A stretch of 64,000 nucleotides of DNA, from assembly GCF_003967015.1 (NCBI RefSeq), contig NZ_AP017560.1, forward strand, positions 558,001 to 622,000, given 5' to 3'. The translations under genes were made by a program, and so were the position numbers. A model generated the notes under the pieces. That model did not search any database. It was not told the DNA's origin and saw only the letters and a list, made by a program, of their open reading frames with translations. This DNA is from Pseudanabaena sp. ABRG5-3 (lineage in GTDB: Bacteria > Cyanobacteriota > Cyanobacteriia > Pseudanabaenales > Pseudanabaenaceae). This document shows positions 1 to 64,000 of this stretch, in pieces; the stretch's first letter is position 1, and each line of letters begins with the position of its first letter.

Positions 1-392
1 TCAATCCTTTTATCAATATCAACGTCAGTCATCCCCAAACATATTAAGCCCATACGAATGTTTTCACGCCCTGTATAATCTGGCTGAAAGCCTGTACCAA
101 GCTCAAGAATTGCCGACACCTTACCATTGATCTCAATTTCACCAGAGGTCTTGTCTAGAGTGCCTGCCAAAATCTTAAGAATCGTGCTTTTCCCTGCTCC
201 ATTTGGACCAATAATACCAACAACTTCCCCTCTCTTTATTTCAAATGAGATATTCTTCAAAGCCCAAAATTCTTGATGTCGCTGCTTTCCAGTTATAAGC
301 TCTAATAACATGTCAGAGGGCTTAGAATAAACTTTGTACATCTTTGAAAGATTAGTCACCTTAATGGCAACTTCTGATGATGCATTCGTCAT
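1..392 (-). CDS. Polysaccharide ABC exporter ATP-binding protein, Wzt/TagH/KpsT type (partial, C-terminus outside window)
   Basis: This is the nucleotide-binding subunit of an ABC-2 exporter for a lipid-linked or capsular polysaccharide. About 130 N-terminal residues are visible. The Walker A motif GPNGAGKST lies at residues 62-70, preceded by the [15 protein letters not shown] segment typical of Wzt/TagH proteins. The Q-loop region follows, with a [14 protein letters not shown] stretch. The ABC signature and Walker B would lie beyond base 1. The ATG at 392-390 overlaps the TGA of the permease gene in an ATGA arrangement, so the two are translationally coupled and should form one transporter. 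Whether a C-terminal carbohydrate-binding domain exists cannot be seen. Confidence 0.9.
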
Positions 393-1225
393 AGTACATT
401 TCCAAACATGACTTTTAAACGATTAAATAGTCTATAGCCCAGCGCAAAAACAAGGTGGCTGATTACAATATATACGACCCATGACCATGGATGCACAAAC
501 CTACCAAAATAGAGAGCATCTTGATAGCACCAAGTCATGTAACTAAATGGATTAAAATACAAAAACACTCTAAATAGTTCAGGAACCTGTTCGGGAAGAT
601 AAAAAATTGGCATGATGTAAATCCCCACAACAGTAAATACTTGCACAATATCTTTGATGTCGCGGAAATAAGTACCGATCGCAGCCAAAATATAAGACAC
701 ACCTGCCATGCCAATCATTTGCACAAATACTAGCAAGGGCAAAAGTGCATAGGTAATAGGTAAGGTGGTATGCGTTGCCAAGACATATACAATCAAAATC
801 GCAAAAAATATCCCTTGGGTAATCATCGATGCCAATACACTCTTTATTGGCAAAATCTCAATCGGGAAAACGACTTGTTTGACTAGGCTGGCATTACTTG
901 TAATTACTGTGCTTGCTTTAGACATGCTCTCTTGCACAGCCATCCAAGGTATTAATCCTGAAAGTAAATAGGTTGTGTAATCAAGTGGCATTTCTCTTGT
1001 ACCGCCGATTTTGATTTTGAACACAATGACGAAAACAAAAATGTAAACGCCAATTAAAACTAGTGGATGTATTACTGCCCAAAATAATCCAAAAAATTGC
1101 CCCTGATAGCGATCAGTAATTTCTCGCTTTGCCATCTCCCATGTCAAAGTCTTATAAGTAGTCAGAAGCCTAAAAACTTCCCGAAATGGTTGGAGATTTC
1201 CTGTAAATAGCGATCGCATAATCAT
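389..1225 (-). CDS. Polysaccharide ABC exporter permease, Wzm/TagG/KpsM type
   Basis: This 278-residue inner-membrane protein has about six hydrophobic segments and the ABC2_membrane pattern ([23 protein letters not shown] near the N-terminus, then a YFRDIKDI cytoplasmic loop). The length is normal for TagG/Wzm proteins. It should form the channel that moves a glycan on an undecaprenyl or lipid carrier across the plasma membrane, powered by the ATPase encoded immediately downstream. Its start overlaps the end of the upstream asparagine synthase-like gene by four bases (ATGA), and its own stop overlaps the ATPase start in the same way. An M at residue 3 is an alternative start. Confidence 0.9.
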
Positions 1226-3099
1226 CCTAAAAATTGCTCACACCAACTTTCTAAATTTAGTAAAGACCAAATCAAGAGACGGCGGTTTTGCTTGCCATCA
1301 AGATGCTGATCGATTAATGATTGTACAGACTTGTGATCTAAAAAATTATAAATCTCGGCTTTAGGATTACACAATCTCCGTCTGACATAATCTATGCTAT
1401 CTCCTTTAAACCAACTAGCATCAGGTGCAGAAAAGCCTTGCTTTTCTCTATCTGTAACGCTATTAGGTATATATTTTGATATTACTTTTCTTAGCAATAA
1501 CTTTCCATCTTTAGTTCTTTGAAAATATTTAGCAGTTTTATTACCAAGATCATTTTCATTAAGTTGAACTACTTCTGTAAGATTACCAAGTTTCAAATTA
1601 ACAGGCATTCTCATAGCAAAATCAACCAAATCATTATCTAAAAAAGGCACCCTAGTTTCAAGTGAGTGCGCCATGCTTAGTTTATCTTCTATTGTTAGCA
1701 AGCCATGGAGAAAAGTTTTGGCTTCAAAATAGAGAGAACAGTTGACATAGTCTTCGGGACGAGTAAGCTGTTCTCTAGGTTGGCAAAAAACACCCTTGAA
1801 AATATCTTTAGTAGAAATATGCTTAACATTATCCCAAATTGGAGCAAGAACTGATTGGGTTTCACCATTCACTAAAAGACGTTGCCAAAACCCGTAGTAT
1901 TTATCGATGTAATGTTCAAAATCATCATTAACTACTGCCCGATAGTAACGCCAAGGATAGCCAGCAAATAATTCATCACCGCCTGTACCAGCAAGGACAA
2001 CTTTAACAAATTTGCTTGCTAACTGTGCTACATAAAAGTTGGGATAACTCTGACCAACCCTTGGTTCTTCTAAATGCCATGCAAGCCTTGGCATTACTCG
2101 CTCCATGTCACCTGCTTTGAGAACCATTTCATAGTGTTCTGTCTTAAATAAGTAAGACATGTACTCTGCTGACTCTCTCTCATCATAGTTAACTTCAATA
2201 CCTGTAGCTGAATTGAGATCAAATCCGCAGGTGAAAGACTTTAAGTAGGGTAATTGTTGAGCAGCGATCGCTGTGATTGAACCACTGTCCATCCCACCAC
2301 TAAGATATGCACCCAACTCCACATCACTTACTAGCTGTCGATTAACTGATTGACGGAATAAACGATCAAGTTCTTCAATATATTCCATCTCATTTTTAGG
2401 ATTATCGGGTTCAATAAAGTGATAATCCCAATATTGATTGACTTTTAATCGTCTGCCTGACTCTCTTGATAACAACATTGATGTGCCAGGTGGCATTAGT
2501 TTGACATCTTGAAATAGGGTGCTGTCAGTAAAGAAATTTTGAAATGTAAGATATTCTAGTAATGCAGCTTGGTCAATGCTGGTACGATAGTTGGGGTTCG
2601 CTAAAATCGCTTTAATCTCAGAACCAAAAATAAATCTATTGCCTTGTGTCGTGTAGTATAAAGGCTTGATTCCATATCGATCGCGGGCAAGGAATACCTC
2701 TTGATTGTAGCGATCAAAAATTGCAAAAGCAAACATGCCATTAAGTCGATGAAGACATTTTTCGCCCCATGTTGCATAGGCATAAAGTAGTACTTCTGTA
2801 TCCGTATGTGAATGGAAGTGACAACCAAGAGACTCTAGTTCAACCCTTAATTCATTAAAGTTATATATCTCGCCATTAAAACTGATTACAAATCTTCCAC
2901 TAGCGGTAGACATTGGTTGATGACCCGCAGGGGACAAATCAATAATTGCTAAACGGCGATGTCCCAAACCTACGCAGCCTTCAATAAACTGACCTTCACC
3001 ATCAGGTCCACGATGAGCGATCGCATCAGTCATTTTTTTTAAAATGACCGAAGAAGCTGGCTCACCATCAAAATGAAAAACTCCCGCAATTCCACACAT
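1222..3099 (-). CDS. asnB: Asparagine synthase (glutamine-hydrolysing)-like amidotransferase, first copy
   Basis: This 625-residue protein has an N-terminal class II glutaminase domain. Cys2 of MCGIAGVF is the expected nucleophile, which fixes the start. The ATP-pyrophosphatase synthetase domain follows, with SGGMDS at residues 267-272. The family transfers glutamine-derived ammonia to an AMP-activated carboxylate. The gene lies in an exporter and sugar cluster, between a transglutaminase-like gene 51 bp upstream and the exporter permease it overlaps by four bases. I therefore infer that the substrate is more likely a uronic acid sugar or polymer than free aspartate, as with WbpS and WbtH of other surface-glycan clusters. 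Ordinary asparagine synthesis cannot be excluded. A second, divergent copy starts at 10192. Confidence 0.88.
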   Translation of the reverse strand: MCGIAGVFHFDGEPASSVILKKMTDAIAHRGPDGEGQFIEGCVGLGHRRLAIIDLSPAGHQPMSTASGRFVISFNGEIYNFNELRVELESLGCHFHSHTDTEVLLYAYATWGEKCLHRLNGMFAFAIFDRYNQEVFLARDRYGIKPLYYTTQGNRFIFGSEIKAILANPNYRTSIDQAALLEYLTFQNFFTDSTLFQDVKLMPPGTSMLLSRESGRRLKVNQYWDYHFIEPDNPKNEMEYIEELDRLFRQSVNRQLVSDVELGAYLSGGMDSGSITAIAAQQLPYLKSFTCGFDLNSATGIEVNYDERESAEYMSYLFKTEHYEMVLKAGDMERVMPRLAWHLEEPRVGQSYPNFYVAQLASKFVKVVLAGTGGDELFAGYPWRYYRAVVNDDFEHYIDKYYGFWQRLLVNGETQSVLAPIWDNVKHISTKDIFKGVFCQPREQLTRPEDYVNCSLYFEAKTFLHGLLTIEDKLSMAHSLETRVPFLDNDLVDFAMRMPVNLKLGNLTEVVQLNENDLGNKTAKYFQRTKDGKLLLRKVISKYIPNSVTDREKQGFSAPDASWFKGDSIDYVRRRLCNPKAEIYNFLDHKSVQSLIDQHLDGKQNRRLLIWSLLNLESWCEQFLG

Positions 3100-3150
3100 T
3101 AGTTTTTTGCTGCTCTAACAACAATTTAGTTTTGATTGAATGTACATACA

Positions 3151-4494
3151 TTAGACTTGTATCTTAAGTTCTTGAGATGGTGTGTATATCACTCTTCCAA
3201 CTGACTCTCCATGAGCATCATAGGGCATAATGGTGACGTAATAGTTGCCAGACTCATTAAGAGTAATGCTTATATTCTCTTGTGGAGTTTTAACAAAAGC
3301 TATCTCATGAGGGGGCTCTTGATAAAGTAGTTCTAGCATTTGTGGCTTCCAGTTCAGATGATCATTGTTATAAAAACGCTTTAATTTTTTAGAGCTATTA
3401 TCCCGCGCATAGTTCCATCCTCTTGTCTGTTTTGAAACATACACTTTATAACCAAGAAGATCATTGTCTATATCTTGAGCTGCAAACCATTCAAGATTTA
3501 ATATGTTTTTGCCATCAGTATCAGCCGAAATCCAAATTTCTTTAAAATCGACACTCCCAGGTACATAAAATTCTTTAATATGACCTATTTTTCGCCGTTT
3601 ATCAACAACTGGCTGGTAGAAGTTCCAACCATAAAATTTATTTTGTTCTTCCTCCTCATTTGCAATCTTGTTATAATATAAAGATAGTGATAAATCATAG
3701 TCAAAATAGAAATAAGAAGTGTAAGGATATGAAGTATGTCCCCTACTGGGAAGGCTAACTATTGATTCATAGTTATTAGGAATTGTGTCAGCTAGATATG
3801 GATTATGGCTCAGCTCAACAAATGAGGGAATATTCCCTTGAGAGTCGTATATCATTTTGTCTCCTCCTAAAAGATCTGCATCAAAAAAGTGCCATGAGTT
3901 GTCATAGAAAATCTCAGCAAGTACATGATTTTTAGCCTGTATTAATCTTCCCCTTATTCCAGCTGATGCGAATAAATCAATAGCAACTCTCGAAACCTGA
4001 CCACACCTCATTTCTGATAGTTCTAATAAAACTAATGGATCAAAAACTGAGCTTTTATCAGGATATATTGGCTGAATCAAATTATGAAAAGAGCTCTTTT
4101 GCAAAAAACTCAATATACGTAAGTGCTTTTCTTTATTGTTTTTAGCCCCATTTGTGATTGTATCAAAAATATGTGCCAGAGCTTTACGGCGATTAACTCC
4201 TAATAAAGATTCTTCTGTCTTTGCTAAACGCACAAAATCATAGTCATAGGTTATATCTATATTTTTCAAGGACTTCCCAATCCTTAAAGGCGAATATTTC
4301 TGATTTCCAAAATCAGAACCATTATGTTCATATCGATAAATGTTTAGTTCTTTAATAAATGCTTCAGTCTTAATATCATCCCTTAATTTTGAATACTCCA
4401 ATTTATCTAATTTAACAACTGAGATATAACCTGAGCTAATAGTGATTAGAAAGAATGTCAGAATAGATAATATTAAAACTTTTACTCTTTGCAT
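3151..4494 (-). CDS. Membrane-anchored transglutaminase-like superfamily protein
   Basis: This protein of about 447 residues begins with a hydrophobic signal or anchor helix (residues about 4-22). A papain-like transglutaminase fold segment follows, with a visible Cys-His-Asp triad: Cys164 in MRCGQVSR, His190 in KNHVLAEIF and Asp205 in WHFFDAD. The C-terminal part looks beta-rich, perhaps fibronectin-like, and ends with a YYVTIMPYDAHGESVG-type strand pattern. The reading frame is open from a TTG at 4521, but the ATG at 4494 directly precedes the hydrophobic helix and is preferred. No strong ribosome site is seen for either. It is probably the first gene of an operon with the amidotransferase and the ABC exporter. 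The triad allows peptidase, amidase or acyl-transfer chemistry outside the membrane. The real substrate is unknown. Confidence 0.7.
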   Translation of the reverse strand: MQRVKVLILSILTFFLITISSGYISVVKLDKLEYSKLRDDIKTEAFIKELNIYRYEHNGSDFGNQKYSPLRIGKSLKNIDITYDYDFVRLAKTEESLLGVNRRKALAHIFDTITNGAKNNKEKHLRILSFLQKSSFHNLIQPIYPDKSSVFDPLVLLELSEMRCGQVSRVAIDLFASAGIRGRLIQAKNHVLAEIFYDNSWHFFDADLLGGDKMIYDSQGNIPSFVELSHNPYLADTIPNNYESIVSLPSRGHTSYPYTSYFYFDYDLSLSLYYNKIANEEEEQNKFYGWNFYQPVVDKRRKIGHIKEFYVPGSVDFKEIWISADTDGKNILNLEWFAAQDIDNDLLGYKVYVSKQTRGWNYARDNSSKKLKRFYNNDHLNWKPQMLELLYQEPPHEIAFVKTPQENISITLNESGNYYVTIMPYDAHGESVGRVIYTPSQELKIQV

Positions 4495-4570
4495 GAGAAA
4501 GAAAAATTTTACTATAAGCAAGTACTTAAGTTGATTTCATTAAAATAAATATATGGAAAAGCTCTACTTT

Positions 4571-4617
4571 TATAGCTTATATCAATCTAGTGAAGTACAG
4601 GATTGATATAAGCTATA
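4571..4617. repeat. Perfect inverted repeat with TATAGC ends
   Basis: The 17-base left arm (4571-4587, starting TATAGCTTAT) is exactly complementary to the right arm (4601-4617, ending AAGCTATA), around a 13-base loop. The termini match those of the larger TATAGC-ended elements elsewhere in the window. It may be a minimal member of that family or an RNA hairpin in the leader of the transglutaminase-like operon. Confidence 0.75.
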
Positions 4618-4736
4618 TGTTGTTTATTTGACATTGTTCTACTAGGTGCACAGTCTGCGAAAAATACATATTAGCCGAAGAAAAAAGACGCAAGTGCGCC
4701 AATCACGCTTTAACTTTCCATGGTCTAGATGACAAA

Positions 4737-4783
4737 GTAAAAAGATGGAAAGTGATGCTTTGAATTACTTTCCATCTTTTTAC
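4737..4783 (-). terminator. Candidate terminator hairpin after the epimerase gene
   Basis: Perfect 17-base arms (4737-4753 and 4767-4783) enclose a 13-base loop. The hairpin lies 130 bases past the epimerase stop. The descending arm on the minus strand ends in CTTTTTAC, a weak T-rich tract, so intrinsic termination is possible but not strong. Confidence 0.45.
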
Positions 4784-4912
4784 AAATCTTTAATCCTAGT
4801 AGGTAAATTACCTAACGCTCTTCTGTTGTAGTGTTGTGAGTATATTTTGTCAGAAAATGATTTAGAATACCTCGTCTGAAGTATCTTAATCATCCATTTG
4901 TCACTAGTTTAG

Positions 4913-5923
4913 TTAATTAATACCAGCAGCCAATCGACGCATTTCTACATCTGCTTTGTGAGTATTACGCCATTCGATTAGATTTTTAATTCCTTCGCGT
5001 AAGTTAGCCTTAGCAGTAAAATCAATCTCTGCCGTCGCTTTTTTGGGACAACCAACACGATTTTTGACAAATGTTGTACCACCTGGTTCGTAATGGATTT
5101 TGAGATCAGAACCTGTGACTTCCAAAATCATTTCTGCAAGTTCTTTAATTGTGGTTTTGACACCCGTACCAACATTGTAAAAAGAATCTGTAGTGTCAGC
5201 TTTCATTGCACAAATATTTGCGGCTGCACAATCACCAACATATATAAAGTCATAGGCTTGAGACCCATCACCATATACAACAGGTGGTAAACCCTTATCT
5301 AGACGGTCTAGGATTTTCATGATTACAGCGATATATGTGCCTTTATAGTCTTGTCGAGGACCATATACGTTCATGTACCGTAGACCGACATAGTCAAAAT
5401 GCTTGTCAGTTCCTTTATATCGGTAATAAAGAGAACGGCACATATGTTCTCCTGCAATCTTGGTGGCTCCATAAAAATTATTATTGTTATATGGATGCTC
5501 TTCAGTAATTGGTTCTTCTAGGGCATCACCATAAACTGAAGCAGATGAGGAATAAACTAGCTTCTTGACTCCATTGTTAATGCAGGCTTCAAGTACATTA
5601 AATGTACCACCAATATTTACTTCAAAAGCCGAACGAGGAAAGTCATAGCAATGTAATAACCAGAGTGCAGCAAAATGAAACACCCCATCAATGTCTTTCA
5701 TTGCTGCATCTAAAATGTCCCGATGCATTAACTCTCCACCAAATGGGAAAATATTAACTCGTGGATCTTTGAGTGCCTCAGCTAGATTTTCTCGACTACC
5801 ACGGCTGAGATTGTCATAAACACGAATCTCTGCTACGTCTTCTTGCAGAAGTTGATCAACAGCATGGGATCCAATGAAACCTGCTCCACCAATAACAAGA
5901 AAACGCTTACCTTTTAAATCCAT
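4913..5923 (-). CDS. NAD-dependent nucleotide-sugar epimerase/dehydratase (extended SDR)
   Basis: This 336-residue Rossmann-fold enzyme has the NAD-binding GGAGFIGS motif at residues 12-19. The extended-SDR catalytic pair is Tyr151 and Lys155 in FYGATK, preceded by the SSSASVYG strand. The family includes UDP-glucose 4-epimerase, UDP-glucuronate epimerase and dTDP-glucose dehydratase. The sequence alone does not fix the substrate. It lies 81 bp downstream of the wbpE-like aminotransferase on the same strand, so it probably acts on a sugar of the same surface polysaccharide. Confidence 0.85.
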   Translation of the reverse strand: MDLKGKRFLVIGGAGFIGSHAVDQLLQEDVAEIRVYDNLSRGSRENLAEALKDPRVNIFPFGGELMHRDILDAAMKDIDGVFHFAALWLLHCYDFPRSAFEVNIGGTFNVLEACINNGVKKLVYSSSASVYGDALEEPITEEHPYNNNNFYGATKIAGEHMCRSLYYRYKGTDKHFDYVGLRYMNVYGPRQDYKGTYIAVIMKILDRLDKGLPPVVYGDGSQAYDFIYVGDCAAANICAMKADTTDSFYNVGTGVKTTIKELAEMILEVTGSDLKIHYEPGGTTFVKNRVGCPKKATAEIDFTAKANLREGIKNLIEWRNTHKADVEMRRLAAGIN

Positions 5924-6004
5924 TCCCTGATTCCTTGACTAAATCCTATAAATTTAATTGATTGAGACTTAATTAGATTAACTATTAAGTCAGGCTTGCC
6001 AAAA

Positions 6005-7168
6005 CTATTTCAAAATGCTTTCTTTGAGGCATCCTACCACTTTCTCGACAGTTACTTTATCTAGTTCTGGCCAAATTGGCAAGCTTAATACCTGTGTACC
6101 GAGTTCGTCACTGATAGGATTAGGCGGATACTTACCTGCATATATAGGGAGTTGATCTTGAGGAATGGGGTAATAGATCATGGTGCTAATACCTTGTGCT
6201 GCAAGTGTACTGGCAATTTTGTCCCGATCGCCTTTGAGAATCCGAATTGTATATTGATGGAATACATGCCCAGTTACTACTTCGGGGGCAACTACTTCAG
6301 GGATATCTGCTAGCAGTTGGGTGTATAGACTGGCGACACGGCGGCGACCTGCGTTCCACTCATCTATGTGGGGCAGTTTGACCCGAAGGATGGCGGCTTG
6401 TAGGGTGTCGAGACGTGAGTTATAGCCAATTATCTCATTGTGATATTTTTTCTTAGCGCCATGAACGCGGAGCATTCTAGCAAGATCAGCGATCGCATCA
6501 TCATTGGTAGCGATGAGTCCCCCATCTCCGTAAGCCCCAAGATTTTTAGAAGGGAAGAAGGAATATGCGCCGACATCACCTATTGTTCCTGTCATTTTGC
6601 CTGTAATTTCTGCGCGGATCGAGTCACTACAGGAGGTCTCACAACCTGAGCAGGAACCTGCATAACGAGCACCAAAGGATTGGGCACAGTCTTCAATTAC
6701 TTTCAATCCATGAGCTTGGGCAATCTCTATAATTTGCGTCATTGCCGCAGGATTGCCATAAAGATGCACAGGCATAATTGCCTTAGTTCGATCTGTGATT
6801 TTGTCCTTGATTTTGGCAGGATCAATGTTAAAAGTCTTAGGATCAATATCAACAAAAATGGGTGTTGCGCCAACACTACTAATTGACTCCGCCGTAGCAA
6901 AGAAGGAAAAAGGCGTGGTAATCACTTCATCGCCAGCGCCAATACCGAGCGATCGCAAGCCAATCACCAGAGCGTCTGTTCCAGAGTTAACGGCGATCGC
7001 ATGTTTAACACCTAAATAAGTCGCTACCTCTTGCTCAAACTGTTTGACATCGGGACCCATGATAAATTGACCTGATTCCAATACTCGATCAATTGCCGCA
7101 TAAATTTCAGATTTGAGGCTTTGGTACTGGGGAGAGAGGTCGAGAATTGGTACTTTTGAATCGCTCAT
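6005..7168 (-). CDS. wbpE: DegT/DnrJ/EryC1 sugar aminotransferase, WbpE-like
   Basis: This 387-residue PLP-dependent enzyme of the sugar aminotransferase family is expected to aminate the 3-keto form of UDP-GlcNAc uronic acid, using glutamate as donor. The PLP lysine is Lys208 in FFPSKNLGAYGDGG. The N-terminal VPILDLSPQYQSLK and the VNSGTDAL motif are typical of WbpE/DegT. An unusual insertion of about 20 residues with three cysteines (SCSGCETSC onward, residues about 168-188) sits between the GARYAG segment and GTIGDVGAYS. The gene overlaps wbpD by four bases, and its neighbours supply the other steps of the pathway. Confidence 0.85.
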   Translation of the reverse strand: MSDSKVPILDLSPQYQSLKSEIYAAIDRVLESGQFIMGPDVKQFEQEVATYLGVKHAIAVNSGTDALVIGLRSLGIGAGDEVITTPFSFFATAESISSVGATPIFVDIDPKTFNIDPAKIKDKITDRTKAIMPVHLYGNPAAMTQIIEIAQAHGLKVIEDCAQSFGARYAGSCSGCETSCSDSIRAEITGKMTGTIGDVGAYSFFPSKNLGAYGDGGLIATNDDAIADLARMLRVHGAKKKYHNEIIGYNSRLDTLQAAILRVKLPHIDEWNAGRRRVASLYTQLLADIPEVVAPEVVTGHVFHQYTIRILKGDRDKIASTLAAQGISTMIYYPIPQDQLPIYAGKYPPNPISDELGTQVLSLPIWPELDKVTVEKVVGCLKESILK

Positions 7169-7791
7169 GCTAATTTTTTGACTTCTATATCTGATATTTT
7201 TTGGTATTTGTCACCGATTGAGTCTACTGCATATCCTTTAGCATCAAATTCAAGGACATCGCCGTAGGCGCTCATCCAGCCAATGATTTTTGCGGGAACT
7301 CCTGCAACCATGGCATAGGCGGGAACGTCTTTAGTAACTACTGCACCTGCGGCAACAAAGGCGCGTTCATTTAAGGTGATGCCGCAGATAATCGTAGCAT
7401 TTGCACCGATACTCGATCCATGTTTGATTCTTGTTGTGGCATAGTCCGCACTAGTGTTGCGAGGATATTCACAGCGTGGAGTTTTTACGTTGGTAAACAC
7501 CATGCTAGGTCCGCAAAACACATAGTCTTCTAAAATTACGCCTTCATAGAGCGATACATTGTTTTGGATTTTGCAGCGATCGCCAATAATCACGTTATCA
7601 GCGACAAATACATTTTGGGCGAGGATGCAGTTATTGCCGATTTTGGCTTTGCCCATAATGTGGGAGAAATGCCAGATTTTTGTCCCTGTACCAATATTTG
7701 CACCTGCATCCACATAGGCTGACTCATGGGCAAAATAATCGGGACTTGAGTTGGGACTTGGGGATGACTTAGCAGAATTGATCTCAGCCAT
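7165..7791 (-). CDS. wbpD: Sugar O/N-acetyltransferase with left-handed beta-helix, WbpD-like
   Basis: This 208-residue protein is built mainly of hexapeptide repeats of the left-handed parallel beta-helix acetyltransferases (for example IGTGTKIWHFSHI, IGNNCILAQN, IGDRCKIQNNVS). The order of elements and the GVPAKIIGWMS ending match WbpD, which acetylates the 3-amino group of UDP-2-acetamido-3-amino-2,3-dideoxyglucuronate from acetyl-CoA. The N-terminal 18 residues are Ser/Pro-rich and probably disordered. It overlaps wbpB by eight bases and wbpE by four, so all three are likely translated together. Confidence 0.85.
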   Translation of the reverse strand: MAEINSAKSSPSPNSSPDYFAHESAYVDAGANIGTGTKIWHFSHIMGKAKIGNNCILAQNVFVADNVIIGDRCKIQNNVSLYEGVILEDYVFCGPSMVFTNVKTPRCEYPRNTSADYATTRIKHGSSIGANATIICGITLNERAFVAAGAVVTKDVPAYAMVAGVPAKIIGWMSAYGDVLEFDAKGYAVDSIGDKYQKISDIEVKKLA

Positions 7792-8737
7792 ACATTGCCT
7801 CCTGTGCTTTTTCTAAAACTTCCACAACTGCCACACCATTCCAACCATCGGATCGCGGACGCTGGCGCGTGGCAAGACAATCAAGAAAATGTTGGCACTC
7901 AATTTTGAGAGGTTCCGATGCGGCTATTTCTACAATCTCACTACCTTGATCCTGATTGTTTAATTCAGCATCAACAGTTTTGTTGTGAATAGTTACGGTT
8001 TGGGCGACTTCGTCATAGACCAGCATTTGCTTTTCCGCGAGGACAATGGTAGAACGCTGAGATAGGGGGTAATACCAAGAAGTATGGACATGGGCAGTTT
8101 GACCACTTGTAAATTGCAGATCGACATGCACATTATCAGCAATGCCCGACTGTAACATCGCGTGACCATTGGCTTGAACGGTTTGCAATTTGAGACTTTC
8201 TGAAGAATTTCCTAATAAATCTAAAATCACCGAAACATCATGGGGGGCAAAAGACCACCAGACATTTTCTTCACGACGAACTTTACCAAGTTTGACTCTC
8301 TGTGTAGAGACGTGAAAAACTTTACCAGCCTTGCCCGTAGCTAAGTAATCGCGCATCCATGCGATCGCAGGTTGATATAGCAATAAATGTCCCACCATCA
8401 AAATGCGATTTTGGCTGTCTGCATACTCTGCAAGATGCCTAGCCTCTGACGTTTTAAGGGTCATTGGCTTCTCAATAAATACATCCTTGCCTGCCTGCAA
8501 AACCTGTAAGGCAAGTTTGTAATGAGATGGTGCAGGAGTTGCGAGGACGATCGCTGCATCTGTTTCCAATGCTGATTGCAGATCGTTGTAAAGAGTTACA
8601 TCGGGAAAATTAGCTGCTATCCCTGCACGCAGTTCTGGACTCATTTCGGCAACACCCGCCAATGCACCGAGGGCATGAAAATTACGGACAAGATTTTTGC
8701 CCCAACTACCTGCCCCAACCACAATAACTTTTTGCAT
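7784..8737 (-). CDS. wbpB: Gfo/Idh/MocA-family sugar oxidoreductase, WbpB-like
   Basis: This 317-residue NAD(P)-dependent oxidoreductase has the Rossmann motif VVGAGSWGKN near residue 5 and the family signature EKPMTLK near residue 93. In the WbpA-B-E-D pathway this enzyme oxidises C3 of UDP-GlcNAc uronic acid to give the substrate for the aminotransferase. The assignment depends on the neighbours as much as on the sequence, because Gfo/Idh/MocA proteins have many substrates. It lies 43 bp after wbpA and overlaps wbpD. Confidence 0.82.
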   Translation of the reverse strand: MQKVIVVGAGSWGKNLVRNFHALGALAGVAEMSPELRAGIAANFPDVTLYNDLQSALETDAAIVLATPAPSHYKLALQVLQAGKDVFIEKPMTLKTSEARHLAEYADSQNRILMVGHLLLYQPAIAWMRDYLATGKAGKVFHVSTQRVKLGKVRREENVWWSFAPHDVSVILDLLGNSSESLKLQTVQANGHAMLQSGIADNVHVDLQFTSGQTAHVHTSWYYPLSQRSTIVLAEKQMLVYDEVAQTVTIHNKTVDAELNNQDQGSEIVEIAASEPLKIECQHFLDCLATRQRPRSDGWNGVAVVEVLEKAQEAMYG

Positions 8738-8780
8738 AGGTAATTTTTGAGAGTCGTCTCAAGACTTCAGTTTATAAATT

Positions 8781-10121
8781 TTATAAAAGTGTAACGTTAG
8801 AGAGATTACCTTGCAGATGTCTTGTCACGCCACGGGTATCAAGAATTGCCTTAGCTTTAGCAACGAGGTTTGCGTAATCAATTTGACTATGATCCGTCAA
8901 AATGATGACTATATCTGCGTTAGCGATCGCCTCATCTGTTAGTGGAATTGACTGAAAAATTTGCCCACGAATCTTGATCTCAGGCACAAAGGGATCGTGG
9001 TAAACAATATGGGCATGATCTTCAAGCAGGCGCTTAATCACATTGATTGAGGGAGATTCACGCCAGTCATCAATATTTTTTTTGTAGGCGACACCCATTA
9101 CTAAAATGGTGGATCGAGATGGAGCAACGCCAACTTGGTTAAGGACACGCCACGCCTTCTCCCTGACAAATTCGGGCATGCGCCGATTAATTTCCCCCGC
9201 CAAAGCAATGAAATGGGTTTCAAAATTAAATTCTTTTGCTTTCCACTCTAAGTAGTGAGGATCGATGGGAATACAGTGACCGCCTACCCCTGGACCTGGA
9301 TAAAATGGCATGATACCAAAGGGCTTAGTATTAGCCGCATCTAGCACTTCCCAGACATTAAGTCCCATGCGATCGCAAAGGATTGCCAACTCATTAACAA
9401 GGGCAATATTTACCGCCCGAAACGTATTTTCAAAGACTTTGACTAACTCAGCAGCTTTCGCACTGCTAACAGGAACCACATGATCAATAGTCTGTTCGTA
9501 AAATAGCTTAGCAATTGCTAGGGAATGCGGATCGGAAGCACCAACTACTTTATTCGTATTTTTGGTTGTATAGCGTAGATTACCGGGATCAACTCGCTCA
9601 GGCGAATGGGCTAAGAAAAAATCTTCTCCTTGCTTTAGTCCACTCACCTGTTCCAAGATTGGGCGCATTACCTCATCGGTTGTACCAGGATAGGTAGTAG
9701 ATTCGAGCGTAATTAATTGCCCTGCTCTCAAATATTTGGCTAATTCTTGTGTAACCGACTCAATATAGCTCAAGTTCGGTGTGAGGTTCTTCGTAAGTGG
9801 GGTAGGCACACAAATAACGATCGCATCCATTTGTGACACTAATTCATAACTTGTCACAGCTTTGAGATTGCCACTGTCAACGATGGCTTTTAACTCTTCA
9901 GATTTGACATCAGGAATATAGTTATCAGCTACATTCACTTGTGCTGCACGCTGAGGATTTTGCTCAAAGCCAATCACAGAATAGCCTACCTTTGCTTTTT
10001 CGACGGCAAAGGGTAAGCCAACATAACCAAGCCCGATAACGCCTACTAGCGCTGAATGATCTTTAATTTTAGTTTGCAAATTTGCAAAAGTGGATGGTTG
10101 CTCCACGTTTATAGCCTTCAT
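8781..10121 (-). CDS. wbpA: UDP-N-acetylglucosamine 6-dehydrogenase, WbpA-like
   Basis: This nucleotide-sugar dehydrogenase of about 446 residues converts a UDP-hexosamine to the uronic acid with two NAD+. The NAD motif GVIGLGYVGLP is at residues about 27-37, and the catalytic cysteine is Cys283 in GVGGHCIPIDPHY. The C-terminal domain carries the VMGVAYKKNIDD motif of the UDP-GlcNAc/ManNAc dehydrogenase branch. The frame also opens at a GTG two codons upstream (10127); ATG 10121 is preferred. It is the first gene of wbpA-wbpB-wbpD-wbpE and is divergent from the second asnB, with only 70 bp between the starts for both promoters. Confidence 0.88.
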   Translation of the reverse strand: MKAINVEQPSTFANLQTKIKDHSALVGVIGLGYVGLPFAVEKAKVGYSVIGFEQNPQRAAQVNVADNYIPDVKSEELKAIVDSGNLKAVTSYELVSQMDAIVICVPTPLTKNLTPNLSYIESVTQELAKYLRAGQLITLESTTYPGTTDEVMRPILEQVSGLKQGEDFFLAHSPERVDPGNLRYTTKNTNKVVGASDPHSLAIAKLFYEQTIDHVVPVSSAKAAELVKVFENTFRAVNIALVNELAILCDRMGLNVWEVLDAANTKPFGIMPFYPGPGVGGHCIPIDPHYLEWKAKEFNFETHFIALAGEINRRMPEFVREKAWRVLNQVGVAPSRSTILVMGVAYKKNIDDWRESPSINVIKRLLEDHAHIVYHDPFVPEIKIRGQIFQSIPLTDEAIANADIVIILTDHSQIDYANLVAKAKAILDTRGVTRHLQGNLSNVTLL

Positions 10122-10191
10122 ACACACATAATCAAGTAAAGTTAGACAAGCAAGCGTTTAATAAGTCTATCAGCGTTGATCAAAATAACTC

Positions 10192-12102
10192 ATGTGTGGC
10201 ATCGGTGGAATTTGGAATCGTGATCAAAAAACCGTAGATAGATCCCTTTTACAATCTTTTACACAAGTTATTGCTCACAGAGGACCTGATGATAGTGGCT
10301 ATTACTTTGATGATGATTGTGGTTTAGGTTTAGGACACCGTAGATTATCAATTATTGATTTGTCATCGGCAGGGCATCAACCAATGGCTAGTGGCGATCA
10401 AAAATATTGGTTGGTATATAACGGTGAAATTTATAACTATCTGGAATTGACGGCTGAACTAGTAGCTCTGGGGTATCAGTTCCGTAGTCATTCTGATACA
10501 GAGATGATTTTGGCGGCATATCAAGCATGGGGTTACGATTGTCTTAACCGTTTTAACGGTATGTTTGCCTTTTTGTTATGGGATAGTAGCAAACAATTAC
10601 TATGGGCAGCTCGCGATCGCTTCGGGGTGAAGCCACTATATATATGGGAGCAATCACCTAACTTCATTGCTTTTGCGTCGGAAATTAAACAGTTTACAAA
10701 ACTGCCCAACTGGAAAGCTCAAGTAAACCCACAACGCTGCTACGACTTCCTTGCCTATGGAATGCTTGATCACACTAGTGAGACAATGTTTAAAGATGTT
10801 TGGCAATTACGTGGTGGGCAATATTTAACGCTCAATAGCGATCGCCAAGATGCTGATTTTGGTAAGCTCACCGTAAAACAGTGGTATAGCCTGCCATCAA
10901 ACCAACAAGATCTCTCAATGCCAGAGGCAAAGCAACAGCTTCAGAATTTGTTGAAAGACTCGGTCAAACTAAGGTTAAGAGCAGATGTTACCGTTGGTTC
11001 CTGTCTATCAGGTGGGCTTGATTCCACATCAATCGTTTGCCTTAGCGATCAATTACGCCAAGAGTCGGCAAATAATATTCCTTTTCAAACCTTTTCTTCC
11101 TGTTTTGATGATCTTCGCTACGATGAGCGACAGTACATTAAGGATGTAATTGCCCAAACACAAGTACACCCAAACTTTATTTTCCCAAACGCTAACGAAT
11201 TATTTGAGGAACTTGATCATCTAACATGGCAGCAAGATGAACCTTTTGGTTCAACCAGTATCTTTGCTCAATGGTGTGTATTTCGTCAGGCCGGACAATC
11301 TGGTGTAAAAGTTATGCTTGATGGGCAGGGAGCGGATGAATTGTTAGCGGGCTATACGAAGTTTTATGCAGCCCTATTTGCAAATTTATTTAGAAAATGG
11401 CATTGGGGCAAACTAGTTAATGAGTTGATTACCTGCCGCCGTTACCAAAATGCAACGGAAATCCAACGCATGATCGAGCCATTACTCCCTATATGGGTGC
11501 GCCAACCACTACGTCGTCTATTAGGCTATGCGTCAGAAACTGCTGTTCCTAGTTGGCTCAATGGTAGTTACTTGCAAACTTTGGGGGTTACGCCACAGGT
11601 GAGCGCTAAATTTGCGCTCACTACCCCAACATCAATTCATCAGCTATCACACCTACAGATCACCTCTACCAGCGTACCTATGCTTTTGCATTGGGAAGAT
11701 CGTAATTCAATGGCACATTCAGTTGAATCGCGCGTGCCATTCTTAGACTATCGACTCGTTGAATTTGCTTATTCTCTTGATGACACCACCAAAATTCGGC
11801 AAGGGCAAACCAAAGCAGTTTTGCGTGAGGCAATGCGTAATATTATCCCTGAATCAATCCGCACTCGTCAGGACAAAATGGGCTTTGTCACACCTGAATC
11901 TCAATGGATAAAACATGGATTAAGCGATCGCTTTGAGATAGAGTTGCAAAAGGCAATAGCAAGTTTAGGTCAATGGGTACAGCCTGATGTACTTCAAAAA
12001 ATCTTTCAAGCAACCCTTGATGGTAATTCAGGAATGCAAGGTGTGATCTGGCGTGTAATTAGCTTCAGTCGGTGGTTAAAGGTATTTGATGTGAAAATAT
12101 GA
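10192..12102 (+). CDS. asnB: Asparagine synthase-like amidotransferase, second copy
   Basis: This 636-residue protein starts MCGIGGIW, so Cys2 is the glutaminase nucleophile. The synthetase domain carries SGGLDS at residues 273-278, and the VESRVPFLDYRLVEFA segment near the C-terminus is typical of AsnB. It is clearly diverged from the copy at 1222-3099, so it is not a recent duplication. It lies next to wbpA and overlaps the following glycosyltransferase by four bases. This favours a role in making an amide (uronamide) of a sugar acid in the surface glycan. Conventional asparagine synthesis remains possible. Confidence 0.88.
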   Translation: MCGIGGIWNRDQKTVDRSLLQSFTQVIAHRGPDDSGYYFDDDCGLGLGHRRLSIIDLSSAGHQPMASGDQKYWLVYNGEIYNYLELTAELVALGYQFRSHSDTEMILAAYQAWGYDCLNRFNGMFAFLLWDSSKQLLWAARDRFGVKPLYIWEQSPNFIAFASEIKQFTKLPNWKAQVNPQRCYDFLAYGMLDHTSETMFKDVWQLRGGQYLTLNSDRQDADFGKLTVKQWYSLPSNQQDLSMPEAKQQLQNLLKDSVKLRLRADVTVGSCLSGGLDSTSIVCLSDQLRQESANNIPFQTFSSCFDDLRYDERQYIKDVIAQTQVHPNFIFPNANELFEELDHLTWQQDEPFGSTSIFAQWCVFRQAGQSGVKVMLDGQGADELLAGYTKFYAALFANLFRKWHWGKLVNELITCRRYQNATEIQRMIEPLLPIWVRQPLRRLLGYASETAVPSWLNGSYLQTLGVTPQVSAKFALTTPTSIHQLSHLQITSTSVPMLLHWEDRNSMAHSVESRVPFLDYRLVEFAYSLDDTTKIRQGQTKAVLREAMRNIIPESIRTRQDKMGFVTPESQWIKHGLSDRFEIELQKAIASLGQWVQPDVLQKIFQATLDGNSGMQGVIWRVISFSRWLKVFDVKI

Positions 12103-13271
12103 AAGCGCCTATGAAAATTTTGATGATTTCTACATTAAACCTATCACTACCTAATGGGGGAACAGTTCACTTTACCTCGATCGCTAAAGAATTTCGACTT
12201 GCAGGACATACAGTTGATGCAATTATTCCAAGTACAGGTGATTCTCATCAAAATCAGTTGATTGCTGATAAATTTTTTGATAATGTCACATTTACGCCAT
12301 CTTTAACCCGAATTATTCCTGTTGGTAAAACCAGTCTTAATAGTCTGGCGCAAATTTTGACAATCCTTGGGCAAAGAGCAGATCGCTATGATTGGGTATA
12401 TTTGCGTAGTAGCATAATCTCAGCGCTGTCGGTTGCTGCCTTACGCATCAAAGGATTTCGTCATATTGTGACCGAACAAAATGGCTGGTTTGCTGATGAA
12501 TTAGTGCAAATGGGAGTTTCTCGTCCTTGGCTTGATGTAATTAAGTACATGCAATTACTTGATGCGCGTCTAGCTACTTTTGTAATTACTGTAGTCGAAG
12601 GAATAAAAGAAAAACTTATTGAACATGGGTTGCCTCAAGAAAAAGTATTGGTAGCAGGTAATGGTACTGATCCTAAAATATTTTATCCTTTGCCACGACA
12701 AGAGATTCTCCAGAAATATAAACTTGATCCTACTTACTTTTATTTGGGTTTAATTGGAGATCTTGAGCGTTGGAAAGGTGCAGAACTAGCTATTCAAGCA
12801 ATGCCTATTATTTGTGAAGTATACCCTCAAGCAAAACTGTTGGTAGTAGGTAGTGGTCGCCAGTTAGGTTATTTGCAGGAAACTTATCGTGATCTCGAAT
12901 GCGTATCCTTTATGAATGAAGTTCCTTATGAGCAATCTAATGAGTATATTAATTGTTTTGATATAGCTTTATTACCGTTATTAGAATTTTCAAATATTGG
13001 CTTTTCTCCAATTAAGCTATATGCTTATGCAGCTTCGGGAAAACCTATTTTATCCTCTAACTTTCGTGGTGTGCGGGAGCTAGAATCACAAGGATTTATT
13101 ACTTTGCATGAGAATGGCAACTATCGCGATTTAGCAAATCAAGCGATCGCCATGATTTCAAATCCCGATCAATTGGAGATAATGGGTAAAACTGCCCGTA
13201 ATTATGCAGAAAAGAATTTTACTTGGGAAGAGATCGCAAGCAAAATTCTTCAGCGTATGTGCCATGTATAG
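12099..13271 (+). CDS. Glycosyltransferase family 4 (GT-B fold)
   Basis: This 390-residue cytoplasmic or membrane-associated glycosyltransferase probably adds one sugar of the polysaccharide. The N-terminal half begins ILMISTLNLSLPNGG, with the glycine-rich acceptor loop of GT4. The C-terminal half has LIGDLERWKGAELAIQA and a nucleotide-sugar-binding segment around FSPIKLYAYAASGKPI. The start overlaps the asnB stop (ATGA). An ATG four codons further in is an alternative. The stop codon TAG (13269-13271) lies inside a TATAGC repeat terminus. Confidence 0.88.
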   Translation: MKAPMKILMISTLNLSLPNGGTVHFTSIAKEFRLAGHTVDAIIPSTGDSHQNQLIADKFFDNVTFTPSLTRIIPVGKTSLNSLAQILTILGQRADRYDWVYLRSSIISALSVAALRIKGFRHIVTEQNGWFADELVQMGVSRPWLDVIKYMQLLDARLATFVITVVEGIKEKLIEHGLPQEKVLVAGNGTDPKIFYPLPRQEILQKYKLDPTYFYLGLIGDLERWKGAELAIQAMPIICEVYPQAKLLVVGSGRQLGYLQETYRDLECVSFMNEVPYEQSNEYINCFDIALLPLLEFSNIGFSPIKLYAYAASGKPILSSNFRGVRELESQGFITLHENGNYRDLANQAIAMISNPDQLEIMGKTARNYAEKNFTWEEIASKILQRMCHV

Positions 13272-13539
13272 CGATTGTGTCAAATCAAAAATTAAATGTG
13301 TCAATCAATACTATTATCTACTAATAATTTATACGGTGATGGAACAGCCGCTTCAAAAATTTTGGAAGTGTTATAGCGATTATTTATACACAATATAAAG
13401 CAATATTGTTAGGTCCCAAAATCCATAGGAATGCTTGAGTCAATTATGACAAATTAAAACCCAAGAGACTAGTAGCGACGCAAAGCACCGTCACTAATCT
13501 CTTGGGTTTTATATTCTAAGCAAAACTTACATTGCTATA
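13267..13539. repeat. MITE-like element with TATAGC ends filling the gap between two convergent genes
   Basis: The left end reads TATAGCGATTG (13267) and the right end ACATTGCTATA (up to 13539). A second left-type end, TATAGCGATTA, begins at 13372, so this may be one element nested in another. The inner stem is near-perfect at about 13456-13510 (AAAACCCAAGAGA against TCTCTTGGGTTTT). The last 40 bases closely match the right side of the element at 43466-43581. The ends supply the stop codons of the GT4 gene and of the gvpL/F gene. Confidence 0.65.
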
Positions 13540-14239
13540 AAAAATGATAGGGCGGTAGGGCTTGGCTCCATGAAATTTGCCAATGGGGATGTTGCTCTTC
13601 CCACGATCGCAAAGCCTCTTGCAAATACTCAACCTGCGATCGCGGCAATAAGGCATAAACACGGACATCCTCTGAACCTTGCGTTTCCACATGCTGAAAT
13701 TCAGGTGGATATTCAGGATTTAATTTGTCAGGATTTAAATGGTCAGTAATGGTCTGACGATAGTCGAGAACTTCCTGTTGTAGTTGAGATCGCCATTGTT
13801 CCTGTTGTAAATATTGCGATCGCTTAGCAAGTAGATAATCTTTGCCTTTGAGATTTGTAGCAACTTCAACCTTGGGCGCGATCGCAGTACCAGTAATCAA
13901 ATATTCGGCATAGCCATCTAGTCTCTGTAAACTGGCGAATAACCTCTCACCCTCCGTTTGTAAATAGGTCTCTAAAGCAGCAATGGAAACAAAGGCTGTA
14001 CCGAAGCGTAAAGGCAGAAGTGTACGCTGGTTAAACAGTTCACAAATTAAGCGATCGTGGTGAATAATCGCCTGCATCAAAGACTGCTCAGGCAAGAGCT
14101 TCATTGCTTCGATATCCACATCGGTTTCAATGGCGGCAATCAAGCGATCGCATTGCAAGTATTGAATGGGCTTGCCCGTAATTCCCAACGGTTGCTCATC
14201 TGGGACTGGCGCAAGCAAAATCGCAAAAGTATAAAGCAT
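13535..14239 (-). CDS. Gas vesicle protein GvpL/GvpF family, isolated
   Basis: This 234-residue protein matches the GvpL/F pattern. It has a YTFAILLAP start, a central AIIHHDRLICELF helix, the conserved LLPLRFGTAF motif (residues about 75-84) and a C-terminal PPYHFL ending. GvpF/L proteins are minor structural or assembly factors of gas vesicles. No gvpA, gvpC, gvpN or other gas-vesicle gene is seen within the window, so it is either a detached member of a cluster elsewhere or has another role. Its TAG stop lies in the TATAGC terminus of the adjoining repeat. It is followed upstream, after a short gap, by the DUF1997 gene on the same strand. Confidence 0.8.
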   Translation of the reverse strand: MLYTFAILLAPVPDEQPLGITGKPIQYLQCDRLIAAIETDVDIEAMKLLPEQSLMQAIIHHDRLICELFNQRTLLPLRFGTAFVSIAALETYLQTEGERLFASLQRLDGYAEYLITGTAIAPKVEVATNLKGKDYLLAKRSQYLQQEQWRSQLQQEVLDYRQTITDHLNPDKLNPEYPPEFQHVETQGSEDVRVYALLPRSQVEYLQEALRSWEEQHPHWQISWSQALPPYHFL

Positions 14240-14277
14240 TTTTCTCTTTTCCTTTCTCCTTTTTTCTTGGACAAAGG

Positions 14278-15090
14278 CTATCTTCTGAGCTTAATTTGTT
14301 TCGGAACCTTGATGGCGTGGGTTTTATGGAAGTCGTCTTGCACCTTAGCAGTCAGACTTTTAGAAACACGCTGGACAATGAAGCCGAGGACGCTATCACC
14401 CGTTTTCTGAATCATATCCCTCGACAACTTCTGGATAAAAGCGGGAAAATGGAGGGAAACTGTCAGATTTAAGTCCCATTCAATCGATGTGATTAGGGGA
14501 TCATTACCGAGTTTTTCCCCAGCCCGTAATTCCAAAGTTTTTTCCTCCAAGCGCATCTCCGCTTGAAAATCCACTTCATAGCCCTGCGGTTTCTGATCGG
14601 GAATTGGAATGGTCACAATCCGATAAACACTATTGGCATCGGGAGGCAACAAATTTAGCCCCACCCTTGCATCAACCTGAAAGCCTAAGGCTCCCACCTT
14701 ACCAATCCCCATCGCATAACCAGTTTCCCCAATTGGATCGGCTTTAAAGGGATGGGCACAGCGTCGAAACCAGCCTTGATGGGCATCTAAATATTTCATT
14801 ACCGTTTGCTTATCGGCAAACAGATCCATATTGCCAATGTAATGATTATGAAAATGTCTCATTTCAGAGTTAGGATCAGCACTCTGCAATAAGTCCTTGG
14901 ACTGATCTAAGTGATCTGTATTTTCCGCATCAGGATCTTGGAGATCGTCGGCAGAATCATCACCAGTGCCATATTCCGAGAACATGGCGGCTTCCTGTGC
15001 AGGCGTTAATACAAACTCAGAGTCATCCTCCCCCGTTGGCTCTGAAGTGAAATCTAGATTTGCAGGCGATCGCATTGGTTCTTGCTGCAT
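14278..15090 (-). CDS. DUF1997 family protein
   Basis: This 270-residue protein is conserved in cyanobacteria and plastid-bearing organisms. The first 80 residues are acidic and low-complexity (SEPTGEDDSEF and similar) and probably disordered. The folded part (about 85-270) has the NHYIGNMDLFADKQTVMKYL start and the alternating hydrophobic pattern of a START-like or lipid-binding beta-sheet domain, which is how DUF1997 is usually described. The function is unknown. It lies 38 bp upstream of the gvpL/F-like gene and may be cotranscribed with it. Confidence 0.7.
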   Translation of the reverse strand: MQQEPMRSPANLDFTSEPTGEDDSEFVLTPAQEAAMFSEYGTGDDSADDLQDPDAENTDHLDQSKDLLQSADPNSEMRHFHNHYIGNMDLFADKQTVMKYLDAHQGWFRRCAHPFKADPIGETGYAMGIGKVGALGFQVDARVGLNLLPPDANSVYRIVTIPIPDQKPQGYEVDFQAEMRLEEKTLELRAGEKLGNDPLITSIEWDLNLTVSLHFPAFIQKLSRDMIQKTGDSVLGFIVQRVSKSLTAKVQDDFHKTHAIKVPKQIKLRR

Positions 15091-15220
15091 GACAAATACC
15101 TTAAAAACTGCTGTTTGCTATCTGAGATGAGAATAGCGCATCTCAGATCTTGCTTACTAGAGGGTGTCCTACCTTTTGCAAGACACTCTCTTATCGCAAT
15201 TCACAGAAGTAATGATTCGC

Positions 15221-15253
15221 AAGTCTAAAAATGGCTACGCCATTTTTAGACTT
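15221..15253. repeat. Perfect palindrome with GC-TAC-GC loop
   Basis: Fifteen-base arms (AAGTCTAAAAATGGC and its complement) enclose the triloop TAC. It lies in the 237-base gap between two divergent genes, about 75 bases before the start at 15328. It belongs to the GC-NNN-GC palindrome class seen across the window. Confidence 0.8.
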
Positions 15254-15327
15254 GGGATTACTTTAAAAAAGCTATATTTCAATCATTTCAATCATAATAG
15301 TGCTAGCAGTTAGATTAGTGAAAGCCT

Positions 15328-16620
15328 ATGGCAACTCGTACAGCAGTAATGGAAGCCGTCGAAAAGCTCAACTATCGGGTCACGATAGGCGATGTGGCGG
15401 CCCAGTCTGGACTTGATTTAAATACCGCCCAACGGGAAATATTAGCTCTAGCCTCAGAAACGGGTGGCAATCTCCAAGTTGCCGAGTCAGGGGAGATCGC
15501 CTATAAATTTGCCCCGAATTTTCGCCAAATCCTAGTCAGTCGTTCATTTTGGCTACAGGTCGAGGAATGGCTTAAGGGCGTTTGGAAATGGGTGTTTTAC
15601 GCGATCCGCATTTCCTTTGGAATTTTGCTAATAGTCTCGATCATTATCGTGGTGCTAGGCATTATTGCCGCCACGATCGCCTTAAATAGTCAAAAGGGTA
15701 ATGACAATGACCGTGATGATCGTCGTAGTGATCGCGGTGGCGGCGGCGGATTTATTTGGCTCGGAGGTTGGGGCAATCCCTTCGGTAATCCCTTTATCAT
15801 GTTCGATCCCTACTACTACGAGCCAGATCGCATTCGCCAACGCGATCCCGATGAAATGGGCTTTTTAGAAAGTGTATTTTCATTTTTATTTGGTGATGGC
15901 AACCCTAACTCTGACCTAGAGGAACGTCGTTGGCGCGAGATTGCTTCCATGATTCGTAGTAATAACGGTGTGGTCGTCGCTGAGCAAATTGCCCCCTATC
16001 TCGATGAAACTAGCCGCCTAGAGGGTGATGAATATTTTGTGATTCCCGTCTTGTCCAAATTTAACGGTTTCCCCGAAGTAAGTGATGCGGGAACTCTTGC
16101 CTATAAATTTCCTGAATTGCAAAAAGTTGCCTCGGAGCGCAAAGCCAAGGTTAACCATTCCTATTTGCAAGAAAAGCTCTGGCAGTTTAGCCAAGCATCT
16201 AGTGGCAAGATTGCTCTAGCGATCGGCTTAGGGGTTTTCTATCTAGTTGCCTCGCTTTATCTGGGCAGCTTGCTAGGTAATCCCAGATTAGCCACATCTC
16301 TGGTTGGATTTTTAGGATTTATCAAAGCCGCCTATGGGTTCTTGCTAGGGTATGCAGTGCTATTCCTGTCTACGCCTTTAGTGCGCTATTTTGTGTTGCA
16401 GTACTTGAATGGTGGAATTAGCGATCGCAACCAAAAACGCGCCGCCCGTGCCGAGCAACTCAAAAATCCATCATCAACTCTGCGCGAGAAGCTAGATTTT
16501 GCGCGTACTTTTGCGATGAAACAAGAGGCGATCGATCAAAATAATCTTGCCTACACTACTGAGCAAGATTTGACGGATCAAGAATATGCAAAAATGCTTA
16601 AGGAAAATAAAGATACTTAA
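15328..16620 (+). CDS. Conserved cyanobacterial membrane protein with N-terminal winged-helix-like domain
   Basis: The family of this 430-residue protein was not recognised by name. Residues 1-65 look like a winged helix (VTIGDVAAQSGLDLNTAQREILAL resembles an HTH, followed by a GEIAYKFAP wing). A membrane segment follows at about 92-118, then a charged Asp/Arg and Gly-rich linker, then a second winged-helix-like segment (WREIASMIRSNNGVVVAEQIAPYL near 205-230 with an LAYKFPELQ wing). Two further hydrophobic regions lie near 285-350. The repeated pattern of HTH plus AYKFP wing suggests an internal duplication. Membrane-tethered regulation or protein interaction is an inference only. Confidence 0.6.
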   Translation: MATRTAVMEAVEKLNYRVTIGDVAAQSGLDLNTAQREILALASETGGNLQVAESGEIAYKFAPNFRQILVSRSFWLQVEEWLKGVWKWVFYAIRISFGILLIVSIIIVVLGIIAATIALNSQKGNDNDRDDRRSDRGGGGGFIWLGGWGNPFGNPFIMFDPYYYEPDRIRQRDPDEMGFLESVFSFLFGDGNPNSDLEERRWREIASMIRSNNGVVVAEQIAPYLDETSRLEGDEYFVIPVLSKFNGFPEVSDAGTLAYKFPELQKVASERKAKVNHSYLQEKLWQFSQASSGKIALAIGLGVFYLVASLYLGSLLGNPRLATSLVGFLGFIKAAYGFLLGYAVLFLSTPLVRYFVLQYLNGGISDRNQKRAARAEQLKNPSSTLREKLDFARTFAMKQEAIDQNNLAYTTEQDLTDQEYAKMLKENKDT

Positions 16621-16632
16621 AATATTCTTGGA

Positions 16633-16691
16633 CAAACCTCAAAATATTAAGAGGTGTTGCAACGCAACACCTCTTAATATTTTGAGGTTTG
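16633..16691. repeat. Perfect 59-base palindrome with GC-AAC-GC loop
   Basis: Twenty-eight-base arms (starting CAAACCTCAAAATATT) are exactly complementary around the triloop AAC. It begins 12 bases after the preceding stop codon. There is no T-tract on either side, so it is a weak candidate for a conventional intrinsic terminator, although its position suggests 3'-end function. Confidence 0.85.
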
Positions 16692-16770
16692 TATCATAAA
16701 AATGCTGGCTAAAGTTATATTTAAATCAACCGTCAACGTGATTAAGTGCTTCTAGCAAGAGGTTTATAAA

Positions 16771-17712
16771 ATGCCAGAATTAGCGCAGTATTTTACCCCT
16801 GAATTTTCCACGACAAACGAGTACAGTCCCAAGGATGCCATTGCCTTTGCTTCTGCTTGTGCGCTTGCCTATGCCTATAACTCTAAAGATGGTCAAGAGT
16901 ATTGGGAAAGGGATGGTAACAAGTTTAGTCAACCATTTAGTCAAGCATCATGGGGATTTACTAACTTTCAATTCTTCAATAAAAATCTGGGAGTATCTAT
17001 TGACACTCAAGGGTTTGTTGCCGAAAAGGAGGGAAACCTTATTATTGCTTTTCGAGGTAGTGAGTCTACTACAGATTGGATTACTAATATCAAACTAGTT
17101 ACCGATCCCGGTCCCCTATTGAATAGCCGCGTCCATGAAGGATTTCAAGATGCTCTTTACCCAGTCGTAATCTCAATTATTTCCGCAATTTATCAATTCG
17201 ATCCCAACCGAACTAAAAATATTTGGATTACTGGTCACAGCCTTGGTGGAGCCTTAGCAGTATTAATGACAGCAATGCTATCCATTGAAAAAGTTAAAGT
17301 GCGCGGTCTCTATACCTTTGGTGCGCCTCGTGTTGGCAATAAGAATTTTGCAAGTTTATTAGATAAAAACTTTCAGAGCACACATTTTCGCGTTATCAAT
17401 CAGGGCGATCTAGTTCCTCACGTTCCATTTGAAGCACAAGGATTTTATCACGCAGGCAAGCGTATCATTTTCGATGCCAATGGAGATCGCCTTCAAGGTG
17501 ACACTGATGAGCGATGGAATAAGTCGAAAGAACAGAACGAGAATGAATCTATTTTGAATGAGGTTGTCTACGACGTACGCAATTTTAAGGATTTCTTCGC
17601 AGCTTGGTTCAAACTGCTCCCACAAAAAGAGTTAGCCGTCAAGGAATATCATGTTCTGCTCAGTAAAGATGGTTATTTGGCAAGACTGAAAAAGGATTTA
17701 GGTTTGGAATAA
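16771..17712 (+). CDS. Class 3 lipase family protein
   Basis: This 313-residue alpha/beta hydrolase has the nucleophile elbow GHSLGG with Ser157, an upstream LIIAFRGSES oxyanion strand, and the likely remaining triad members Asp213 (QGDLVPHVP) and His227 (GFYHAGK). The family hydrolyses acylglycerols or galactolipids. No signal peptide is seen, so the protein is probably cytoplasmic or thylakoid-associated. AGAGG eight bases before the ATG is a good ribosome site and supports the start. It stands alone between two palindromes and ridA. Confidence 0.85.
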   Translation: MPELAQYFTPEFSTTNEYSPKDAIAFASACALAYAYNSKDGQEYWERDGNKFSQPFSQASWGFTNFQFFNKNLGVSIDTQGFVAEKEGNLIIAFRGSESTTDWITNIKLVTDPGPLLNSRVHEGFQDALYPVVISIISAIYQFDPNRTKNIWITGHSLGGALAVLMTAMLSIEKVKVRGLYTFGAPRVGNKNFASLLDKNFQSTHFRVINQGDLVPHVPFEAQGFYHAGKRIIFDANGDRLQGDTDERWNKSKEQNENESILNEVVYDVRNFKDFFAAWFKLLPQKELAVKEYHVLLSKDGYLARLKKDLGLE

Positions 17713-17834
17713 CGCAAAACCTTCAAAAGATTAGATGTAGTAAGTGATAACCTAGCCAGGATGTGCTGCTAATAGTGTTTTGACCTTGAGATCGTTATAT
17801 AATCCCATCCTAGATATGTAATTAAATAATAACG

Positions 17835-18227
17835 ATGAGTCAAAAAGAAGTTATCCGTAGCGCCAATGCTCCTGAACCCGTTGGACCTTATAACCAAGCG
17901 ATCGCTGTTTCGGCTACTAGCAAATTAATTTTCATGGCGGGACAAATTGCGATCGATCCTGCTGTTGGAAAAATCGTTGCAACCACAGTCGAAGAACAAG
18001 CCGAACAGGTGATCAAAAATATTCAAGCCGTTCTCGCTGAGGCAGGCGCAGACATCACCAACGTGATTAAAACCACCGTATTTCTCGCAGATATGGCAGA
18101 TTTCCCTAAAGTAAATGCGATCTACGGTAAGTATTTTCTTGCTCCGTTTCCAGCACGCTCTACGGTTCAAGTCGCTCGACTTCCCCTCGATGCCCTTGTC
18201 GAAATTGAGTGTATTGTTGCTATATAA
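17835..18227 (+). CDS. ridA: RidA/YjgF family enamine/imine deaminase
   Basis: This 130-residue protein has the size and motifs of RidA: GPYNQAIAV near the N-terminus, GQIAIDPA, the EQAEQVIKNIQAVL helix and the C-terminal ARSTVQVARLPLDALVEIE segment carrying the conserved arginine. RidA hydrolyses reactive enamine intermediates released by PLP enzymes and works as a cytoplasmic trimer. It has its own gap on both sides and appears monocistronic. Confidence 0.93.
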   Translation: MSQKEVIRSANAPEPVGPYNQAIAVSATSKLIFMAGQIAIDPAVGKIVATTVEEQAEQVIKNIQAVLAEAGADITNVIKTTVFLADMADFPKVNAIYGKYFLAPFPARSTVQVARLPLDALVEIECIVAI

Positions 18228-18240
18228 ACATCTCAATAGT

Positions 18241-18261
18241 AGGGTGGGCAATGCCCACCTT
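18241..18261. repeat. Short palindrome with GC-AAT-GC loop
   Basis: GGTGGGC-AAT-GCCCACC begins 13 bases after the ridA stop and could aid termination or 3'-end protection. It fits the GC-NNN-GC palindrome class. Confidence 0.7.
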
Positions 18262-18286
18262 AGCCAATTGTCAATCAACTAGAATA

Positions 18287-18422
18287 CTGATGTTACGTGG
18301 AGCTATCACTCCATCAGTCTATCGAGTACAGAGTAGGGGCGGGTTTAGCACATAGATCTTGCTTCAGTCCAAAATCATCAACTAAACCCGCCCCTACTTT
18401 AGAAACTTCCACGTAACATCAG
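18287..18422. repeat. Inverted-repeat element, 136 bases
   Basis: Terminal inverted repeats CTGATGTTACGTGG and CCACGTAACATCAG bound the unit. Inside, GTAGGGGCGGGTTTAG (18333-18348) pairs with CTAAACCCGCCCCTAC (18382-18397). It has no coding capacity and resembles a dispersed non-autonomous repeat. It ends 35 bases before the next start codon. Confidence 0.75.
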
Positions 18423-18457
18423 TAGAATAGTTGAATTTGTCCCCGAGGCGTACCGTT

Positions 18458-18682
18458 ATGCAATATCAAATTTTTGTCCAAAGTCAGTCTCAACAAAGCT
18501 TTATAGCTTCAGTTGTTGGTATATCGAGCGTAACAACTGAGGTCAAAACGGAGATTGAGTATTCTCATCCCATTCCTCAGATGAAGTATGCGGGAATACT
18601 TGCTAATGATCCTAGCTTTGATGATTTCATGGAGAAATTGACTCTTATCTGTGAACAAGCAAATCTAGAAGTAGATATCTAA
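18458..18682 (+). CDS. Small hypothetical protein, possibly a shortened antitoxin-like protein
   Basis: This is a 74-residue protein starting at ATG 18458; the frame opens nine codons earlier at a TTG, which I reject. The opening MQYQIFVQSQSQQSFIASVVG resembles the first strands of small HicB-like proteins common in cyanobacteria. The end (MKYAGILANDPSFDDFMEKL) resembles the tail of the same proteins. The middle helix usually found between them seems missing. This is from memory of the family and is tentative. The protein lies 23 bp before the RhaD-like gene and may be cotranscribed with it. Confidence 0.45.
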   Translation: MQYQIFVQSQSQQSFIASVVGISSVTTEVKTEIEYSHPIPQMKYAGILANDPSFDDFMEKLTLICEQANLEVDI

Positions 18683-18705
18683 AAATTATTTAGGAATTTC
18701 AAAAA

Positions 18706-20679
18706 ATGAAAAGTTTGTGGAGCGATCGCGAAGCTGCCGAATATAAAACCGATTTAGGCTTAAGGGTATATACATCAAGGTTATTGGGGCGCGATCCCTC
18801 GCTGGTTCTACATGGTGGGGGCAATACTTCCGTCAAAATCCGTGAGAAAAATATTGTTGGCGAAGAAGAAGAGATTCTGTATGTGAAAGGAAGTGGTTGG
18901 GATTTAGAGACGATCGCTGAGGCAGGTTTTGCGCCTGTGCGGATGGCACATTTATTGAAATTAGCGAAATTGCAAGTTCTCTCTGATTCGCAAATGGTGA
19001 ATGAACTGAAGACGCAAATGACCAAAGCCAGTGCGCCTGCGCCATCGGTGGAAACAATTCTCCATGCGAGTTTGCCTTACAAATTTGTCGATCATACCCA
19101 TGCCGATGCGGTCATTTCTGTGACCAATACCGCGAATGGATGGGAACGCATTCAAGAAATCTATGGGGATGATGTGGTGATCATTCCCTATGTGATGCCA
19201 GGGTTTGACCTCGCGCGAGTCTGTGCCGAGAAATTTGCGGCGGAGAAAAGCGATCGCACAATTGGTATGGTGTTAATGAATCACGGCATTTTCTCCTTTG
19301 GCGAAACTGCTCAAGAATCCTATGAACGGATGATTGCGTTAGTTGATCGCGCCGAAGTTTATTTGCAAAAACATCATGCTTGGGAAATCTCACCACCAGT
19401 TTCTCTGTTCAGGGAAAGAGAGGCAAGATTAGAGCTTGCTAAACTACGTTCAGAAGTCGCCCAAGTTGCAGGTTTTCCCATAGTTCTTAGTTCCCATAAC
19501 GACGAGAAAAGTTTAGCTTTTGCTCAAAGGGAAGATGTGGGAACTATCTCGCAACAGGGCTGTGCAACTCCCGATCATGTCATTCGTACTAAACGCTTAC
19601 CTCTAGTCGGTAGAGATGTAAAGGCTTATGCGGAAGCATATCGCGCTTATTTCTCGGAAGAATCGCCTAAGTCAACACAATCAGTTACTATTCTCGAGCC
19701 TGCACCGCGTGTGATTCTCGATCACCAATTAGGTCTAGTCACCGTTGGGAAATCGGCTAAAGATGCGGCGATTGTCGCAGATATCTATGAACACACCATC
19801 GAAATTATTCAGCGATCGCAACTTTTGGGCGGCTATCAAGCCTTACCCGCTAGCGATATCTTTGCGGTGGAATATTGGGAATTGGAACAGGCAAAGTTAA
19901 AAAAAGGAGGTTCCTCTCCTGCTTTTACGGGTGAAATCGCTCTAGTTACAGGCGCAGCTTCAGGAATTGGCAAAGCTTGTGTAGATTCCCTATTAAAGCG
20001 CGGCGCGGCAGTTGTGGGCTTAGATATTAATCCCGCCATTGAGAAGCTCTATGATCGCCCCGATTTTGTGGGTATTACTTGCGATGTCAGTGATGAAACT
20101 GCGATCACGAATTCCCTCGATCAAGCTGTCAAAGCTTTTGGTGGGCTAGATATCTTGATTCTCAATGCAGGGATTTTCCCTTCTGGTTGTCGTATCGAAA
20201 ATCTGGATACTGCCACATGGCAAAAGGTGATGCAGATTAATCTTGATGCAAATCTAGTCCTGATGCGTGAAGCCTATCCATTGCTGAAACTTGCGCCCAA
20301 TAGTGGTCGTGTCGTGGCGATCGGTTCCAAAAATGTGCCTGCCCCCGGTCCTGCGGCGGCAGCTTATTCTGCATCGAAGGCGGCGCTTACCCAATTAATG
20401 CGGGTGGCGGCTCTGGAATGGAGTAGCGATCGCATTCGCATCAACACCTTGCATCCTAATGCTGTATTTGATACGGGCATCTGGACAGAGGAAGTATTAA
20501 CTTCTCGCGCCAAACATTACGGCTTAACGATTGAGGAATATAAAACCAATAATCTGCTTAAAGTGGAAGTTACAAGTCACCATGTTGCAGAACTTGCTGC
20601 CGAGATGTGTGGGGCATTGTTTGCCTGTACGACTGCGGCTCAGGTTCCTATTGATGGTGGAAATGATCGAGTCATTTAA
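18706..20679 (+). CDS. Bifunctional class II aldolase / short-chain dehydrogenase, RhaD-like
   Basis: This 657-residue fusion has a class II aldolase/adducin domain (residues about 20-390), with metal-binding histidines in VDHTHADAV and MNHGIFSFGE. An SDR domain follows (about 405-657), with the NAD motif VTGAASGIGKA and the Tyr-x3-Lys pair in YSASKAAL. Such proteins act in rhamnulose 1-phosphate/lactaldehyde type metabolism (YuxG/RhaD family). The exact sugar in cyanobacteria is not established. AGGA nine bases before the ATG supports the start. A clear intrinsic terminator follows at 20683-20707. Confidence 0.88.
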   Translation: MKSLWSDREAAEYKTDLGLRVYTSRLLGRDPSLVLHGGGNTSVKIREKNIVGEEEEILYVKGSGWDLETIAEAGFAPVRMAHLLKLAKLQVLSDSQMVNELKTQMTKASAPAPSVETILHASLPYKFVDHTHADAVISVTNTANGWERIQEIYGDDVVIIPYVMPGFDLARVCAEKFAAEKSDRTIGMVLMNHGIFSFGETAQESYERMIALVDRAEVYLQKHHAWEISPPVSLFREREARLELAKLRSEVAQVAGFPIVLSSHNDEKSLAFAQREDVGTISQQGCATPDHVIRTKRLPLVGRDVKAYAEAYRAYFSEESPKSTQSVTILEPAPRVILDHQLGLVTVGKSAKDAAIVADIYEHTIEIIQRSQLLGGYQALPASDIFAVEYWELEQAKLKKGGSSPAFTGEIALVTGAASGIGKACVDSLLKRGAAVVGLDINPAIEKLYDRPDFVGITCDVSDETAITNSLDQAVKAFGGLDILILNAGIFPSGCRIENLDTATWQKVMQINLDANLVLMREAYPLLKLAPNSGRVVAIGSKNVPAPGPAAAAYSASKAALTQLMRVAALEWSSDRIRINTLHPNAVFDTGIWTEEVLTSRAKHYGLTIEEYKTNNLLKVEVTSHHVAELAAEMCGALFACTTAAQVPIDGGNDRVI

Positions 20680-20682
20680 TCC

Positions 20683-20707
20683 AAAAGGCTCGCATAGCGA
20701 GCCTTTT
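20683..20707 (+). terminator. Intrinsic terminator of the aldolase/dehydrogenase gene
   Basis: The stem AAAAGGCTCGC and its complement close on the triloop ATA, followed by a TTTTT tract. It starts four bases after the stop codon. Because the left flank is A-rich, it could also serve the kinase gene arriving from the other strand, whose stop is at 20712. The loop again has the GC-NNN-GC form. Confidence 0.9.
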
Positions 20708-20711
20708 TAAA

Positions 20712-22166
20712 TTATAGAAATGAATAGAGTAATTGGAAGATGAGGCGAAAGGCTGCCATCAGGGCGATCGCACTAAATCCTGCAATTCCACAATATTGAG
20801 CAACTTCCAGCCAATTTGGGAAATTCTGAAACTGAACTTTGGCAAATATTTGACCTGCCCAGACTGCGGCGAAACTTAGCAAATTTACGAATACAAATAA
20901 ATCTTTATTGTCGAGAATGGAACTAATTCTGAGCAGAATGACACCTAATAATACAGCCGCAAAAGCAATTAAATTAGCTGGAGTCCCGATCGCAGCAATT
21001 CCAACTGTCGTACTTACTTGCCATAGCAACATCGCCTCTACCCCTAACAAAAAAGCCGCAATGAATTGAATAGGAATCGATGCCGATAGCAACCAAGGTG
21101 TTTTTTGTGATCGCGCTGCTACAGGTTTGGGGACTGCGGGGGAAAAATTAGGTAGGGGCGCAGGCACAGGGACTTGGATACTGGTCTGATGTGCTGCCTT
21201 TACAGAGGTTTGTACAGGTGCTTGTACCATTTGCACTGCTGAGTTAGAACTCAGGGCTTGGAGGACATCTGCTGCCGAAGTGAAGCGATCGCTGGGAGCA
21301 GACTCCAACATCCTATGTAAAACATTATTAAAATTAGGGCTGAGCTTGACAAAGCGATCCCACTGCCATTTGTTGTAACTCACATCAAACAACTCATCTG
21401 GCTCCTTGCCCGTTAATAAAAAGAGACAAGTTACCGCAAAGGCATAGAGATCCGTTGAGGGAAAGACAGTATCGCCGCGCATCTGCTCAGGTGCGCCATA
21501 GCCGGGGGTAAAGATGCCCGTAGATTTTTGACCTTGAGCAACTCCTGCTACTTGCTTCACCGCACCAAAATCTAAGAGAAAGTAGGACTGATCGGACTTG
21601 CGAACCATGATATTGGCAGGTTTAATATCGCGATGGATCGAACCTTTTTCATGAATAAATGTCAAGACGGGCAAGAGGCTTTGCATTATTTCTAAAACAT
21701 CTGCCTCAGCGATCGCCCCATGTTGCTCAACAATTTGCTCTAGGGTAAAGCCATCGACAAATTCTTGGACTAAATAAAAAAATTCATCCTGTCCCGACTG
21801 CACCTCAAAATAAGCCAGCAGATCAGGAATTTGCGGATGTGTCCCCAAATCTTCTAAAACCGTTGCCTCGCGTTCAAACATTTGCTTAGCAACCACCATC
21901 TGAGCGCTCGTGAAACCAATGGGCTGCAATAGCTTCACCACACAGCGCTTCATCGCAGGCGTATAGCGATCTCGAGCTAAGAAGGTCGCACCGAAACCAC
22001 CTCTGGCGATCGGACTCTCGACAATATAGCGTCCACCTAGCAATAGGGGCATCCCACAACTAGTACAAAACTTTTGGGTAATTGTTTTGAGGGTATTGCC
22101 ACTATCAAGGTCAGCAAAGGAATTTAAAGGCTTAATACAATTGGGGCGCGTGCAGTAAATATCCAC
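20712..22166 (-). CDS. Serine/threonine protein kinase, cyanobacterial 4-Cys type, with C-terminal membrane segments
   Basis: This 484-residue protein starts with a short 4-Cys domain (CTRPNC and CTSCG pairs, residues 4-9 and about 34-38). A Hanks-type kinase domain follows at about 46-310, with the glycine loop IARGGFGATF, catalytic HRDIKPANI at His178-Arg179-Asp180 and the DFGAVKQ metal-binding loop. After a Pro/Ala-rich linker, three or four hydrophobic helices occupy residues about 365-484. The kinase domain therefore faces the cytoplasm from a membrane anchor. The target is unknown. It is divergent from pcrA, with 72 bp between the starts. Confidence 0.9.
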   Translation of the reverse strand: MDIYCTRPNCIKPLNSFADLDSGNTLKTITQKFCTSCGMPLLLGGRYIVESPIARGGFGATFLARDRYTPAMKRCVVKLLQPIGFTSAQMVVAKQMFEREATVLEDLGTHPQIPDLLAYFEVQSGQDEFFYLVQEFVDGFTLEQIVEQHGAIAEADVLEIMQSLLPVLTFIHEKGSIHRDIKPANIMVRKSDQSYFLLDFGAVKQVAGVAQGQKSTGIFTPGYGAPEQMRGDTVFPSTDLYAFAVTCLFLLTGKEPDELFDVSYNKWQWDRFVKLSPNFNNVLHRMLESAPSDRFTSAADVLQALSSNSAVQMVQAPVQTSVKAAHQTSIQVPVPAPLPNFSPAVPKPVAARSQKTPWLLSASIPIQFIAAFLLGVEAMLLWQVSTTVGIAAIGTPANLIAFAAVLLGVILLRISSILDNKDLFVFVNLLSFAAVWAGQIFAKVQFQNFPNWLEVAQYCGIAGFSAIALMAAFRLIFQLLYSFL

Positions 22167-22238
22167 TGTGCAAACGTATGAGTAAACATTTTTGGCATAC
22201 TGTATTAGAGTCTACCTAAGTTTTCCCCTCCTGCACCC

Positions 22239-24614
22239 ATGAGTTCCAATTTTTTGCATCATCTCAACCCTGCTCAACAAAAAGCAGCCAGCCATCTTCA
22301 CGGGCCAATGCTAGTAGTTGCAGGTGCGGGGTCAGGGAAAACCAGAACATTGACCTATCGTATTGCCAATTTAATGCTCAATCATGGTGTTGCACCTGAG
22401 CAAATCCTTGCAGTGACTTTCACCAATAAAGCGGGCAAAGAAATGAATGAGCGAATTCAATCTTTGTTAACCCAAGAGATAGCCCAAAGAGAATTAGGTA
22501 AGGCTTTGAGTGAAATCTCTGACTTAGAACAGGAGAGACTGCGGAAGAAAGTTTATAAGCGCTATATCAATAGTTTTGCTGAAGATGGTCTCTGGATGGG
22601 GACTTTCCATAGTATGTGCTGTCGAATTTTACGGCTAGATATTGATAAATACAAAGATAGCAATGGTAGAAGTTGGGCAAAGAATTTCTCGATTTTTGAT
22701 GATTCGGACGCGCAATCTTTAGTCAAAGATATTGTGGTGAATCAACTAAATCTGGATGAAAAGAAATTTGAGCCAAAGTCGGTACGCTTTGCGATCGGCA
22801 ATGCTAAAAATAAAGGCTGGACTCCAGAGGAATACGAAAAACAAAGCGATGATTCTTCCTATCGCAAACGGGCGATCGCACAAGTATATAACCTCTATCA
22901 AAATCAACTCGCCACCAATAATGCCCTTGATTTTGATGATCTCATTTTCTTACCCGTAAGACTATTTCAGCAAAACCCTGAAGTTCTTAAATATTGGCAC
23001 GATCGCTTTACACATATTCTCGTTGACGAATATCAAGATACCAATCGCACTCAGTATGATTTGATTCGCTTACTATCCACCAATGACGCTCAGCCCACTT
23101 GGGAGAATCGTTCCATTTTTGTGGTCGGTGACGCGGATCAATCGATTTACAGTTTCCGTTCTGCGGACTTCACGATCTTGATGGAATTTCAAGAGGCTTT
23201 TGGCGATCGCTTGCCCGATGCCCATACCAAAACGATGATTAAGCTCGAAGAGAACTATCGCTCTGTGGCGAATATTCTCGAAATTGCTAACCAATTGATT
23301 GACAACAATTCCCAACGTATTGATAAGGTTCTCAAGGCAACCCGTCCCGATGGCGATCTGATCGAGCTATATCGCGCCGATGATGAAGTCGATGAAGCCC
23401 AATTTGTCATCGAGCAGATTCGTCGTGTTAAGTCCAAAACCCCAAGTGCCAATCTCGGACATTTCGCCATCCTCTACCGTACTAACGCCCAATCCCGTCC
23501 CTTTGAGGAAATGCTAGTGCGTTGGAATATCCCCTACAAAGTCGTAGGTGGTTTACGCTTTTACGATCGCAAAGAAATTAAAGATATTCTCTCCTATTTG
23601 CGACTGCTATCGAACCCCTCCGATACCCTTGGCTTAATGCGAATCATTAATGTTCCTAAACGCAGTATTGGCAAGGCAACTCTCGACAAGCTTCAACAAG
23701 CCGCCCAAGAACTCAGCGTCCCGATCTGGGAAATCATCAGCGATGAAACTACAGTTAAAACCCTCGCAGGGCGATCGGCGCGTGGTGTGCTCTCCTTTGT
23801 GGAACTGATGCAGAAATGGCAAGCGAAAGTACCCGTCACTCCTGCGGCGGATATCATTCAAGGGATTCTCCAAGAATCTGGCTATGTCGATGAACTGAAG
23901 GCTCAGAGCAATGATGAGGCAAACGATCGCCTTGCTAACTTACAGGAACTCTATAATGCAGCAGTGCAATTTGCCGAAGAAAATGAAGATGCTTCCCTTG
24001 ATGCCTTTTTAGCCAATGCAGCTTTAGCCTCTAGCCTTGATGATAGTAGCGAGAATGCGGAGAAAGTCACACTGATGACACTCCATGCCGCTAAGGGTTT
24101 AGAATTTCCTGTGGTATTTCTCGTCGGTTTAGAGCAAGGACTATTCCCTAGTTTTCGTTCTATTAATGACCCTATGGCTCTCGAAGAGGAGCGTCGCCTG
24201 ATGTATGTAGGCATCACTCGCGCTCAGGAGAAACTCTTCCTCAGCCATGCCCAAGCCCGTCGTCTCTACGGCAATCGTGAATATGCTATCCCTTCCCAAT
24301 TCCTTGCTGAACTTCCCAAAGAATATCTCACAGGACATGGCATCGATAAATTTATCAGCAAAGCAAGCCAACGTGCTGAAGCTACTAGTGTCAAGGGTTC
24401 CCTCAGATCCGTGCCTCCCGCTAAGGTTAATGCTGTCAAACCTAAGCCTAGTGTTAATTGGCAAGTAGGCGATCGCGTGATGCATGATAAATTTGGTGAA
24501 GGTCAAGTCGCGAATTTGTTAGGTACTGGCGACAAGATGTATTTAGCGGTTTCCTTCGCAGGTCAAGGCAAAAAAATCATCGATCCTAAAATTGCACCAA
24601 TTCAGAAAATATAG
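22239..24614 (+). CDS. pcrA: ATP-dependent DNA helicase PcrA/UvrD (superfamily 1)
   Basis: This 791-residue 3'-5' helicase for repair and replication restart has Walker A AGAGSGKT at residues 28-35, motif II VDEYQDTNRTQY, motif III VGDADQSIYSFR, motif V/VI LMTLHAAKGLEFPVVF and VGITRAQEKLFL. The C-terminal 50 residues form the Tudor-like domain of PcrA (VGDRVMHDKFGEGQV), which contacts RNA polymerase in other bacteria. Length and motif order are complete. It is single, transcribed divergently from the kinase gene. Confidence 0.95.
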   Translation: MSSNFLHHLNPAQQKAASHLHGPMLVVAGAGSGKTRTLTYRIANLMLNHGVAPEQILAVTFTNKAGKEMNERIQSLLTQEIAQRELGKALSEISDLEQERLRKKVYKRYINSFAEDGLWMGTFHSMCCRILRLDIDKYKDSNGRSWAKNFSIFDDSDAQSLVKDIVVNQLNLDEKKFEPKSVRFAIGNAKNKGWTPEEYEKQSDDSSYRKRAIAQVYNLYQNQLATNNALDFDDLIFLPVRLFQQNPEVLKYWHDRFTHILVDEYQDTNRTQYDLIRLLSTNDAQPTWENRSIFVVGDADQSIYSFRSADFTILMEFQEAFGDRLPDAHTKTMIKLEENYRSVANILEIANQLIDNNSQRIDKVLKATRPDGDLIELYRADDEVDEAQFVIEQIRRVKSKTPSANLGHFAILYRTNAQSRPFEEMLVRWNIPYKVVGGLRFYDRKEIKDILSYLRLLSNPSDTLGLMRIINVPKRSIGKATLDKLQQAAQELSVPIWEIISDETTVKTLAGRSARGVLSFVELMQKWQAKVPVTPAADIIQGILQESGYVDELKAQSNDEANDRLANLQELYNAAVQFAEENEDASLDAFLANAALASSLDDSSENAEKVTLMTLHAAKGLEFPVVFLVGLEQGLFPSFRSINDPMALEEERRLMYVGITRAQEKLFLSHAQARRLYGNREYAIPSQFLAELPKEYLTGHGIDKFISKASQRAEATSVKGSLRSVPPAKVNAVKPKPSVNWQVGDRVMHDKFGEGQVANLLGTGDKMYLAVSFAGQGKKIIDPKIAPIQKI

Positions 24615-24632
24615 ATATGGAAAAGGCTAAGC

Positions 24633-25220
24633 CTAAGTCACGTCATTTTCGGGAGTCAGGGTGAGTCCTCGATAAATTTGGGCGATCGCAAAGGTGAGAT
24701 TGATGCTCTTTAGCTCGATCATGTCGCCTTCTTTATAGTTAATAATTATCCATTCCCCATTATCTTTTTTGTGATAGAGGTCTATTTCGATGCTGGTGGA
24801 ACTAACTAGTAAATAATCTATTAATGCAGGATTGTTGCGATACAGTCGGAACTTCCCACCGCGATCGTAGGCTTCGGTACTGGGTGATAAGACTTCAACG
24901 ATTAGGGATGGATAGGTAATGTATTGAGTGGTAGTTTTGTCGCGATCGTCGCAGGTGACGCTGACATCAGGATAAGTGTATTTTTCGGATTTAGCTATTT
25001 TAATCCGCAGGTCTGAATTACCTACTTCACAAGCACTCCCATCTAGATGATTGGACAACAAAGTAGTAAAACGAACTGCAATTAAGCTATGGTTTCTACT
25101 GCCGCCACTCATAGCATAGACTTCACCTTCGATATACTCATGCTTATGTAGTTGCTTTTCTTCCCAAGCAAAGTATTCTTGAGGAGTGGGTTGAGGGAAG
25201 TTGTCTCTAGCTGCAATCAT
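24633..25220 (-). CDS. Uma2 family (DUF820) putative endonuclease
   Basis: This protein of about 195 residues has the Uma2 pattern: a TPQEYFAWEE start, a YIEGEVYAMSGG strand, PDVSVTCDD and LIVEVLSPSTEAYDRGGKFRLYR. These provide the PD-(D/E)XK-like acidic residues and lysine. Uma2 genes are highly multiplied in cyanobacteria and their role is unsettled. The frame is open from an ATG at 25250, but ATG 25220 gives the usual MIAA start and is preferred. It converges with pcrA, with 18 bp between the stops. Confidence 0.85.
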   Translation of the reverse strand: MIAARDNFPQPTPQEYFAWEEKQLHKHEYIEGEVYAMSGGSRNHSLIAVRFTTLLSNHLDGSACEVGNSDLRIKIAKSEKYTYPDVSVTCDDRDKTTTQYITYPSLIVEVLSPSTEAYDRGGKFRLYRNNPALIDYLLVSSTSIEIDLYHKKDNGEWIIINYKEGDMIELKSINLTFAIAQIYRGLTLTPENDVT

Positions 25221-25390
25221 ATTGTTAGGGTAGTAAGAGATTCCCCCCATTTTAATCGATCAAATCCATATGCCCAAAATTAACGTAGGGGTTGATCACT
25301 TGCATCGCTATTCCTCAACTTTCCAACAAAATCTCGATTTGCAAATGCTCAACCCTCTTCGCTACTTACATTTCTGGGCGATATGTATAT

Positions 25391-25762
25391 TCATAGCTGT
25401 CTCTGATTACGAGATATTTCTAAAAGCACCTGATCTAGACTTGGTTCACCACTTTCTCTAATATTTTCTCCATCATGCTTGTGATGCGGAAAAGTAGAAA
25501 CATTTGTATGATGAGGAGCATTATCATAGCGAAAAATCATTACCTGCTCATCATTCATGTAGTGATATCGATACTTGATTTTATTCAAGATTTCAATATT
25601 CTTGACTTCCACAAAGTCTAAGCGATGATTATTCTCAAAAATAATTGAACCACTAATATACCCCTGCGAGATGTTGTAAATTTTTTTGGTTATTGAGACA
25701 AAGCGTATATTGGGAAACTCTTTGATAATCTCTTCAAGCTGCACAAAATAATCTTCAATCAT
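25391..25762 (-). CDS. DUF6516/TumE-like putative toxin
   Basis: This 123-residue protein has the hallmarks of DUF6516 (TumE-like) proteins: a YRYHYMNDEQVMIFRYDNAPHH strand-turn, then FPHHKH and a GEPSLDQVLLEI ending. The family is usually annotated as the toxin partner of a two-gene toxin-antitoxin system, probably a nuclease. The gene overlaps its upstream partner by four bases, as expected for such a pair. I recognise the family by pattern only. Activity is inferred. Confidence 0.65.
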   Translation of the reverse strand: MIEDYFVQLEEIIKEFPNIRFVSITKKIYNISQGYISGSIIFENNHRLDFVEVKNIEILNKIKYRYHYMNDEQVMIFRYDNAPHHTNVSTFPHHKHDGENIRESGEPSLDQVLLEISRNQRQL

Positions 25763-26067
25763 CGTAGTTCGCTAAGCTGTACCTGATTTTGACAAAGCAT
25801 TTCATACAGTCCCGCCCATATCATAAAATCTACTTCATCTTCTAAACGCCCATCCGAAAAGCTTTGATGAAACTCAGCAGATGTCATATTATATTTTCTC
25901 TCAAAATCATCTAATTCCAGACGCAGATTTAGAATTCCCTTTTGTAGTTCAGAAACTTGGTAAGCAATAATATTTAGAGCAAATGCTTCTGTATTTTGAA
26001 CTTGGCTAAGGATTTTTTTTAGTCTTCGTTCTGTTTGTGGTTGTACAGATAGCTGGAAATCTAGCAT
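25759..26067 (-). CDS. Putative antitoxin partner of the DUF6516-like protein
   Basis: This 102-residue, mainly helical protein has no DNA-binding motif I can recognise. It has a QLSVQPQTERRLKKILSQ helix, a central LRLELDDFERKYN helix and an acidic EDEVDFMIWAGLYEML end. It lies first in a two-gene unit with the DUF6516-like gene, overlapping it by four bases (stop and start in an ATGA-type arrangement). The antitoxin role rests on this position. Confidence 0.55.
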   Translation of the reverse strand: MLDFQLSVQPQTERRLKKILSQVQNTEAFALNIIAYQVSELQKGILNLRLELDDFERKYNMTSAEFHQSFSDGRLEDEVDFMIWAGLYEMLCQNQVQLSELR

Positions 26068-26197
26068 GTTAATCCCTGCCTCCCTATTTATTCACAATTA
26101 TTGTTGTAAGTATAACAAAATAAATTCTGTCCTAGACCCAGCATTGATTGGGAAGTAGGCAATCGCCTGATATTTGAGTAAGTATCTCGATATCAAC

Positions 26198-26902
26198 TTA
26201 GGCTACAGATCCAAGTTGTTCCAACTGCATTAATGGCTGCCAATTGCGAATATCCTCTAACAGCGCTAGATAACCATTAGTATTTGGGTGTAAACCATCC
26301 TGACAGATGCGATCGCCCATCCAAGTTTGTCCCCGTTCTTGCCATAGATCGAAGATATCTAAGTAGGGAATATCTCGCATTTGACAAGCGGATTTTGTGA
26401 ATTCCTTATAGCGGAATTGATCTTCGTGATTGAAATGTAAGCAATCGAGAAAAGGCATTTTTGATTCGTCAACGGGAACCATGCCCACAAAGATCACGGG
26501 ACAGAGACTCTGCGCTTTGTCGAGCAAATTGACTATTTCTAAAGTAAAGCGATCGTAATCGGTGATGCTTCTACCTTCGCGCTTAGAAATTCTTGCGGAA
26601 TCATTCACACCAACGGACAAAATCATCAAATCGGGAAGCTTATTGCGAAGTTCACCCCGCAGCAAAAACTCGCGTTCCAATCGTTGATTGACATGGGCAG
26701 CCGTATCACCTCTAACTCCTAAGTTGTAGAGAACATGCCCTGCTGCTGTCCCCATCCATTGCCGCCGCAGTTGCTCTACCCAGCCACCATTAACAGGATC
26801 GCCATAGCCATAGATAATGCTATCGCCAAAAGCTGTAACCCTCAGAGGTTGCTGAGCGCGAGAAGAAGTATTCGGAGCTTGCAAAAGGTTTAAGGCTGTC
26901 AT
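26198..26902 (-). CDS. SGNH/GDSL family hydrolase
   Basis: This 234-residue esterase/lipase-like protein has block I AFGDSIIYGYGDP with the catalytic serine, a GVRGDTAAHVNQRL segment, block III VGVNDSARIS and block V DGLHPNTNGY with the Asp-His pair. All four SGNH blocks are present, so it should be active. There is no signal peptide, so it is likely cytoplasmic. The substrate is unknown. It stands alone. Confidence 0.88.
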   Translation of the reverse strand: MTALNLLQAPNTSSRAQQPLRVTAFGDSIIYGYGDPVNGGWVEQLRRQWMGTAAGHVLYNLGVRGDTAAHVNQRLEREFLLRGELRNKLPDLMILSVGVNDSARISKREGRSITDYDRFTLEIVNLLDKAQSLCPVIFVGMVPVDESKMPFLDCLHFNHEDQFRYKEFTKSACQMRDIPYLDIFDLWQERGQTWMGDRICQDGLHPNTNGYLALLEDIRNWQPLMQLEQLGSVA

Positions 26903-27202
26903 CAGAAAATGTGCTTAGGAAAAAATGACGGATTAGTGACTTTACAAAACTAAATTTAGATTAGCGCAACCCAGTACTTTTACCTAATATTTCTTTGTCT
27001 GGATGTAAAGAAGCAATTTTTTGTGGTGCAGCTTTGCCTCACTACAAAAAATCTCAATCGGAGAATCCTTAGTTACAGCCTGTTGAAGCTTACAGTATTT
27101 TGAAAGCACGGCAACGCCGCGCTTTCAAAAATTTCTCGTCAGCGTAAAGCGCTGTAATTGTGAGTTAGATGCGATCGCGAAGTGATTCCCTGACAAAACG
27201 TT
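26903..27202. other. Intergenic region between divergent genes
   Basis: No gene is seen in these 300 bases. They must hold the promoters of the SGNH hydrolase and the ABC-2 permease. A near-perfect GC-AAC-GC palindrome lies at 27098-27130. Confidence 0.6.
27098..27130. repeat. Near-perfect palindrome with GC-AAC-GC loop
   Basis: The arms TTTTGAAAGCACGGC and GCCGCGCTTTCAAAA differ at one position (A against G, still a possible wobble pair) around the triloop AAC. It sits about 70 bases upstream of the permease start. Confidence 0.75.
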
Positions 27203-28138
27203 ATGATGGATGATGTGGCTAAATTTGTGCAGATTAACGATATGACTCAAACCTCCCTTCCACCTTTATCAACCCAAGAACCACAAATCCAGCAATTCGC
27301 TACGCCCGAAAGCCCTCAACCCAATGTATGGTCAGCAGATTTTCGGCAAGAAGTATCAGCATTAACCAAGCGTCTATTTATCCAATTACGTCGTCGTCCG
27401 ACAACACTGATTGCAGGGGTATTACAGCCTTTAATGTGGTTGCTGCTGTTTGGAGCCTTGTTTAGTGGTTTGCCTAAAGGTTTAGTCGGTGATGGTCAGA
27501 CCTATGTACAGTTTTTAGCGGCGGGAATAATTGTTTTTACGGCCTTTAGTAGCGCCCTGAATTCGGGATTGCCGATGTTGTTTGATCGCGAATTTGGCTT
27601 TTTAAATCGCATCTTAGTTGCGCCCCTCGTATCTCGATTTTCGATTATTGTCGCCTCGGCAATTTTTATTATCGCTTTGAGTATGGTGCAAACCCTAGCG
27701 ATCGTCTCGGTGAGTGGTTTGATGGGAGCAGGGCTGCCAAGTCTAAGCGGTTTAGGCGTTATGTCTTTGATTTTGATTTTGCTAATCATTGACTTTACGA
27801 TGTTGAGTCTAGGTCTAGCTTTTGCGATGCCGGGGCATCAAGAGATGCTTGCCTTTATTTTCTTAGTTAATTTGCCCTTGATGTTTTCAAGCACAGCCCT
27901 TGCTCCCCTTGCATTTATGCCCACTTGGTTGCAATGGATCGCTAGCCTCAATCCTTTATCTTGGGCAATTGAGCCAATTCGCTATGTCTATAGCCACAGT
28001 ACATGGGCATGGAATAGCGTCGTCTTCACAGCCCCTTGGGGAAATATGACGATCGCTAATGCCGCGATCGCCCTATTGAGCTTTGGGCTATGCGTAGGGG
28101 TATTAATCCGTGGAACTTTGCGCCGAGGCGTAGCATGA
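27203..28138 (+). CDS. ABC-2 type transporter permease, DrrB/NodJ-like
   Basis: This 311-residue integral membrane protein has about six hydrophobic helices after a 45-residue Pro/Gln-rich N-terminus. The LIAGVLQPLMWLLLFGALF first helix and the NPLSWAIEPIRY motif before the last helix are typical of DrrB/NodJ exporter permeases. No ATPase gene is adjacent, so its nucleotide-binding partner must be encoded elsewhere. The start could be 27203 or an internal ATG at 27242. Its TGA overlaps the ATG of the next gene. Confidence 0.85.
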   Translation: MMDDVAKFVQINDMTQTSLPPLSTQEPQIQQFATPESPQPNVWSADFRQEVSALTKRLFIQLRRRPTTLIAGVLQPLMWLLLFGALFSGLPKGLVGDGQTYVQFLAAGIIVFTAFSSALNSGLPMLFDREFGFLNRILVAPLVSRFSIIVASAIFIIALSMVQTLAIVSVSGLMGAGLPSLSGLGVMSLILILLIIDFTMLSLGLAFAMPGHQEMLAFIFLVNLPLMFSSTALAPLAFMPTWLQWIASLNPLSWAIEPIRYVYSHSTWAWNSVVFTAPWGNMTIANAAIALLSFGLCVGVLIRGTLRRGVA

Positions 28139-28845
28139 TCGCAGAGACAGGTGAAGTTCCTACTTTTCCTGATGTGCAGCCCTTTGCGGATAACTGGTCG
28201 TATCTGAAGGCGGAACTGGCATGGCTTGATCGTGTGTTGATGCGATCGCTATCAAAACAACGCCAAACCAATCAAGAGGTTGATCGTGTGGCAAAGTCAA
28301 CTATTGATCGCTCGACCAGTCATTGGTGGAAAGGCTTTATCGCGATCGATCCTTCTAAAGGTGGCAGTTTAGTTCCTAGTCCTCCGCCCCAGATTCACCA
28401 CCCCCTCGGGCGCTATGGTGATCGCCTTGAAGCAAGCCAACACCATAATATTCGCTTAGCAATTCCGACCCTGTGCGATCGCTTAGAGCTAAGTCATTTC
28501 GAGCGCGATCTACTCATCCTCTGCCTTGCCCCCGAAATTAGCCGTCGTTATGAAAGACTCTTTACGTTTTTGAATAATGACGATACCAACTGCCGACAGC
28601 CGACGGTTGATCTTGCTCTGCGCCTATTTTGTCGCTCTGATGCCGAGTGGCGCAATGCTAGAAGTAAACTCTCAACAACAGCTCCATTAATCAAGCGTAA
28701 AATCCTCAAGCTATATTTACCTGACCATAGCACTGCGCGATCGCTTCTCTCCAAAGCCATGCTCCTCAGTGACAAAGCCGTTACCTATCTACTGAGCGAA
28801 GATTTACCCATTGAGTCAATTATTCCTAAACCTCGAAAGAGATAA
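28135..28845 (+). CDS. Stand-alone winged-helix N-terminal domain of the AAA-ATPase-associated type
   Basis: This 236-residue soluble protein matches the N-terminal region that in many cyanobacteria precedes a large AAA+ ATPase module: FADNWSYLKAELAWLDR, then SHWWKGFIAID, then LCDRLELSHFERDLLILCLAPEISRRYERL, then PTVDLALRLFCRSDAEW. No Walker motifs follow, and the protein ends with a basic KPRKR tail, so the ATPase part is absent. The frame is open from 28090, but ATG 28135 gives a four-base ATGA overlap with the permease stop and is preferred. The coupling implies linked function with the permease. Confidence 0.6.
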   Translation: MIAETGEVPTFPDVQPFADNWSYLKAELAWLDRVLMRSLSKQRQTNQEVDRVAKSTIDRSTSHWWKGFIAIDPSKGGSLVPSPPPQIHHPLGRYGDRLEASQHHNIRLAIPTLCDRLELSHFERDLLILCLAPEISRRYERLFTFLNNDDTNCRQPTVDLALRLFCRSDAEWRNARSKLSTTAPLIKRKILKLYLPDHSTARSLLSKAMLLSDKAVTYLLSEDLPIESIIPKPRKR

Positions 28846-28856
28846 AAATATTTTGC

Positions 28857-28960
28857 TAAGTAGGTGGGCATAATTAAAAAACAGAGCCAAAACCTGTGGC
28901 GCACGCGCAGCGTGCGCCACAGGTTTTGGGGTGTTATATTTAATTGCGCCCACCTACTTA
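28857..28960. repeat. Inverted-repeat element with inner GC-GCA-GC hairpin
   Basis: The outer inverted repeat TAAGTAGGTGGGC is at both ends. A perfect inner hairpin (28887-28929, 20-base arms, triloop GCA) lies inside. It fills the gap between the winged-helix gene and the pseudopilin gene. The right terminus contains the TAA stop of the pseudopilin (28960-28958). Confidence 0.85.
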
Positions 28961-29551
28961 GATTTGATTGCATCCTGAACTCTCGGATTGGCGGATTGAA
29001 CCTAGTAAGGTTGAAATAATCACACATTTTTTGCGATCGCCCACTCTAGCGACAAAGGTAATCCGTCCTAATTCCCCAATTCCATTAGGATTCCCCTGTT
29101 CTGTAAACTGTACCCGATATACATCTGGCTCAGGAACTGCTGTCAGTTGCGTCAATGTTGTCTTGGGGGGAGTTTCTGTATTCTCCACAATCCGCACTCC
29201 TTCATCAAAGTTTTGCCAAGGTAGATTATCCCAATATGCTTGATTTGTCGTTGAATTAGGCGCTTGATGTACCGCATATTGAGAAACATTGGGCGTATTT
29301 CTAAAAGAAGCTTGCCACATCGTGTTGCTGCGTTTGGCATTACTCTGAGCTAAGCGCAAAATGCTAACAGTACGGCTTTGGGTGGCATTTAACCTTTGGT
29401 TGTTGAGAAAGCCTAGCCAAGAAGGAGCCGCGATCGCCGCTAAAATGCCGATGATTGCGATGACAACTAAGATTTCCAGTAATGTAAAGCCCCTAACTTT
29501 ACGATGGCGATCGCGACTTCTTAGGCGATATCCCCTCACAGTCCGCAACAT
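28958..29551 (-). CDS. Type IV pseudopilin, GspH/FimU-like (second H-type copy of the hps locus)
   Basis: This 197-residue protein starts with a basic leader and the class III prepilin motif RGFTLLEIL. Cleavage after the Gly by prepilin peptidase would leave Phe1 and Glu5, followed by the hydrophobic assembly helix and the APSWLGFLNNQRLNATQSR segment. The C-terminal domain is a small beta-sheet with paired cysteines (KKCVII and SSGCNQI). The same helix and APxWLGFLNN signature occurs in the next gene, so the two are a tandem duplication. It is the last gene of the minus-strand hps series. Confidence 0.85.
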   Translation of the reverse strand: MLRTVRGYRLRSRDRHRKVRGFTLLEILVVIAIIGILAAIAAPSWLGFLNNQRLNATQSRTVSILRLAQSNAKRSNTMWQASFRNTPNVSQYAVHQAPNSTTNQAYWDNLPWQNFDEGVRIVENTETPPKTTLTQLTAVPEPDVYRVQFTEQGNPNGIGELGRITFVARVGDRKKCVIISTLLGSIRQSESSGCNQI

Positions 29552-29645
29552 AGTATCTTGTGATTTTTAAGTATAATTATCGGGTAATTGTCAGTTTAGC
29601 AAATTATCCATATATTTACACTCTATTTGCACTCTATTTAACGCG

Positions 29646-29783
29646 AGTTCGGGATAATTTGAAACGGGCTTTGAGAGAGGGTTTGCTACGCAAACCCTCT
29701 CTCAAAGCCCAAAAGTAAAAGCCTTGCGTAGCAAGGCTTTTACTTTTGGGCTTTTAAAATTTGCCAGCTTAACCCGAACTGAC
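29646..29783. repeat. Composite inverted-repeat element with two adjacent perfect hairpins
   Basis: The outer ends share AGTTCGGGNTAA in inverted orientation. Inside are two back-to-back perfect hairpins: 29666-29710 (21-base arms, triloop TAC) and 29711-29747 (17-base arms, triloop GTA). Both loops are flanked by GC. It lies between the two H-type pseudopilin genes. Confidence 0.85.
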
Positions 29784-29800
29784 GTTATTTACAGATAATT

Positions 29801-30352
29801 TTAAGGGCAGTCTGTATCAGATCCTGATTTGACTGAGCCTAAAATGGTCGTAATCGTGGTACAGCGTTTGCGATTGGGAGTATCGGGAGTATTTAAAGTG
29901 ATCCGTAGGGGAAAATCAGTAAAGGCCGCATTATTATTGACCGTGGTAGGCAGTCCTTGTGCGTTAAACGAAATTGTTAATGGTAATGTAACCGCCGTTG
30001 GTGCAGTATTTTTATTAACAGATAAAACCTGTACACCTTGTTCTAAATATTGAGCTTGTGATCGACTAGTGACAACATAAGCTCCATTAGATGAATTAGC
30101 GATTGTAAAAGTTGTTGGCGTATTAGTTCTCTTGGCCGTAGATTGAGCATCTTTGATCGTACTAAACACTCTACTTTGAGAAGCACTGAGGCGATTATTA
30201 TTCAAAAATCCTAGCCAACCGGGAGCCGCGATCGCTGACAAGACTCCGACGATTACTATTACTGCTAAAACCTCAATCAAGGTAAAGCCACGATCGCGAT
30301 TTTGTACTAGTAGTAATAATAATTTTCGATTGTGTTTAGATAACCACAGCAT
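29801..30352 (-). CDS. hpsD: Type IV pseudopilin, HpsD-like (GspH/FimU type)
   Basis: This 183-residue protein has the prepilin motif RGFTLIEVL (Gly-1, Phe1, Glu5) and the assembly helix. APGWLGFLNNNRLSASQSR then matches the neighbouring copy. Two cysteines near the C-terminus (RCTTI and DTDC) could form a disulphide. It should be processed in the inner membrane and join a pseudopilus together with HpsA-C. The letter is assigned by order in the Nostoc hps locus and is provisional. Confidence 0.82.
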   Translation of the reverse strand: MLWLSKHNRKLLLLLVQNRDRGFTLIEVLAVIVIVGVLSAIAAPGWLGFLNNNRLSASQSRVFSTIKDAQSTAKRTNTPTTFTIANSSNGAYVVTSRSQAQYLEQGVQVLSVNKNTAPTAVTLPLTISFNAQGLPTTVNNNAAFTDFPLRITLNTPDTPNRKRCTTITTILGSVKSGSDTDCP

Positions 30353-30391
30353 TGGAATCTCTCCTGAAGGATTTGCGAATTAAGGGCTTGC

Positions 30392-30408
30392 TTGGGGGAG
30401 TCCCCCAA
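30392..30408. repeat. Short hairpin between hpsC and hpsD
   Basis: TTGGGGG-AGT-CCCCCAA lies in the 69-base gap between the hpsC stop and the hpsD start. It could reduce read-through or set a processing point within the transcript. Confidence 0.55.
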
Positions 30409-30421
30409 CAAAACATAAAAA

Positions 30422-31768
30422 CTATTGAGTAAATACCTTACCTCGTCCAAAAGCTCTGACATTACCCGTTGTTAAAAATGTAGTATTGTCTGTAGAGATA
30501 CTTCTTTGACTTTCGATTTGGTTTGGTCTTAACCTTGCTATGGCATTACCTCGCAAATAGATCCTTGCAACGTTTTGGCTAGAGTTCACACATATATAAA
30601 AGCTACTCAGCTTTTCCGCCGCGTTAGAGGAAGTAGTAGAAAATGCACCCGGAATTCTTTGAGTTGTCGTGTTTGCTGCTGTTAATGTGCCACCAACTCC
30701 CTTACCCTGATCCAAACAGTCAGAATTGACAGTCTTACCTGAAACGGTTGCATTTGGACCAATTACAATATCAATGGGGGTATCGCCAATGGTTGTATTG
30801 TCTTGTAGGGTGTTGTAGGGCGTGTCATCAATGAAATCTATCAAAGTCGTCAGACTACTAGTGTAGGCTGCACTAGTTTTTGTCCACTTATTCATGAGGA
30901 ATTCTAAAGTTCCACCTTGAATATCAAATGGTCTAAAGCCATCATCAGGTAAAGTCCAATAATTGATAAAGTTAACGCCTGTAGATGGAGTAGATGTTGA
31001 TGGAGTCACATCTACCCTTGCAATTGGTTTCGGATCACTACAAGCTGTGGGTGTAGTAAGGTAATCCGCTTGGCAAGATGCACGCAGACCATCGTTGATT
31101 TCCCACCGTCCTAACCTTGCGGCATTAGACCAATTTGTATTTGCGCCATTAGCATTGTCATAGATCAGATAGTACGCAACCAGAGAATAGGTATACCGAC
31201 CAGAACCCGTTGGCGTAGTTGTACTACAAGTTCCATTCGTTGTTGATGTTCCATATTCCAAGCAGCCTACAGCTTTGGTGTTACCACCACCTACACTTAC
31301 GATATCTGTAGGCGCAAAGTATTTTCGCTTCCAGAAGACTAAAACTGGCGTGCTATTAGTAAAAGTAGGAAGCTGATTTTTGATCCCGTTGGGACTGTTG
31401 TTATTTAAACTATCAGCGTTATAGATATAGACAGACTCTTGTAAATCATCAGATATATAATTGAGAGCGGCTTGCACTTCTCCTTGAGATTCAACTTTTG
31501 CTTGTTCCTTGCGATCTGTTTCCATAATATTGACCGTGAAGGCAAGCAATGTGCTGATGATTACAGTAGCCATCAAAATTGCAATCAACAGTTCAATTAA
31601 AGTGAAACCTTTAGCTCGCGCAGTCCAGCGATCGCCTGTAGTGAATATTCTTGAGAGCAAACGTTTAAAAAATATCTTTAACTCAAACCACAGGCGCAAA
31701 TGGCGATCGCGATGTAGCCTTTGATAAGAACGATTAGCCCTGAATAATTTACGTATTGAGAAAATCAT
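30422..31768 (-). CDS. hpsC: Type IV pseudopilin, HpsC-like (GspJ/PilW type)
   Basis: This 448-residue protein has a long basic leader of about 55 residues, the prepilin motif KGFTLIELL and an assembly helix. It continues with the QGEVQAALNYISDDLQESVYIYN segment typical of PilW/GspJ. The large C-terminal domain is Ser/Thr/Asn-rich with several cysteine pairs. This is longer than a usual GspJ (about 200 residues), which agrees with HpsC-type proteins. It lies between hpsB and hpsD on the same strand. Confidence 0.82.
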   Translation of the reverse strand: MIFSIRKLFRANRSYQRLHRDRHLRLWFELKIFFKRLLSRIFTTGDRWTARAKGFTLIELLIAILMATVIISTLLAFTVNIMETDRKEQAKVESQGEVQAALNYISDDLQESVYIYNADSLNNNSPNGIKNQLPTFTNSTPVLVFWKRKYFAPTDIVSVGGGNTKAVGCLEYGTSTTNGTCSTTTPTGSGRYTYSLVAYYLIYDNANGANTNWSNAARLGRWEINDGLRASCQADYLTTPTACSDPKPIARVDVTPSTSTPSTGVNFINYWTLPDDGFRPFDIQGGTLEFLMNKWTKTSAAYTSSLTTLIDFIDDTPYNTLQDNTTIGDTPIDIVIGPNATVSGKTVNSDCLDQGKGVGGTLTAANTTTQRIPGAFSTTSSNAAEKLSSFYICVNSSQNVARIYLRGNAIARLRPNQIESQRSISTDNTTFLTTGNVRAFGRGKVFTQ

Positions 31769-31853
31769 GGCAGTCCAAAAAGTTGGGATAGAAGTTGCTA
31801 TTAAGAATGAATATTTAATAAAAATCTATAACAGTGCAAATACAAAGGCATCT

Positions 31854-32543
31854 CTATAAACGACCTTTGATCTGACTAAGCGTACTTGTTGGAGGGTTAA
31901 TATCAACCTTCATAATTACCAAAGGACAATTTTTGGCTCCGCCAGTACTAGTGATGGTTTGACGACCATTTGGACAGGCTGACTCATCATTTCCTGTCTG
32001 CAATGTTAATCCTGATTGCAGTGCTGTGAGATTTCCCGAAGTATCCTGTTGAAAAGCATCGGCTCGGTATACCCGCACCTGCATATAAAAGCCCTGCGTT
32101 AATAAATCTGTACCAGTAGTACGCATCGGCTGAATCACTAAATCCTGCGGATCATTAACACTAAAGCCATTGGAATTAGTGTCTACTTTAACTCCTTGGA
32201 TCGCATTCAGACTACTGATATTAGTATTGTTTGGTGCTGGTGTACTTTGGAAATATTGATTTCGGGCCGTATCAGTATTCAAAAAGGGAAAGGCTGCCCC
32301 TGTCGATGTGATGTCGATTACACCTGAGCGGACACCATCGACATAGCCACGGGCTGCCTGTGTAGCTAGGTCAACTCGCCGCGACTGCACTCTTGTAGCA
32401 GTAGTCAATACGATCATCGGCAAAATCGCAGTCATGAGAATGCTCACTACGACAACTGCCATAAGTGCCTCTAGCAGCGAAAATCCTGCTTGCGTAGATA
32501 GCAAATACTTGATGAGGAATAAACGAGTATTTATTTTTCGCAT
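31854..32543 (-). CDS. hpsB: Type IV pseudopilin, HpsB-like (GspI/PilV type)
   Basis: This 229-residue protein has the prepilin motif AGFSLLEALMAVVVVSIL, including Glu5, and the RRVDLATQAARGYVDGVRSG segment of PilV/GspI-like proteins. The C-terminal domain is Thr/Asn-rich, with two cysteines around CPNGRQ and NCPLVIM. It follows hpsA by 167 bases on the same strand. A hairpin at 32652-32698 separates them, so hpsB-D may have a separate promoter. Confidence 0.82.
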   Translation of the reverse strand: MRKINTRLFLIKYLLSTQAGFSLLEALMAVVVVSILMTAILPMIVLTTATRVQSRRVDLATQAARGYVDGVRSGVIDITSTGAAFPFLNTDTARNQYFQSTPAPNNTNISSLNAIQGVKVDTNSNGFSVNDPQDLVIQPMRTTGTDLLTQGFYMQVRVYRADAFQQDTSGNLTALQSGLTLQTGNDESACPNGRQTITSTGGAKNCPLVIMKVDINPPTSTLSQIKGRL

Positions 32544-32651
32544 AGCAGATCACCTTAATGAGGAGCGATTGATACAACTAGTCTGTTTAGCTATTTTCCG
32601 TAAATTCTAAGCTCTAGATTTTACTGCTAAAAACTTGTTTAAAAAAGATTT

Positions 32652-32698
32652 AAAAGTGTTTTTTTCATAGACTCAGGACGTATGAAAAAAACACTTTT
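32652..32698 (-). terminator. Hairpin after hpsA, candidate terminator or attenuator
   Basis: Perfect 18-base arms (AAAAGTGTTTTTTTCATA and its complement) enclose an 11-base loop. It begins 13 bases past the hpsA stop and is followed on the minus strand by an AT-rich stretch. It may end most hpsA transcripts before the pseudopilin genes. Confidence 0.6.
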
Positions 32699-32710
32699 TC
32701 TTTAGAAGAT

Positions 32711-35700
32711 CTAAGCAGGATTATAGACCTTGTTTGCCGTTACCGCAGTATCGCAATCGGCTGGGCGATCTTTACTGCCCAGCGCATAGGTTGTGTAATT
32801 TGAGGGCTTAGTACCTAGTTTTTGCTTATAGCCGACATTGATGATATCGGCTGCGGTATTGTCTGTCTCAAGTTTGGCGGGATCAGGCTGTAAGGCACAG
32901 AGCATAGTTTTGATCCAAGGATCATCTTTGGTTGCCTCTCTAAAGAACTCGTTGGGGTTGGGCAACGCTTGCGAGAACCTTTGCGCGAACAAGTCGGGCT
33001 GTTGGACTAGCAAACCAACGTCAAATCCCCATTTTCTGCGAGGTGGTGAGTAGAAAGGCACTGACTGCACTGTGACGGACTGGTAATACTTGGCAAAGTT
33101 GCTGAGGGGAGCAGTAACCGCCGCAGGGTTGGTAAACCAAGTCTGCATATCGCTACTGGTCTCAATACAAGTGTCACGGGTCGCATAGGACAAAGTCGTA
33201 GTACATCCAGTGACGGACAAGCTGCTGTAGGGGGCAGTTGCTGAGAATGGTGCAGTAGCAAAGACACTACGGGTATTTTGAATAAATCCACCTGAGATCT
33301 GTAGGGTTTGACCTGTCCAGTTCTCCATGAAGCGGACAAAGTTGTGCAAGCCTCCGCCTGTCTCACCTGTATAGATTGTGGTGTTAGGCGTAACTGCTGT
33401 TGCCGATGTGGTGTATGGCACATAGGAACGTGATGGGGTGTTACCTGCTACGAAGTAAATGTTAACCGTAGCGGCACTTGCTCGCTGTGTCCATTGACCT
33501 GTGCCATCACCTGCGGTTGCGGCGGCGGCAGGATTACCATTAATACCATTCAGATACTTTTGGTTATAACCAGTGGGCTGTGGCATTGCTGCGGCAGTAG
33601 CGGCGGGGGTAGAAGCTGCTACTGTTTTGGCGATCGGTGAGTGCAGTTGGATCACGGGAACGACTATGGGCTGATTGACCGTGGTCATCGCAGTAATCAT
33701 CGCTGTGGAGTCAACCCCGATCGCTGCTGGCGAGACTACAGGTGCAGTAGCCGATTCGGTCGCAGCTTGTTTGACATTAACTGCTCTAAATCCTAAGAAT
33801 CTAGCACTTCTAATCGAAACACCCTGACCACTGTAAGTAGGTCCAATATTTAACCCTGTCACAGTATCTCTGGCTCCACCAGTGGCGGGCATTGTACCAA
33901 TGAAGTTACCAACCAATACAGTGGGTTTGCCAGCAGTCGTACCCTGAATCGTTAGAGCCTTTGGTCCCAATCTAGGGAATAACCAAAATACCTTGTTAGG
34001 ATCAACACCTTGCAACTTGACATACAAGCCATCAATAGTGATATCCGCAGAATCAGGTGCGCGAAGTATGAAGGTTGGATCGGTATTGCCATTGGCATTT
34101 AAGGTAAGGGTCGAATTGAGCAGCGAAGTGAAATTGGCAGCCGTCAAATCTAAGACATTAGGTTTAGTGCTGCTAGCTGCATTCACCGACCAAGTAGTAC
34201 CAGAGCCACTTAGCGATACTGCTTGTCCAGTAGTGAAGTTAGTAGTAGTTAACCCTGAGGCAAAATTCACGATCGCACTTCTTGGATTGCCCAATGTAGT
34301 CGGACAACTACTACCTGTAATGTCATTGAGGAATGTCGTACCAAGCTGCTGAGTTGCTTGATATCGGCGTGAAGCACCTGTTGCACCGCAAACTGTAAAT
34401 GACGATGCAGGTTGATTGGTTGCACTGCCATCGGGGAATGTAGTGTTAGCAGGTAAATTGAGATTGAGGGTCGCGCCTGCATCAGTGCAGGTTTTGTCTA
34501 CCAAGCCCGTTGTGGGGTTGATACAAACTGTTTCAGGCAAGATTAATGGCGCAGGCTGATTGGTATTAAATGTGCCATTGGATGAGGGGTTAGCGGCGGT
34601 TGAGTCATAGCTGGTGTTGTAGATAAATAGGTTGCGCGTGTTTTCATATTGGGTGTCAGCACTATCACCAGTTGTGTCGCTGTTTGCAGCAGTAGTTCTG
34701 TACCATAGCGATCGCGCTACCCTCTGAGGAACAAGCTTGGACATTCCGGGCAACATCGGAGTCTGAGCATTTTCCGTCGCCGCAGTACCACTAGGGACGT
34801 AAGGTGCTTGATCAGGGGCAATGTCGGGGAATTGATTGGCTACAGGAACGCCCCAAGCGCTATTACCTTTAGTGTTAGGAACAAATGAATAGCCAGCCGA
34901 TCCTGCATAGCTGGGGAAAGGATAGTTAGTTGTGCCAGTAGGAGCTGCGGGATAGGCAGCAGCTAAGGGGCTAGATTCAGGAATACGAGGCATGATTGCC
35001 GAGAATGGCAAGCGCGTATGACTAAACGACCTTTGAGGGAAGAGAGTTCCAGGACCAATGGGGATAGGCGTTGGTGTTGGCGTTGGTGTTGGTTTCGGTG
35101 TTGGCGTTGGTGTTGGTTTCGGTGTTGGCGTTACTACTGGTGTTGGTGTTGGTACTGGTGTTGGTGTGACAGGCTTCGGTGTTGGTGTTGGTGTTGGTAT
35201 TGGTGTTGGTGTTGGCTTCGGTGTTGGTGTGGGGATTGGTGTTGGTACTGGTGTTGGTGTTGGCTTCGGTGTTGGTGTGGGGATTGGCGTTGGTGTTGGT
35301 GTTGGTGTTGGTGTTGGTGTTGGCGTTCCACCAGTTGATGGCGCATCATCATTGTCAATCCTGACCCAACGATAATCCCAATTGTTAGCATTGCTTGTGG
35401 GATTGGGAGCAGTAACGGTTCTTAATACAGTACCTGTATCCTTCTCATTTGGATTATCAATCCGCACACGGAATCTTTCTCTTTCCTCAACGGCACTATC
35501 GCGGACAACCAAGACTGTCACCCATTGGAAACAGGTGGTAGTGGCAGAAGTGATCGCTGAACATTGAGGATTAGTGGTGTCGGGGAATTTGAGAACTTGT
35601 TTGCCGCCCGCCGCAGGAGTACCCACATAGTCAGCAGGAACCCAAGTTGTACCATTCCAGCGATAAATGGTGGAGAGATAGTCAGTACCAGTGCCAGCTC

Positions 35701-38700
35701 CACGCGCAGTGATAGATTCAGAGTTTGGAGCCCCCCCAATCTGATTGACAGGTGTAGTTTGAGTGGCACTACCTCCATAGGAAGTGTTTCTAACTTGCGG
35801 TTGCAGCCCTGTCGCCCCTGTACCTAAGTAAAGTCCGCGCTTAGCAATATGCGATGCGTTACTATCCAATCCTGTTAACGAGGCGGGATTAGGATCTTCC
35901 GTAGAAATCTCCACGGTGATCGGAGTTGCAGGAGTTCCAGTAGCTGGATCGCTGTTATTAGCCGTATTGGGATTGTCAACAATTACCCTAAATGTGTAGG
36001 GGCGATAAATGGCGTTATTGCTCAATCTCAGGTTAGTCGGAGGATTGGAAACAGCATTTCCCGATCCATCATTAGTAGCTAGAGATGTACTTGTGCCAGT
36101 GGCTGGAGGGTACTGACGGACAACATTTCGTTGGGTATGCCCGGGCCATGTGACGGGGTTATCGGTGGAGTTATTGGTATTAGGAGTAATAAAGTTTGGT
36201 GCGGGTAGATCGCCACCAGCAGCGATCGGCGCAAAGGCGTTAGTCTTTACATAGTCGGAGGCTGTTGTATTGGCAGTAGTTGGGGCAGGATAACTTGTGG
36301 GCAGATCACCTTGGCGTAGAGGTGGGTTCTGAGGGTTAGAAGCGGTGATTGCGCCTGAAATCAAGGGATCACCCGCATCAGGAGGACTTTGGGGCAAGGT
36401 ATAGATGCTTCTACCCTCAACATCACCAATATCATTATTGTTATCAAATCTGACTACAGGATGTGCCGCAGGGCAGCCAACATTGCCATAGGCGGTGCTG
36501 TTAGACAGACTAAAGGGTGTGGTGCGATCGCCTAATACCTGTGGATAGGTATAGCCAGCATTAGAACCCGCAGTTGCTGAGGTATTACCATTCACAACCC
36601 CAATGGGCATCGGCCACCAGTTGTTGAGGTTAGGACAAGAACCTGCCGCCATGATTAGTGCTTCGTTGCCATCTTTGTAGATGTCGTCATAGCGCAAGAA
36701 TGACAAACGACGGGGGAACCGCTCATCCGCAGTCGCAATATATCGAGGGGCATCCGATGGTGTTGCCGCAGGCGTACTAGTATTCGGTAAAGCCGTTGTA
36801 CCTGCACCATCCTTGACCCAATCACTAAAAGTACATTCTGACGCAGGAACTTTGCGGCAAATCTCCATGCCATATTCGCCAAAGATCACCCGACGCTGGA
36901 CAGGAGTGACACCATTAGAGAGATAGCTATTAGTGTTAGTAGTAGTTAGTCCTGGCCAGAGATTGGAGTCGATATCAGAGCTAGAAGTTGCAGCACCAAG
37001 AGCTGTAAAAGCGGGGTAGGAGCCAGAATTTCCTGAGATCGTATCGGCAACAGTTGCATTAGGCAGCCAGTTGGAACTAGTGACAAAGTTATTGTTCAAG
37101 AAGCCCATACTCAGGCGCTTGATCGATGGCAAGTCTTGGCGCTCTGATAGAGCAGCACTACTACCTAACCCAACCGTTTGACTGAGTAATTTAGTAGTTT
37201 GACTGCGATCTTCCCAATTAGTATTGGTTGAGGAGTTACGGTTATTGCGGAGGTCATAGTCCCCTTGATCGCGGAAGCCTTCTCTGAAGCTATCAGACTG
37301 CACCGTAATACCATCAGAAATTACCGTCGCTGGTCGCCACTGATCACCACCAGATCCTCCTGATGAGGCTTGAGCCTGTCCGGGACGATAGGCAAAGTTA
37401 GGATTTAGAGTGGTGCGAGTGTAGAAGTTACTCCAATCACTAGCCAGTGCAGTTGTAAACTCCTCAGCCGTGTGCAGGTTAAACCCGCCACCGTCAGCCT
37501 TGACATATACAGGATCATTAGAAACTAAAATCAATCCCTTTTCGCCTTGAGTGGCTGTACTGTAGTTTGGCTGTGTAGTACCAGTACCACGCCAGAGACG
37601 AGTTCCATTTCGTAGACGAATGCCATTGGGACGACGGGATGGATCAAGACGAAAATCGGTTGAACTTAGCGATCGCCGCTTGCTCATCAGAGTAGTGACA
37701 GGATTTCCGCTTGTGTCAGTATCAAAGTAGCTCAGATCGGGCAGTGCGTCATCACGAGTCGCATAGACAACGCCACTGTAGGGTAGTAAGTAGTCTGGAT
37801 TTACGCCATTAGTAGTGTTGTTAGTTCCTGAGATAGTTGTTGATCGCAATATATCCATATCGAGATCAGTCACCCGAATTTCTAGCGGCTCACGCTGTTC
37901 TATTTCAAGGTTATAGAGATCGGAACGATTGCTACTATTTGCAATTGGTGTAGTTAAAGACTCATCTTGATTGAGAGCCTTCACTTCTCGACCATCTAAG
38001 AATGCTGCTTCCTTCACTGCAAAGTTAGGGAAAAGAGTCGTACTCTTAGTGATCGTGCCATCGAGAATTTGTAGTGAACAGAGTGTTGAGTCTATGGCTG
38101 ACTGGTCAGGCAAAGTCAGCGTCTGGCTTCCTGCAACTTTAATGAGCGCATTTCGTAATGCTTCATTGGCAAATCTACCATTAGGGAACATCAAGTTTGC
38201 TTGATATGCTAGACGAGATGATAGAGCAACACCAGCGTCCGCAGGATCATCAGCTCCAGAAGCGACTGTAAATAGCCCTGTTGAATTGGTAAAGGTGATG
38301 CCAGATGTGATGTTAGCCGCAGTTTGACCAACAGCATAGGAATATCCATTATTTGAGCGCCCACCTGCTACAGAAACATCTTGAGCAGTAACGGAATTAG
38401 TGGGGTCGTAGTAGCTGCTGACACAGGCGATCGGTGCTTGGTATGTAGCAGGAACGGCAGGGTCATATGCCGATGTTTTGTAGTGATAGACCGCAGTGGC
38501 GCGCATCTGCAAGTCACCCTTCCGATTATCAGGGTTGGGTGCAGTATTGCCTAGAGCATCGATAGTAACAGTTGCCGCATCAGCCGAATTTGCCCACCGC
38601 CCAGCAGTCCAGTTCCAAGGACGATAGACATTGGGAGTTACGGAAGTATCTAGTGTGACCGAGCCAGTCATTGGCATCGCATCACTCCAGACAACTGGGA

Positions 38701-41161
38701 AATTCGCTTCATTTAATCTGTAACGAAAATCAGATTCTGGTGATGAAGTGGAAGTGTCGTTGGAGGTAATCGGGTTATCAACTAAAGCAGGTGGTGCGGG
38801 TAGAAATGTTTGGTTTGCTTTGCGGCTGTAAACCCCTGCGCTAGTAACCACTCTGAGACCGCCACTAACGGGTGTAGTGGTGGGAGTTGACTTGCCAGTA
38901 GCATCAAAGCCAGGGTTGTCAGCCGCATTGAGTTCCCAGAAACCACCTCGATCTGACACACCCAAGGACTTGAGAGAATTTGATTGGGTAAAACGATAGC
39001 GACTGTTAGCAGCAGAGGCTGTGATCGCGGAAGTCTCTGTAGCATTCCAGCGAATAGAATCGTTACTGGTGAGGTAATTTGCCTCCGTCAAGCCTACATA
39101 GCGATTGATGCCACCATCATTTTTAAGCCATAGTGCAGGTAAGTTATTGCCAACCAATACGCGATCGCCTAAAAACTGCTCGTAAGTAACCTTCTCATCT
39201 TCGGGTTTAGTGGCAGGCAGAGCAGCGATCGATGCCGATGAAATTGTACTGGTTTGACCTAAAGTCAAGTCGCCAATTTTTGCGACCGTGGGTGGAACTG
39301 TAGTTGGAGTTGTGCCAGCACTTCCCCTAATCAAGGATTTTCCAGCCTTAATGTTTGTGAGATCGGCAGCTACAGAGACAGACCCTGTCATTGGAGCTGC
39401 GTTGCTATAAGCAGGAATCATCCATTCGATTGGAGGTTGCCATTCTGAACCGCTAGCTGTGGTAACTGTGGTAATTGCGGGTGTAACTCCACCGTAAATC
39501 ACGCTATTGGGAGCGCCATAGGGAACTTCACGATAGGGAACTTTGCGTGTCCGCAATCTAAAATAAGCATCTAAAGCCTTTCTGCGAGCAACTCTAAAGT
39601 CAGCTTCTGTAGTTAGACCTTCATCAATTACTCGCTTTACAATATCTAGTTTGACAGGCAGTGGATCACTAGTCAGAACATCCTTATCTGTAATCGATGC
39701 GTAGGAAGGTAATCCTGAAGTAATGACATTCGCCCCTGAGAATGTGGCATCAGCTAAGTTAACTAGTGCATCTACTCGGAAGTTATAGGCAAAGTCATTA
39801 AAAGCGACATCACGCCCCCGATTTGAGTCATTATCTTCTAAGCTTTGGGTCGTATTATCAATGATCTTGATTTGTCCTGCGCCTGCTCCAGCATTAGTCC
39901 CGATCAAGGTATTAGGATTACCACCCGTAGGATCTACCCCGCCTCCTCGGAACAAATGCACCCCAACTGTCGAATTCACACTCAGCGAATTATCACTAAC
40001 GAGAGCATCCCCTTCAACGACATTCCCTGCTACAGAAATTTTGCTATTTTCTTCTTTGTAATAGCAAGAAGAGGGACTACTAACTTGGAAAAGTCTGATG
40101 GGAGAACTTTCAACCCCCAACATCAGATTCCCTGCTGTATAAATTCTTCCGTTCAAGTCAAAGGCTGCGGCTCGTGATATTTCTAAGTCCCCTTCAAACC
40201 AAACCGCATTATTATTTTGTGGCGATCGCGCACGGTCTTGTTGGAGTTCGAGCGCACTGAAAGATGGATTGCCAGCATAAGTCTCAAAGGCTCCACTTGC
40301 TTGCTCTGCTGCGGTAAGAGGGCTAGATGGATCATTGAGTGGCGTAGTAATTGGAACCGTCAGGGCATAGACAAAGAAACTCTTTTTGAGAGCGTTATCC
40401 GATGTCGTTACCCAACCTTCCGTTGTACTAGCACCAGAGGAAGCCGCATTTACACAAGCACCGCTCAGTACCCCATTGTCCATCGGTGGCGTGCGGACTT
40501 CGATGGGGCTAACTGCACGGGTATTGAGGTTAGTAACGGTATCCCGTGGCGTTGTACGGAAAAGAATAGTGTAAATTGCAAAGGAGTCAAATTTACCATT
40601 GCTATCAGTATCAACAGGGAACTTCCAAGTCGTACCAACAGCGTCATTATCAGAGATCGCAACTGCTCCCCAGTTAATAGCCGTAGGGGAACCGTTTACC
40701 TTGGGATCGACAATTTGGAGGCGAACTTCATCGGCAAAGGTGTAGTTACCATTGTCACTAGTGATGGCTTGGTAGAGTGAAGATTCAGGTGGAGTTCCCC
40801 CAGGTAGAGTGGGATCTTCGATCAGGGCGCTAATCTTTGCCCTAGCGCGATCGAGAATCGCCGAGTTAGCGCTGCGATATACTTGTTCGACTCTCGCGTT
40901 AGAAGCTTCTCTAGCACGGTCAGTTGATCGTGCAACTGTGGAAACTACCAGCAAGCTGACAACTAAAGTCACCAAAGTCACAGTTGGCAAAATGAAACCG
41001 CCCGCCTTGCGTTTTTTCCCGCTACTGCCATTGAGCAATAGGCGAATAAAGCGGCGACTAATCCGAATTGGGCTGCCGATTTTGTTTAGCCATTTTCTAA
41101 TCTTGGCAAGAAATTCGGCAAAAAAACGATTGAGTTTGCGGCTTTGCTTGGAGTCGGACAT
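32711..41161 (-). CDS. hpsA: Giant hormogonium polysaccharide protein HpsA
   Basis: This is a protein of about 2816 residues (frame open five codons further to a TTG; ATG 41161 preferred). A basic leader is followed by a prepilin-like hydrophobic helix near residues 53-80 ([20 protein letters not shown]), in which the position of Glu5 is Thr. The helix continues as [22 protein letters not shown], like PilX_N/GspK-type minor pilins. The remainder is extracellular, Ser/Thr/Asn-rich and beta-like. A Calx-beta-like stretch lies near residues 1880-1930 ([24 protein letters not shown]). A Pro-Thr repeat spacer of about 90 residues (1944-2034) and a further beta-rich domain with GPKALTIQG-type strands follow. 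It heads the hps pseudopilin series on the minus strand. In Nostoc, hps genes are needed for hormogonium polysaccharide and motility. Confidence 0.88.
35060..35329. repeat. Tandem hexamer tract encoding the Pro-Thr spacer of HpsA
   Basis: About 270 bases consist of degenerate GGTGTT-type hexamers on the plus strand, which read as Pro-Thr, Pro-Ile, Pro-Lys and Pro-Val pairs in the hpsA frame. Longer subunits such as GGTTTCGGTGTTGGCGTT recur, showing higher-order duplication. Unit number could vary by slippage in steps of two residues without breaking the frame. Confidence 0.9.
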
Positions 41162-41290
41162 AAAAGTTTCTACCAACCTGACTGAAATATATTACCCAAG
41201 CAAGTTGTAAAAGTTGCAAATATTTCGATTCTGATCAAAAAACGGGGCTAGTCCTCAAGATGTGATGATGCGCCACATTACCTATGCTGC

Positions 41291-41386
41291 TATAGCAACG
41301 AAAGTTTTGATTAATTTAGACGAGTTGCGCCGCAACTCGTCTAAATTAATCAATTGTTCTTATTTTCTGAACTAGCGATTGCTATA
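41291..41386. repeat. MITE-like element with TATAGCAA ends
   Basis: The ends TATAGCAACG and CGATTGCTATA are inverted. The core 41308-41352 is a perfect palindrome with 21-base arms and the triloop GCC flanked by GC. It is 96 bases long, with no coding capacity. It ends 28 bases before the start of the GT-C gene and so may affect its expression, in the divergent gap shared with hpsA. Confidence 0.85.
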
Positions 41387-41414
41387 TTACTTGTCTGGTG
41401 ACAGATCCGAAAAA

Positions 41415-42674
41415 ATGACCAATATTGCAAAAGCCCCATTAGAACTAGATTCCCATCGGTTTCATCTAGGATTGGCGATCGCCCTAGTTTTCCATCTGAT
41501 ATTGATCAGTTTTCCCATTGCCTTTTGGATTGATATGAATCTCTTTAAGGCTTGGTCACTAGATTTAGTGCAGCAAGGTATATCCCATTTCTATAGCTAC
41601 TCCAACTGTGACTATCCTCCTGCCTATCTCTATATACTGTGGCTAATTGGCAAGATTTATCAGCTTGTTGATCCAACCCTAAGTCATCGGGATGGATTAT
41701 TACTCATGGCGATGATTAAGTTACCACCGATATTGGCGGATATCGGCGCAGCATGGTTGATTGCCCAAATTCTCAAACCATATACTTCACTACACAATGC
41801 TCATAAACTCGCTCTACTCTATGCCTTTAATCCATTGATGTTGTTTGTATCAGCATTGTGGGGGCAGGTTGATGGGGTGATGATTTTGTTGATGTTAGGA
41901 GCTTTTTATTTAATTCAACAAAATTATTTGGTTAGATCGGGACTCTTAATTGCGGTGATGGTGATCTTTAAACCGCAGGGACTTTTTCTCGCGCCATTTT
42001 TGGTGCTTTCCCAATGGTTTCGGCAAGCTTGGTGGAAATGGGTGGTGATCGAGATCGGGGGACTTGCCATCATCTGGCTAATCGTAGAGCCATTTTATGG
42101 GCTAAAAGATGGTCTTGCTACCCCCTTTTTATCGCTCTACCAGCGTTTGCAAAGCACTGCTGATTATTATGACTTTGCCTCGGTGAATGCTTTTAATATT
42201 TGGGGGTGGGCAAATTGGGAACGGGACTATACAAAATTTCTGGGAATTAACTACAAGGTAATTGGTTTAGCCTTTTTGGGAATCCTTATGCTGTGGTTAG
42301 GGATATTTCTCTATCAGCAGCGTCATTTTGGCGCTCAATCTCTCGCAATCGCCACATTACTGATCGGATTTTTTATGTTGCCGACCCGAATGCACGAACG
42401 TTATATGTTGTATGGACTAGCTTTTTTGGCGATCGCAATTGCGGTGATTCCTACAATTAAATGGATCTATGGGGGCTTTACGGTTACGGGGGCGATAAAT
42501 GTGGGCTACGTTTATCTGCGCTATAACCATGAAGCTTTATTTAATACGATTCCCACAATGTGGTTTCAGAGCGTAATCTACACAGTAAGCGCCTTAAATG
42601 TCATCTTATTTGTAGTCCTTCTTTCCCACACTTTCCGATCGCAACCATTGCCAAACAAACTTTCAGCACTATGA
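41415..42674 (+). CDS. GT-C fold membrane glycosyltransferase
   Basis: This 419-residue protein has about ten hydrophobic helices. The first extracytoplasmic loop carries WIDMNLFKAWSLDL and YSNCDYPPAYLYILW, and later loops carry SALWGQVDGV and LPTRMHERYM. This arrangement is typical of polyprenyl-phosphate-sugar dependent mannosyl- or glucosyltransferases (DUF2029/PIG-M-like). The frame is open from a TTG at 41379 lying inside the upstream repeat; ATG 41415 is preferred. Its stop overlaps the start of a GT2 gene that could make the lipid-linked donor. Confidence 0.8.
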   Translation: MTNIAKAPLELDSHRFHLGLAIALVFHLILISFPIAFWIDMNLFKAWSLDLVQQGISHFYSYSNCDYPPAYLYILWLIGKIYQLVDPTLSHRDGLLLMAMIKLPPILADIGAAWLIAQILKPYTSLHNAHKLALLYAFNPLMLFVSALWGQVDGVMILLMLGAFYLIQQNYLVRSGLLIAVMVIFKPQGLFLAPFLVLSQWFRQAWWKWVVIEIGGLAIIWLIVEPFYGLKDGLATPFLSLYQRLQSTADYYDFASVNAFNIWGWANWERDYTKFLGINYKVIGLAFLGILMLWLGIFLYQQRHFGAQSLAIATLLIGFFMLPTRMHERYMLYGLAFLAIAIAVIPTIKWIYGGFTVTGAINVGYVYLRYNHEALFNTIPTMWFQSVIYTVSALNVILFVVLLSHTFRSQPLPNKLSAL

Positions 42675-43435
42675 GCTATTCACCTATGAACCATTCACTA
42701 TCTCTGTCTGTAGTAATTCCTGCCTATAACGAGGCGGAAAATATTGGTCGGGTGATTGCCAATGCCGTTGATTACTTGAGCGATCGCCAGATGCAATATG
42801 AAATTATTGTGGTAAATGATGGCTCTGTCGATGCAACTAAGGCGATCGTCATGAAGTTAGCCTCCCAAAACTCAAGGATTCGTTTAATTAATCATCCCCA
42901 CAATTTAGGATATGGCTCGGCCCTACGCAGTGGATTTGATCAGGCTCTCCATGAATATATTTTCCTGACCGATGGTGATGGGCAATTTGCCATTAGCGAC
43001 CTCGATAGTTTTCTGCCCTATACTCAAAAATCACATCATCATTCGCAAGTTGTAATTGGCTATCGGGCAAAACGTGCTGATGTATTTGTGCGATCGCTAA
43101 ATGCTTGGCTCTATCACATTTTTATTCATTGGTTACTAGGTCTCAAAGTCAGAGATATTGACTGTGCCTTTAAACTATTTCCCCGAAGTATTTACCAAGC
43201 GATTAGACCGATCAAGTCCGATGGAGCCTTATTCAGCGCTGAATTTCTCTTAAAATTGCAGCAATTGCCCATGCTTGAGCCAATCATCGAATTACCTGTA
43301 CGACATTTTCCTCGTAAATTTGGCGTAGCGACGGGGGCAAATATCAAAGTCATCCTAAAAATGTTTTGGGAATGCTGGCAACTTAAACAGGAATGCCGCG
43401 ACCATATCGCGATCGTCGATGTCGTTAAAACATAG
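42671..43435 (+). CDS. GT2 family glycosyltransferase, dolichyl/polyprenyl-phosphate sugar synthase-like
   Basis: This 254-residue GT-A enzyme has the SVVIPAYNEAENIGRVI start, VVNDGSVDAT, and the metal-binding LTDGDGQF motif. It lacks a multi-helix C-terminal domain, as do soluble DPM-type synthases. ATG 42671 gives a four-base overlap with the GT-C gene. A longer open frame from 42560 is rejected because it has no family homology before that ATG. The pair could form a donor-synthase plus membrane-transferase unit. A hairpin terminator overlaps its stop. Confidence 0.85.
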   Translation: MSYSPMNHSLSLSVVIPAYNEAENIGRVIANAVDYLSDRQMQYEIIVVNDGSVDATKAIVMKLASQNSRIRLINHPHNLGYGSALRSGFDQALHEYIFLTDGDGQFAISDLDSFLPYTQKSHHHSQVVIGYRAKRADVFVRSLNAWLYHIFIHWLLGLKVRDIDCAFKLFPRSIYQAIRPIKSDGALFSAEFLLKLQQLPMLEPIIELPVRHFPRKFGVATGANIKVILKMFWECWQLKQECRDHIAIVDVVKT

Positions 43436-43468
43436 AAAAGAACACTGCTTTGCGGTGTTCTTTTCTAT
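43432..43468 (+). terminator. Hairpin terminator of the GT2 gene
   Basis: ATAGAAAAGAACAC pairs exactly with GTGTTCTTTTCTAT. The stem can extend to a GC-TTT-GC loop with one T-G pair. It includes the TAG stop and ends in a T-rich descending arm. Confidence 0.8.
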
Positions 43469-43581
43469 AGCAATGTAAGAGATAGCTAGGACAAATCAAA
43501 ACCCAAATCAGTGAAGGCGGCACGAAGTGCCGCCTTCACTGATTTGGGTTTTATGTCCTAAGCGAACCTTACATTGCTATA
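43466..43581. repeat. MITE-like element with TATAGCAATGTAAG ends
   Basis: The ends TATAGCAATGTAAG and CTTACATTGCTATA are inverted. Inside, 26-base perfect arms (43498-43552) enclose GAA. The right 40 bases match those of the element ending at 13539. At 116 bases, it lies between convergent glycosyltransferase genes. Confidence 0.88.
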
Positions 43582-43606
43582 TGACTTAATTTTGCGTAAG
43601 GTCTCT

Positions 43607-45031
43607 TTAAATCCAGTTAAATCCTGCAATTCTATCGGGCATAAACCACATGCGCTGATAGAACTCACTGGGTAAGATGGGGATTCCTAACCAAATCGGC
43701 ATAAAGAAAATCTGGCTGACGATCACGGTAGCAATAATTCCATAGCCTAAATAACGAATTATGCCTTTCTGCTCCAGCATTTGGCAGACTAGCCATGCGA
43801 GAGCTACAAAGCTAAATACCGCAGCAGACATATAGTGATAGAGAAATAGGCAGCGCTTTACAATTAGCCAAGGAACATAGTTGGCGAAATATCCCAGTAG
43901 TAAATAGTTGGTGCTACCAAGATTCGTGGACTTCCGAAATTGTGGCAAAATCGAACCAAAGGTGATGATGACGATCGCCAAGGTCGAGAACCACCACAAA
44001 AGCGGATTACCCAGCCCTTGGATCACGGCAAAAAATTCATTTTGACTTTGAAAATAATAACCAACGGGTCTGGCTAAAACTGCCCAAGAAATTGCTGAGG
44101 AGCAGTAAGGATGGGCGGGATGGTCAGGATCGATGCTGGTGACAATATCAGTAGAATGCCACCAGAGAATATGTTTGTGAACTGCAACTAGGAATTTTGG
44201 AAAACCATTGAGCGCCTGCCAAGCATTTTCGGCAACGCTCCCACCCGAATTTAGTAAAAATAGGGGAATCCACTGCACTAGATAAAAGGCGATCGGCATG
44301 AAGACAAAGCATAGGAGATATTGCCACCAATGCAGTTTGGTAAGTTCGGCAAGTATCCCCAGCTTGGCAAGATTTTTGGGGAAGAATTTGGCGATCGCCC
44401 ATACGAGCAGAATAACTAAAAATAGCAATAGGCTAAATCCTAAGCCGTTCCACTTCACCGAAGCAGTTGCTCCTAGCATCAGTCCCGCACAACATAGCAG
44501 AAATGTGCGTAGTTTGCCCTGAGCCGCTAATCCCCCTAGCACAAACATCTGTGAGACTAGCCCAAAGGCAACTAAAAATACATTGAGTAGGGCTAAACGC
44601 GACTCAACCAAAAACAAGCCATCGCTGAATAGAAATAAACCTGACAACAGCGCAAAGTTCCGTTTTGCCGTAAGACGATAAACTAGCCCAATCACCAATA
44701 GGGGCAGAACCGATCCAAAACTTGCGCTGAGAATCCGAAAGCCAATTTCATTCTGTCCAAAAAGTAGTAACCCCAACATAATGAAGTATTTCCCCAAGGG
44801 TGGATGACCTTCCCAAGTGGGGTTTCCTTCTAGATATTCTTTAGCATATTGCCCAAATAGGGATTCATCGAAAACAGGATAGGGAATTTTGCCTAGTTGC
44901 CAAAAATGGAGAAATAAGGCGATCGCAAATATTCCTAAGCTTCCTAACACCAAATACCAATCCCATCCTTGCGATCGGCTTTGCCCAAGGCTATCAACAT
45001 TCTTATTGAGGTTGTTTTCTATGTTCTGCAT
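43607..45031 (-). CDS. Phospholipid carrier-dependent glycosyltransferase, PMT/GT39-like
   Basis: This 474-residue protein has about ten hydrophobic helices. The first loop holds the acidic FDESLFGQYAKEYLEG and EGHPPLGKYF motifs of protein O-mannosyltransferase-like enzymes, which take sugar from a polyprenyl phosphate outside the membrane. VKWNGLGF and FLYHYMSA are also family-like. The acceptor, protein or lipid glycan, is unknown. It begins the minus-strand side of the glycan block and faces the GT2 gene. Confidence 0.85.
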   Translation of the reverse strand: MQNIENNLNKNVDSLGQSRSQGWDWYLVLGSLGIFAIALFLHFWQLGKIPYPVFDESLFGQYAKEYLEGNPTWEGHPPLGKYFIMLGLLLFGQNEIGFRILSASFGSVLPLLVIGLVYRLTAKRNFALLSGLFLFSDGLFLVESRLALLNVFLVAFGLVSQMFVLGGLAAQGKLRTFLLCCAGLMLGATASVKWNGLGFSLLLFLVILLVWAIAKFFPKNLAKLGILAELTKLHWWQYLLCFVFMPIAFYLVQWIPLFLLNSGGSVAENAWQALNGFPKFLVAVHKHILWWHSTDIVTSIDPDHPAHPYCSSAISWAVLARPVGYYFQSQNEFFAVIQGLGNPLLWWFSTLAIVIITFGSILPQFRKSTNLGSTNYLLLGYFANYVPWLIVKRCLFLYHYMSAAVFSFVALAWLVCQMLEQKGIIRYLGYGIIATVIVSQIFFMPIWLGIPILPSEFYQRMWFMPDRIAGFNWI

Positions 45032-45054
45032 AATCGTCCTGTGCTAACTCATCA

Positions 45055-45111
45055 CCCAGCAAAGCTAAACAAAGTCAATGCGTAGCGTTGACTTTGTTTA
45101 GCTTTGCTGGG
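45055..45111. repeat. Long palindrome with GC-GTA-GC loop
   Basis: Twenty-seven-base arms (starting CCCAGCAAAGCTAAAC) enclose GTA, with one T-G pair near the loop. It lies between the PMT-like and TVP38-like genes and includes the TAA stop of the latter (45100-45098). Confidence 0.85.
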
Positions 45112-45739
45112 ATCTGGATCTGTACCATGTCCCTACTACAATCAATATTGCTAGCCCCATACTACTCGCCAGCAAAGGTAGTACATCATGACTTGTACTC
45201 ATTTCTACTCCTGTACTACCTAAAAACACAAAGGGCGCAATCCCTAAAGGTGTACCTAGCAAAGTTCCCAGTAAATAATCGCGACGCTTAATCGGACTCA
45301 AACCTGCGGCAAAACTAACCACACCGTAGGGAATTAGGGGTAGTAACCTTGCAGCAAAGGAATAGGCGATCCCTCCTGATACAAGATTTGCACTCACCGT
45401 TGACCATCGCTCATTGGTTGCCGCAAATTTTTCTGTGAATTCTGGGCTCAGCGATCGCGCCAGAATAAAACCTAGCAATGCTGAAAGTAAAGCTCCTAAG
45501 GAAGTCAGTAATAAACCTGCCACACCACCATAAAGCGCCCCACCCGCAATATTAAAGGCTGTCACAGGCAAAATCAGTAAAGTGGCGATCGCATAGGCAA
45601 TTACAAAAATCCCATAGCCCCACAGTCCCGCAGCTTGGACAATATCCTGAATCTGGTTAAACCCATCAATGTGAGTAAAGGTAATCCAGCTACTAATCAC
45701 AGTGAGAGCCAATATACTAATTAGCAGCTTTTTATTCAC
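45098..45739 (-). CDS. TVP38/TMEM64 family (DedA-like) membrane protein
   Basis: This 213-residue protein has five or six hydrophobic helices and the SNARE-associated/VTT domain pattern: TAFNIAGGALYGGVAGLLLTSLGALL, FAARLLPLIPYGVVSFAAGLS and LGTLLGTPLGIAPFVFLGS. Proteins of this group are thought to move lipids between leaflets. Its start overlaps the acyltransferase stop by eight bases, and its stop lies in a palindrome. Confidence 0.88.
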   Translation of the reverse strand: MNKKLLISILALTVISSWITFTHIDGFNQIQDIVQAAGLWGYGIFVIAYAIATLLILPVTAFNIAGGALYGGVAGLLLTSLGALLSALLGFILARSLSPEFTEKFAATNERWSTVSANLVSGGIAYSFAARLLPLIPYGVVSFAAGLSPIKRRDYLLGTLLGTPLGIAPFVFLGSTGVEMSTSHDVLPLLASSMGLAILIVVGTWYRSRSQQS

Positions 45740-46952
45740 TTGTAGTTACCTTCGATAAACTTAGCTTTCTGCTCAAAAAAGGACGTTCCCAGAACAGGGT
45801 AAGCAATGTTGCAATCACAATTGCTAAACCCATAGTAAAGACTGTAAAAACTATTTGCCATTGTGGATCATCATGGGGATCTGGGGTTAGTGGCTCAGGG
45901 AAACGTGCATGGAATAATTTGGCAGCAATAAACTGATGCCAGATATATAGGTTATAAGAAATCAAGGAGAAAAATGCTAAAAAGCGATTATTCAAAATCT
46001 TTTGTATCCAAGGATTGGCAAAATGTCCACCGATCGCGGCAAACATCAAAGCTATCCCTATAAATAATCGATTACGGGCTTGCCACAGGATCATGCCATT
46101 GGGCAAACTTGCCACAGTGCCAACATCTTTGATGAGAGCTACAAAACTAGCTAAACCTAAAAGCATAATCATCGAAAAAATTGGCATGTAACGGTCTATA
46201 TGTTGCAGATTGCGGAGCCAAACCAAAATATAGGCAGTCAACATTCCCACCGCAAATAAATCTAAAAATGCAGGCATCTGGCTTAGATATGGGGTCAACA
46301 TTCCACTACTTTGTTGTGCTGCCATAATGTACTGACGATAGGCGATCGCAAATCCCGTCATCAAGAAAGTAATCAGTAGTGGTCGGGTACGGAAAAACTT
46401 TGCCAGTACAGGAAAGATCAGATAAAACTGCACCTCCACTGCCAAAGACCAAAATACGCCATTAATCGAGTAATGGGTTTCAGGGAAAAAGTTATGGATA
46501 AAGAGAAAGTGGTTAATTAAATGCCAAGACAATTGCTCTTTAGGAAATTCCCACTCAAATAAAACCAGAATTAATAGGATTGCCAACAAATAGGAAGGCA
46601 ATATTTTTAAGGCGCGTTTACGCAAATAATCTTGCCATGAAGCTAGTGGATACTGCTCAAAGCAATGGCGAGCATGGGGATAAAAGAGACAAAATCCACT
46701 GATAAAGAAGAAAGTTTCAACGCCAAGAAATCCAAAGCGGGCGATAAAGTTTATATATACGGGACTATTCAATACCGTTGTAAAGTCCAGCCAAGATAAT
46801 TGCCAAACATGAAAGATAAATACTAATAGAATGGCAATTCCCCTTAAACCATCCATTACACCAACATGAGATTTCTCAATATGATCTTCTAACCCCAAGC
46901 CCCTATTAAATATATTTTTTGAGAGAAATAGAAACCTTTGTAATGTGATCAT
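45732..46952 (-). CDS. Acyltransferase family 3 (OafA/YrhL-like) membrane protein
   Basis: This 406-residue protein has about ten hydrophobic helices. It carries the family markers MDGLRGIAILLVFIFHV near residue 33, FFISGFCLFYP, and WSLAVEVQFYLIFP near 170. Such enzymes O-acetylate or otherwise acylate exported glycans. It overlaps the TVP38-like gene, so the two are likely coexpressed. It is probably a decorating enzyme for the local surface polysaccharide. Confidence 0.9.
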   Translation of the reverse strand: MITLQRFLFLSKNIFNRGLGLEDHIEKSHVGVMDGLRGIAILLVFIFHVWQLSWLDFTTVLNSPVYINFIARFGFLGVETFFFISGFCLFYPHARHCFEQYPLASWQDYLRKRALKILPSYLLAILLILVLFEWEFPKEQLSWHLINHFLFIHNFFPETHYSINGVFWSLAVEVQFYLIFPVLAKFFRTRPLLITFLMTGFAIAYRQYIMAAQQSSGMLTPYLSQMPAFLDLFAVGMLTAYILVWLRNLQHIDRYMPIFSMIMLLGLASFVALIKDVGTVASLPNGMILWQARNRLFIGIALMFAAIGGHFANPWIQKILNNRFLAFFSLISYNLYIWHQFIAAKLFHARFPEPLTPDPHDDPQWQIVFTVFTMGLAIVIATLLTLFWERPFLSRKLSLSKVTTSE

Positions 46953-46991
46953 TATTTAAATTCTTATTACGTTTCTAATTACATTTTCAGT

Positions 46992-47882
46992 TCACTCAAC
47001 TTTGCGAAGAATAACAAATATACTTCCAGTGTCAGCATACCAATTCAGATTACCCAAACCAAACAATTTAACAATCAGGCTAAGTAATCTTGCCAGATTA
47101 TAAAACCCATAATGCTCTAGTCTATCGACAATAAAGGGAATATTTGAGTATTGACCAGATTTTTTCATTACTTCTACCCTTAGCCCATGATCTTGAGCCA
47201 ACCGTTTTAATGTTGAAGGAGAAAAGTAATATAAGTGTTCCACAGGCTTAAACTGAAACCATCGTCTTCTAAAAACTCGATATTGGAGACTCTCGATATT
47301 AGGTGTGGAAATTGCAAGAATACCTTGATCCGAAAGTAAACTACTAATTTTTGCGAAATCTTTCTGTAACTCAGGTAAATGTTCAATTACATCAAACATC
47401 GTAATCAGATCGTATTGATGTACGGCAGTGAAATACTCTAGAGGTTCATTACTGATTGTATATCCCTTCTGAATAAGCAAATCATACATACGATGCTCCA
47501 GTTCTATCCCCTCAACCTGCCACTGATGTTCTTGTAAAACATCAAGAAAATATCCTGCGGCACAACCGATATCTAGTGCAATTCCTTTGTTTATGCAGTA
47601 TGGAGCAAGATCTCTATACCACTTCTCAAAGGTTTTAATTCTTAAATTGGCAATGCTTTCATAGTCATTATATCCATCTTGATTACGATGAAAATATTCA
47701 TGGCGATAAACATCAAAGAGATAGTTATTACTAATTCTAGGATTAACAAATGACATGCTACATGTAGAGCATCTCACAATATCAAATCCCTGTATTGAAT
47801 ATAGCTTTTTATAATTTGCTCCACCACATATAGGACATGGATATTTATGGAGTTTAAACTTAGGAATATCAAGTTTAGACAT
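46992..47882 (-). CDS. Class I SAM-dependent methyltransferase with N-terminal zinc-ribbon-like knuckles
   Basis: This 296-residue protein has four cysteines, Cys16, Cys19, Cys38 and Cys41 (CPICGG and CSTCSMSF), forming a zinc-ribbon-like head. A Rossmann methyltransferase domain follows, with motif I ALDIGCAAGYFLDVL near residue 105 and the acidic YDLITMFDVIEHLPE motif. This architecture is common among sugar or glycan methyltransferases of bacterial polysaccharide clusters. It lies 31 bases after the zinc-ribbon GT-C gene on the same strand. Confidence 0.85.
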   Translation of the reverse strand: MSKLDIPKFKLHKYPCPICGGANYKKLYSIQGFDIVRCSTCSMSFVNPRISNNYLFDVYRHEYFHRNQDGYNDYESIANLRIKTFEKWYRDLAPYCINKGIALDIGCAAGYFLDVLQEHQWQVEGIELEHRMYDLLIQKGYTISNEPLEYFTAVHQYDLITMFDVIEHLPELQKDFAKISSLLSDQGILAISTPNIESLQYRVFRRRWFQFKPVEHLYYFSPSTLKRLAQDHGLRVEVMKKSGQYSNIPFIVDRLEHYGFYNLARLLSLIVKLFGLGNLNWYADTGSIFVILRKVE

Positions 47883-47913
47883 AAGAAGTTTTATAGCACT
47901 TCAAACCTTAAAA

Positions 47914-49332
47914 TTAAGCGGCAAATAGTTTAGGATTTAGGAATAGAACTGCACCAAACATATTGAACCAAAGAGAAATTAAGATACAGGTGAGTGGAAG
48001 TACACGAGTAGGGTCAACCTTAGATTTCAGTAATAGAAAAGAAGCAAATGGAAAGAAATCTAAAAAGTAGCGATAGCCAAATTGTTGCCAACCAGTTGAA
48101 CAATGTGTAAATACAGGTATAGCAATGATTGCCATACATAACCAAGCAAAATGCTTCCAAGAATCGCCTCTGTTTTTATCTCTCAGAACATATATAAATA
48201 AAGGACTAATTGCCAAAATGCCATTACCCATATCATCAATCTTGAAAAAAGGAAATTGAGTAACTAGTTTGGGGATAGCGATAATGCCGTGGTATATGTT
48301 GGGAAAAATATAGATTAAATTCCGAAACCCATATTTTTGAATATTTTCTTGAAAAAAGTCTGCATAGAGAAGCTCTTCATACTTAATCGAAAATGGACTA
48401 CCAAAACGTACCCAGTTCCACCAAGCTACAAACATAATAAACATAACTGCTGGAATACATAAAGCAGCCAATGCTTTAAGATTTCCCGCATAACGACGAC
48501 ACCAAGCTTTAAGAATAAAGGCTGGGAAAATTACTGCTAAATGAAACCGCCCAATTGAAGCGATCGCTAGTAAAGTAATGGCAAATATATCTTGTTTTAA
48601 ACTCTTAGAATTATAAAAAGTTAACCAAGCTAATGATAGGAACAAACAGCTACCGAGGACAGCATTAAACCAAGATGAGGCAATGACTGTACAGGGTAAC
48701 AGCATCGTCCCCATTGCTAAAAAGATAAATAATAGACTACGTTGACCAATTTTTTGATCTGCGGCAAATTTCTCCACATATATAAATTGAATGATAATAA
48801 GAATAAAATAGAGGATTAAAGAAAATATTGTTTCTGTAATTTTGCCTTTAAAAAAATAGACAAATGGTAGAATCAGAAAACTATTTAATGGTGGAATTGC
48901 GAGAAATAATTGACCATTAAATGGGATTAAATCAAGATCCCAATTGACATCAAGATTAGCTCTACCTTGCAAAAATGCTTCAGCTTGTACATAGAACATT
49001 TCTCCACTTCTTCCATCTAAATGACCACTGATAGAATAAGAAATAATAAATGTGACTATAGTACAAAAAATAATTATGCTAGCTGCATAGCTAAGCTTAT
49101 AGCTGATTATCAGAGATTTTAAAATGTGATTTGTTCTACACAGTTCAATAAATGCTCGATGCAATAAACTTTTATTTTTAAATCTTTGAAAATTAATTTC
49201 AGGTAAGTAAAGCTTTTTGTTAGTTCTATCTATCCAAATATTGTTGCAAATTTTACAACTATACTTTTTCTCCCCGTTAGTAGTTTCACCATGTTTATTA
49301 AGCTGTGTACTATTACATAAAGGACATTGCAT
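47914..49332 (-). CDS. Membrane glycosyltransferase-like protein fused to an N-terminal zinc ribbon
   Basis: In this 472-residue protein, Cys3, Cys6, Cys26 and Cys29 (CPLCNS and CKIC, in a KKYSCKICNNIW context) form a zinc ribbon like that found at the start of IS1-type InsA proteins. From residue about 75, ten or so hydrophobic helices follow, with the loop motifs EAFLQGRANLD and WQQFGYRYFLDFFPF. These are shared with the paralogue at 50836-52029, which lacks the ribbon. The membrane part resembles GT-C transferases, but I cannot name a characterised member. GC content is lower here than in neighbouring genes. Confidence 0.65.
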   Translation of the reverse strand: MQCPLCNSTQLNKHGETTNGEKKYSCKICNNIWIDRTNKKLYLPEINFQRFKNKSLLHRAFIELCRTNHILKSLIISYKLSYAASIIIFCTIVTFIISYSISGHLDGRSGEMFYVQAEAFLQGRANLDVNWDLDLIPFNGQLFLAIPPLNSFLILPFVYFFKGKITETIFSLILYFILIIIQFIYVEKFAADQKIGQRSLLFIFLAMGTMLLPCTVIASSWFNAVLGSCLFLSLAWLTFYNSKSLKQDIFAITLLAIASIGRFHLAVIFPAFILKAWCRRYAGNLKALAALCIPAVMFIMFVAWWNWVRFGSPFSIKYEELLYADFFQENIQKYGFRNLIYIFPNIYHGIIAIPKLVTQFPFFKIDDMGNGILAISPLFIYVLRDKNRGDSWKHFAWLCMAIIAIPVFTHCSTGWQQFGYRYFLDFFPFASFLLLKSKVDPTRVLPLTCILISLWFNMFGAVLFLNPKLFAA

Positions 49333-49500
49333 TGATGTTTTGTTTTAGATAAGTGACAGCTTAGTTTAACAAATCTTTTTTCTGTTGACATATTTTTCGA
49401 GGCTAGAGTAAATCACTAAAATTTATAATTTTTCATTCAGTATTTTCTATGTTTATGGTAAAGATATAGCTCAAAGCCCAACCTGCTATTGCTAAATAGA

Positions 49501-50847
49501 ATGAATACAAACCCCAATGAAAAAATTCGTCAGCAATTTGACTTAATGCCCTATCCTAATTTGCCTGCATCGCAAATGGGAGGTGATGGCGATCGCGGTT
49601 TGATTTTGCATTCTTTTGTGACGGCTTGGTATGCCAAAACTCAACGGGTTGGCGATCGCCAAGATTTGACAATTTTAGATATCGGTTGTGGTTCGGGAGT
49701 AACTACCTTAGCTTTAGCGATCGCAAATCCCAAGGCGCGGATTGTGGGCATCGATCTCTCAAAGGCTTCTTTAAAATTGGCAAGCGATCGCCTCACTTAT
49801 CATGGATTTCCTGATGCCGAATTTTATAATTTGCCCATCGCCGAGCTTCCGCGCTTAAAAGAAGAACAGGGAATCGAATTTGACTATATTAACTGCGAAG
49901 ACACGCTCTATTTCTTAACCGAACCAGCCGAAGGATTGCAAGCGATGCGATCGGTTCTCAAACCTGAAGGTTTATTACGGACAAATGTTCATAGTCTCTA
50001 TCAACGTGCCGATTTTTTTCGCGCCCAAACCTTTGCCAAATTGTTAGGATTTCTGGATGGAAATCCCACGGAAACAGAGTACAGGCAAATTTACGCAATT
50101 ATGGAAGCCTTAGGCGATGGAACAATGCTCAAGGCAAGTACTTGGACTCCCTCCGATAAATCTTTTGGCTTTGTATTGATGAATTACGTGATGCAGGAAG
50201 ATAAGGGCTTTACGATTCCTGATGTTTTTCAAATGTTGCGATCGGCAAATTTAGAATTTGTGAGCATGATCAATCCTGCGGACTGGCGTTGGCAAAATAT
50301 ATTTCCCAATGGAATGCCAGAGCATTTCAGTCAATTTTTAACAAAGGTTACGGCTGAGCAAAGTCTTCATGCCTTTGAACTGCTCCAACCCGTTAACCGT
50401 CTGCTGGATATTTGGTGCGGTCACTCAGGGCGATCGCCTGAATATGTAGAGATTAGTCAATGGTCGGATGAAATGTGGCATTCAGCAACGATTCATTTGC
50501 ATCCTGTTTTGCGAACCGATCAGTTTTTTCAAACTCTAGATCAAGCGATCTCCCAAATGCGTCCCGATGCTAATTTGCAAAAATTACATCGACCGAACCT
50601 TGATGCTCTCACAGTAACTCTCTGTTTGCGATTTCTTTGGCAGCGTCCCTGTAAATTCTCGGAGCTTGTCACCTATTGGTGCAGCCACAAACCTAGACTA
50701 GAAGCTTATCGGCAAGTTTCGACCATTATCGGTGGTGCTGTTGCACTAGTTGGCAAACTCAGCGATCGCCAAGCTCAAGATGAACTCAAATTTTTATTAA
50801 GTGAACTTGTTTTAGATTATCTGGTGCTGCTCGAATTACCATCCTAG
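49501..50847 (+). CDS. Class I SAM-dependent methyltransferase, two-part
   Basis: In this 448-residue protein, residues about 1-230 form a methyltransferase domain with the start IRQQFDLMPYPNLP, motif I ILDIGCGSGVTTLALA and acidic post-I residues VGIDLSKASL. The C-terminal 210 residues have a separate, unrecognised fold that includes VTYWCSHKPRLEAYRQV. The frame is open from a TTG at 49489; ATG 49501 is preferred. The 3' end overlaps the convergent GT-C-like gene by 12 bases. Confidence 0.8.
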   Translation: MNTNPNEKIRQQFDLMPYPNLPASQMGGDGDRGLILHSFVTAWYAKTQRVGDRQDLTILDIGCGSGVTTLALAIANPKARIVGIDLSKASLKLASDRLTYHGFPDAEFYNLPIAELPRLKEEQGIEFDYINCEDTLYFLTEPAEGLQAMRSVLKPEGLLRTNVHSLYQRADFFRAQTFAKLLGFLDGNPTETEYRQIYAIMEALGDGTMLKASTWTPSDKSFGFVLMNYVMQEDKGFTIPDVFQMLRSANLEFVSMINPADWRWQNIFPNGMPEHFSQFLTKVTAEQSLHAFELLQPVNRLLDIWCGHSGRSPEYVEISQWSDEMWHSATIHLHPVLRTDQFFQTLDQAISQMRPDANLQKLHRPNLDALTVTLCLRFLWQRPCKFSELVTYWCSHKPRLEAYRQVSTIIGGAVALVGKLSDRQAQDELKFLLSELVLDYLVLLELPS

Positions 50848-52029
50848 TTTGACTACCCAATAAACTCCCCAGACATTGACGATCACAGATAAAGTAATTA
50901 AGACCCATGCCAATGCCTTAGGCATTCGTTGTAGACCACTAGCGATCGCCACAAATAGAAATGGTAAATAATCAAGGGCATAGCGATAGCCAAACTGCAC
51001 CCAACCCGTTGCGGTATAGATCATCGCAGGTAGAGAGATTAAAAATGCTGATAATCCTGCTAAAACTATCAAAACATCAAACCAGTTAGCCGCAAACAGA
51101 GCAAAAAATGCAGGTGTCGTTAACCAGATATTCATCCCCTCTGGTTTTGGACGCACAAAGGGGAATTGCGGTAAGAACTCAGGCATTTCTGTAAAGATCA
51201 GCTTGATATGTCTAGGAATATAGGCTTTATTGAACAACCCATACTTCTCAATCGCAGGTGCTTGCACTGACGAATAATAGTTTTGCAGCATATAGCCTGA
51301 CTCCATCGGATCGCCAAATCTCGCCCAGTTAAACCAAGACTGGAATAAAAAAAGCGGCGCAAAACCTGCTCCAAAACTAATACCTTTTTGAATCCATTTT
51401 TCGGGACGTTCCCATACTAGCCAACCGAGGAAAAATAGCGATCCCAAAACTGTAGCCTGACGCGAGAGAAAAGCAAGCCCCATAAAGAATCCTATCAGCG
51501 CAAATCTTCGCTTCCCAAAAAATTCCACTAAGGCAAGGAGCATCCCCCACTCAGCGACCACATGGGCATAGAACCAAATTGTGCCAATAATGCTAGCGCT
51601 GTAATGCACAGTCCCAAACCCATAGAGAATGGTTAAGCCGACGCGCATAGCACCTTGCACAGTCATGCGCCCCAACAATGTCCATACTAAAAAGACATCG
51701 ACAGCCCCAAACAACATACATACGCGAATTTGTTCTGTGGCAATGCCCCAAATCGCCACAAAAGGCATAAGCAAAATCGAAGGAAGTGGTGGGTTTGGTA
51801 GATAGATCTTGTCTTTCCAGTAAATTAAATCCACATAATAGTCAGGCAAATTAAACAGATCGAGCCGCCCTTGCAAAAATCCCGATGCTTGATAAACAAA
51901 ATGCTTATACCAATCTGGATGCACAATATGGGATAAGAAATAAACTCCAAATGGAACAAAGATCCATAAAATACCCCACAGAAAAATCTGTTTAAGGCTT
52001 TGTTGCTCAGTAGAGATCGTTGTAGTCAT
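50836..52029 (-). CDS. Membrane glycosyltransferase-like protein (paralogue of 47914-49332)
   Basis: This 397-residue protein has about ten hydrophobic helices. ASGFLQGRLDLFNLP in the first large loop and VQFGYRYALDYLPF near the C-terminus align with the corresponding motifs of the zinc-ribbon protein at 47914-49332. This suggests a common GT-C-like fold and a duplicated role in glycan transfer. The ribbon is absent here. It overlaps the convergent methyltransferase gene by 12 bases at the 3' ends. Confidence 0.7.
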   Translation of the reverse strand: MTTTISTEQQSLKQIFLWGILWIFVPFGVYFLSHIVHPDWYKHFVYQASGFLQGRLDLFNLPDYYVDLIYWKDKIYLPNPPLPSILLMPFVAIWGIATEQIRVCMLFGAVDVFLVWTLLGRMTVQGAMRVGLTILYGFGTVHYSASIIGTIWFYAHVVAEWGMLLALVEFFGKRRFALIGFFMGLAFLSRQATVLGSLFFLGWLVWERPEKWIQKGISFGAGFAPLFLFQSWFNWARFGDPMESGYMLQNYYSSVQAPAIEKYGLFNKAYIPRHIKLIFTEMPEFLPQFPFVRPKPEGMNIWLTTPAFFALFAANWFDVLIVLAGLSAFLISLPAMIYTATGWVQFGYRYALDYLPFLFVAIASGLQRMPKALAWVLITLSVIVNVWGVYWVVKLGW

Positions 52030-52072
52030 ATTGGCAAGTTGAGCGCGATGAAAGGTAATAACTTGTAGATGG

Positions 52073-52123
52073 GCTTCGACTTCGCTCAGCCCTCGGTGTA
52101 AGTTAGCTGAGCGAAGTCGAAGC
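52073..52123. repeat. Inverted repeat containing the GAGCGAAGTCGAA motif
   Basis: GCTTCGACTTCGCTCAGC (52073-52090) is exactly complementary to 52106-52123, with a 15-base loop. The same 14-base motif TGAGCGAAGTCGAA recurs singly at 62672-62685, so it is a dispersed repeat. It lies upstream of the GT-C-like gene. Confidence 0.8.
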
Positions 52124-52230
52124 TGTAGTTTTTATTTGAATTATCTATAAATGTCAATAATTAGCAAAAAATTTTACGTTAGCCCCATTGCCAAGCAATG
52201 TGCCTAACGCATTTACAAAATTGTGCCAGT

Positions 52231-52839
52231 TTACAGAAAATCCGTTGGTTTGGGGGTGTAAAAAATTGCTCTGATCGCAAAGCCGATCGCGAGACTGCTA
52301 CTTGTAAGGATGCCCAAAATAATGAAATTTTTAATATTGCTTAATTCGAGATACTGAATTTGCTTACCAATCAGGGTGATCGTCGCAGCGAGTAACCCGA
52401 TCGCGACACTAGCAATCCAACTCGATGGAATTTGAAATAGGGAAATGGTAAAGGCGATCGCGAGGGCAAAGGTAACTATGGTCGAGAGAATTTCAATAAT
52501 CGAAAGTTTTTTGTCAGGCTCAGCACTATAGCCCACATCTGCAAAACCTAACCAGTACATTACTAGACATACGCCCAAGGTGATCAGGCTAGGAGTCAGA
52601 CCAGCTTGCCAATAGACAATTATTAATGAAGCGATCGCGGCAAGTAGCCCACCCAGACTTTGCGGTATGGCAAAGATCCCCGCAACAGCTAAACCCAATA
52701 ATAAACTTGCGATCGGGTAATTATGATCAGTGATTAATGTACTGATGTAACTACCTAAATATCCATAGGCGATCGCTATAGTTATGAAAGAGAGCAATAA
52801 TCTTAGCCCAACTTCAACTCTCCCAATTTTGAGTGCCAT
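52231..52839 (-). CDS. Hypothetical membrane protein
   Basis: This 202-residue protein has six likely membrane helices (for example LLLSFITIAIAYGYLGSYIS, ASLLLGLAVAGIFAIPQSLG, FIILGILTSSSLAIGFAIRA) and short loops. No motif is recognised. It lies 60 bp downstream of another small membrane-protein gene on the same strand, so the two may be cotranscribed. No function can be assigned. Confidence 0.65.
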   Translation of the reverse strand: MALKIGRVEVGLRLLLSFITIAIAYGYLGSYISTLITDHNYPIASLLLGLAVAGIFAIPQSLGGLLAAIASLIIVYWQAGLTPSLITLGVCLVMYWLGFADVGYSAEPDKKLSIIEILSTIVTFALAIAFTISLFQIPSSWIASVAIGLLAATITLIGKQIQYLELSNIKNFIILGILTSSSLAIGFAIRAIFYTPKPTDFL

Positions 52840-52899
52840 ACAATGCCACCAGTTTTTAATTTATGCCAGCGTCAAACATCAAGGTTACAAAAAATTGTC

Positions 52900-53397
52900 T
52901 TAATCTTCTCCAAAGACCTTGGTATATCCGATATATCCTATCAAGAGAACAACGCCTAAGACTATCAAGAATACATTGAAAGGAATATATGAGAAAAAAT
53001 AGAAATGAATTCGATTAGAAATCCATGAAAAGAAAATGAAAGCCAAGGACATCAACATTAAACCCTGAATAAACTTAAAGGCAGGAATTTTGTTGAGGGG
53101 TAAGCGCTTCTTCGCAAGAATAATTGAGCTAATTACATGGTATGGGGCAGATAATAATAGGAGGATATCGGCTTCTTTGCCTATTCTTCCCCATCCTCCT
53201 GTGTTACTGGCATAGGCGATATAACCAGCAAAGACCATAGCGGCAAAGGCGGAAAGACTCAAATTTACGCTTAATACAAAAGGTTCTTCTTTAGTACCTG
53301 GAATGAGTACACAAATGTAATAAGCGATCCAAGGAGTCAAAATCATTAACAGAAGAACGGGCAACTTATAAAGTGTTAGAAGGCTTTCTATAGTCAT
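52900..53397 (-). CDS. Hypothetical membrane protein
   Basis: This 165-residue protein has four or five hydrophobic helices (LPVLLLMILTPWIAYYICV, LSLSAFAAMVFAGYIAYA, FIQGLMLMSLAFIFFSWIS, VFLIVLGVVLLIGYIGY). There is a short charged loop with KKRLPLNKIP. No family was recognised. It precedes the membrane-protein gene at 52231 on the same strand. Confidence 0.65.
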   Translation of the reverse strand: MTIESLLTLYKLPVLLLMILTPWIAYYICVLIPGTKEEPFVLSVNLSLSAFAAMVFAGYIAYASNTGGWGRIGKEADILLLLSAPYHVISSIILAKKRLPLNKIPAFKFIQGLMLMSLAFIFFSWISNRIHFYFFSYIPFNVFLIVLGVVLLIGYIGYTKVFGED

Positions 53398-53765
53398 AAC
53401 AATTGCTCTTAATTTCAGAAACTCCTCTAAAACAATTATTTAAATTAATGACATCTCATGATGGATTATGCGATCGCTTACCCATCCTGCATTTAATTTC
53501 AACAAATTATAGCAATCCTAAATTGTTTGTGGAAGCGCATCCCTTCAGGGTGCGCTTCCACAAACCCTAAAATCTACAAAGGATTTAGGACTGCTATAGC
53601 AATACAAGGTTGCTTAGAATAAAAAAACTGGGGCGCACGCTTAGCGTGCGCCCCAGTTTTTTCTCTGGTTTTAAGTGGATGTGTTGCGGACTTCGCCTGC
53701 GCCACAGCCACTTGCGTAAGTTCTAAAAGTTTTAAGTTGGATTTTGCTGTAAGTAAAACAAACCG
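53398..53765. other. Intergenic region carrying two abutting TATAGC elements
   Basis: No gene is seen in the 368 bases between cupS and the small membrane-protein gene. Most of the right two thirds is two repeat elements (53508-53598 and 53595-53770). The first 110 bases hold the promoter region of the 52900-53397 gene; no clear motif is seen. Confidence 0.65.
53508..53598. repeat. MITE-like element with TATAGCAATCCTAAA ends
   Basis: TATAGCAATCCTAAAT at the left is inverted at the right as ATTTAGGACTGCTATA, with one mismatch and a short internal stem around TGGAAGCGCA. It is 91 bases long. Its last four bases TATA are also the first bases of the next element. Confidence 0.82.
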
Positions 53766-53770
53766 CTATA
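53595..53770. repeat. MITE-like element with TATAGC ends, overlapping the cupS stop
   Basis: The left end TATAGCAATACAAGG and right end AACCGCTATA are inverted termini. A perfect hairpin (53622-53662, 19-base arms, triloop TTA flanked by GC) lies near the left. The right end contains the TAG stop of the fasciclin gene (53768-53766). A short direct repeat GTTTTAAGTGG/GTTTTAAGTTGG is also inside. Confidence 0.7.
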
Positions 53771-54215
53771 CGCCGACTTTGCCCGACTCCATAATTGGAT
53801 AAAACCAATGGGGGCGCATCAGCATAACTGTATCAATTACATGAATAACACCATTATCTGCCTCAATATCCGCAGCAATCACCGTAGCGTTATTTGCTTC
53901 AAAACCTTCCTCTGAAATATCTAGATCAATTTGAGAACCTTCAAGGGAAGTGAGAGATTTAATGCCGATTAAGTCTTCTTTTTTATATCTACCTGCAACT
54001 ACATGGTAGGTCAGAATACGTGCTAATTGAGGGATATTTTGAACTAGGGTGGTAATTGTGCCAGCGGGGAGTTTTGCAAAAGCCGCATCATTGGGAGCAA
54101 ATACTGTAAAAGGTCCTGGACTTTGTAATGCTTCTACTAAACTTGCTGCCGATACTGCGGTGACAAGGGTAGAGAAACCTTCATTATTAACAGCGATATC
54201 AACGATTGTAGTCAT
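53766..54215 (-). CDS. cupS: Fasciclin-domain protein, probable CupS of the CO2-uptake NDH-1 complex
   Basis: This 149-residue protein consists of one fasciclin domain: the start [18 protein letters not shown]1 motif [17 protein letters not shown], the [10 protein letters not shown] strand and H2 motif [15 protein letters not shown]. There is no signal peptide, in contrast with secreted fasciclin proteins. CupS in Synechocystis is a fasciclin-like subunit encoded after ndhF3-ndhD3-cupA. The position here is the same, which supports the call. The gap to cupA (259 bp) is large and filled with repeats. The C-terminal extension [14 protein letters not shown] runs into a TATAGC repeat end that provides the stop codon. 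Confidence 0.75.
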
Positions 54216-54288
54216 AGTTAGTTCCTGAGGTTTAATTGCTTACAGCACTTTTCGAGAAAAACTGAACCAAGAAATTTTTTAAAACTGA

Positions 54289-54424
54289 GAGCGTGTTTGA
54301 GAAGTATCTTATTTAGCATAAATTTCTGCTACCTCCCTTAATCCCCCCTTTGAAAGGGGGGAAACTTGAATTATCCCCCTTTCAAGGGGGAGTTAGAGGG
54401 GGTAAAAACTTCTCAAACATGCTC
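54289..54424. repeat. Inverted-repeat element between cupA and cupS
   Basis: The outer inverted repeats GAGCGTGTTTGAGAAGT and ACTTCTCAAACATGCTC differ at one base. Inside are two G/C blocks, CCCCCCTTTGAAAGGGGGG and CCCCCTTTCAAGGGGG, a type common in cyanobacterial gaps. At 136 bases, with no coding capacity, it could partly uncouple cupS from the upstream operon. Confidence 0.82.
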
Positions 54425-54440
54425 TGATGCGAAGCATCAG
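54424..54440. repeat. Short hairpin with GC-GAA-GC loop
   Basis: CTGATGC-GAA-GCATCAG directly abuts the larger element. It begins 34 bases past the cupA stop on the minus strand, so it could stabilise or end the cupA transcript. Confidence 0.75.
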
Positions 54441-54474
54441 GTTTAAAAAATTCTTGTGGTTTGCCTGAGTGTAA

Positions 54475-55791
54475 TTAACGATAGTTTTGATCTTGAATCA
54501 TGGCAATTCTGGCAGCCTTATCCATGCCGTATTTAGGGTTACAGAACCGATTTAGTTGTCCCTCAAAATAATGGCGATTGGCTAAGAGATGTTTGGGATT
54601 AGGATCATCAAGGGGATAGAGAAACGCGGCTCTACCTGCCTGAATTACGGCTGAAGTAACGTTGTACATCGATCGCTGAAAACTCACTGCCAATTGAATC
54701 AAGGTGTCATCTTCACCACGACAAAATTGCTTGTAATAGTCCACAAGGTACTGAGGCAGGAAGTGGTACATATCCTGATGTAACAATGTTGGTGGAATCC
54801 CTGCTGAACCTACGGGGAATTTGTCCGCATATAAAATCCCATAGTGGAAATCATTCTGATCCTTAGGAATTTCATTTGCCTGAGCATTGTAGGACTTTGT
54901 ACCACGGAAGGGTGAAGTGCGATAAAACACTGCCTCGACATAGGGAAATGCTGCTTCGTAGAGCCAAGTGAATCCCTTAGATTTGGGGACAATATCCAAC
55001 CATTCCCCACTAATATTGACGCGATGATAAATAGGACGACCTGCGATCGCAAAAATCCCATTTACCAAGAAGTTCATCGCATCGGGTACACCTTTAAATC
55101 CGCCTTCATCGTAAATATCGGACATCTCGAAGAATACGGGAGCCATGATTTCCCAGAACAGACCTAAAACTGAGGTCATGGTTGCTTGGCGGCATTGCTC
55201 TAAAAATAGTTCAGGAAAGAGCTTATATAGTCCCAACATGATTGGATTGTTTTTGAAATAAGCCCGAATGGCGCGATCGGCATTCTGACGATATTCTTCC
55301 GAATCCATATAAGGCTCTAGTTCACCACCCATGTTGCGATGCCAAAACATAGCCCGCATACATTCTTCGGCAAACTCCATGTTGATGCGATCGTGATAGA
55401 GGTGATGGAAGAGTTTAGGAATCTTGGCGTTTAGTTCTCCCTTAGACATAAACTCTAACAACTCAGGATGAGCTGTTGCCTCACCACGCCAAAAGCGCCA
55501 ATCAGCATCATCACCTGCATAGTGGTTGCGTAAATCGAGATATTCCTGAGGCAAGAAGTACTTAAATGCAGGAAGCGGCTCTAGAAATACCTGCTCCGCT
55601 ATGTAGAGCAAATCGCGCCAATAGAAATCCATCGGTACGGCGTAAGCCTTGTAGAGTCCGATTATTTGCATTAGATTTTCGGGCGTGTCAGGTAGCATGG
55701 AGCCACCTGCTTCTAGACGATGGATGACATCAGCATAGGGATGGGTCGATGGAGGTAGTTTTGTGGTTGGTGGGACTAAAGTAGCTGTCAT
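54475..55791 (-). CDS. cupA: CO2 hydration protein CupA (ChpY)
   Basis: This 438-residue cytoplasmic-side subunit of the NDH-1MS complex hydrates CO2 to bicarbonate in the thylakoid. The strongly conserved N-terminus HPYADVIHRLEAGGSMLPD and the AVPMDFYWRDLLYIAEQVFL segment are typical of CupA/CupB. The length favours CupA over the shorter CupB. A good ribosome site (AGGAAAG) lies before the ATG. It follows ndhD3 by 78 bases. The CO2-induced operon order ndhF3-ndhD3-cupA-cupS is preserved. Confidence 0.92.
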   Translation of the reverse strand: MTATLVPPTTKLPPSTHPYADVIHRLEAGGSMLPDTPENLMQIIGLYKAYAVPMDFYWRDLLYIAEQVFLEPLPAFKYFLPQEYLDLRNHYAGDDADWRFWRGEATAHPELLEFMSKGELNAKIPKLFHHLYHDRINMEFAEECMRAMFWHRNMGGELEPYMDSEEYRQNADRAIRAYFKNNPIMLGLYKLFPELFLEQCRQATMTSVLGLFWEIMAPVFFEMSDIYDEGGFKGVPDAMNFLVNGIFAIAGRPIYHRVNISGEWLDIVPKSKGFTWLYEAAFPYVEAVFYRTSPFRGTKSYNAQANEIPKDQNDFHYGILYADKFPVGSAGIPPTLLHQDMYHFLPQYLVDYYKQFCRGEDDTLIQLAVSFQRSMYNVTSAVIQAGRAAFLYPLDDPNPKHLLANRHYFEGQLNRFCNPKYGMDKAARIAMIQDQNYR

Positions 55792-55869
55792 AGTTTTATC
55801 TTTCCTGTATTAAATAGAGCGCTATGCAATTGCGACCTAGAAGCTAATTACGGTAAATTAGTGCGTTAA

Positions 55870-57387
55870 TTAATTTTTGATTAGAGGAGATGCCAGAGAC
55901 TGGGTTAGATTTTGGGAAACAAGGATTTTACTTTCTGCTTGCTCAGCAATCTTGACGGTTGCCTTTTCGCTCCATTTAACTAGCCATACGGGCTGAACTC
56001 CTAGGAAGATAATCACTCCAGTTAAAATCAAGGCTGGTAACTGTTCGAGACCACTGACTTTGGGATAGTAGGCTGTAGCATTGTCCAATTTGCCAAAACA
56101 GGTGCGATTGAGCAAAATCACGAAATACACAGCCGTTAAACCAGTGCCAATGATCGAGAAGATCGTCGGAATCGGGAATTTTGTAAAAGTACCTTGGAAA
56201 ACTAGAAACTCAGCAATAAATCCAACTAGTCCGGGGATACCAGCACTTGCCATCCCACCGAGGATCAATAAAGCACTTGTAGTTGGCAGACCACGTAAGG
56301 GATTGAGCAATCCGTTGAGCACATCTAAATCTCTTGTGCCAACTTTTTCTTCAATCACACCAACGAGGTAGAACAACAGTGCGAGAACTAAGCCGTGGCT
56401 TACCATCTGACCAATGCCACCGATTAGGCTCAGAGGTGTGGCGGCAGCCGCAGCCAAGAGAATATAACTCATGTGACCGATCGAGCTATAGGCTACCATC
56501 CGTTTGAGATCTCTTTGGGAGATCGCCACCATTGCGCCATACAACACGCCTAAACCCGCCCAGATCGCAATATAGGGAGCGAGGATTGCCCAAGCATCGG
56601 GGAATAGACCTACACAAAAACGGAATAGACCGTAGGTTCCTAGTTTCGCAACGATACCACCAAGCATCATTACTGTTGGAGTTGCTGATTCCACATAGGT
56701 GTCAGGCAGCCAACTGTGGAAAGGCACAAAGGGAGCCTTGATACTAAATCCTAATAGTAGAACTACTAGCAAAGTAATCTGCACTTCTAAAGGCAAGGAA
56801 AGGGTTTGTAGGGTGGAATAGTCAAAGATTGGTCTGGGATTAGCGGTGAGCCAACCTAAAGCCAAGAAGCCAACTAATACGAGTATGCCTGAGACTGCGG
56901 TGAAGATGAGAAACTTCATTGCAGCATAGCCACGCTGTGCGCCTCCCCAAACGGCAATGATTAGATAGAGGGGAATTAATACTAATTCATAGAAGAGAAC
57001 GAACAGAAGGGTGTTAGTTGAGAGCATTGCTCCGCTTACGCCTGCATGGATGAGCAGCATTAACACTTGGAAAAGCTTGAAGCGCTCTTTGATTTGGTTT
57101 TCGCAAAAACAAATAATCAACCAAGTGAGTAATCCATTGAGGACAACTAGAGGCAAGGACAGTCCATCGACACCAAGGCTATAGTTTAAGCCAAGGTTTT
57201 CGAGCCAAGGTAGATTCTCGGATAGTTGGAAAGCAGCGAGATTGGTATCAAATTGCTTTAAAAGTATCACATCGAGGATGAGGATGGCACTTGCTACGAT
57301 AATTGCGCCTTTTTTTGATTGATTTTGGGGTAGCAAGGCGATCGCTAAAGCACCAATTACTGGTAGCCAAATTAACGCACTAAGCAT
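55870..57387 (-). CDS. ndhD3: NAD(P)H-quinone oxidoreductase subunit 4, NdhD3 type
   Basis: This 505-residue protein has about 14 hydrophobic helices and is a proton-channel subunit of NDH-1. The motifs FYELVLIPLYLIIAVWG, PFVPFHSWLPDTYVESATPTVMM and KRMVAYSSIGHMSYIL carry the conserved Glu, Lys and His of the channel. The frame is open from 57462 inside ndhF3, but MLSALIWLPVIG at ATG 57387, with a ribosome site AAGTGGA, is the normal NdhD start. Assignment as D3 rests on the neighbouring cupA. Confidence 0.93.
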   Translation of the reverse strand: MLSALIWLPVIGALAIALLPQNQSKKGAIIVASAILILDVILLKQFDTNLAAFQLSENLPWLENLGLNYSLGVDGLSLPLVVLNGLLTWLIICFCENQIKERFKLFQVLMLLIHAGVSGAMLSTNTLLFVLFYELVLIPLYLIIAVWGGAQRGYAAMKFLIFTAVSGILVLVGFLALGWLTANPRPIFDYSTLQTLSLPLEVQITLLVVLLLGFSIKAPFVPFHSWLPDTYVESATPTVMMLGGIVAKLGTYGLFRFCVGLFPDAWAILAPYIAIWAGLGVLYGAMVAISQRDLKRMVAYSSIGHMSYILLAAAAATPLSLIGGIGQMVSHGLVLALLFYLVGVIEEKVGTRDLDVLNGLLNPLRGLPTTSALLILGGMASAGIPGLVGFIAEFLVFQGTFTKFPIPTIFSIIGTGLTAVYFVILLNRTCFGKLDNATAYYPKVSGLEQLPALILTGVIIFLGVQPVWLVKWSEKATVKIAEQAESKILVSQNLTQSLASPLIKN

Positions 57388-57415
57388 AGTTTTATGTCCA
57401 CTTAAAGATCCAGAT

Positions 57416-59251
57416 TTACAGAGTCTGATTGAATAGCAACAACAGGAGAACGCCAATACCAACCATGATCGTTAGCGTATAGAGCTGTAACTGTCCAAAG
57501 GTGCTGTAACGTAGGTTTTGGCCGCTAAATAGAGTAGCTAGACCAAAGAGATTGCCAACTCCATCAACGAAGAAGCGATCAAACCAATACATCGCATGGG
57601 AGACGCTATCTACCAGTCCCACAATTGTGACTTTATAGAGTTTGGATGTGTAGAAGTCGTAGGCAAAGAAGTTTTGTAGATCCTGCCAAGGAAGTTGAAT
57701 TGGCTTGCTGACTTTCTCATTGAGATAGAGATATGCACCTGCGGCTAGTCCTATGCTACTTGAGCCTAGGAGAATTAAAGATTCAGGTTTCAAGATGATT
57801 GCTAAATCGGGAATAACGCCCCAAGCTGTCAGCATCTGAGGAGTATGTAAAACAATGCCTGCCAAAATGGTCATTGGTAGAACAATTAGCCATAGTGGCT
57901 CTACGGATCTTTCGGTCATTTGCTTGGGTTGACCACCCCAAATCAGTCCGAATACACGCATTAAACTGAAGCCAATCAGTGCATTAATCAATAGTAAGAG
58001 TTCGGCTAGGGCGATGTTTTTGTCCCAAAGTTCAGAAATCAAATCTAGCATTGCCCAGAAACCACCAAAGGGGGGAAACGCGATCAAGGCAAGGGTTCCT
58101 ACTAAGAAGCACAAGCCAGAGATGGGGCGACGCTTCCATAGTCCACCAATCAAGGAGAGGTCTTGGGTAACTGTGTTAGAAATGATGCTACCAATGGACA
58201 TCAATAGTAGGGCGATCGCTAAGGCATGAGACAAAATCAATGTATAGGCGCTGTGGATATCATTTACACCAACGGAGACAAAGATTAGTCCCATAAATGC
58301 GCTGGTCAAATAAGACAGCGATCGCTTGATATCAATTTGAGCAATGGAGATTAAGACTGTTCCGAGGGCAGTCGCTGCACCAATGGCGATCACTACCTGC
58401 TGAGTTAAAGGGGATATGGCAATGAGCGGCTGAAGTTTGATTAATACCCAAGCACCTGTTGCTACAACTACGGAATTACGCAGGATGGTGCTAGGTAAAG
58501 GTCCTTCCATCGCTTCGTCGAGCCAAAGATGTAAAGGAAATTGGGCGCATTTACCCATAGGACCAACAATCAAAGCGAGGGTCACGAGAGAAATAGTCGT
58601 CGGATTAATATCGGTAGTCTTTGCCCATTCCGCTAGTTCGGTAAAGTTCCAAGTACCAGTGAGGGGCAATAAACCAACTACACCCATCAACAGGAATAAG
58701 TCGCCAACACGCTTAGTTAAGAAGGCATCCCTTGCACCAGTAACTACGAGGGATTGGTTATACCAAATACCAACCAGCAAGTAGGTTCCTAAGGTCAGGA
58801 TTTCAAGAATGACATAGCTGAAGAAGAGGGAGTCACACAGAACAAGAGAACACATCCCTGCTTCAAAGAGTGCGAGTAAAGCAAAGAATCTGCCCCAGCC
58901 CCAATCCATTTCCATATAGCCCACTGCATAGATCTGGGCGAGGAGATTGATGCCCGCAATCAAGACGATCGCGCCAATATTCAGGTCAGAAATCTGGAGG
59001 TCAATGGTAAAGTTTAGCCCTCCTACTGCTAACCAAGAAGAGGATAGTGAGTATGCTGGCTGTCCCCAAGCTACGGTCAAGGCGGCGATCGCATGAACCA
59101 AGGAGAAGAAGGTCATCAAGATATTGACGTAGCCTGCTGGTCTTGGTCCCGTTTTGCGGGTAATCGCGGGAAACCAGATGATCGATAGCATCGCTCCTAT
59201 CAGGGAATAGCAGGGAATCAGCCAGATCGTGTCCAGCCAGTTATTTATCAT
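57416..59251 (-). CDS. ndhF3: NAD(P)H-quinone oxidoreductase subunit 5, NdhF3 type
   Basis: This 611-residue protein has about 15 hydrophobic helices and is the distal antiporter-like subunit of NDH-1. The conserved GPMGKCAQFPLHLWLDEAMEGPLPSTIL and KRSLSYLTSAFMGL segments hold channel residues. The C-terminal QNFFAYDFYTSKLY helix region leads to the lateral arm. It is the first gene of the CO2-uptake operon. Type 3 is inferred from the cupA and cupS genes downstream. Confidence 0.93.
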   Translation of the reverse strand: MINNWLDTIWLIPCYSLIGAMLSIIWFPAITRKTGPRPAGYVNILMTFFSLVHAIAALTVAWGQPAYSLSSSWLAVGGLNFTIDLQISDLNIGAIVLIAGINLLAQIYAVGYMEMDWGWGRFFALLALFEAGMCSLVLCDSLFFSYVILEILTLGTYLLVGIWYNQSLVVTGARDAFLTKRVGDLFLLMGVVGLLPLTGTWNFTELAEWAKTTDINPTTISLVTLALIVGPMGKCAQFPLHLWLDEAMEGPLPSTILRNSVVVATGAWVLIKLQPLIAISPLTQQVVIAIGAATALGTVLISIAQIDIKRSLSYLTSAFMGLIFVSVGVNDIHSAYTLILSHALAIALLLMSIGSIISNTVTQDLSLIGGLWKRRPISGLCFLVGTLALIAFPPFGGFWAMLDLISELWDKNIALAELLLLINALIGFSLMRVFGLIWGGQPKQMTERSVEPLWLIVLPMTILAGIVLHTPQMLTAWGVIPDLAIILKPESLILLGSSSIGLAAGAYLYLNEKVSKPIQLPWQDLQNFFAYDFYTSKLYKVTIVGLVDSVSHAMYWFDRFFVDGVGNLFGLATLFSGQNLRYSTFGQLQLYTLTIMVGIGVLLLLLFNQTL

Positions 59252-59589
59252 ATAAACTCTATTTATTTACAAAAAACCATAATTAAATTTCTATGATTAT
59301 TGCAAAGATATCTCTAAATGAAAATACCCAGTATCATCATTATTTTTCTATGGTTACTATAAGATATAGATTTGGATCGTATTTTTTAGTAGTTTTTTAG
59401 CATTACTCTGCTATGGCATCAACTGTAAGCTAAAGTCCCCAAATCTTTGCTAGGACTTGATTAGCAGCATACTTTAGTCTTGTTCCTAATCGGCTTATTG
59501 GGGCAAATATTGGAGTAATCAGTTAAGTTTCATAAGTACTGATTATGATAGGGTTTAGAAATTGATCCTAATTTGTGGGTTCTTGGCTT
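59252..59589. promoter_or_regulatory. Intergenic region, promoter of ndhF3-ndhD3-cupA-cupS
   Basis: No gene lies in this gap of about 338 bases between divergent starts. The dyad CTATA-AGA-TATAG (59357-59369), with CTATGGTTAC next to it, is AT-rich and could be a site for a LysR-type regulator such as NdhR/CcmR, which controls this operon in other cyanobacteria. I did not find a match to a published site. A -10-like TATAGT occurs on the minus strand in the same place, implying a leader of about 100 bases. Confidence 0.4.
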
Positions 59590-60129
59590 ATGGTTTCAAC
59601 TGCCCTGCAACCAGTCACCTTGTCTGAGTTTATGCAACTTCACAACATCGAAGAATCTCCAGCTTGGGAACTACTCAATGGACAAGTCTTGCAGAAGCCA
59701 ATGCCAACTTTCTATCACAGCCTTTTGCAGAAATATCTAGTCAGAGCGATCGACAATGCTAATAGTGTCTATGAAGCTTTCCCAGAACTGCGCTGTATCT
59801 TGAGTCAAAACTCTGTTGTTCCAGATATTACGATCATCCATCATAGTCGTATACCTTTAGGAAACCAGCCAATTCAGGGAGCGCCAGATTGGATCATTGA
59901 GATTCTTTCAATAGATCAAAGCGTAACTAAATTAATCTCTAAAATTCAGGCTTGTCTTGCCGAAGGTACACAACTTGGTTGGTTAATTGACATCCAAGAA
60001 GAGGTAATTATGGTCTTTGTACCCAATCAGCCTTTACTACTGGCTAGAGCGGATATGGCTTTAACAGTTTTAGATGAGATAGCTTTACAGCTTACGCCCA
60101 ATCAAGTTTTTGGCTGGTTAAAACGCTAA
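59590..60129 (+). CDS. Uma2 family (DUF820) protein, divergent
   Basis: This 179-residue protein has the Uma2 layout: VTLSEFMQL start, WELLNGQVLQKP strand, SVVPDITIIH and DWIIEILSIDQS, then GTQLGWLIDIQEEVIMVF. The canonical VEVLSPS is here IEILSID, and the following acidic/lysine residues differ from the copy at 24633, so activity is uncertain. The frame is open from a GTG at 59575; ATG 59590 is preferred. Its TAA stop is in the palindrome shared with the convergent SUI1 gene. Confidence 0.8.
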   Translation: MVSTALQPVTLSEFMQLHNIEESPAWELLNGQVLQKPMPTFYHSLLQKYLVRAIDNANSVYEAFPELRCILSQNSVVPDITIIHHSRIPLGNQPIQGAPDWIIEILSIDQSVTKLISKIQACLAEGTQLGWLIDIQEEVIMVFVPNQPLLLARADMALTVLDEIALQLTPNQVFGWLKR

Positions 60130-60163
60130 CAAGGAGAGGTCGCGGCGCGACTTCTCCTTGTTA
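60127..60163. terminator. Bidirectional terminator-like palindrome containing both stop codons
   Basis: Seventeen-base arms (TAACAAGGAGAGGTCGC and complement, one mismatch) enclose the triloop GGC flanked by GC. The TAA at one end is the stop of the Uma2 gene. The TAA read from the other end is the stop of the SUI1 gene. Confidence 0.85.
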
Positions 60164-60490
60164 TTTGCCGCCGCTTACTTTGGCTTTGTAGCCTAAACTT
60201 AGCAAGATTTGTAATATTTTCTGAGCGCAATCGCCTTGGATCTCGATCGCTTGATCTTTTGCTGTGCCACCTGCACCACACTGATTTTTTAATTGCTTGG
60301 TGAGTTTGTTTAAATTCTCAGGCGTAGTTTGAAAGCCTGTCACTTCAGTCACAGTTTTACCACCACGACCTCGGCGAGTGGCTTGAATGCGAATATTTTG
60401 CTGCTGCGGTGGCAAATCAACCACATTATTATCGGCATCGTCTTCTTCTGGTGTGCCGAATTCTCGATAAACTACACGATTTTTGGTCAT
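60161..60490 (-). CDS. SUI1/eIF1-like translation initiation factor (YciH family)
   Basis: This 109-residue protein has the SUI1 fold pattern from residue about 32: IRIQATRRGRGGKTVTEVTGF, then KQLKNQCGAGGTAKDQAIEIQGD and LGYKAKVSGGK at the C-terminus. The first 30 residues are acidic and probably flexible. In bacteria the family checks start-codon selection in some settings; its role in cyanobacteria is not settled. It lies 47 bp downstream of the coiled-coil gene on the same strand. Confidence 0.9.
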   Translation of the reverse strand: MTKNRVVYREFGTPEEDDADNNVVDLPPQQQNIRIQATRRGRGGKTVTEVTGFQTTPENLNKLTKQLKNQCGAGGTAKDQAIEIQGDCAQKILQILLSLGYKAKVSGGK

Positions 60491-60503
60491 AGCTTTTTCT
60501 ATA

Positions 60504-60545
60504 AATCATAGTAAAAAATGGCTTAAGCCATTTTTTACTATGATT
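60504..60545. repeat. Perfect 42-base palindrome without loop
   Basis: AATCATAGTAAAAAATGGCT and its complement meet directly at the centre (GGCTTAAGCC). It spans the gap between the SUI1 start and the stop of the coiled-coil gene (TAG at 60540-60538), so the stop is inside it. Confidence 0.85.
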
Positions 60546-61146
60546 CTGTCCATGCAGATCGCCATGCTAACTCGGCTTCAGCGATCGTCTTTTGTTGATG
60601 TTTTTTGGCTAACTCATTTTGTAAATGCGCTAGTCTTGCTGATAAAACGCGCATTTCGCCACGACAGGACATTACATTGCGATCGGTAAACTCAATTTCG
60701 GCAAGACGAATGGTCATCTGAGGCGTTTTATCGTCTTGAGCCTTGGGGTCTGAGGCATTTAAAACTTTATGCTCGACTAAAAGCTGGTTTAGGGTCTCGA
60801 TGCTTTCGTTGAGGAGTTTACTGAGGAGGTTATCGAGATTTTCTTGATTGGTGCGACTGTCATGATCGCATTCTTCAAGGGTCTTTTGCATCTGATCGCA
60901 GAGAGCCTGAATCGTTTTGCGTAGAGATGCTTGCAGTTTCTGCCGCTCTGATAGAGATAGCGCTAGAAATGCGTCAGGACATTTTTGGGTACAAAAACTA
61001 AAGACGGTGAGCAAAATTTGTTGCTGCACGGCTTTGGCGATCGTCTGCGAGTACTCTAGATGAATGACATCGATGCGACTGATCACATCAGCGATCGACT
61101 GTTGGATATTTTGAATATCTTTATCAATACGCACCAGCATCGTCAT
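60538..61146 (-). CDS. Hypothetical coiled-coil protein
   Basis: This 202-residue protein is almost entirely helical with heptad-like runs (IDKDIQNIQQSIADVISRI, SERQKLQASLRKTIQALC, LSARLAHLQNELAKKHQQ). A CRGEMRVLSARLA segment and CTQKCPDAF carry three cysteines. No domain is recognised and there are no membrane segments. Starts at codon 1 or 3 are both possible. It may form an operon with the SUI1 gene. Confidence 0.6.
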   Translation of the reverse strand: MTMLVRIDKDIQNIQQSIADVISRIDVIHLEYSQTIAKAVQQQILLTVFSFCTQKCPDAFLALSLSERQKLQASLRKTIQALCDQMQKTLEECDHDSRTNQENLDNLLSKLLNESIETLNQLLVEHKVLNASDPKAQDDKTPQMTIRLAEIEFTDRNVMSCRGEMRVLSARLAHLQNELAKKHQQKTIAEAELAWRSAWTES

Positions 61147-61185
61147 AATTCACAGCTCAAAAATGCACAGTAGATGCACAGTATT

Positions 61186-61290
61186 TATAGCGGTTGTTAT
61201 TTCGCATCAGGCAAAGTAACAACTCAAAAACCTTACTGAGATTGATTTTTTGTTTTCAAATGAGCATATGCTCATTTGAAAACTGCTATA
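61186..61290. repeat. MITE-like element with TATAGC ends
   Basis: The left end TATAGCGGTTGTTA and right end AACTGCTATA are inverted. A perfect 30-base palindrome TTTTCAAATGAGCAT plus complement lies near the right end. The left terminus resembles the right terminus of the element that ends at 53770. It lies between tsf and the coiled-coil gene. Confidence 0.75.
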
Positions 61291-61332
61291 GCTAAGAGGC
61301 TGGATATTGCATAACACTCAACCTCTTAAACT

Positions 61333-62052
61333 TTATTTCTTTTTCTTCTTGTCGTCCTTTTTGTCTTTTTTAGGCTCTTCAGCAGGAGCTTCCGCTACAG
61401 GAGCAGGAGATTCTACTACAGGAGCAGGGGCTTCAGGAGCTTCAGTAGCAATTTCTTCGCCAACTACGAAACGCACAAAGCGACGCACCTTAACGTTTTC
61501 GCTGAGTTTAGCACCAGTTTGCTTAACCAACTCGTCAACGGTAATGCTTTGATCTTTGATATATGGCTGATCGAGTAAGCACAATTCTTTGAGGCGCTTT
61601 TCGATACGACCAAGTACAATTTTGTCGCGAATGGCGGCGGGTTTGCTAGCAAGGTCGTCTTTCCCTGCTTCAATTTGCTTTTCTTTTTCGACAAACTCGG
61701 CAGGAATATCAGCTACGCTGACGTATTCTACGTTGGGGCTAGCAGCAATTTGCTTAGCTACGCTGTCAGCTAGGTCTTTAAGTTCTTCACGACGGGCTAC
61801 GAAGTCGGTTTCGCAGTTAACTTCGACTAGCACACCAATACGGCTACCAAAGTGAATATAACTATGAACGATGCCTTCTGTGGCAGCACGGCTTGCTTTT
61901 TTGACCGCAGAGGCTAGCCCTTTTTGTCTGAGGTATTCGGTAGCTTTAGTGAAATCGCCTTCAGAATCAACGAGAGCTGCTTTACAGTCTTTGATACCTG
62001 CACCAGTTCTGGCGCGTAGTTCTTGAATTTGTTGGGTTGTAATGTCTGCCAT
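61333..62052 (-). CDS. tsf: Translation elongation factor Ts
   Basis: This 239-residue guanine-exchange factor for EF-Tu has the N-terminal UBA-like [22 protein letters not shown], then [18 protein letters not shown] and the [13 protein letters not shown] core ending near residue 200. The last 40 residues are a Pro/Ala/Glu and Lys-rich tail, as in other cyanobacterial EF-Ts. The rpsB gene, often directly upstream, is absent: the next gene on this strand is a gamma-glutamylcyclotransferase-like gene 131 bp away. Confidence 0.95.
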
Positions 62053-62183
62053 ATTAATAAGCTTGTTTTGGGATCTCTAGGGCAACATTTCGAGGAGCTT
62101 GGAGTTTTGCTCGTTGCCGAAAATATCTCTAAAATGTTGTTTGCAGTACTCTAAGTTATCACAATTCCGTGTACACAAGGTTT

Positions 62184-62639
62184 TCAAAATTTGGGGCGAT
62201 CGCCTGAAAAATTACTCCACCATCCATCAGTCTGAGCAATGCCTGCAAATTTGATTACCTGTTCTTTGGTCATTAAGTAAGCCCATGCCAATCCTAGAGA
62301 ACTTCCTGCTAGATCAAAAGTTTCTATCTTTTGGCGATCATATAAATTTTCAGATAAATTTTCAGAAGTAGCCCGATCGCTTTGATAGTCTTCTAGATCA
62401 TCCATAGCTTCTAAAATAATGTCATCGGGAAATGTAAGCAAATATCCATATACTTGCTTATTACCGATGGTCATCGCAGGATAACCCATCGGCAGAGCAA
62501 ATAATTCACCATAGGCGATCGCCTGTTGCTGAGTGATTACTTGACCAGCACAATATTTGTCATAGTTAGCTTCGTTAGGCTTGAGCGTGCCATAGACAAA
62601 GACATGGCATTGGTCAGGGCTTGGGCTATTTTCTGTCAT
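62184..62639 (-). CDS. Gamma-glutamylcyclotransferase-like (AIG2/GGCT) protein
   Basis: This 151-residue protein has the start FVYGTLKPNEANY, the YGELFALPMGYPAM segment, a YGYLLTFPDDIILEAMDDLEDYQ segment with the conserved Glu, and AWAYLMTK near the end. The family releases 5-oxoproline from gamma-glutamyl peptides or amines. It is preceded by an unrelated divergent gene and followed by tsf. Confidence 0.88.
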   Translation of the reverse strand: MTENSPSPDQCHVFVYGTLKPNEANYDKYCAGQVITQQQAIAYGELFALPMGYPAMTIGNKQVYGYLLTFPDDIILEAMDDLEDYQSDRATSENLSENLYDRQKIETFDLAGSSLGLAWAYLMTKEQVIKFAGIAQTDGWWSNFSGDRPKF

Positions 62640-62783
62640 GATTCCATCATAATATTTTTATATTTATGGATTGAGCGAAGTCGAAACTCGCTTCTACTTT
62701 ATGCTGATGCGATCGCCCCTACATCAGAGCTAACATAGAATGTAGTCGCCGTCCAGAAGATTAGCAATAGGAAACCAGCATCG

Positions 62784-64000
62784 ATGAGTAATGACAAAGA
62801 TAGTTTTAAGGACAAATTTGCCTTTAAAGTCGAAGGTCTAGAATCTCTAGTAGATGATGTCAAGCAGTTGCTAAATCTTGATCAACTCATCGATCTGGCG
62901 CAAAAACTCGAAGAGAAACAAAAATCTGGCGAGATTCACACAGAGGTAAATGTCACATCACGTCCTTTGGCCAGCATTCCTCGACGCGGTAATATTCCCC
63001 GATCGCCCCGTGCTGCTACAGCAACAGGCGGAAGTGGCGAAGTAACATCGCCTGATGTGGTTAAACCTGAAACACCCTCAGAGCATTCCCCCAAGGACAA
63101 GCCCCAAGCGATCGCCGAATTAGTAGGTGGCTTAGGCGATACCCTAGCGCAATTGCGGGATTTAGTGGAGATTCCTCTCAAACGCCCAGATGTACTAGCC
63201 AAGTTGGGCTTAGAACCACCTAAGGGTGTGTTATTAGTGGGACCTCCGGGAACAGGCAAAACCTTGACGGCTCGATCGCTAGCCAATGTATTAGGCGTAA
63301 ATTACATTGCGATCGTGGGTCCCGAAATTATTAGCAAATACTATGGCGAAGCGGAAACTCGGTTAAGACAAGTTTTTGAGAAAGCCGCCAAATCTTCTCC
63401 CTGTCTAATTTTTATCGATGAAATTGATGCACTCGTTCCCAATCGGGCAAATGTGGAAGGAGAAGTAGAAAAGCGACTAGTGGCTCAGTTGTTAGGTTTA
63501 ATGGATGGATTTGCGGAAACCAAGGGTGTGATTGTCCTAGCAGCAACAAATCGTCCTGATGCGATCGATCCTGCTCTCCGTCGTCCGGGGAGATTCGATC
63601 GCGAGATTATTTTCCCCATACCCGATCGCAAAGCACGCCGAGAGATTCTCGAAATCCATACGCGATCAATGCCATTAACTAGTGATGTGGATTTGGAAGA
63701 TATTGCTGATCGCGCCTATGGTTATGTGGGAGCAGATATTAAAGGACTATGCCAAGTGGCGGCAACTAATGCTCTGCGCCGTCAGGTTGCCAATGTAGTC
63801 GATATTCCTGATAATCTGAATGTTAATCGTGAAGACTTTGAATTTGCGCTAAAGCAAGTACAACCTGCTGTATTGCGATCGCTCCAAATCCAAGTTCCCA
63901 AAGTCAAATGGTCAGAAATTGGCGGACTCGCTACAGTCAAGCAAACGCTCCAAGAAGCTGTGGCTGGAGCATTAGTCGATCCCGCACTCTATGCCCATAC
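62784..64000 (+). CDS. CDC48/VAT-type AAA ATPase (partial, C-terminus outside window)
   Basis: The first 405 residues are visible. A helical N-terminal segment (about 1-50) and a low-complexity basic Pro/Ser linker precede the first AAA domain. That domain has GGLGDTLAQLRDLVEIPLK, Walker A GPPGTGKT at residues 153-160, Walker B LIFIDEID at 208-215, and the second-region RPGRFDREI arginine-finger motif. The start of a second AAA module (VKWSEIGGLATVKQTLQEAV) is cut by the window end. The double AAA layout and pore-loop region are like CDC48/VAT unfoldases, although the N-domain is unlike the usual double-psi barrel. It begins on the plus strand after the divergent GGCT gene. Confidence 0.9.
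   Translation, partial: MSNDKDSFKDKFAFKVEGLESLVDDVKQLLNLDQLIDLAQKLEEKQKSGEIHTEVNVTSRPLASIPRRGNIPRSPRAATATGGSGEVTSPDVVKPETPSEHSPKDKPQAIAELVGGLGDTLAQLRDLVEIPLKRPDVLAKLGLEPPKGVLLVGPPGTGKTLTARSLANVLGVNYIAIVGPEIISKYYGEAETRLRQVFEKAAKSSPCLIFIDEIDALVPNRANVEGEVEKRLVAQLLGLMDGFAETKGVIVLAATNRPDAIDPALRRPGRFDREIIFPIPDRKARREILEIHTRSMPLTSDVDLEDIADRAYGYVGADIKGLCQVAATNALRRQVANVVDIPDNLNVNREDFEFALKQVQPAVLRSLQIQVPKVKWSEIGGLATVKQTLQEAVAGALVDPALYAH

Follow-up and report, generated by a model that had tools for sequence, protein, structure and literature searches.

The window, a stretch of 64,000 nucleotides of Pseudanabaena sp. ABRG5-3 (contig NZ_AP017560.1, positions 558,001 to 622,000 of the forward strand), contains a variable region with genes for envelope glycosylation. 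In this region an open reading frame on the reverse strand joins a zinc ribbon to a GT-C-like membrane protein. The genes and features, in coordinates of the window, are as follows.

32711–41176, reverse strand: protein of 2821 aa, left flank of the variable region (no Pfam match at E ≤ 0.001)
41379–42674, forward strand: GT87 GT-C enzyme (GT87 match)
42560–43435, forward strand: GT2 glycosyltransferase (Glycos_transf_2, 1.8e-28)
43607–45031, reverse strand: PMT-type O-mannosyltransferase (PMT, PMT_4TMC)
45098–45739, reverse strand: VTT-domain (DedA-like) membrane protein (PF09335)
45732–46952, reverse strand: membrane acyltransferase (Acyl_transf_3)
46992–47882, reverse strand: methyltransferase with a zinc head of its own (Methyltransf_23)
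47914–49332, reverse strand: head-bearing GT-C-like protein, ATG start, 472 aa
47917–49107, reverse strand: GT-C-type membrane body of this protein (body A), residues 76–472 (structure search; body alignment)
49165–49332, reverse strand: whole exchangeable head, residues 1–56 (nine-head alignment; hhalign of body B against A)
49189–49203, reverse strand: PEINF tail motif of the head, residues 44–48 (motif test on heads)
49225–49332, reverse strand: zinc ribbon, residues 1–36 with C3, C6, C26 and C29 (NF050000 30.7 bits; head profile 102.9 bits; dN < dS)
49489–50847, forward strand: second methyltransferase (Methyltransf_31)
50836–52029, reverse strand: ribbonless GT-C paralogue (BLASTP 28% identity, E 8e-28 to body A; PMT_2 below cut-off)
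52231–52839, reverse strand: membrane protein of 202 aa, right flank of the variable region (homologue comparison)

The 472-aa protein carries CxxC pairs at residues 3 and 26, followed by a charged linker, and a simple scan finds nine hydropathic segments in it. This bears out the initial annotation, which described a four-cysteine ribbon joined to about ten membrane helices of GT-C type and a related paralogue that has no ribbon; the latter recurs in several genomes. No other methionine occurs before residue 112, so no alternative ATG yields the membrane body without the ribbon and a misplaced start codon is ruled out. Residues 1–77 hold 13 lysines and arginines versus 5 aspartates and glutamates, and the first outer loop holds 2 versus 6. 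The ribbon passes the cut-off (28 bits) of the NCBIfam model NF050000 for the IS1/IS1595 ribbon. With the Pfam model PF03811 (InsA) it reaches 22.7 bits as a protein (cut-off 26.1) and 28.4 bits in a six-frame genome search, in which three further, weaker matches lie elsewhere in the window's genome. The IS1 transposase model NF033558 matches residues 3–47 only, at 27.9 bits against a cut-off of 100. A single, low structure row covers the ribbon, namely the plant Dof DNA-binding domain (8xuf_C, residues 1–47, Z 5.1). A PDB sequence search with the ribbon profile matched C2H2 fingers, which we take as motif convergence.

The AlphaFold model of the protein, built with six sequences, is weak (pLDDT 55.8, pTM 0.54), and a Foldseek search with it gave no match at E ≤ 0.001, the best being ALG3 at 1.2e-3. 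Re-alignment with VIA-align placed ALG6 first (Z 13.4, 281 residues, 4.9 Å), with ALG3 (Z 12.3), OST, PMT, PglB and ArnT among the other matches. By title, the first 34 rows are GT-C enzymes or complexes containing one, and the identity of the matched chains is in part our assumption. They fall within model residues 60–472 at Z 9.5–13.4, a range to be read with the tool's own note that helical bundles can give Z values as high as about 13. These rows support a GT-C fold for body A. Like ALG6, ALG3, PMT, OST/PglB and ArnT, it has the body fold with a long acidic first outer loop; unlike in these enzymes, whose rows all begin at model residue 60 or later, a ribbon is added to the common fold. 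Two candidates for an acidic catalytic residue lie in this loop: D106, which is D or E in seven of the eight rows of the body alignment and R in the genome G043, and D134, which is invariant. Body A would be a glycosyl transferase that uses a polyprenyl-phosphate sugar. The family model of the putative glycosyltransferases LA_3751/LA_3752 (NF047440) resembles it weakly over residues 138–462, but at 17.9 bits it stays far under the cut-off of 200. A PDB sequence search with the body profile returned weak zinc-finger matches only. In GT-C enzymes the active site faces outward. Since the model gives body A a GT-C fold, the known topology of these enzymes predicts a cytosolic ribbon, on the opposite side of the membrane from the active site.

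A head profile was built from nine heads, in whose alignment all four cysteines are invariant, and was searched against 26 genomes of the genus. Eleven intact heads were found at 90–111 bits in 10 of them, each on a polytopic membrane protein. Below these follow two fragments of a decayed head in G002 (46.6 and 40.6 bits), and the remaining matches, from about 31 bits down, are transposase ribbons where read. Since the nine-head profile recovers the 11 intact heads at such scores, the ribbon is, judging from sequence, more than a chance motif. A twelfth, diverged head in G010 reaches 22.3 bits with this profile and was counted as a head because of its tail and its position within the locus; its score of 71 bits comes from a profile that contains the head itself.

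Fourteen Pseudanabaena loci were read. Eleven genomes have the 12 intact heads, which sit on five body types (A to E); the head of G002 is decayed, and G009 and G012 have none. Body A follows the head in G000, G004, G015, G021, G023 and G025, body B (a 619-aa protein) in G005, body C (460 aa) in G007, G013 and G024, body D in G025, and body E (666 aa with ten hydropathic segments) in G010. Body D belongs to an 882-aa double protein in which a GT87 domain (PF09594) lies between the head and a C-type body; the G025 assembly consists of 160 contigs, and its two heads may derive from mixed strains. About 17 hydropathic segments are seen in this protein (L040:2236-4884), and the GT87 enzyme of the window is 63% identical to its first half. 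BLASTP among bodies A, B, C, D (GT87 half) and E found nothing below E 0.001, the best pair being D and E at 0.004. When B is aligned to A with hhalign, residues 1–59 align and nothing else; in the profile comparison of C with A the head aligns and the rest only weakly. Body C falls below the cut-off of NF046093, no domain match covers body E, and a single-sequence model of body B was uninformative (pLDDT 41.8). We infer a GT-C nature for B, C and E, of which C and E look GT-C-like by appearance.

In the envelope-glycosylation region of Pseudanabaena, one variable gene keeps a constant 5′ part, the head of about 56 residues, and the membrane body that follows it changes from lineage to lineage (A to E). 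The same body exists with and without the head. Strong matches to body A occur in 9 of 97 genomes, eight in the genus (the window's own included) and G043 of another family at 49% identity. Seven of the nine have the ribbon, which is decayed in G002 and absent in G005, where the PMT gene is immediately followed by the headless body-A gene. Body B carries the head in G005 and has a headless relative in G012 (63% identical). A tblastn search with six heads detected no head remnant next to either headless gene, body A in G005 or body B in G012. Relatives of body C in G001 and G003 (30%) and the GT-C enzyme of G486 also start without a ribbon. Homologues of both kinds thus exist, and the ribbon is not an invariable part of the family.

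The decayed head of G002 (L031:10365-10543) has a frameshift and an in-frame stop, and the body behind it is intact and 91% identical; here a head is in the course of loss while the GT-C body stays open. In G023, where the head now sits on body A, a 55-residue stretch interrupted by stops (G023:C1:2662390-2662554, L137) resembles the end of body B (42% identity), which suggests a remnant of that body.

The ribbon could be an ordinary and ancient accessory of the GT-C family, inherited vertically with occasional loss, and the other bodies would then have gained it by one or two chance fusions. G043 fits this account, with body A ribboned in another family and a tandem neighbour that is ribboned too (L038:7984-10834, two GT-C-like genes, each with its own diverged ribbon, outside the Pseudanabaena locus context). 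So does the head tree, in which the C-type heads, D included, form one group (86/82, not starred). However, five body types within one genus, together with the G005/G012 pair for body B, exceed what chance loss would give, and the two G043 ribbons share only 18–30% identity with the heads of the genus, reach 24.6 and 9.4 bits when scored against the head profile and have no tail motif. We regard this account as quite improbable.

Beyond the genus, a scan of named genome records found four loci, all from Pseudanabaena, in a set that may lack the genome of the window or those very close to it. A search of 386 genomes of the phylum with the head profile, scoring up to 17 candidates in the majority of them, matched at least 41 at E ≤ 1e-4, three of which are genus genomes with known heads (G000, G007 and G002). 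The other matches examined, part of those listed, are transposase-like or soluble, and further membrane-borne heads are possible beyond them. In several other cyanobacteria (L085, L088, L091, L095 and L194), ORFs of 427–557 aa carry an InsA-like ribbon close to their start and are without predicted helices. The body profile, with no more than 3 candidates scored, matched at least 13 of 388 genomes of the class, all in the family except G043, and the first G043 protein matched 11 of 388; the order and family of G043 are represented by this one genome only. A plasmid search with the whole 472-aa protein gave no match, and a viral scan with the head profile gave one contig with a small ribbon-like ORF.

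Conservation of the head extends past the ribbon. All 10 heads tested carry a motif, [DEN][IV]N[FL], some 14 to 24 residues past the last cysteine of the ribbon. Its chance per shuffled tail is 0.2–2.8%, the heads being related and the tests not independent. The G010 head has EINI; to cover this head, one more residue (I) was allowed in the motif. The motif was seen neither in the two G043 ribbons nor in the transposase ribbons examined. Outside the motif the tail is variable, and the length of the linker differs widely. In all eight informative pairs out of nine, dN of the ribbon is lower than dS (e.g. 0.02/0.47, 0.14/0.69 and 0.10/0.30), the most distant being near saturation; like the motif counts, these values rest on few, related sequences. 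The ribbon looks to be under purifying selection.

The four invariant cysteines would also suit a zinc- or redox-responsive switch, in which zinc loss or cysteine oxidation alters the stability or activity of the GT-C enzyme and ties surface glycosylation to the metal or redox state. Such a switch leaves both the conserved tail motif and the presence of the head on unrelated bodies in one locus unexplained, and it has no regulator evidence on its side; we give it little chance.

A comparison of the window with G021 shows that the head is 55% and the body 86% identical. DNA identity is 0.54–0.80 at 49480–48615, which covers intergenic DNA, head, linker and the first part of the body, and 0.86–0.97 in 50200–49481 and 48614–46935; smaller dips (0.70–0.73) occur in the acyltransferase gene. 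Replacement of a tract would fit the main dip, and rapid divergence is another possible cause. The head on body B in G005 is closest to the G021 head, which is on body A (62%), and is 52–53% identical to two C heads and 51% to the head of the window.

The initial annotation had proposed that the ribbon came from a transposase gene. The InsA-type profile matches are compatible with this; among the other heads scanned only that of G005 passes NF050000 (30.5 bits), five others fall below its cut-off, and so do both G043 ribbons. The best transposase ribbon, however, reaches only 43.7 bits with the head profile; it comes from short transposase-like ORFs of the cyanobacterium G377, whose ribbons share the pattern MQCPLC...GK.PNG..RY.C..C. 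The heads are 23–37% identical to three ribbons of the G377 type, which is at least as high as their identity to the G043 ribbons. In the 56-column tree, two transposase ribbons branch within the heads at unresolved forks, and the tree does not separate the two groups. A transposase origin of the head is possible on these comparisons.

A wider form of this idea is that the head is a domesticated IS1/InsA ribbon, that recombination at the locus carries different membrane genes behind it, and that its conservation reflects some weak function still left to it, for instance in nucleic-acid contact or in expression of the 5′ end, rather than docking. The Dof domain as the sole structure row over the ribbon and the G021 dip, which resembles a replaced tract, speak for it. 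On the other hand, the 11 window ORFs run through Pfam gave no transposase match above cut-off, and among window ORFs of at least 40 aa the pattern C..C-14to24-C..C occurs only in the 472-aa protein and the methyltransferase. The apparent purifying selection and the tail motif, not seen in transposase ribbons examined, also stand against it. We consider this wider form unlikely.

The adjacent methyltransferase does begin with a CxxC/CxxC head, as had been observed, from which a docking module common to the two neighbours was suggested. This suggestion is not supported. The two heads have no significant BLASTP similarity (E 0.089), and the methyltransferase adjoins the head gene only in G000, G002 and G021. 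Furthermore, of 58 genomes, 14 have methyltransferase homologues that match at E ≤ 1e-12; the alignments of the more distant homologues start at residue 7–15 and include the head, and the four cysteines are kept in 10 of 10 loci examined. Because it recurs in this way, the methyltransferase head evidently belongs to its own family; the two PDB matches of the enzyme do not reach it. The actual sharing of the GT-C head, as the alignments indicate, is between the 472-aa protein and other, non-homologous membrane proteins.

The contents of the locus vary among the 14 genus genomes, in which PMT, VTT, GT2 and GT87 genes recur. The body-E gene of G010 lies between homologues of the two flank genes of the window (2821 aa and 202 aa). 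Relatives of the 2821-aa protein also flank the locus in other genomes of the genus. In G005, G007, G013, G024 and G025, the head gene starts 65–72 bp from a divergent VTT gene, the bodies being B, C, C, C and D, respectively, and in G012 the headless B relative starts 31 bp from VTT. The region is not spanned by a contig in every genome: the head gene and the PMT gene of G004 and G015 are on different contigs, the A-type head of G025 is on a small contig, and the G023 and G007 stretches are without the 202-aa flank. No gene confined to the head-bearing genomes was found.

Our preferred reading, to which we assign a probability of about 0.45, is that the head is a cytosolic docking or tethering module, by which GT-C-like enzymes are interchangeably connected to a single envelope-glycosylation machine that depends on polyprenyl phosphate. 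The head would bind one common component of this pathway, cytosolic or in the membrane (the GT2 sugar-lipid synthase, the VTT protein and PMT are examples), and the attached GT-C body would thereby come to lie where its polyprenyl-phosphate-linked sugar is supplied. As the head would make the contact, bodies could be exchanged without rebuilding the interface, and exchange behind the head would let the surface glycan diversify. The 12 heads, the unrelated bodies, the tail motif, the VTT spacing, dN < dS, the charge pattern and the GT-C fold count for docking. Against it count the dispensability of the head (decayed in G002, missing in the G009 and G012 loci and on body A in G005), the headless C relatives of G001 and G003, the G486 enzyme, a head that diverges faster than the body in the comparison with G021, the variable tail outside its motif, the varying linker length and partners that are candidates only. 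The stronger form of the docking proposal is a constant-head, variable-body system, in which a single zinc-ribbon adaptor serves to dock exchangeable GT-C enzymes to a common sugar-lipid machinery and surface glycans diversify as catalytic bodies are swapped behind a fixed cytosolic plug. We hold this form to be a real but doubtful prospect. A parallel would be modular proteins whose delivery end stays constant.

A similar architecture is known from the Znf-heliorhodopsins, in which a cytoplasmic N-terminal CxxC-17x-CxxC ribbon is joined to a polytopic membrane protein in six archaeal sequences (PMC8612252). The membrane family is different there, and the part of that paper considered here does not mention movement of the ribbon between unrelated bodies. 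The N-terminal ribbon of IS1/IS1595 transposases (NF050000, PF03811 InsA) has four cysteines at similar spacing and an NG..KY.C pattern, but in the present protein an EINF tail and then membrane helices follow. The zinc-headed methyltransferases (46992–47882) are alike in their N-terminal CxxC/CxxC head, and unlike in that this head has no significant similarity and is kept across their family. Literature searches on zinc ribbons with GT-C or related glycosyltransferases brought up no ribbon-headed GT-C enzyme among the papers listed.

To our knowledge, it is poorly understood how outward-facing GT-C enzymes are matched to cytosolically made sugar-lipid donors in bacteria. A removable and apparently selectively maintained head, probably cytosolic, on several unrelated membrane bodies offers a natural experiment for partner and donor channelling. 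If the docking proposal is true, it would show how cyanobacteria diversify their surface glycans.
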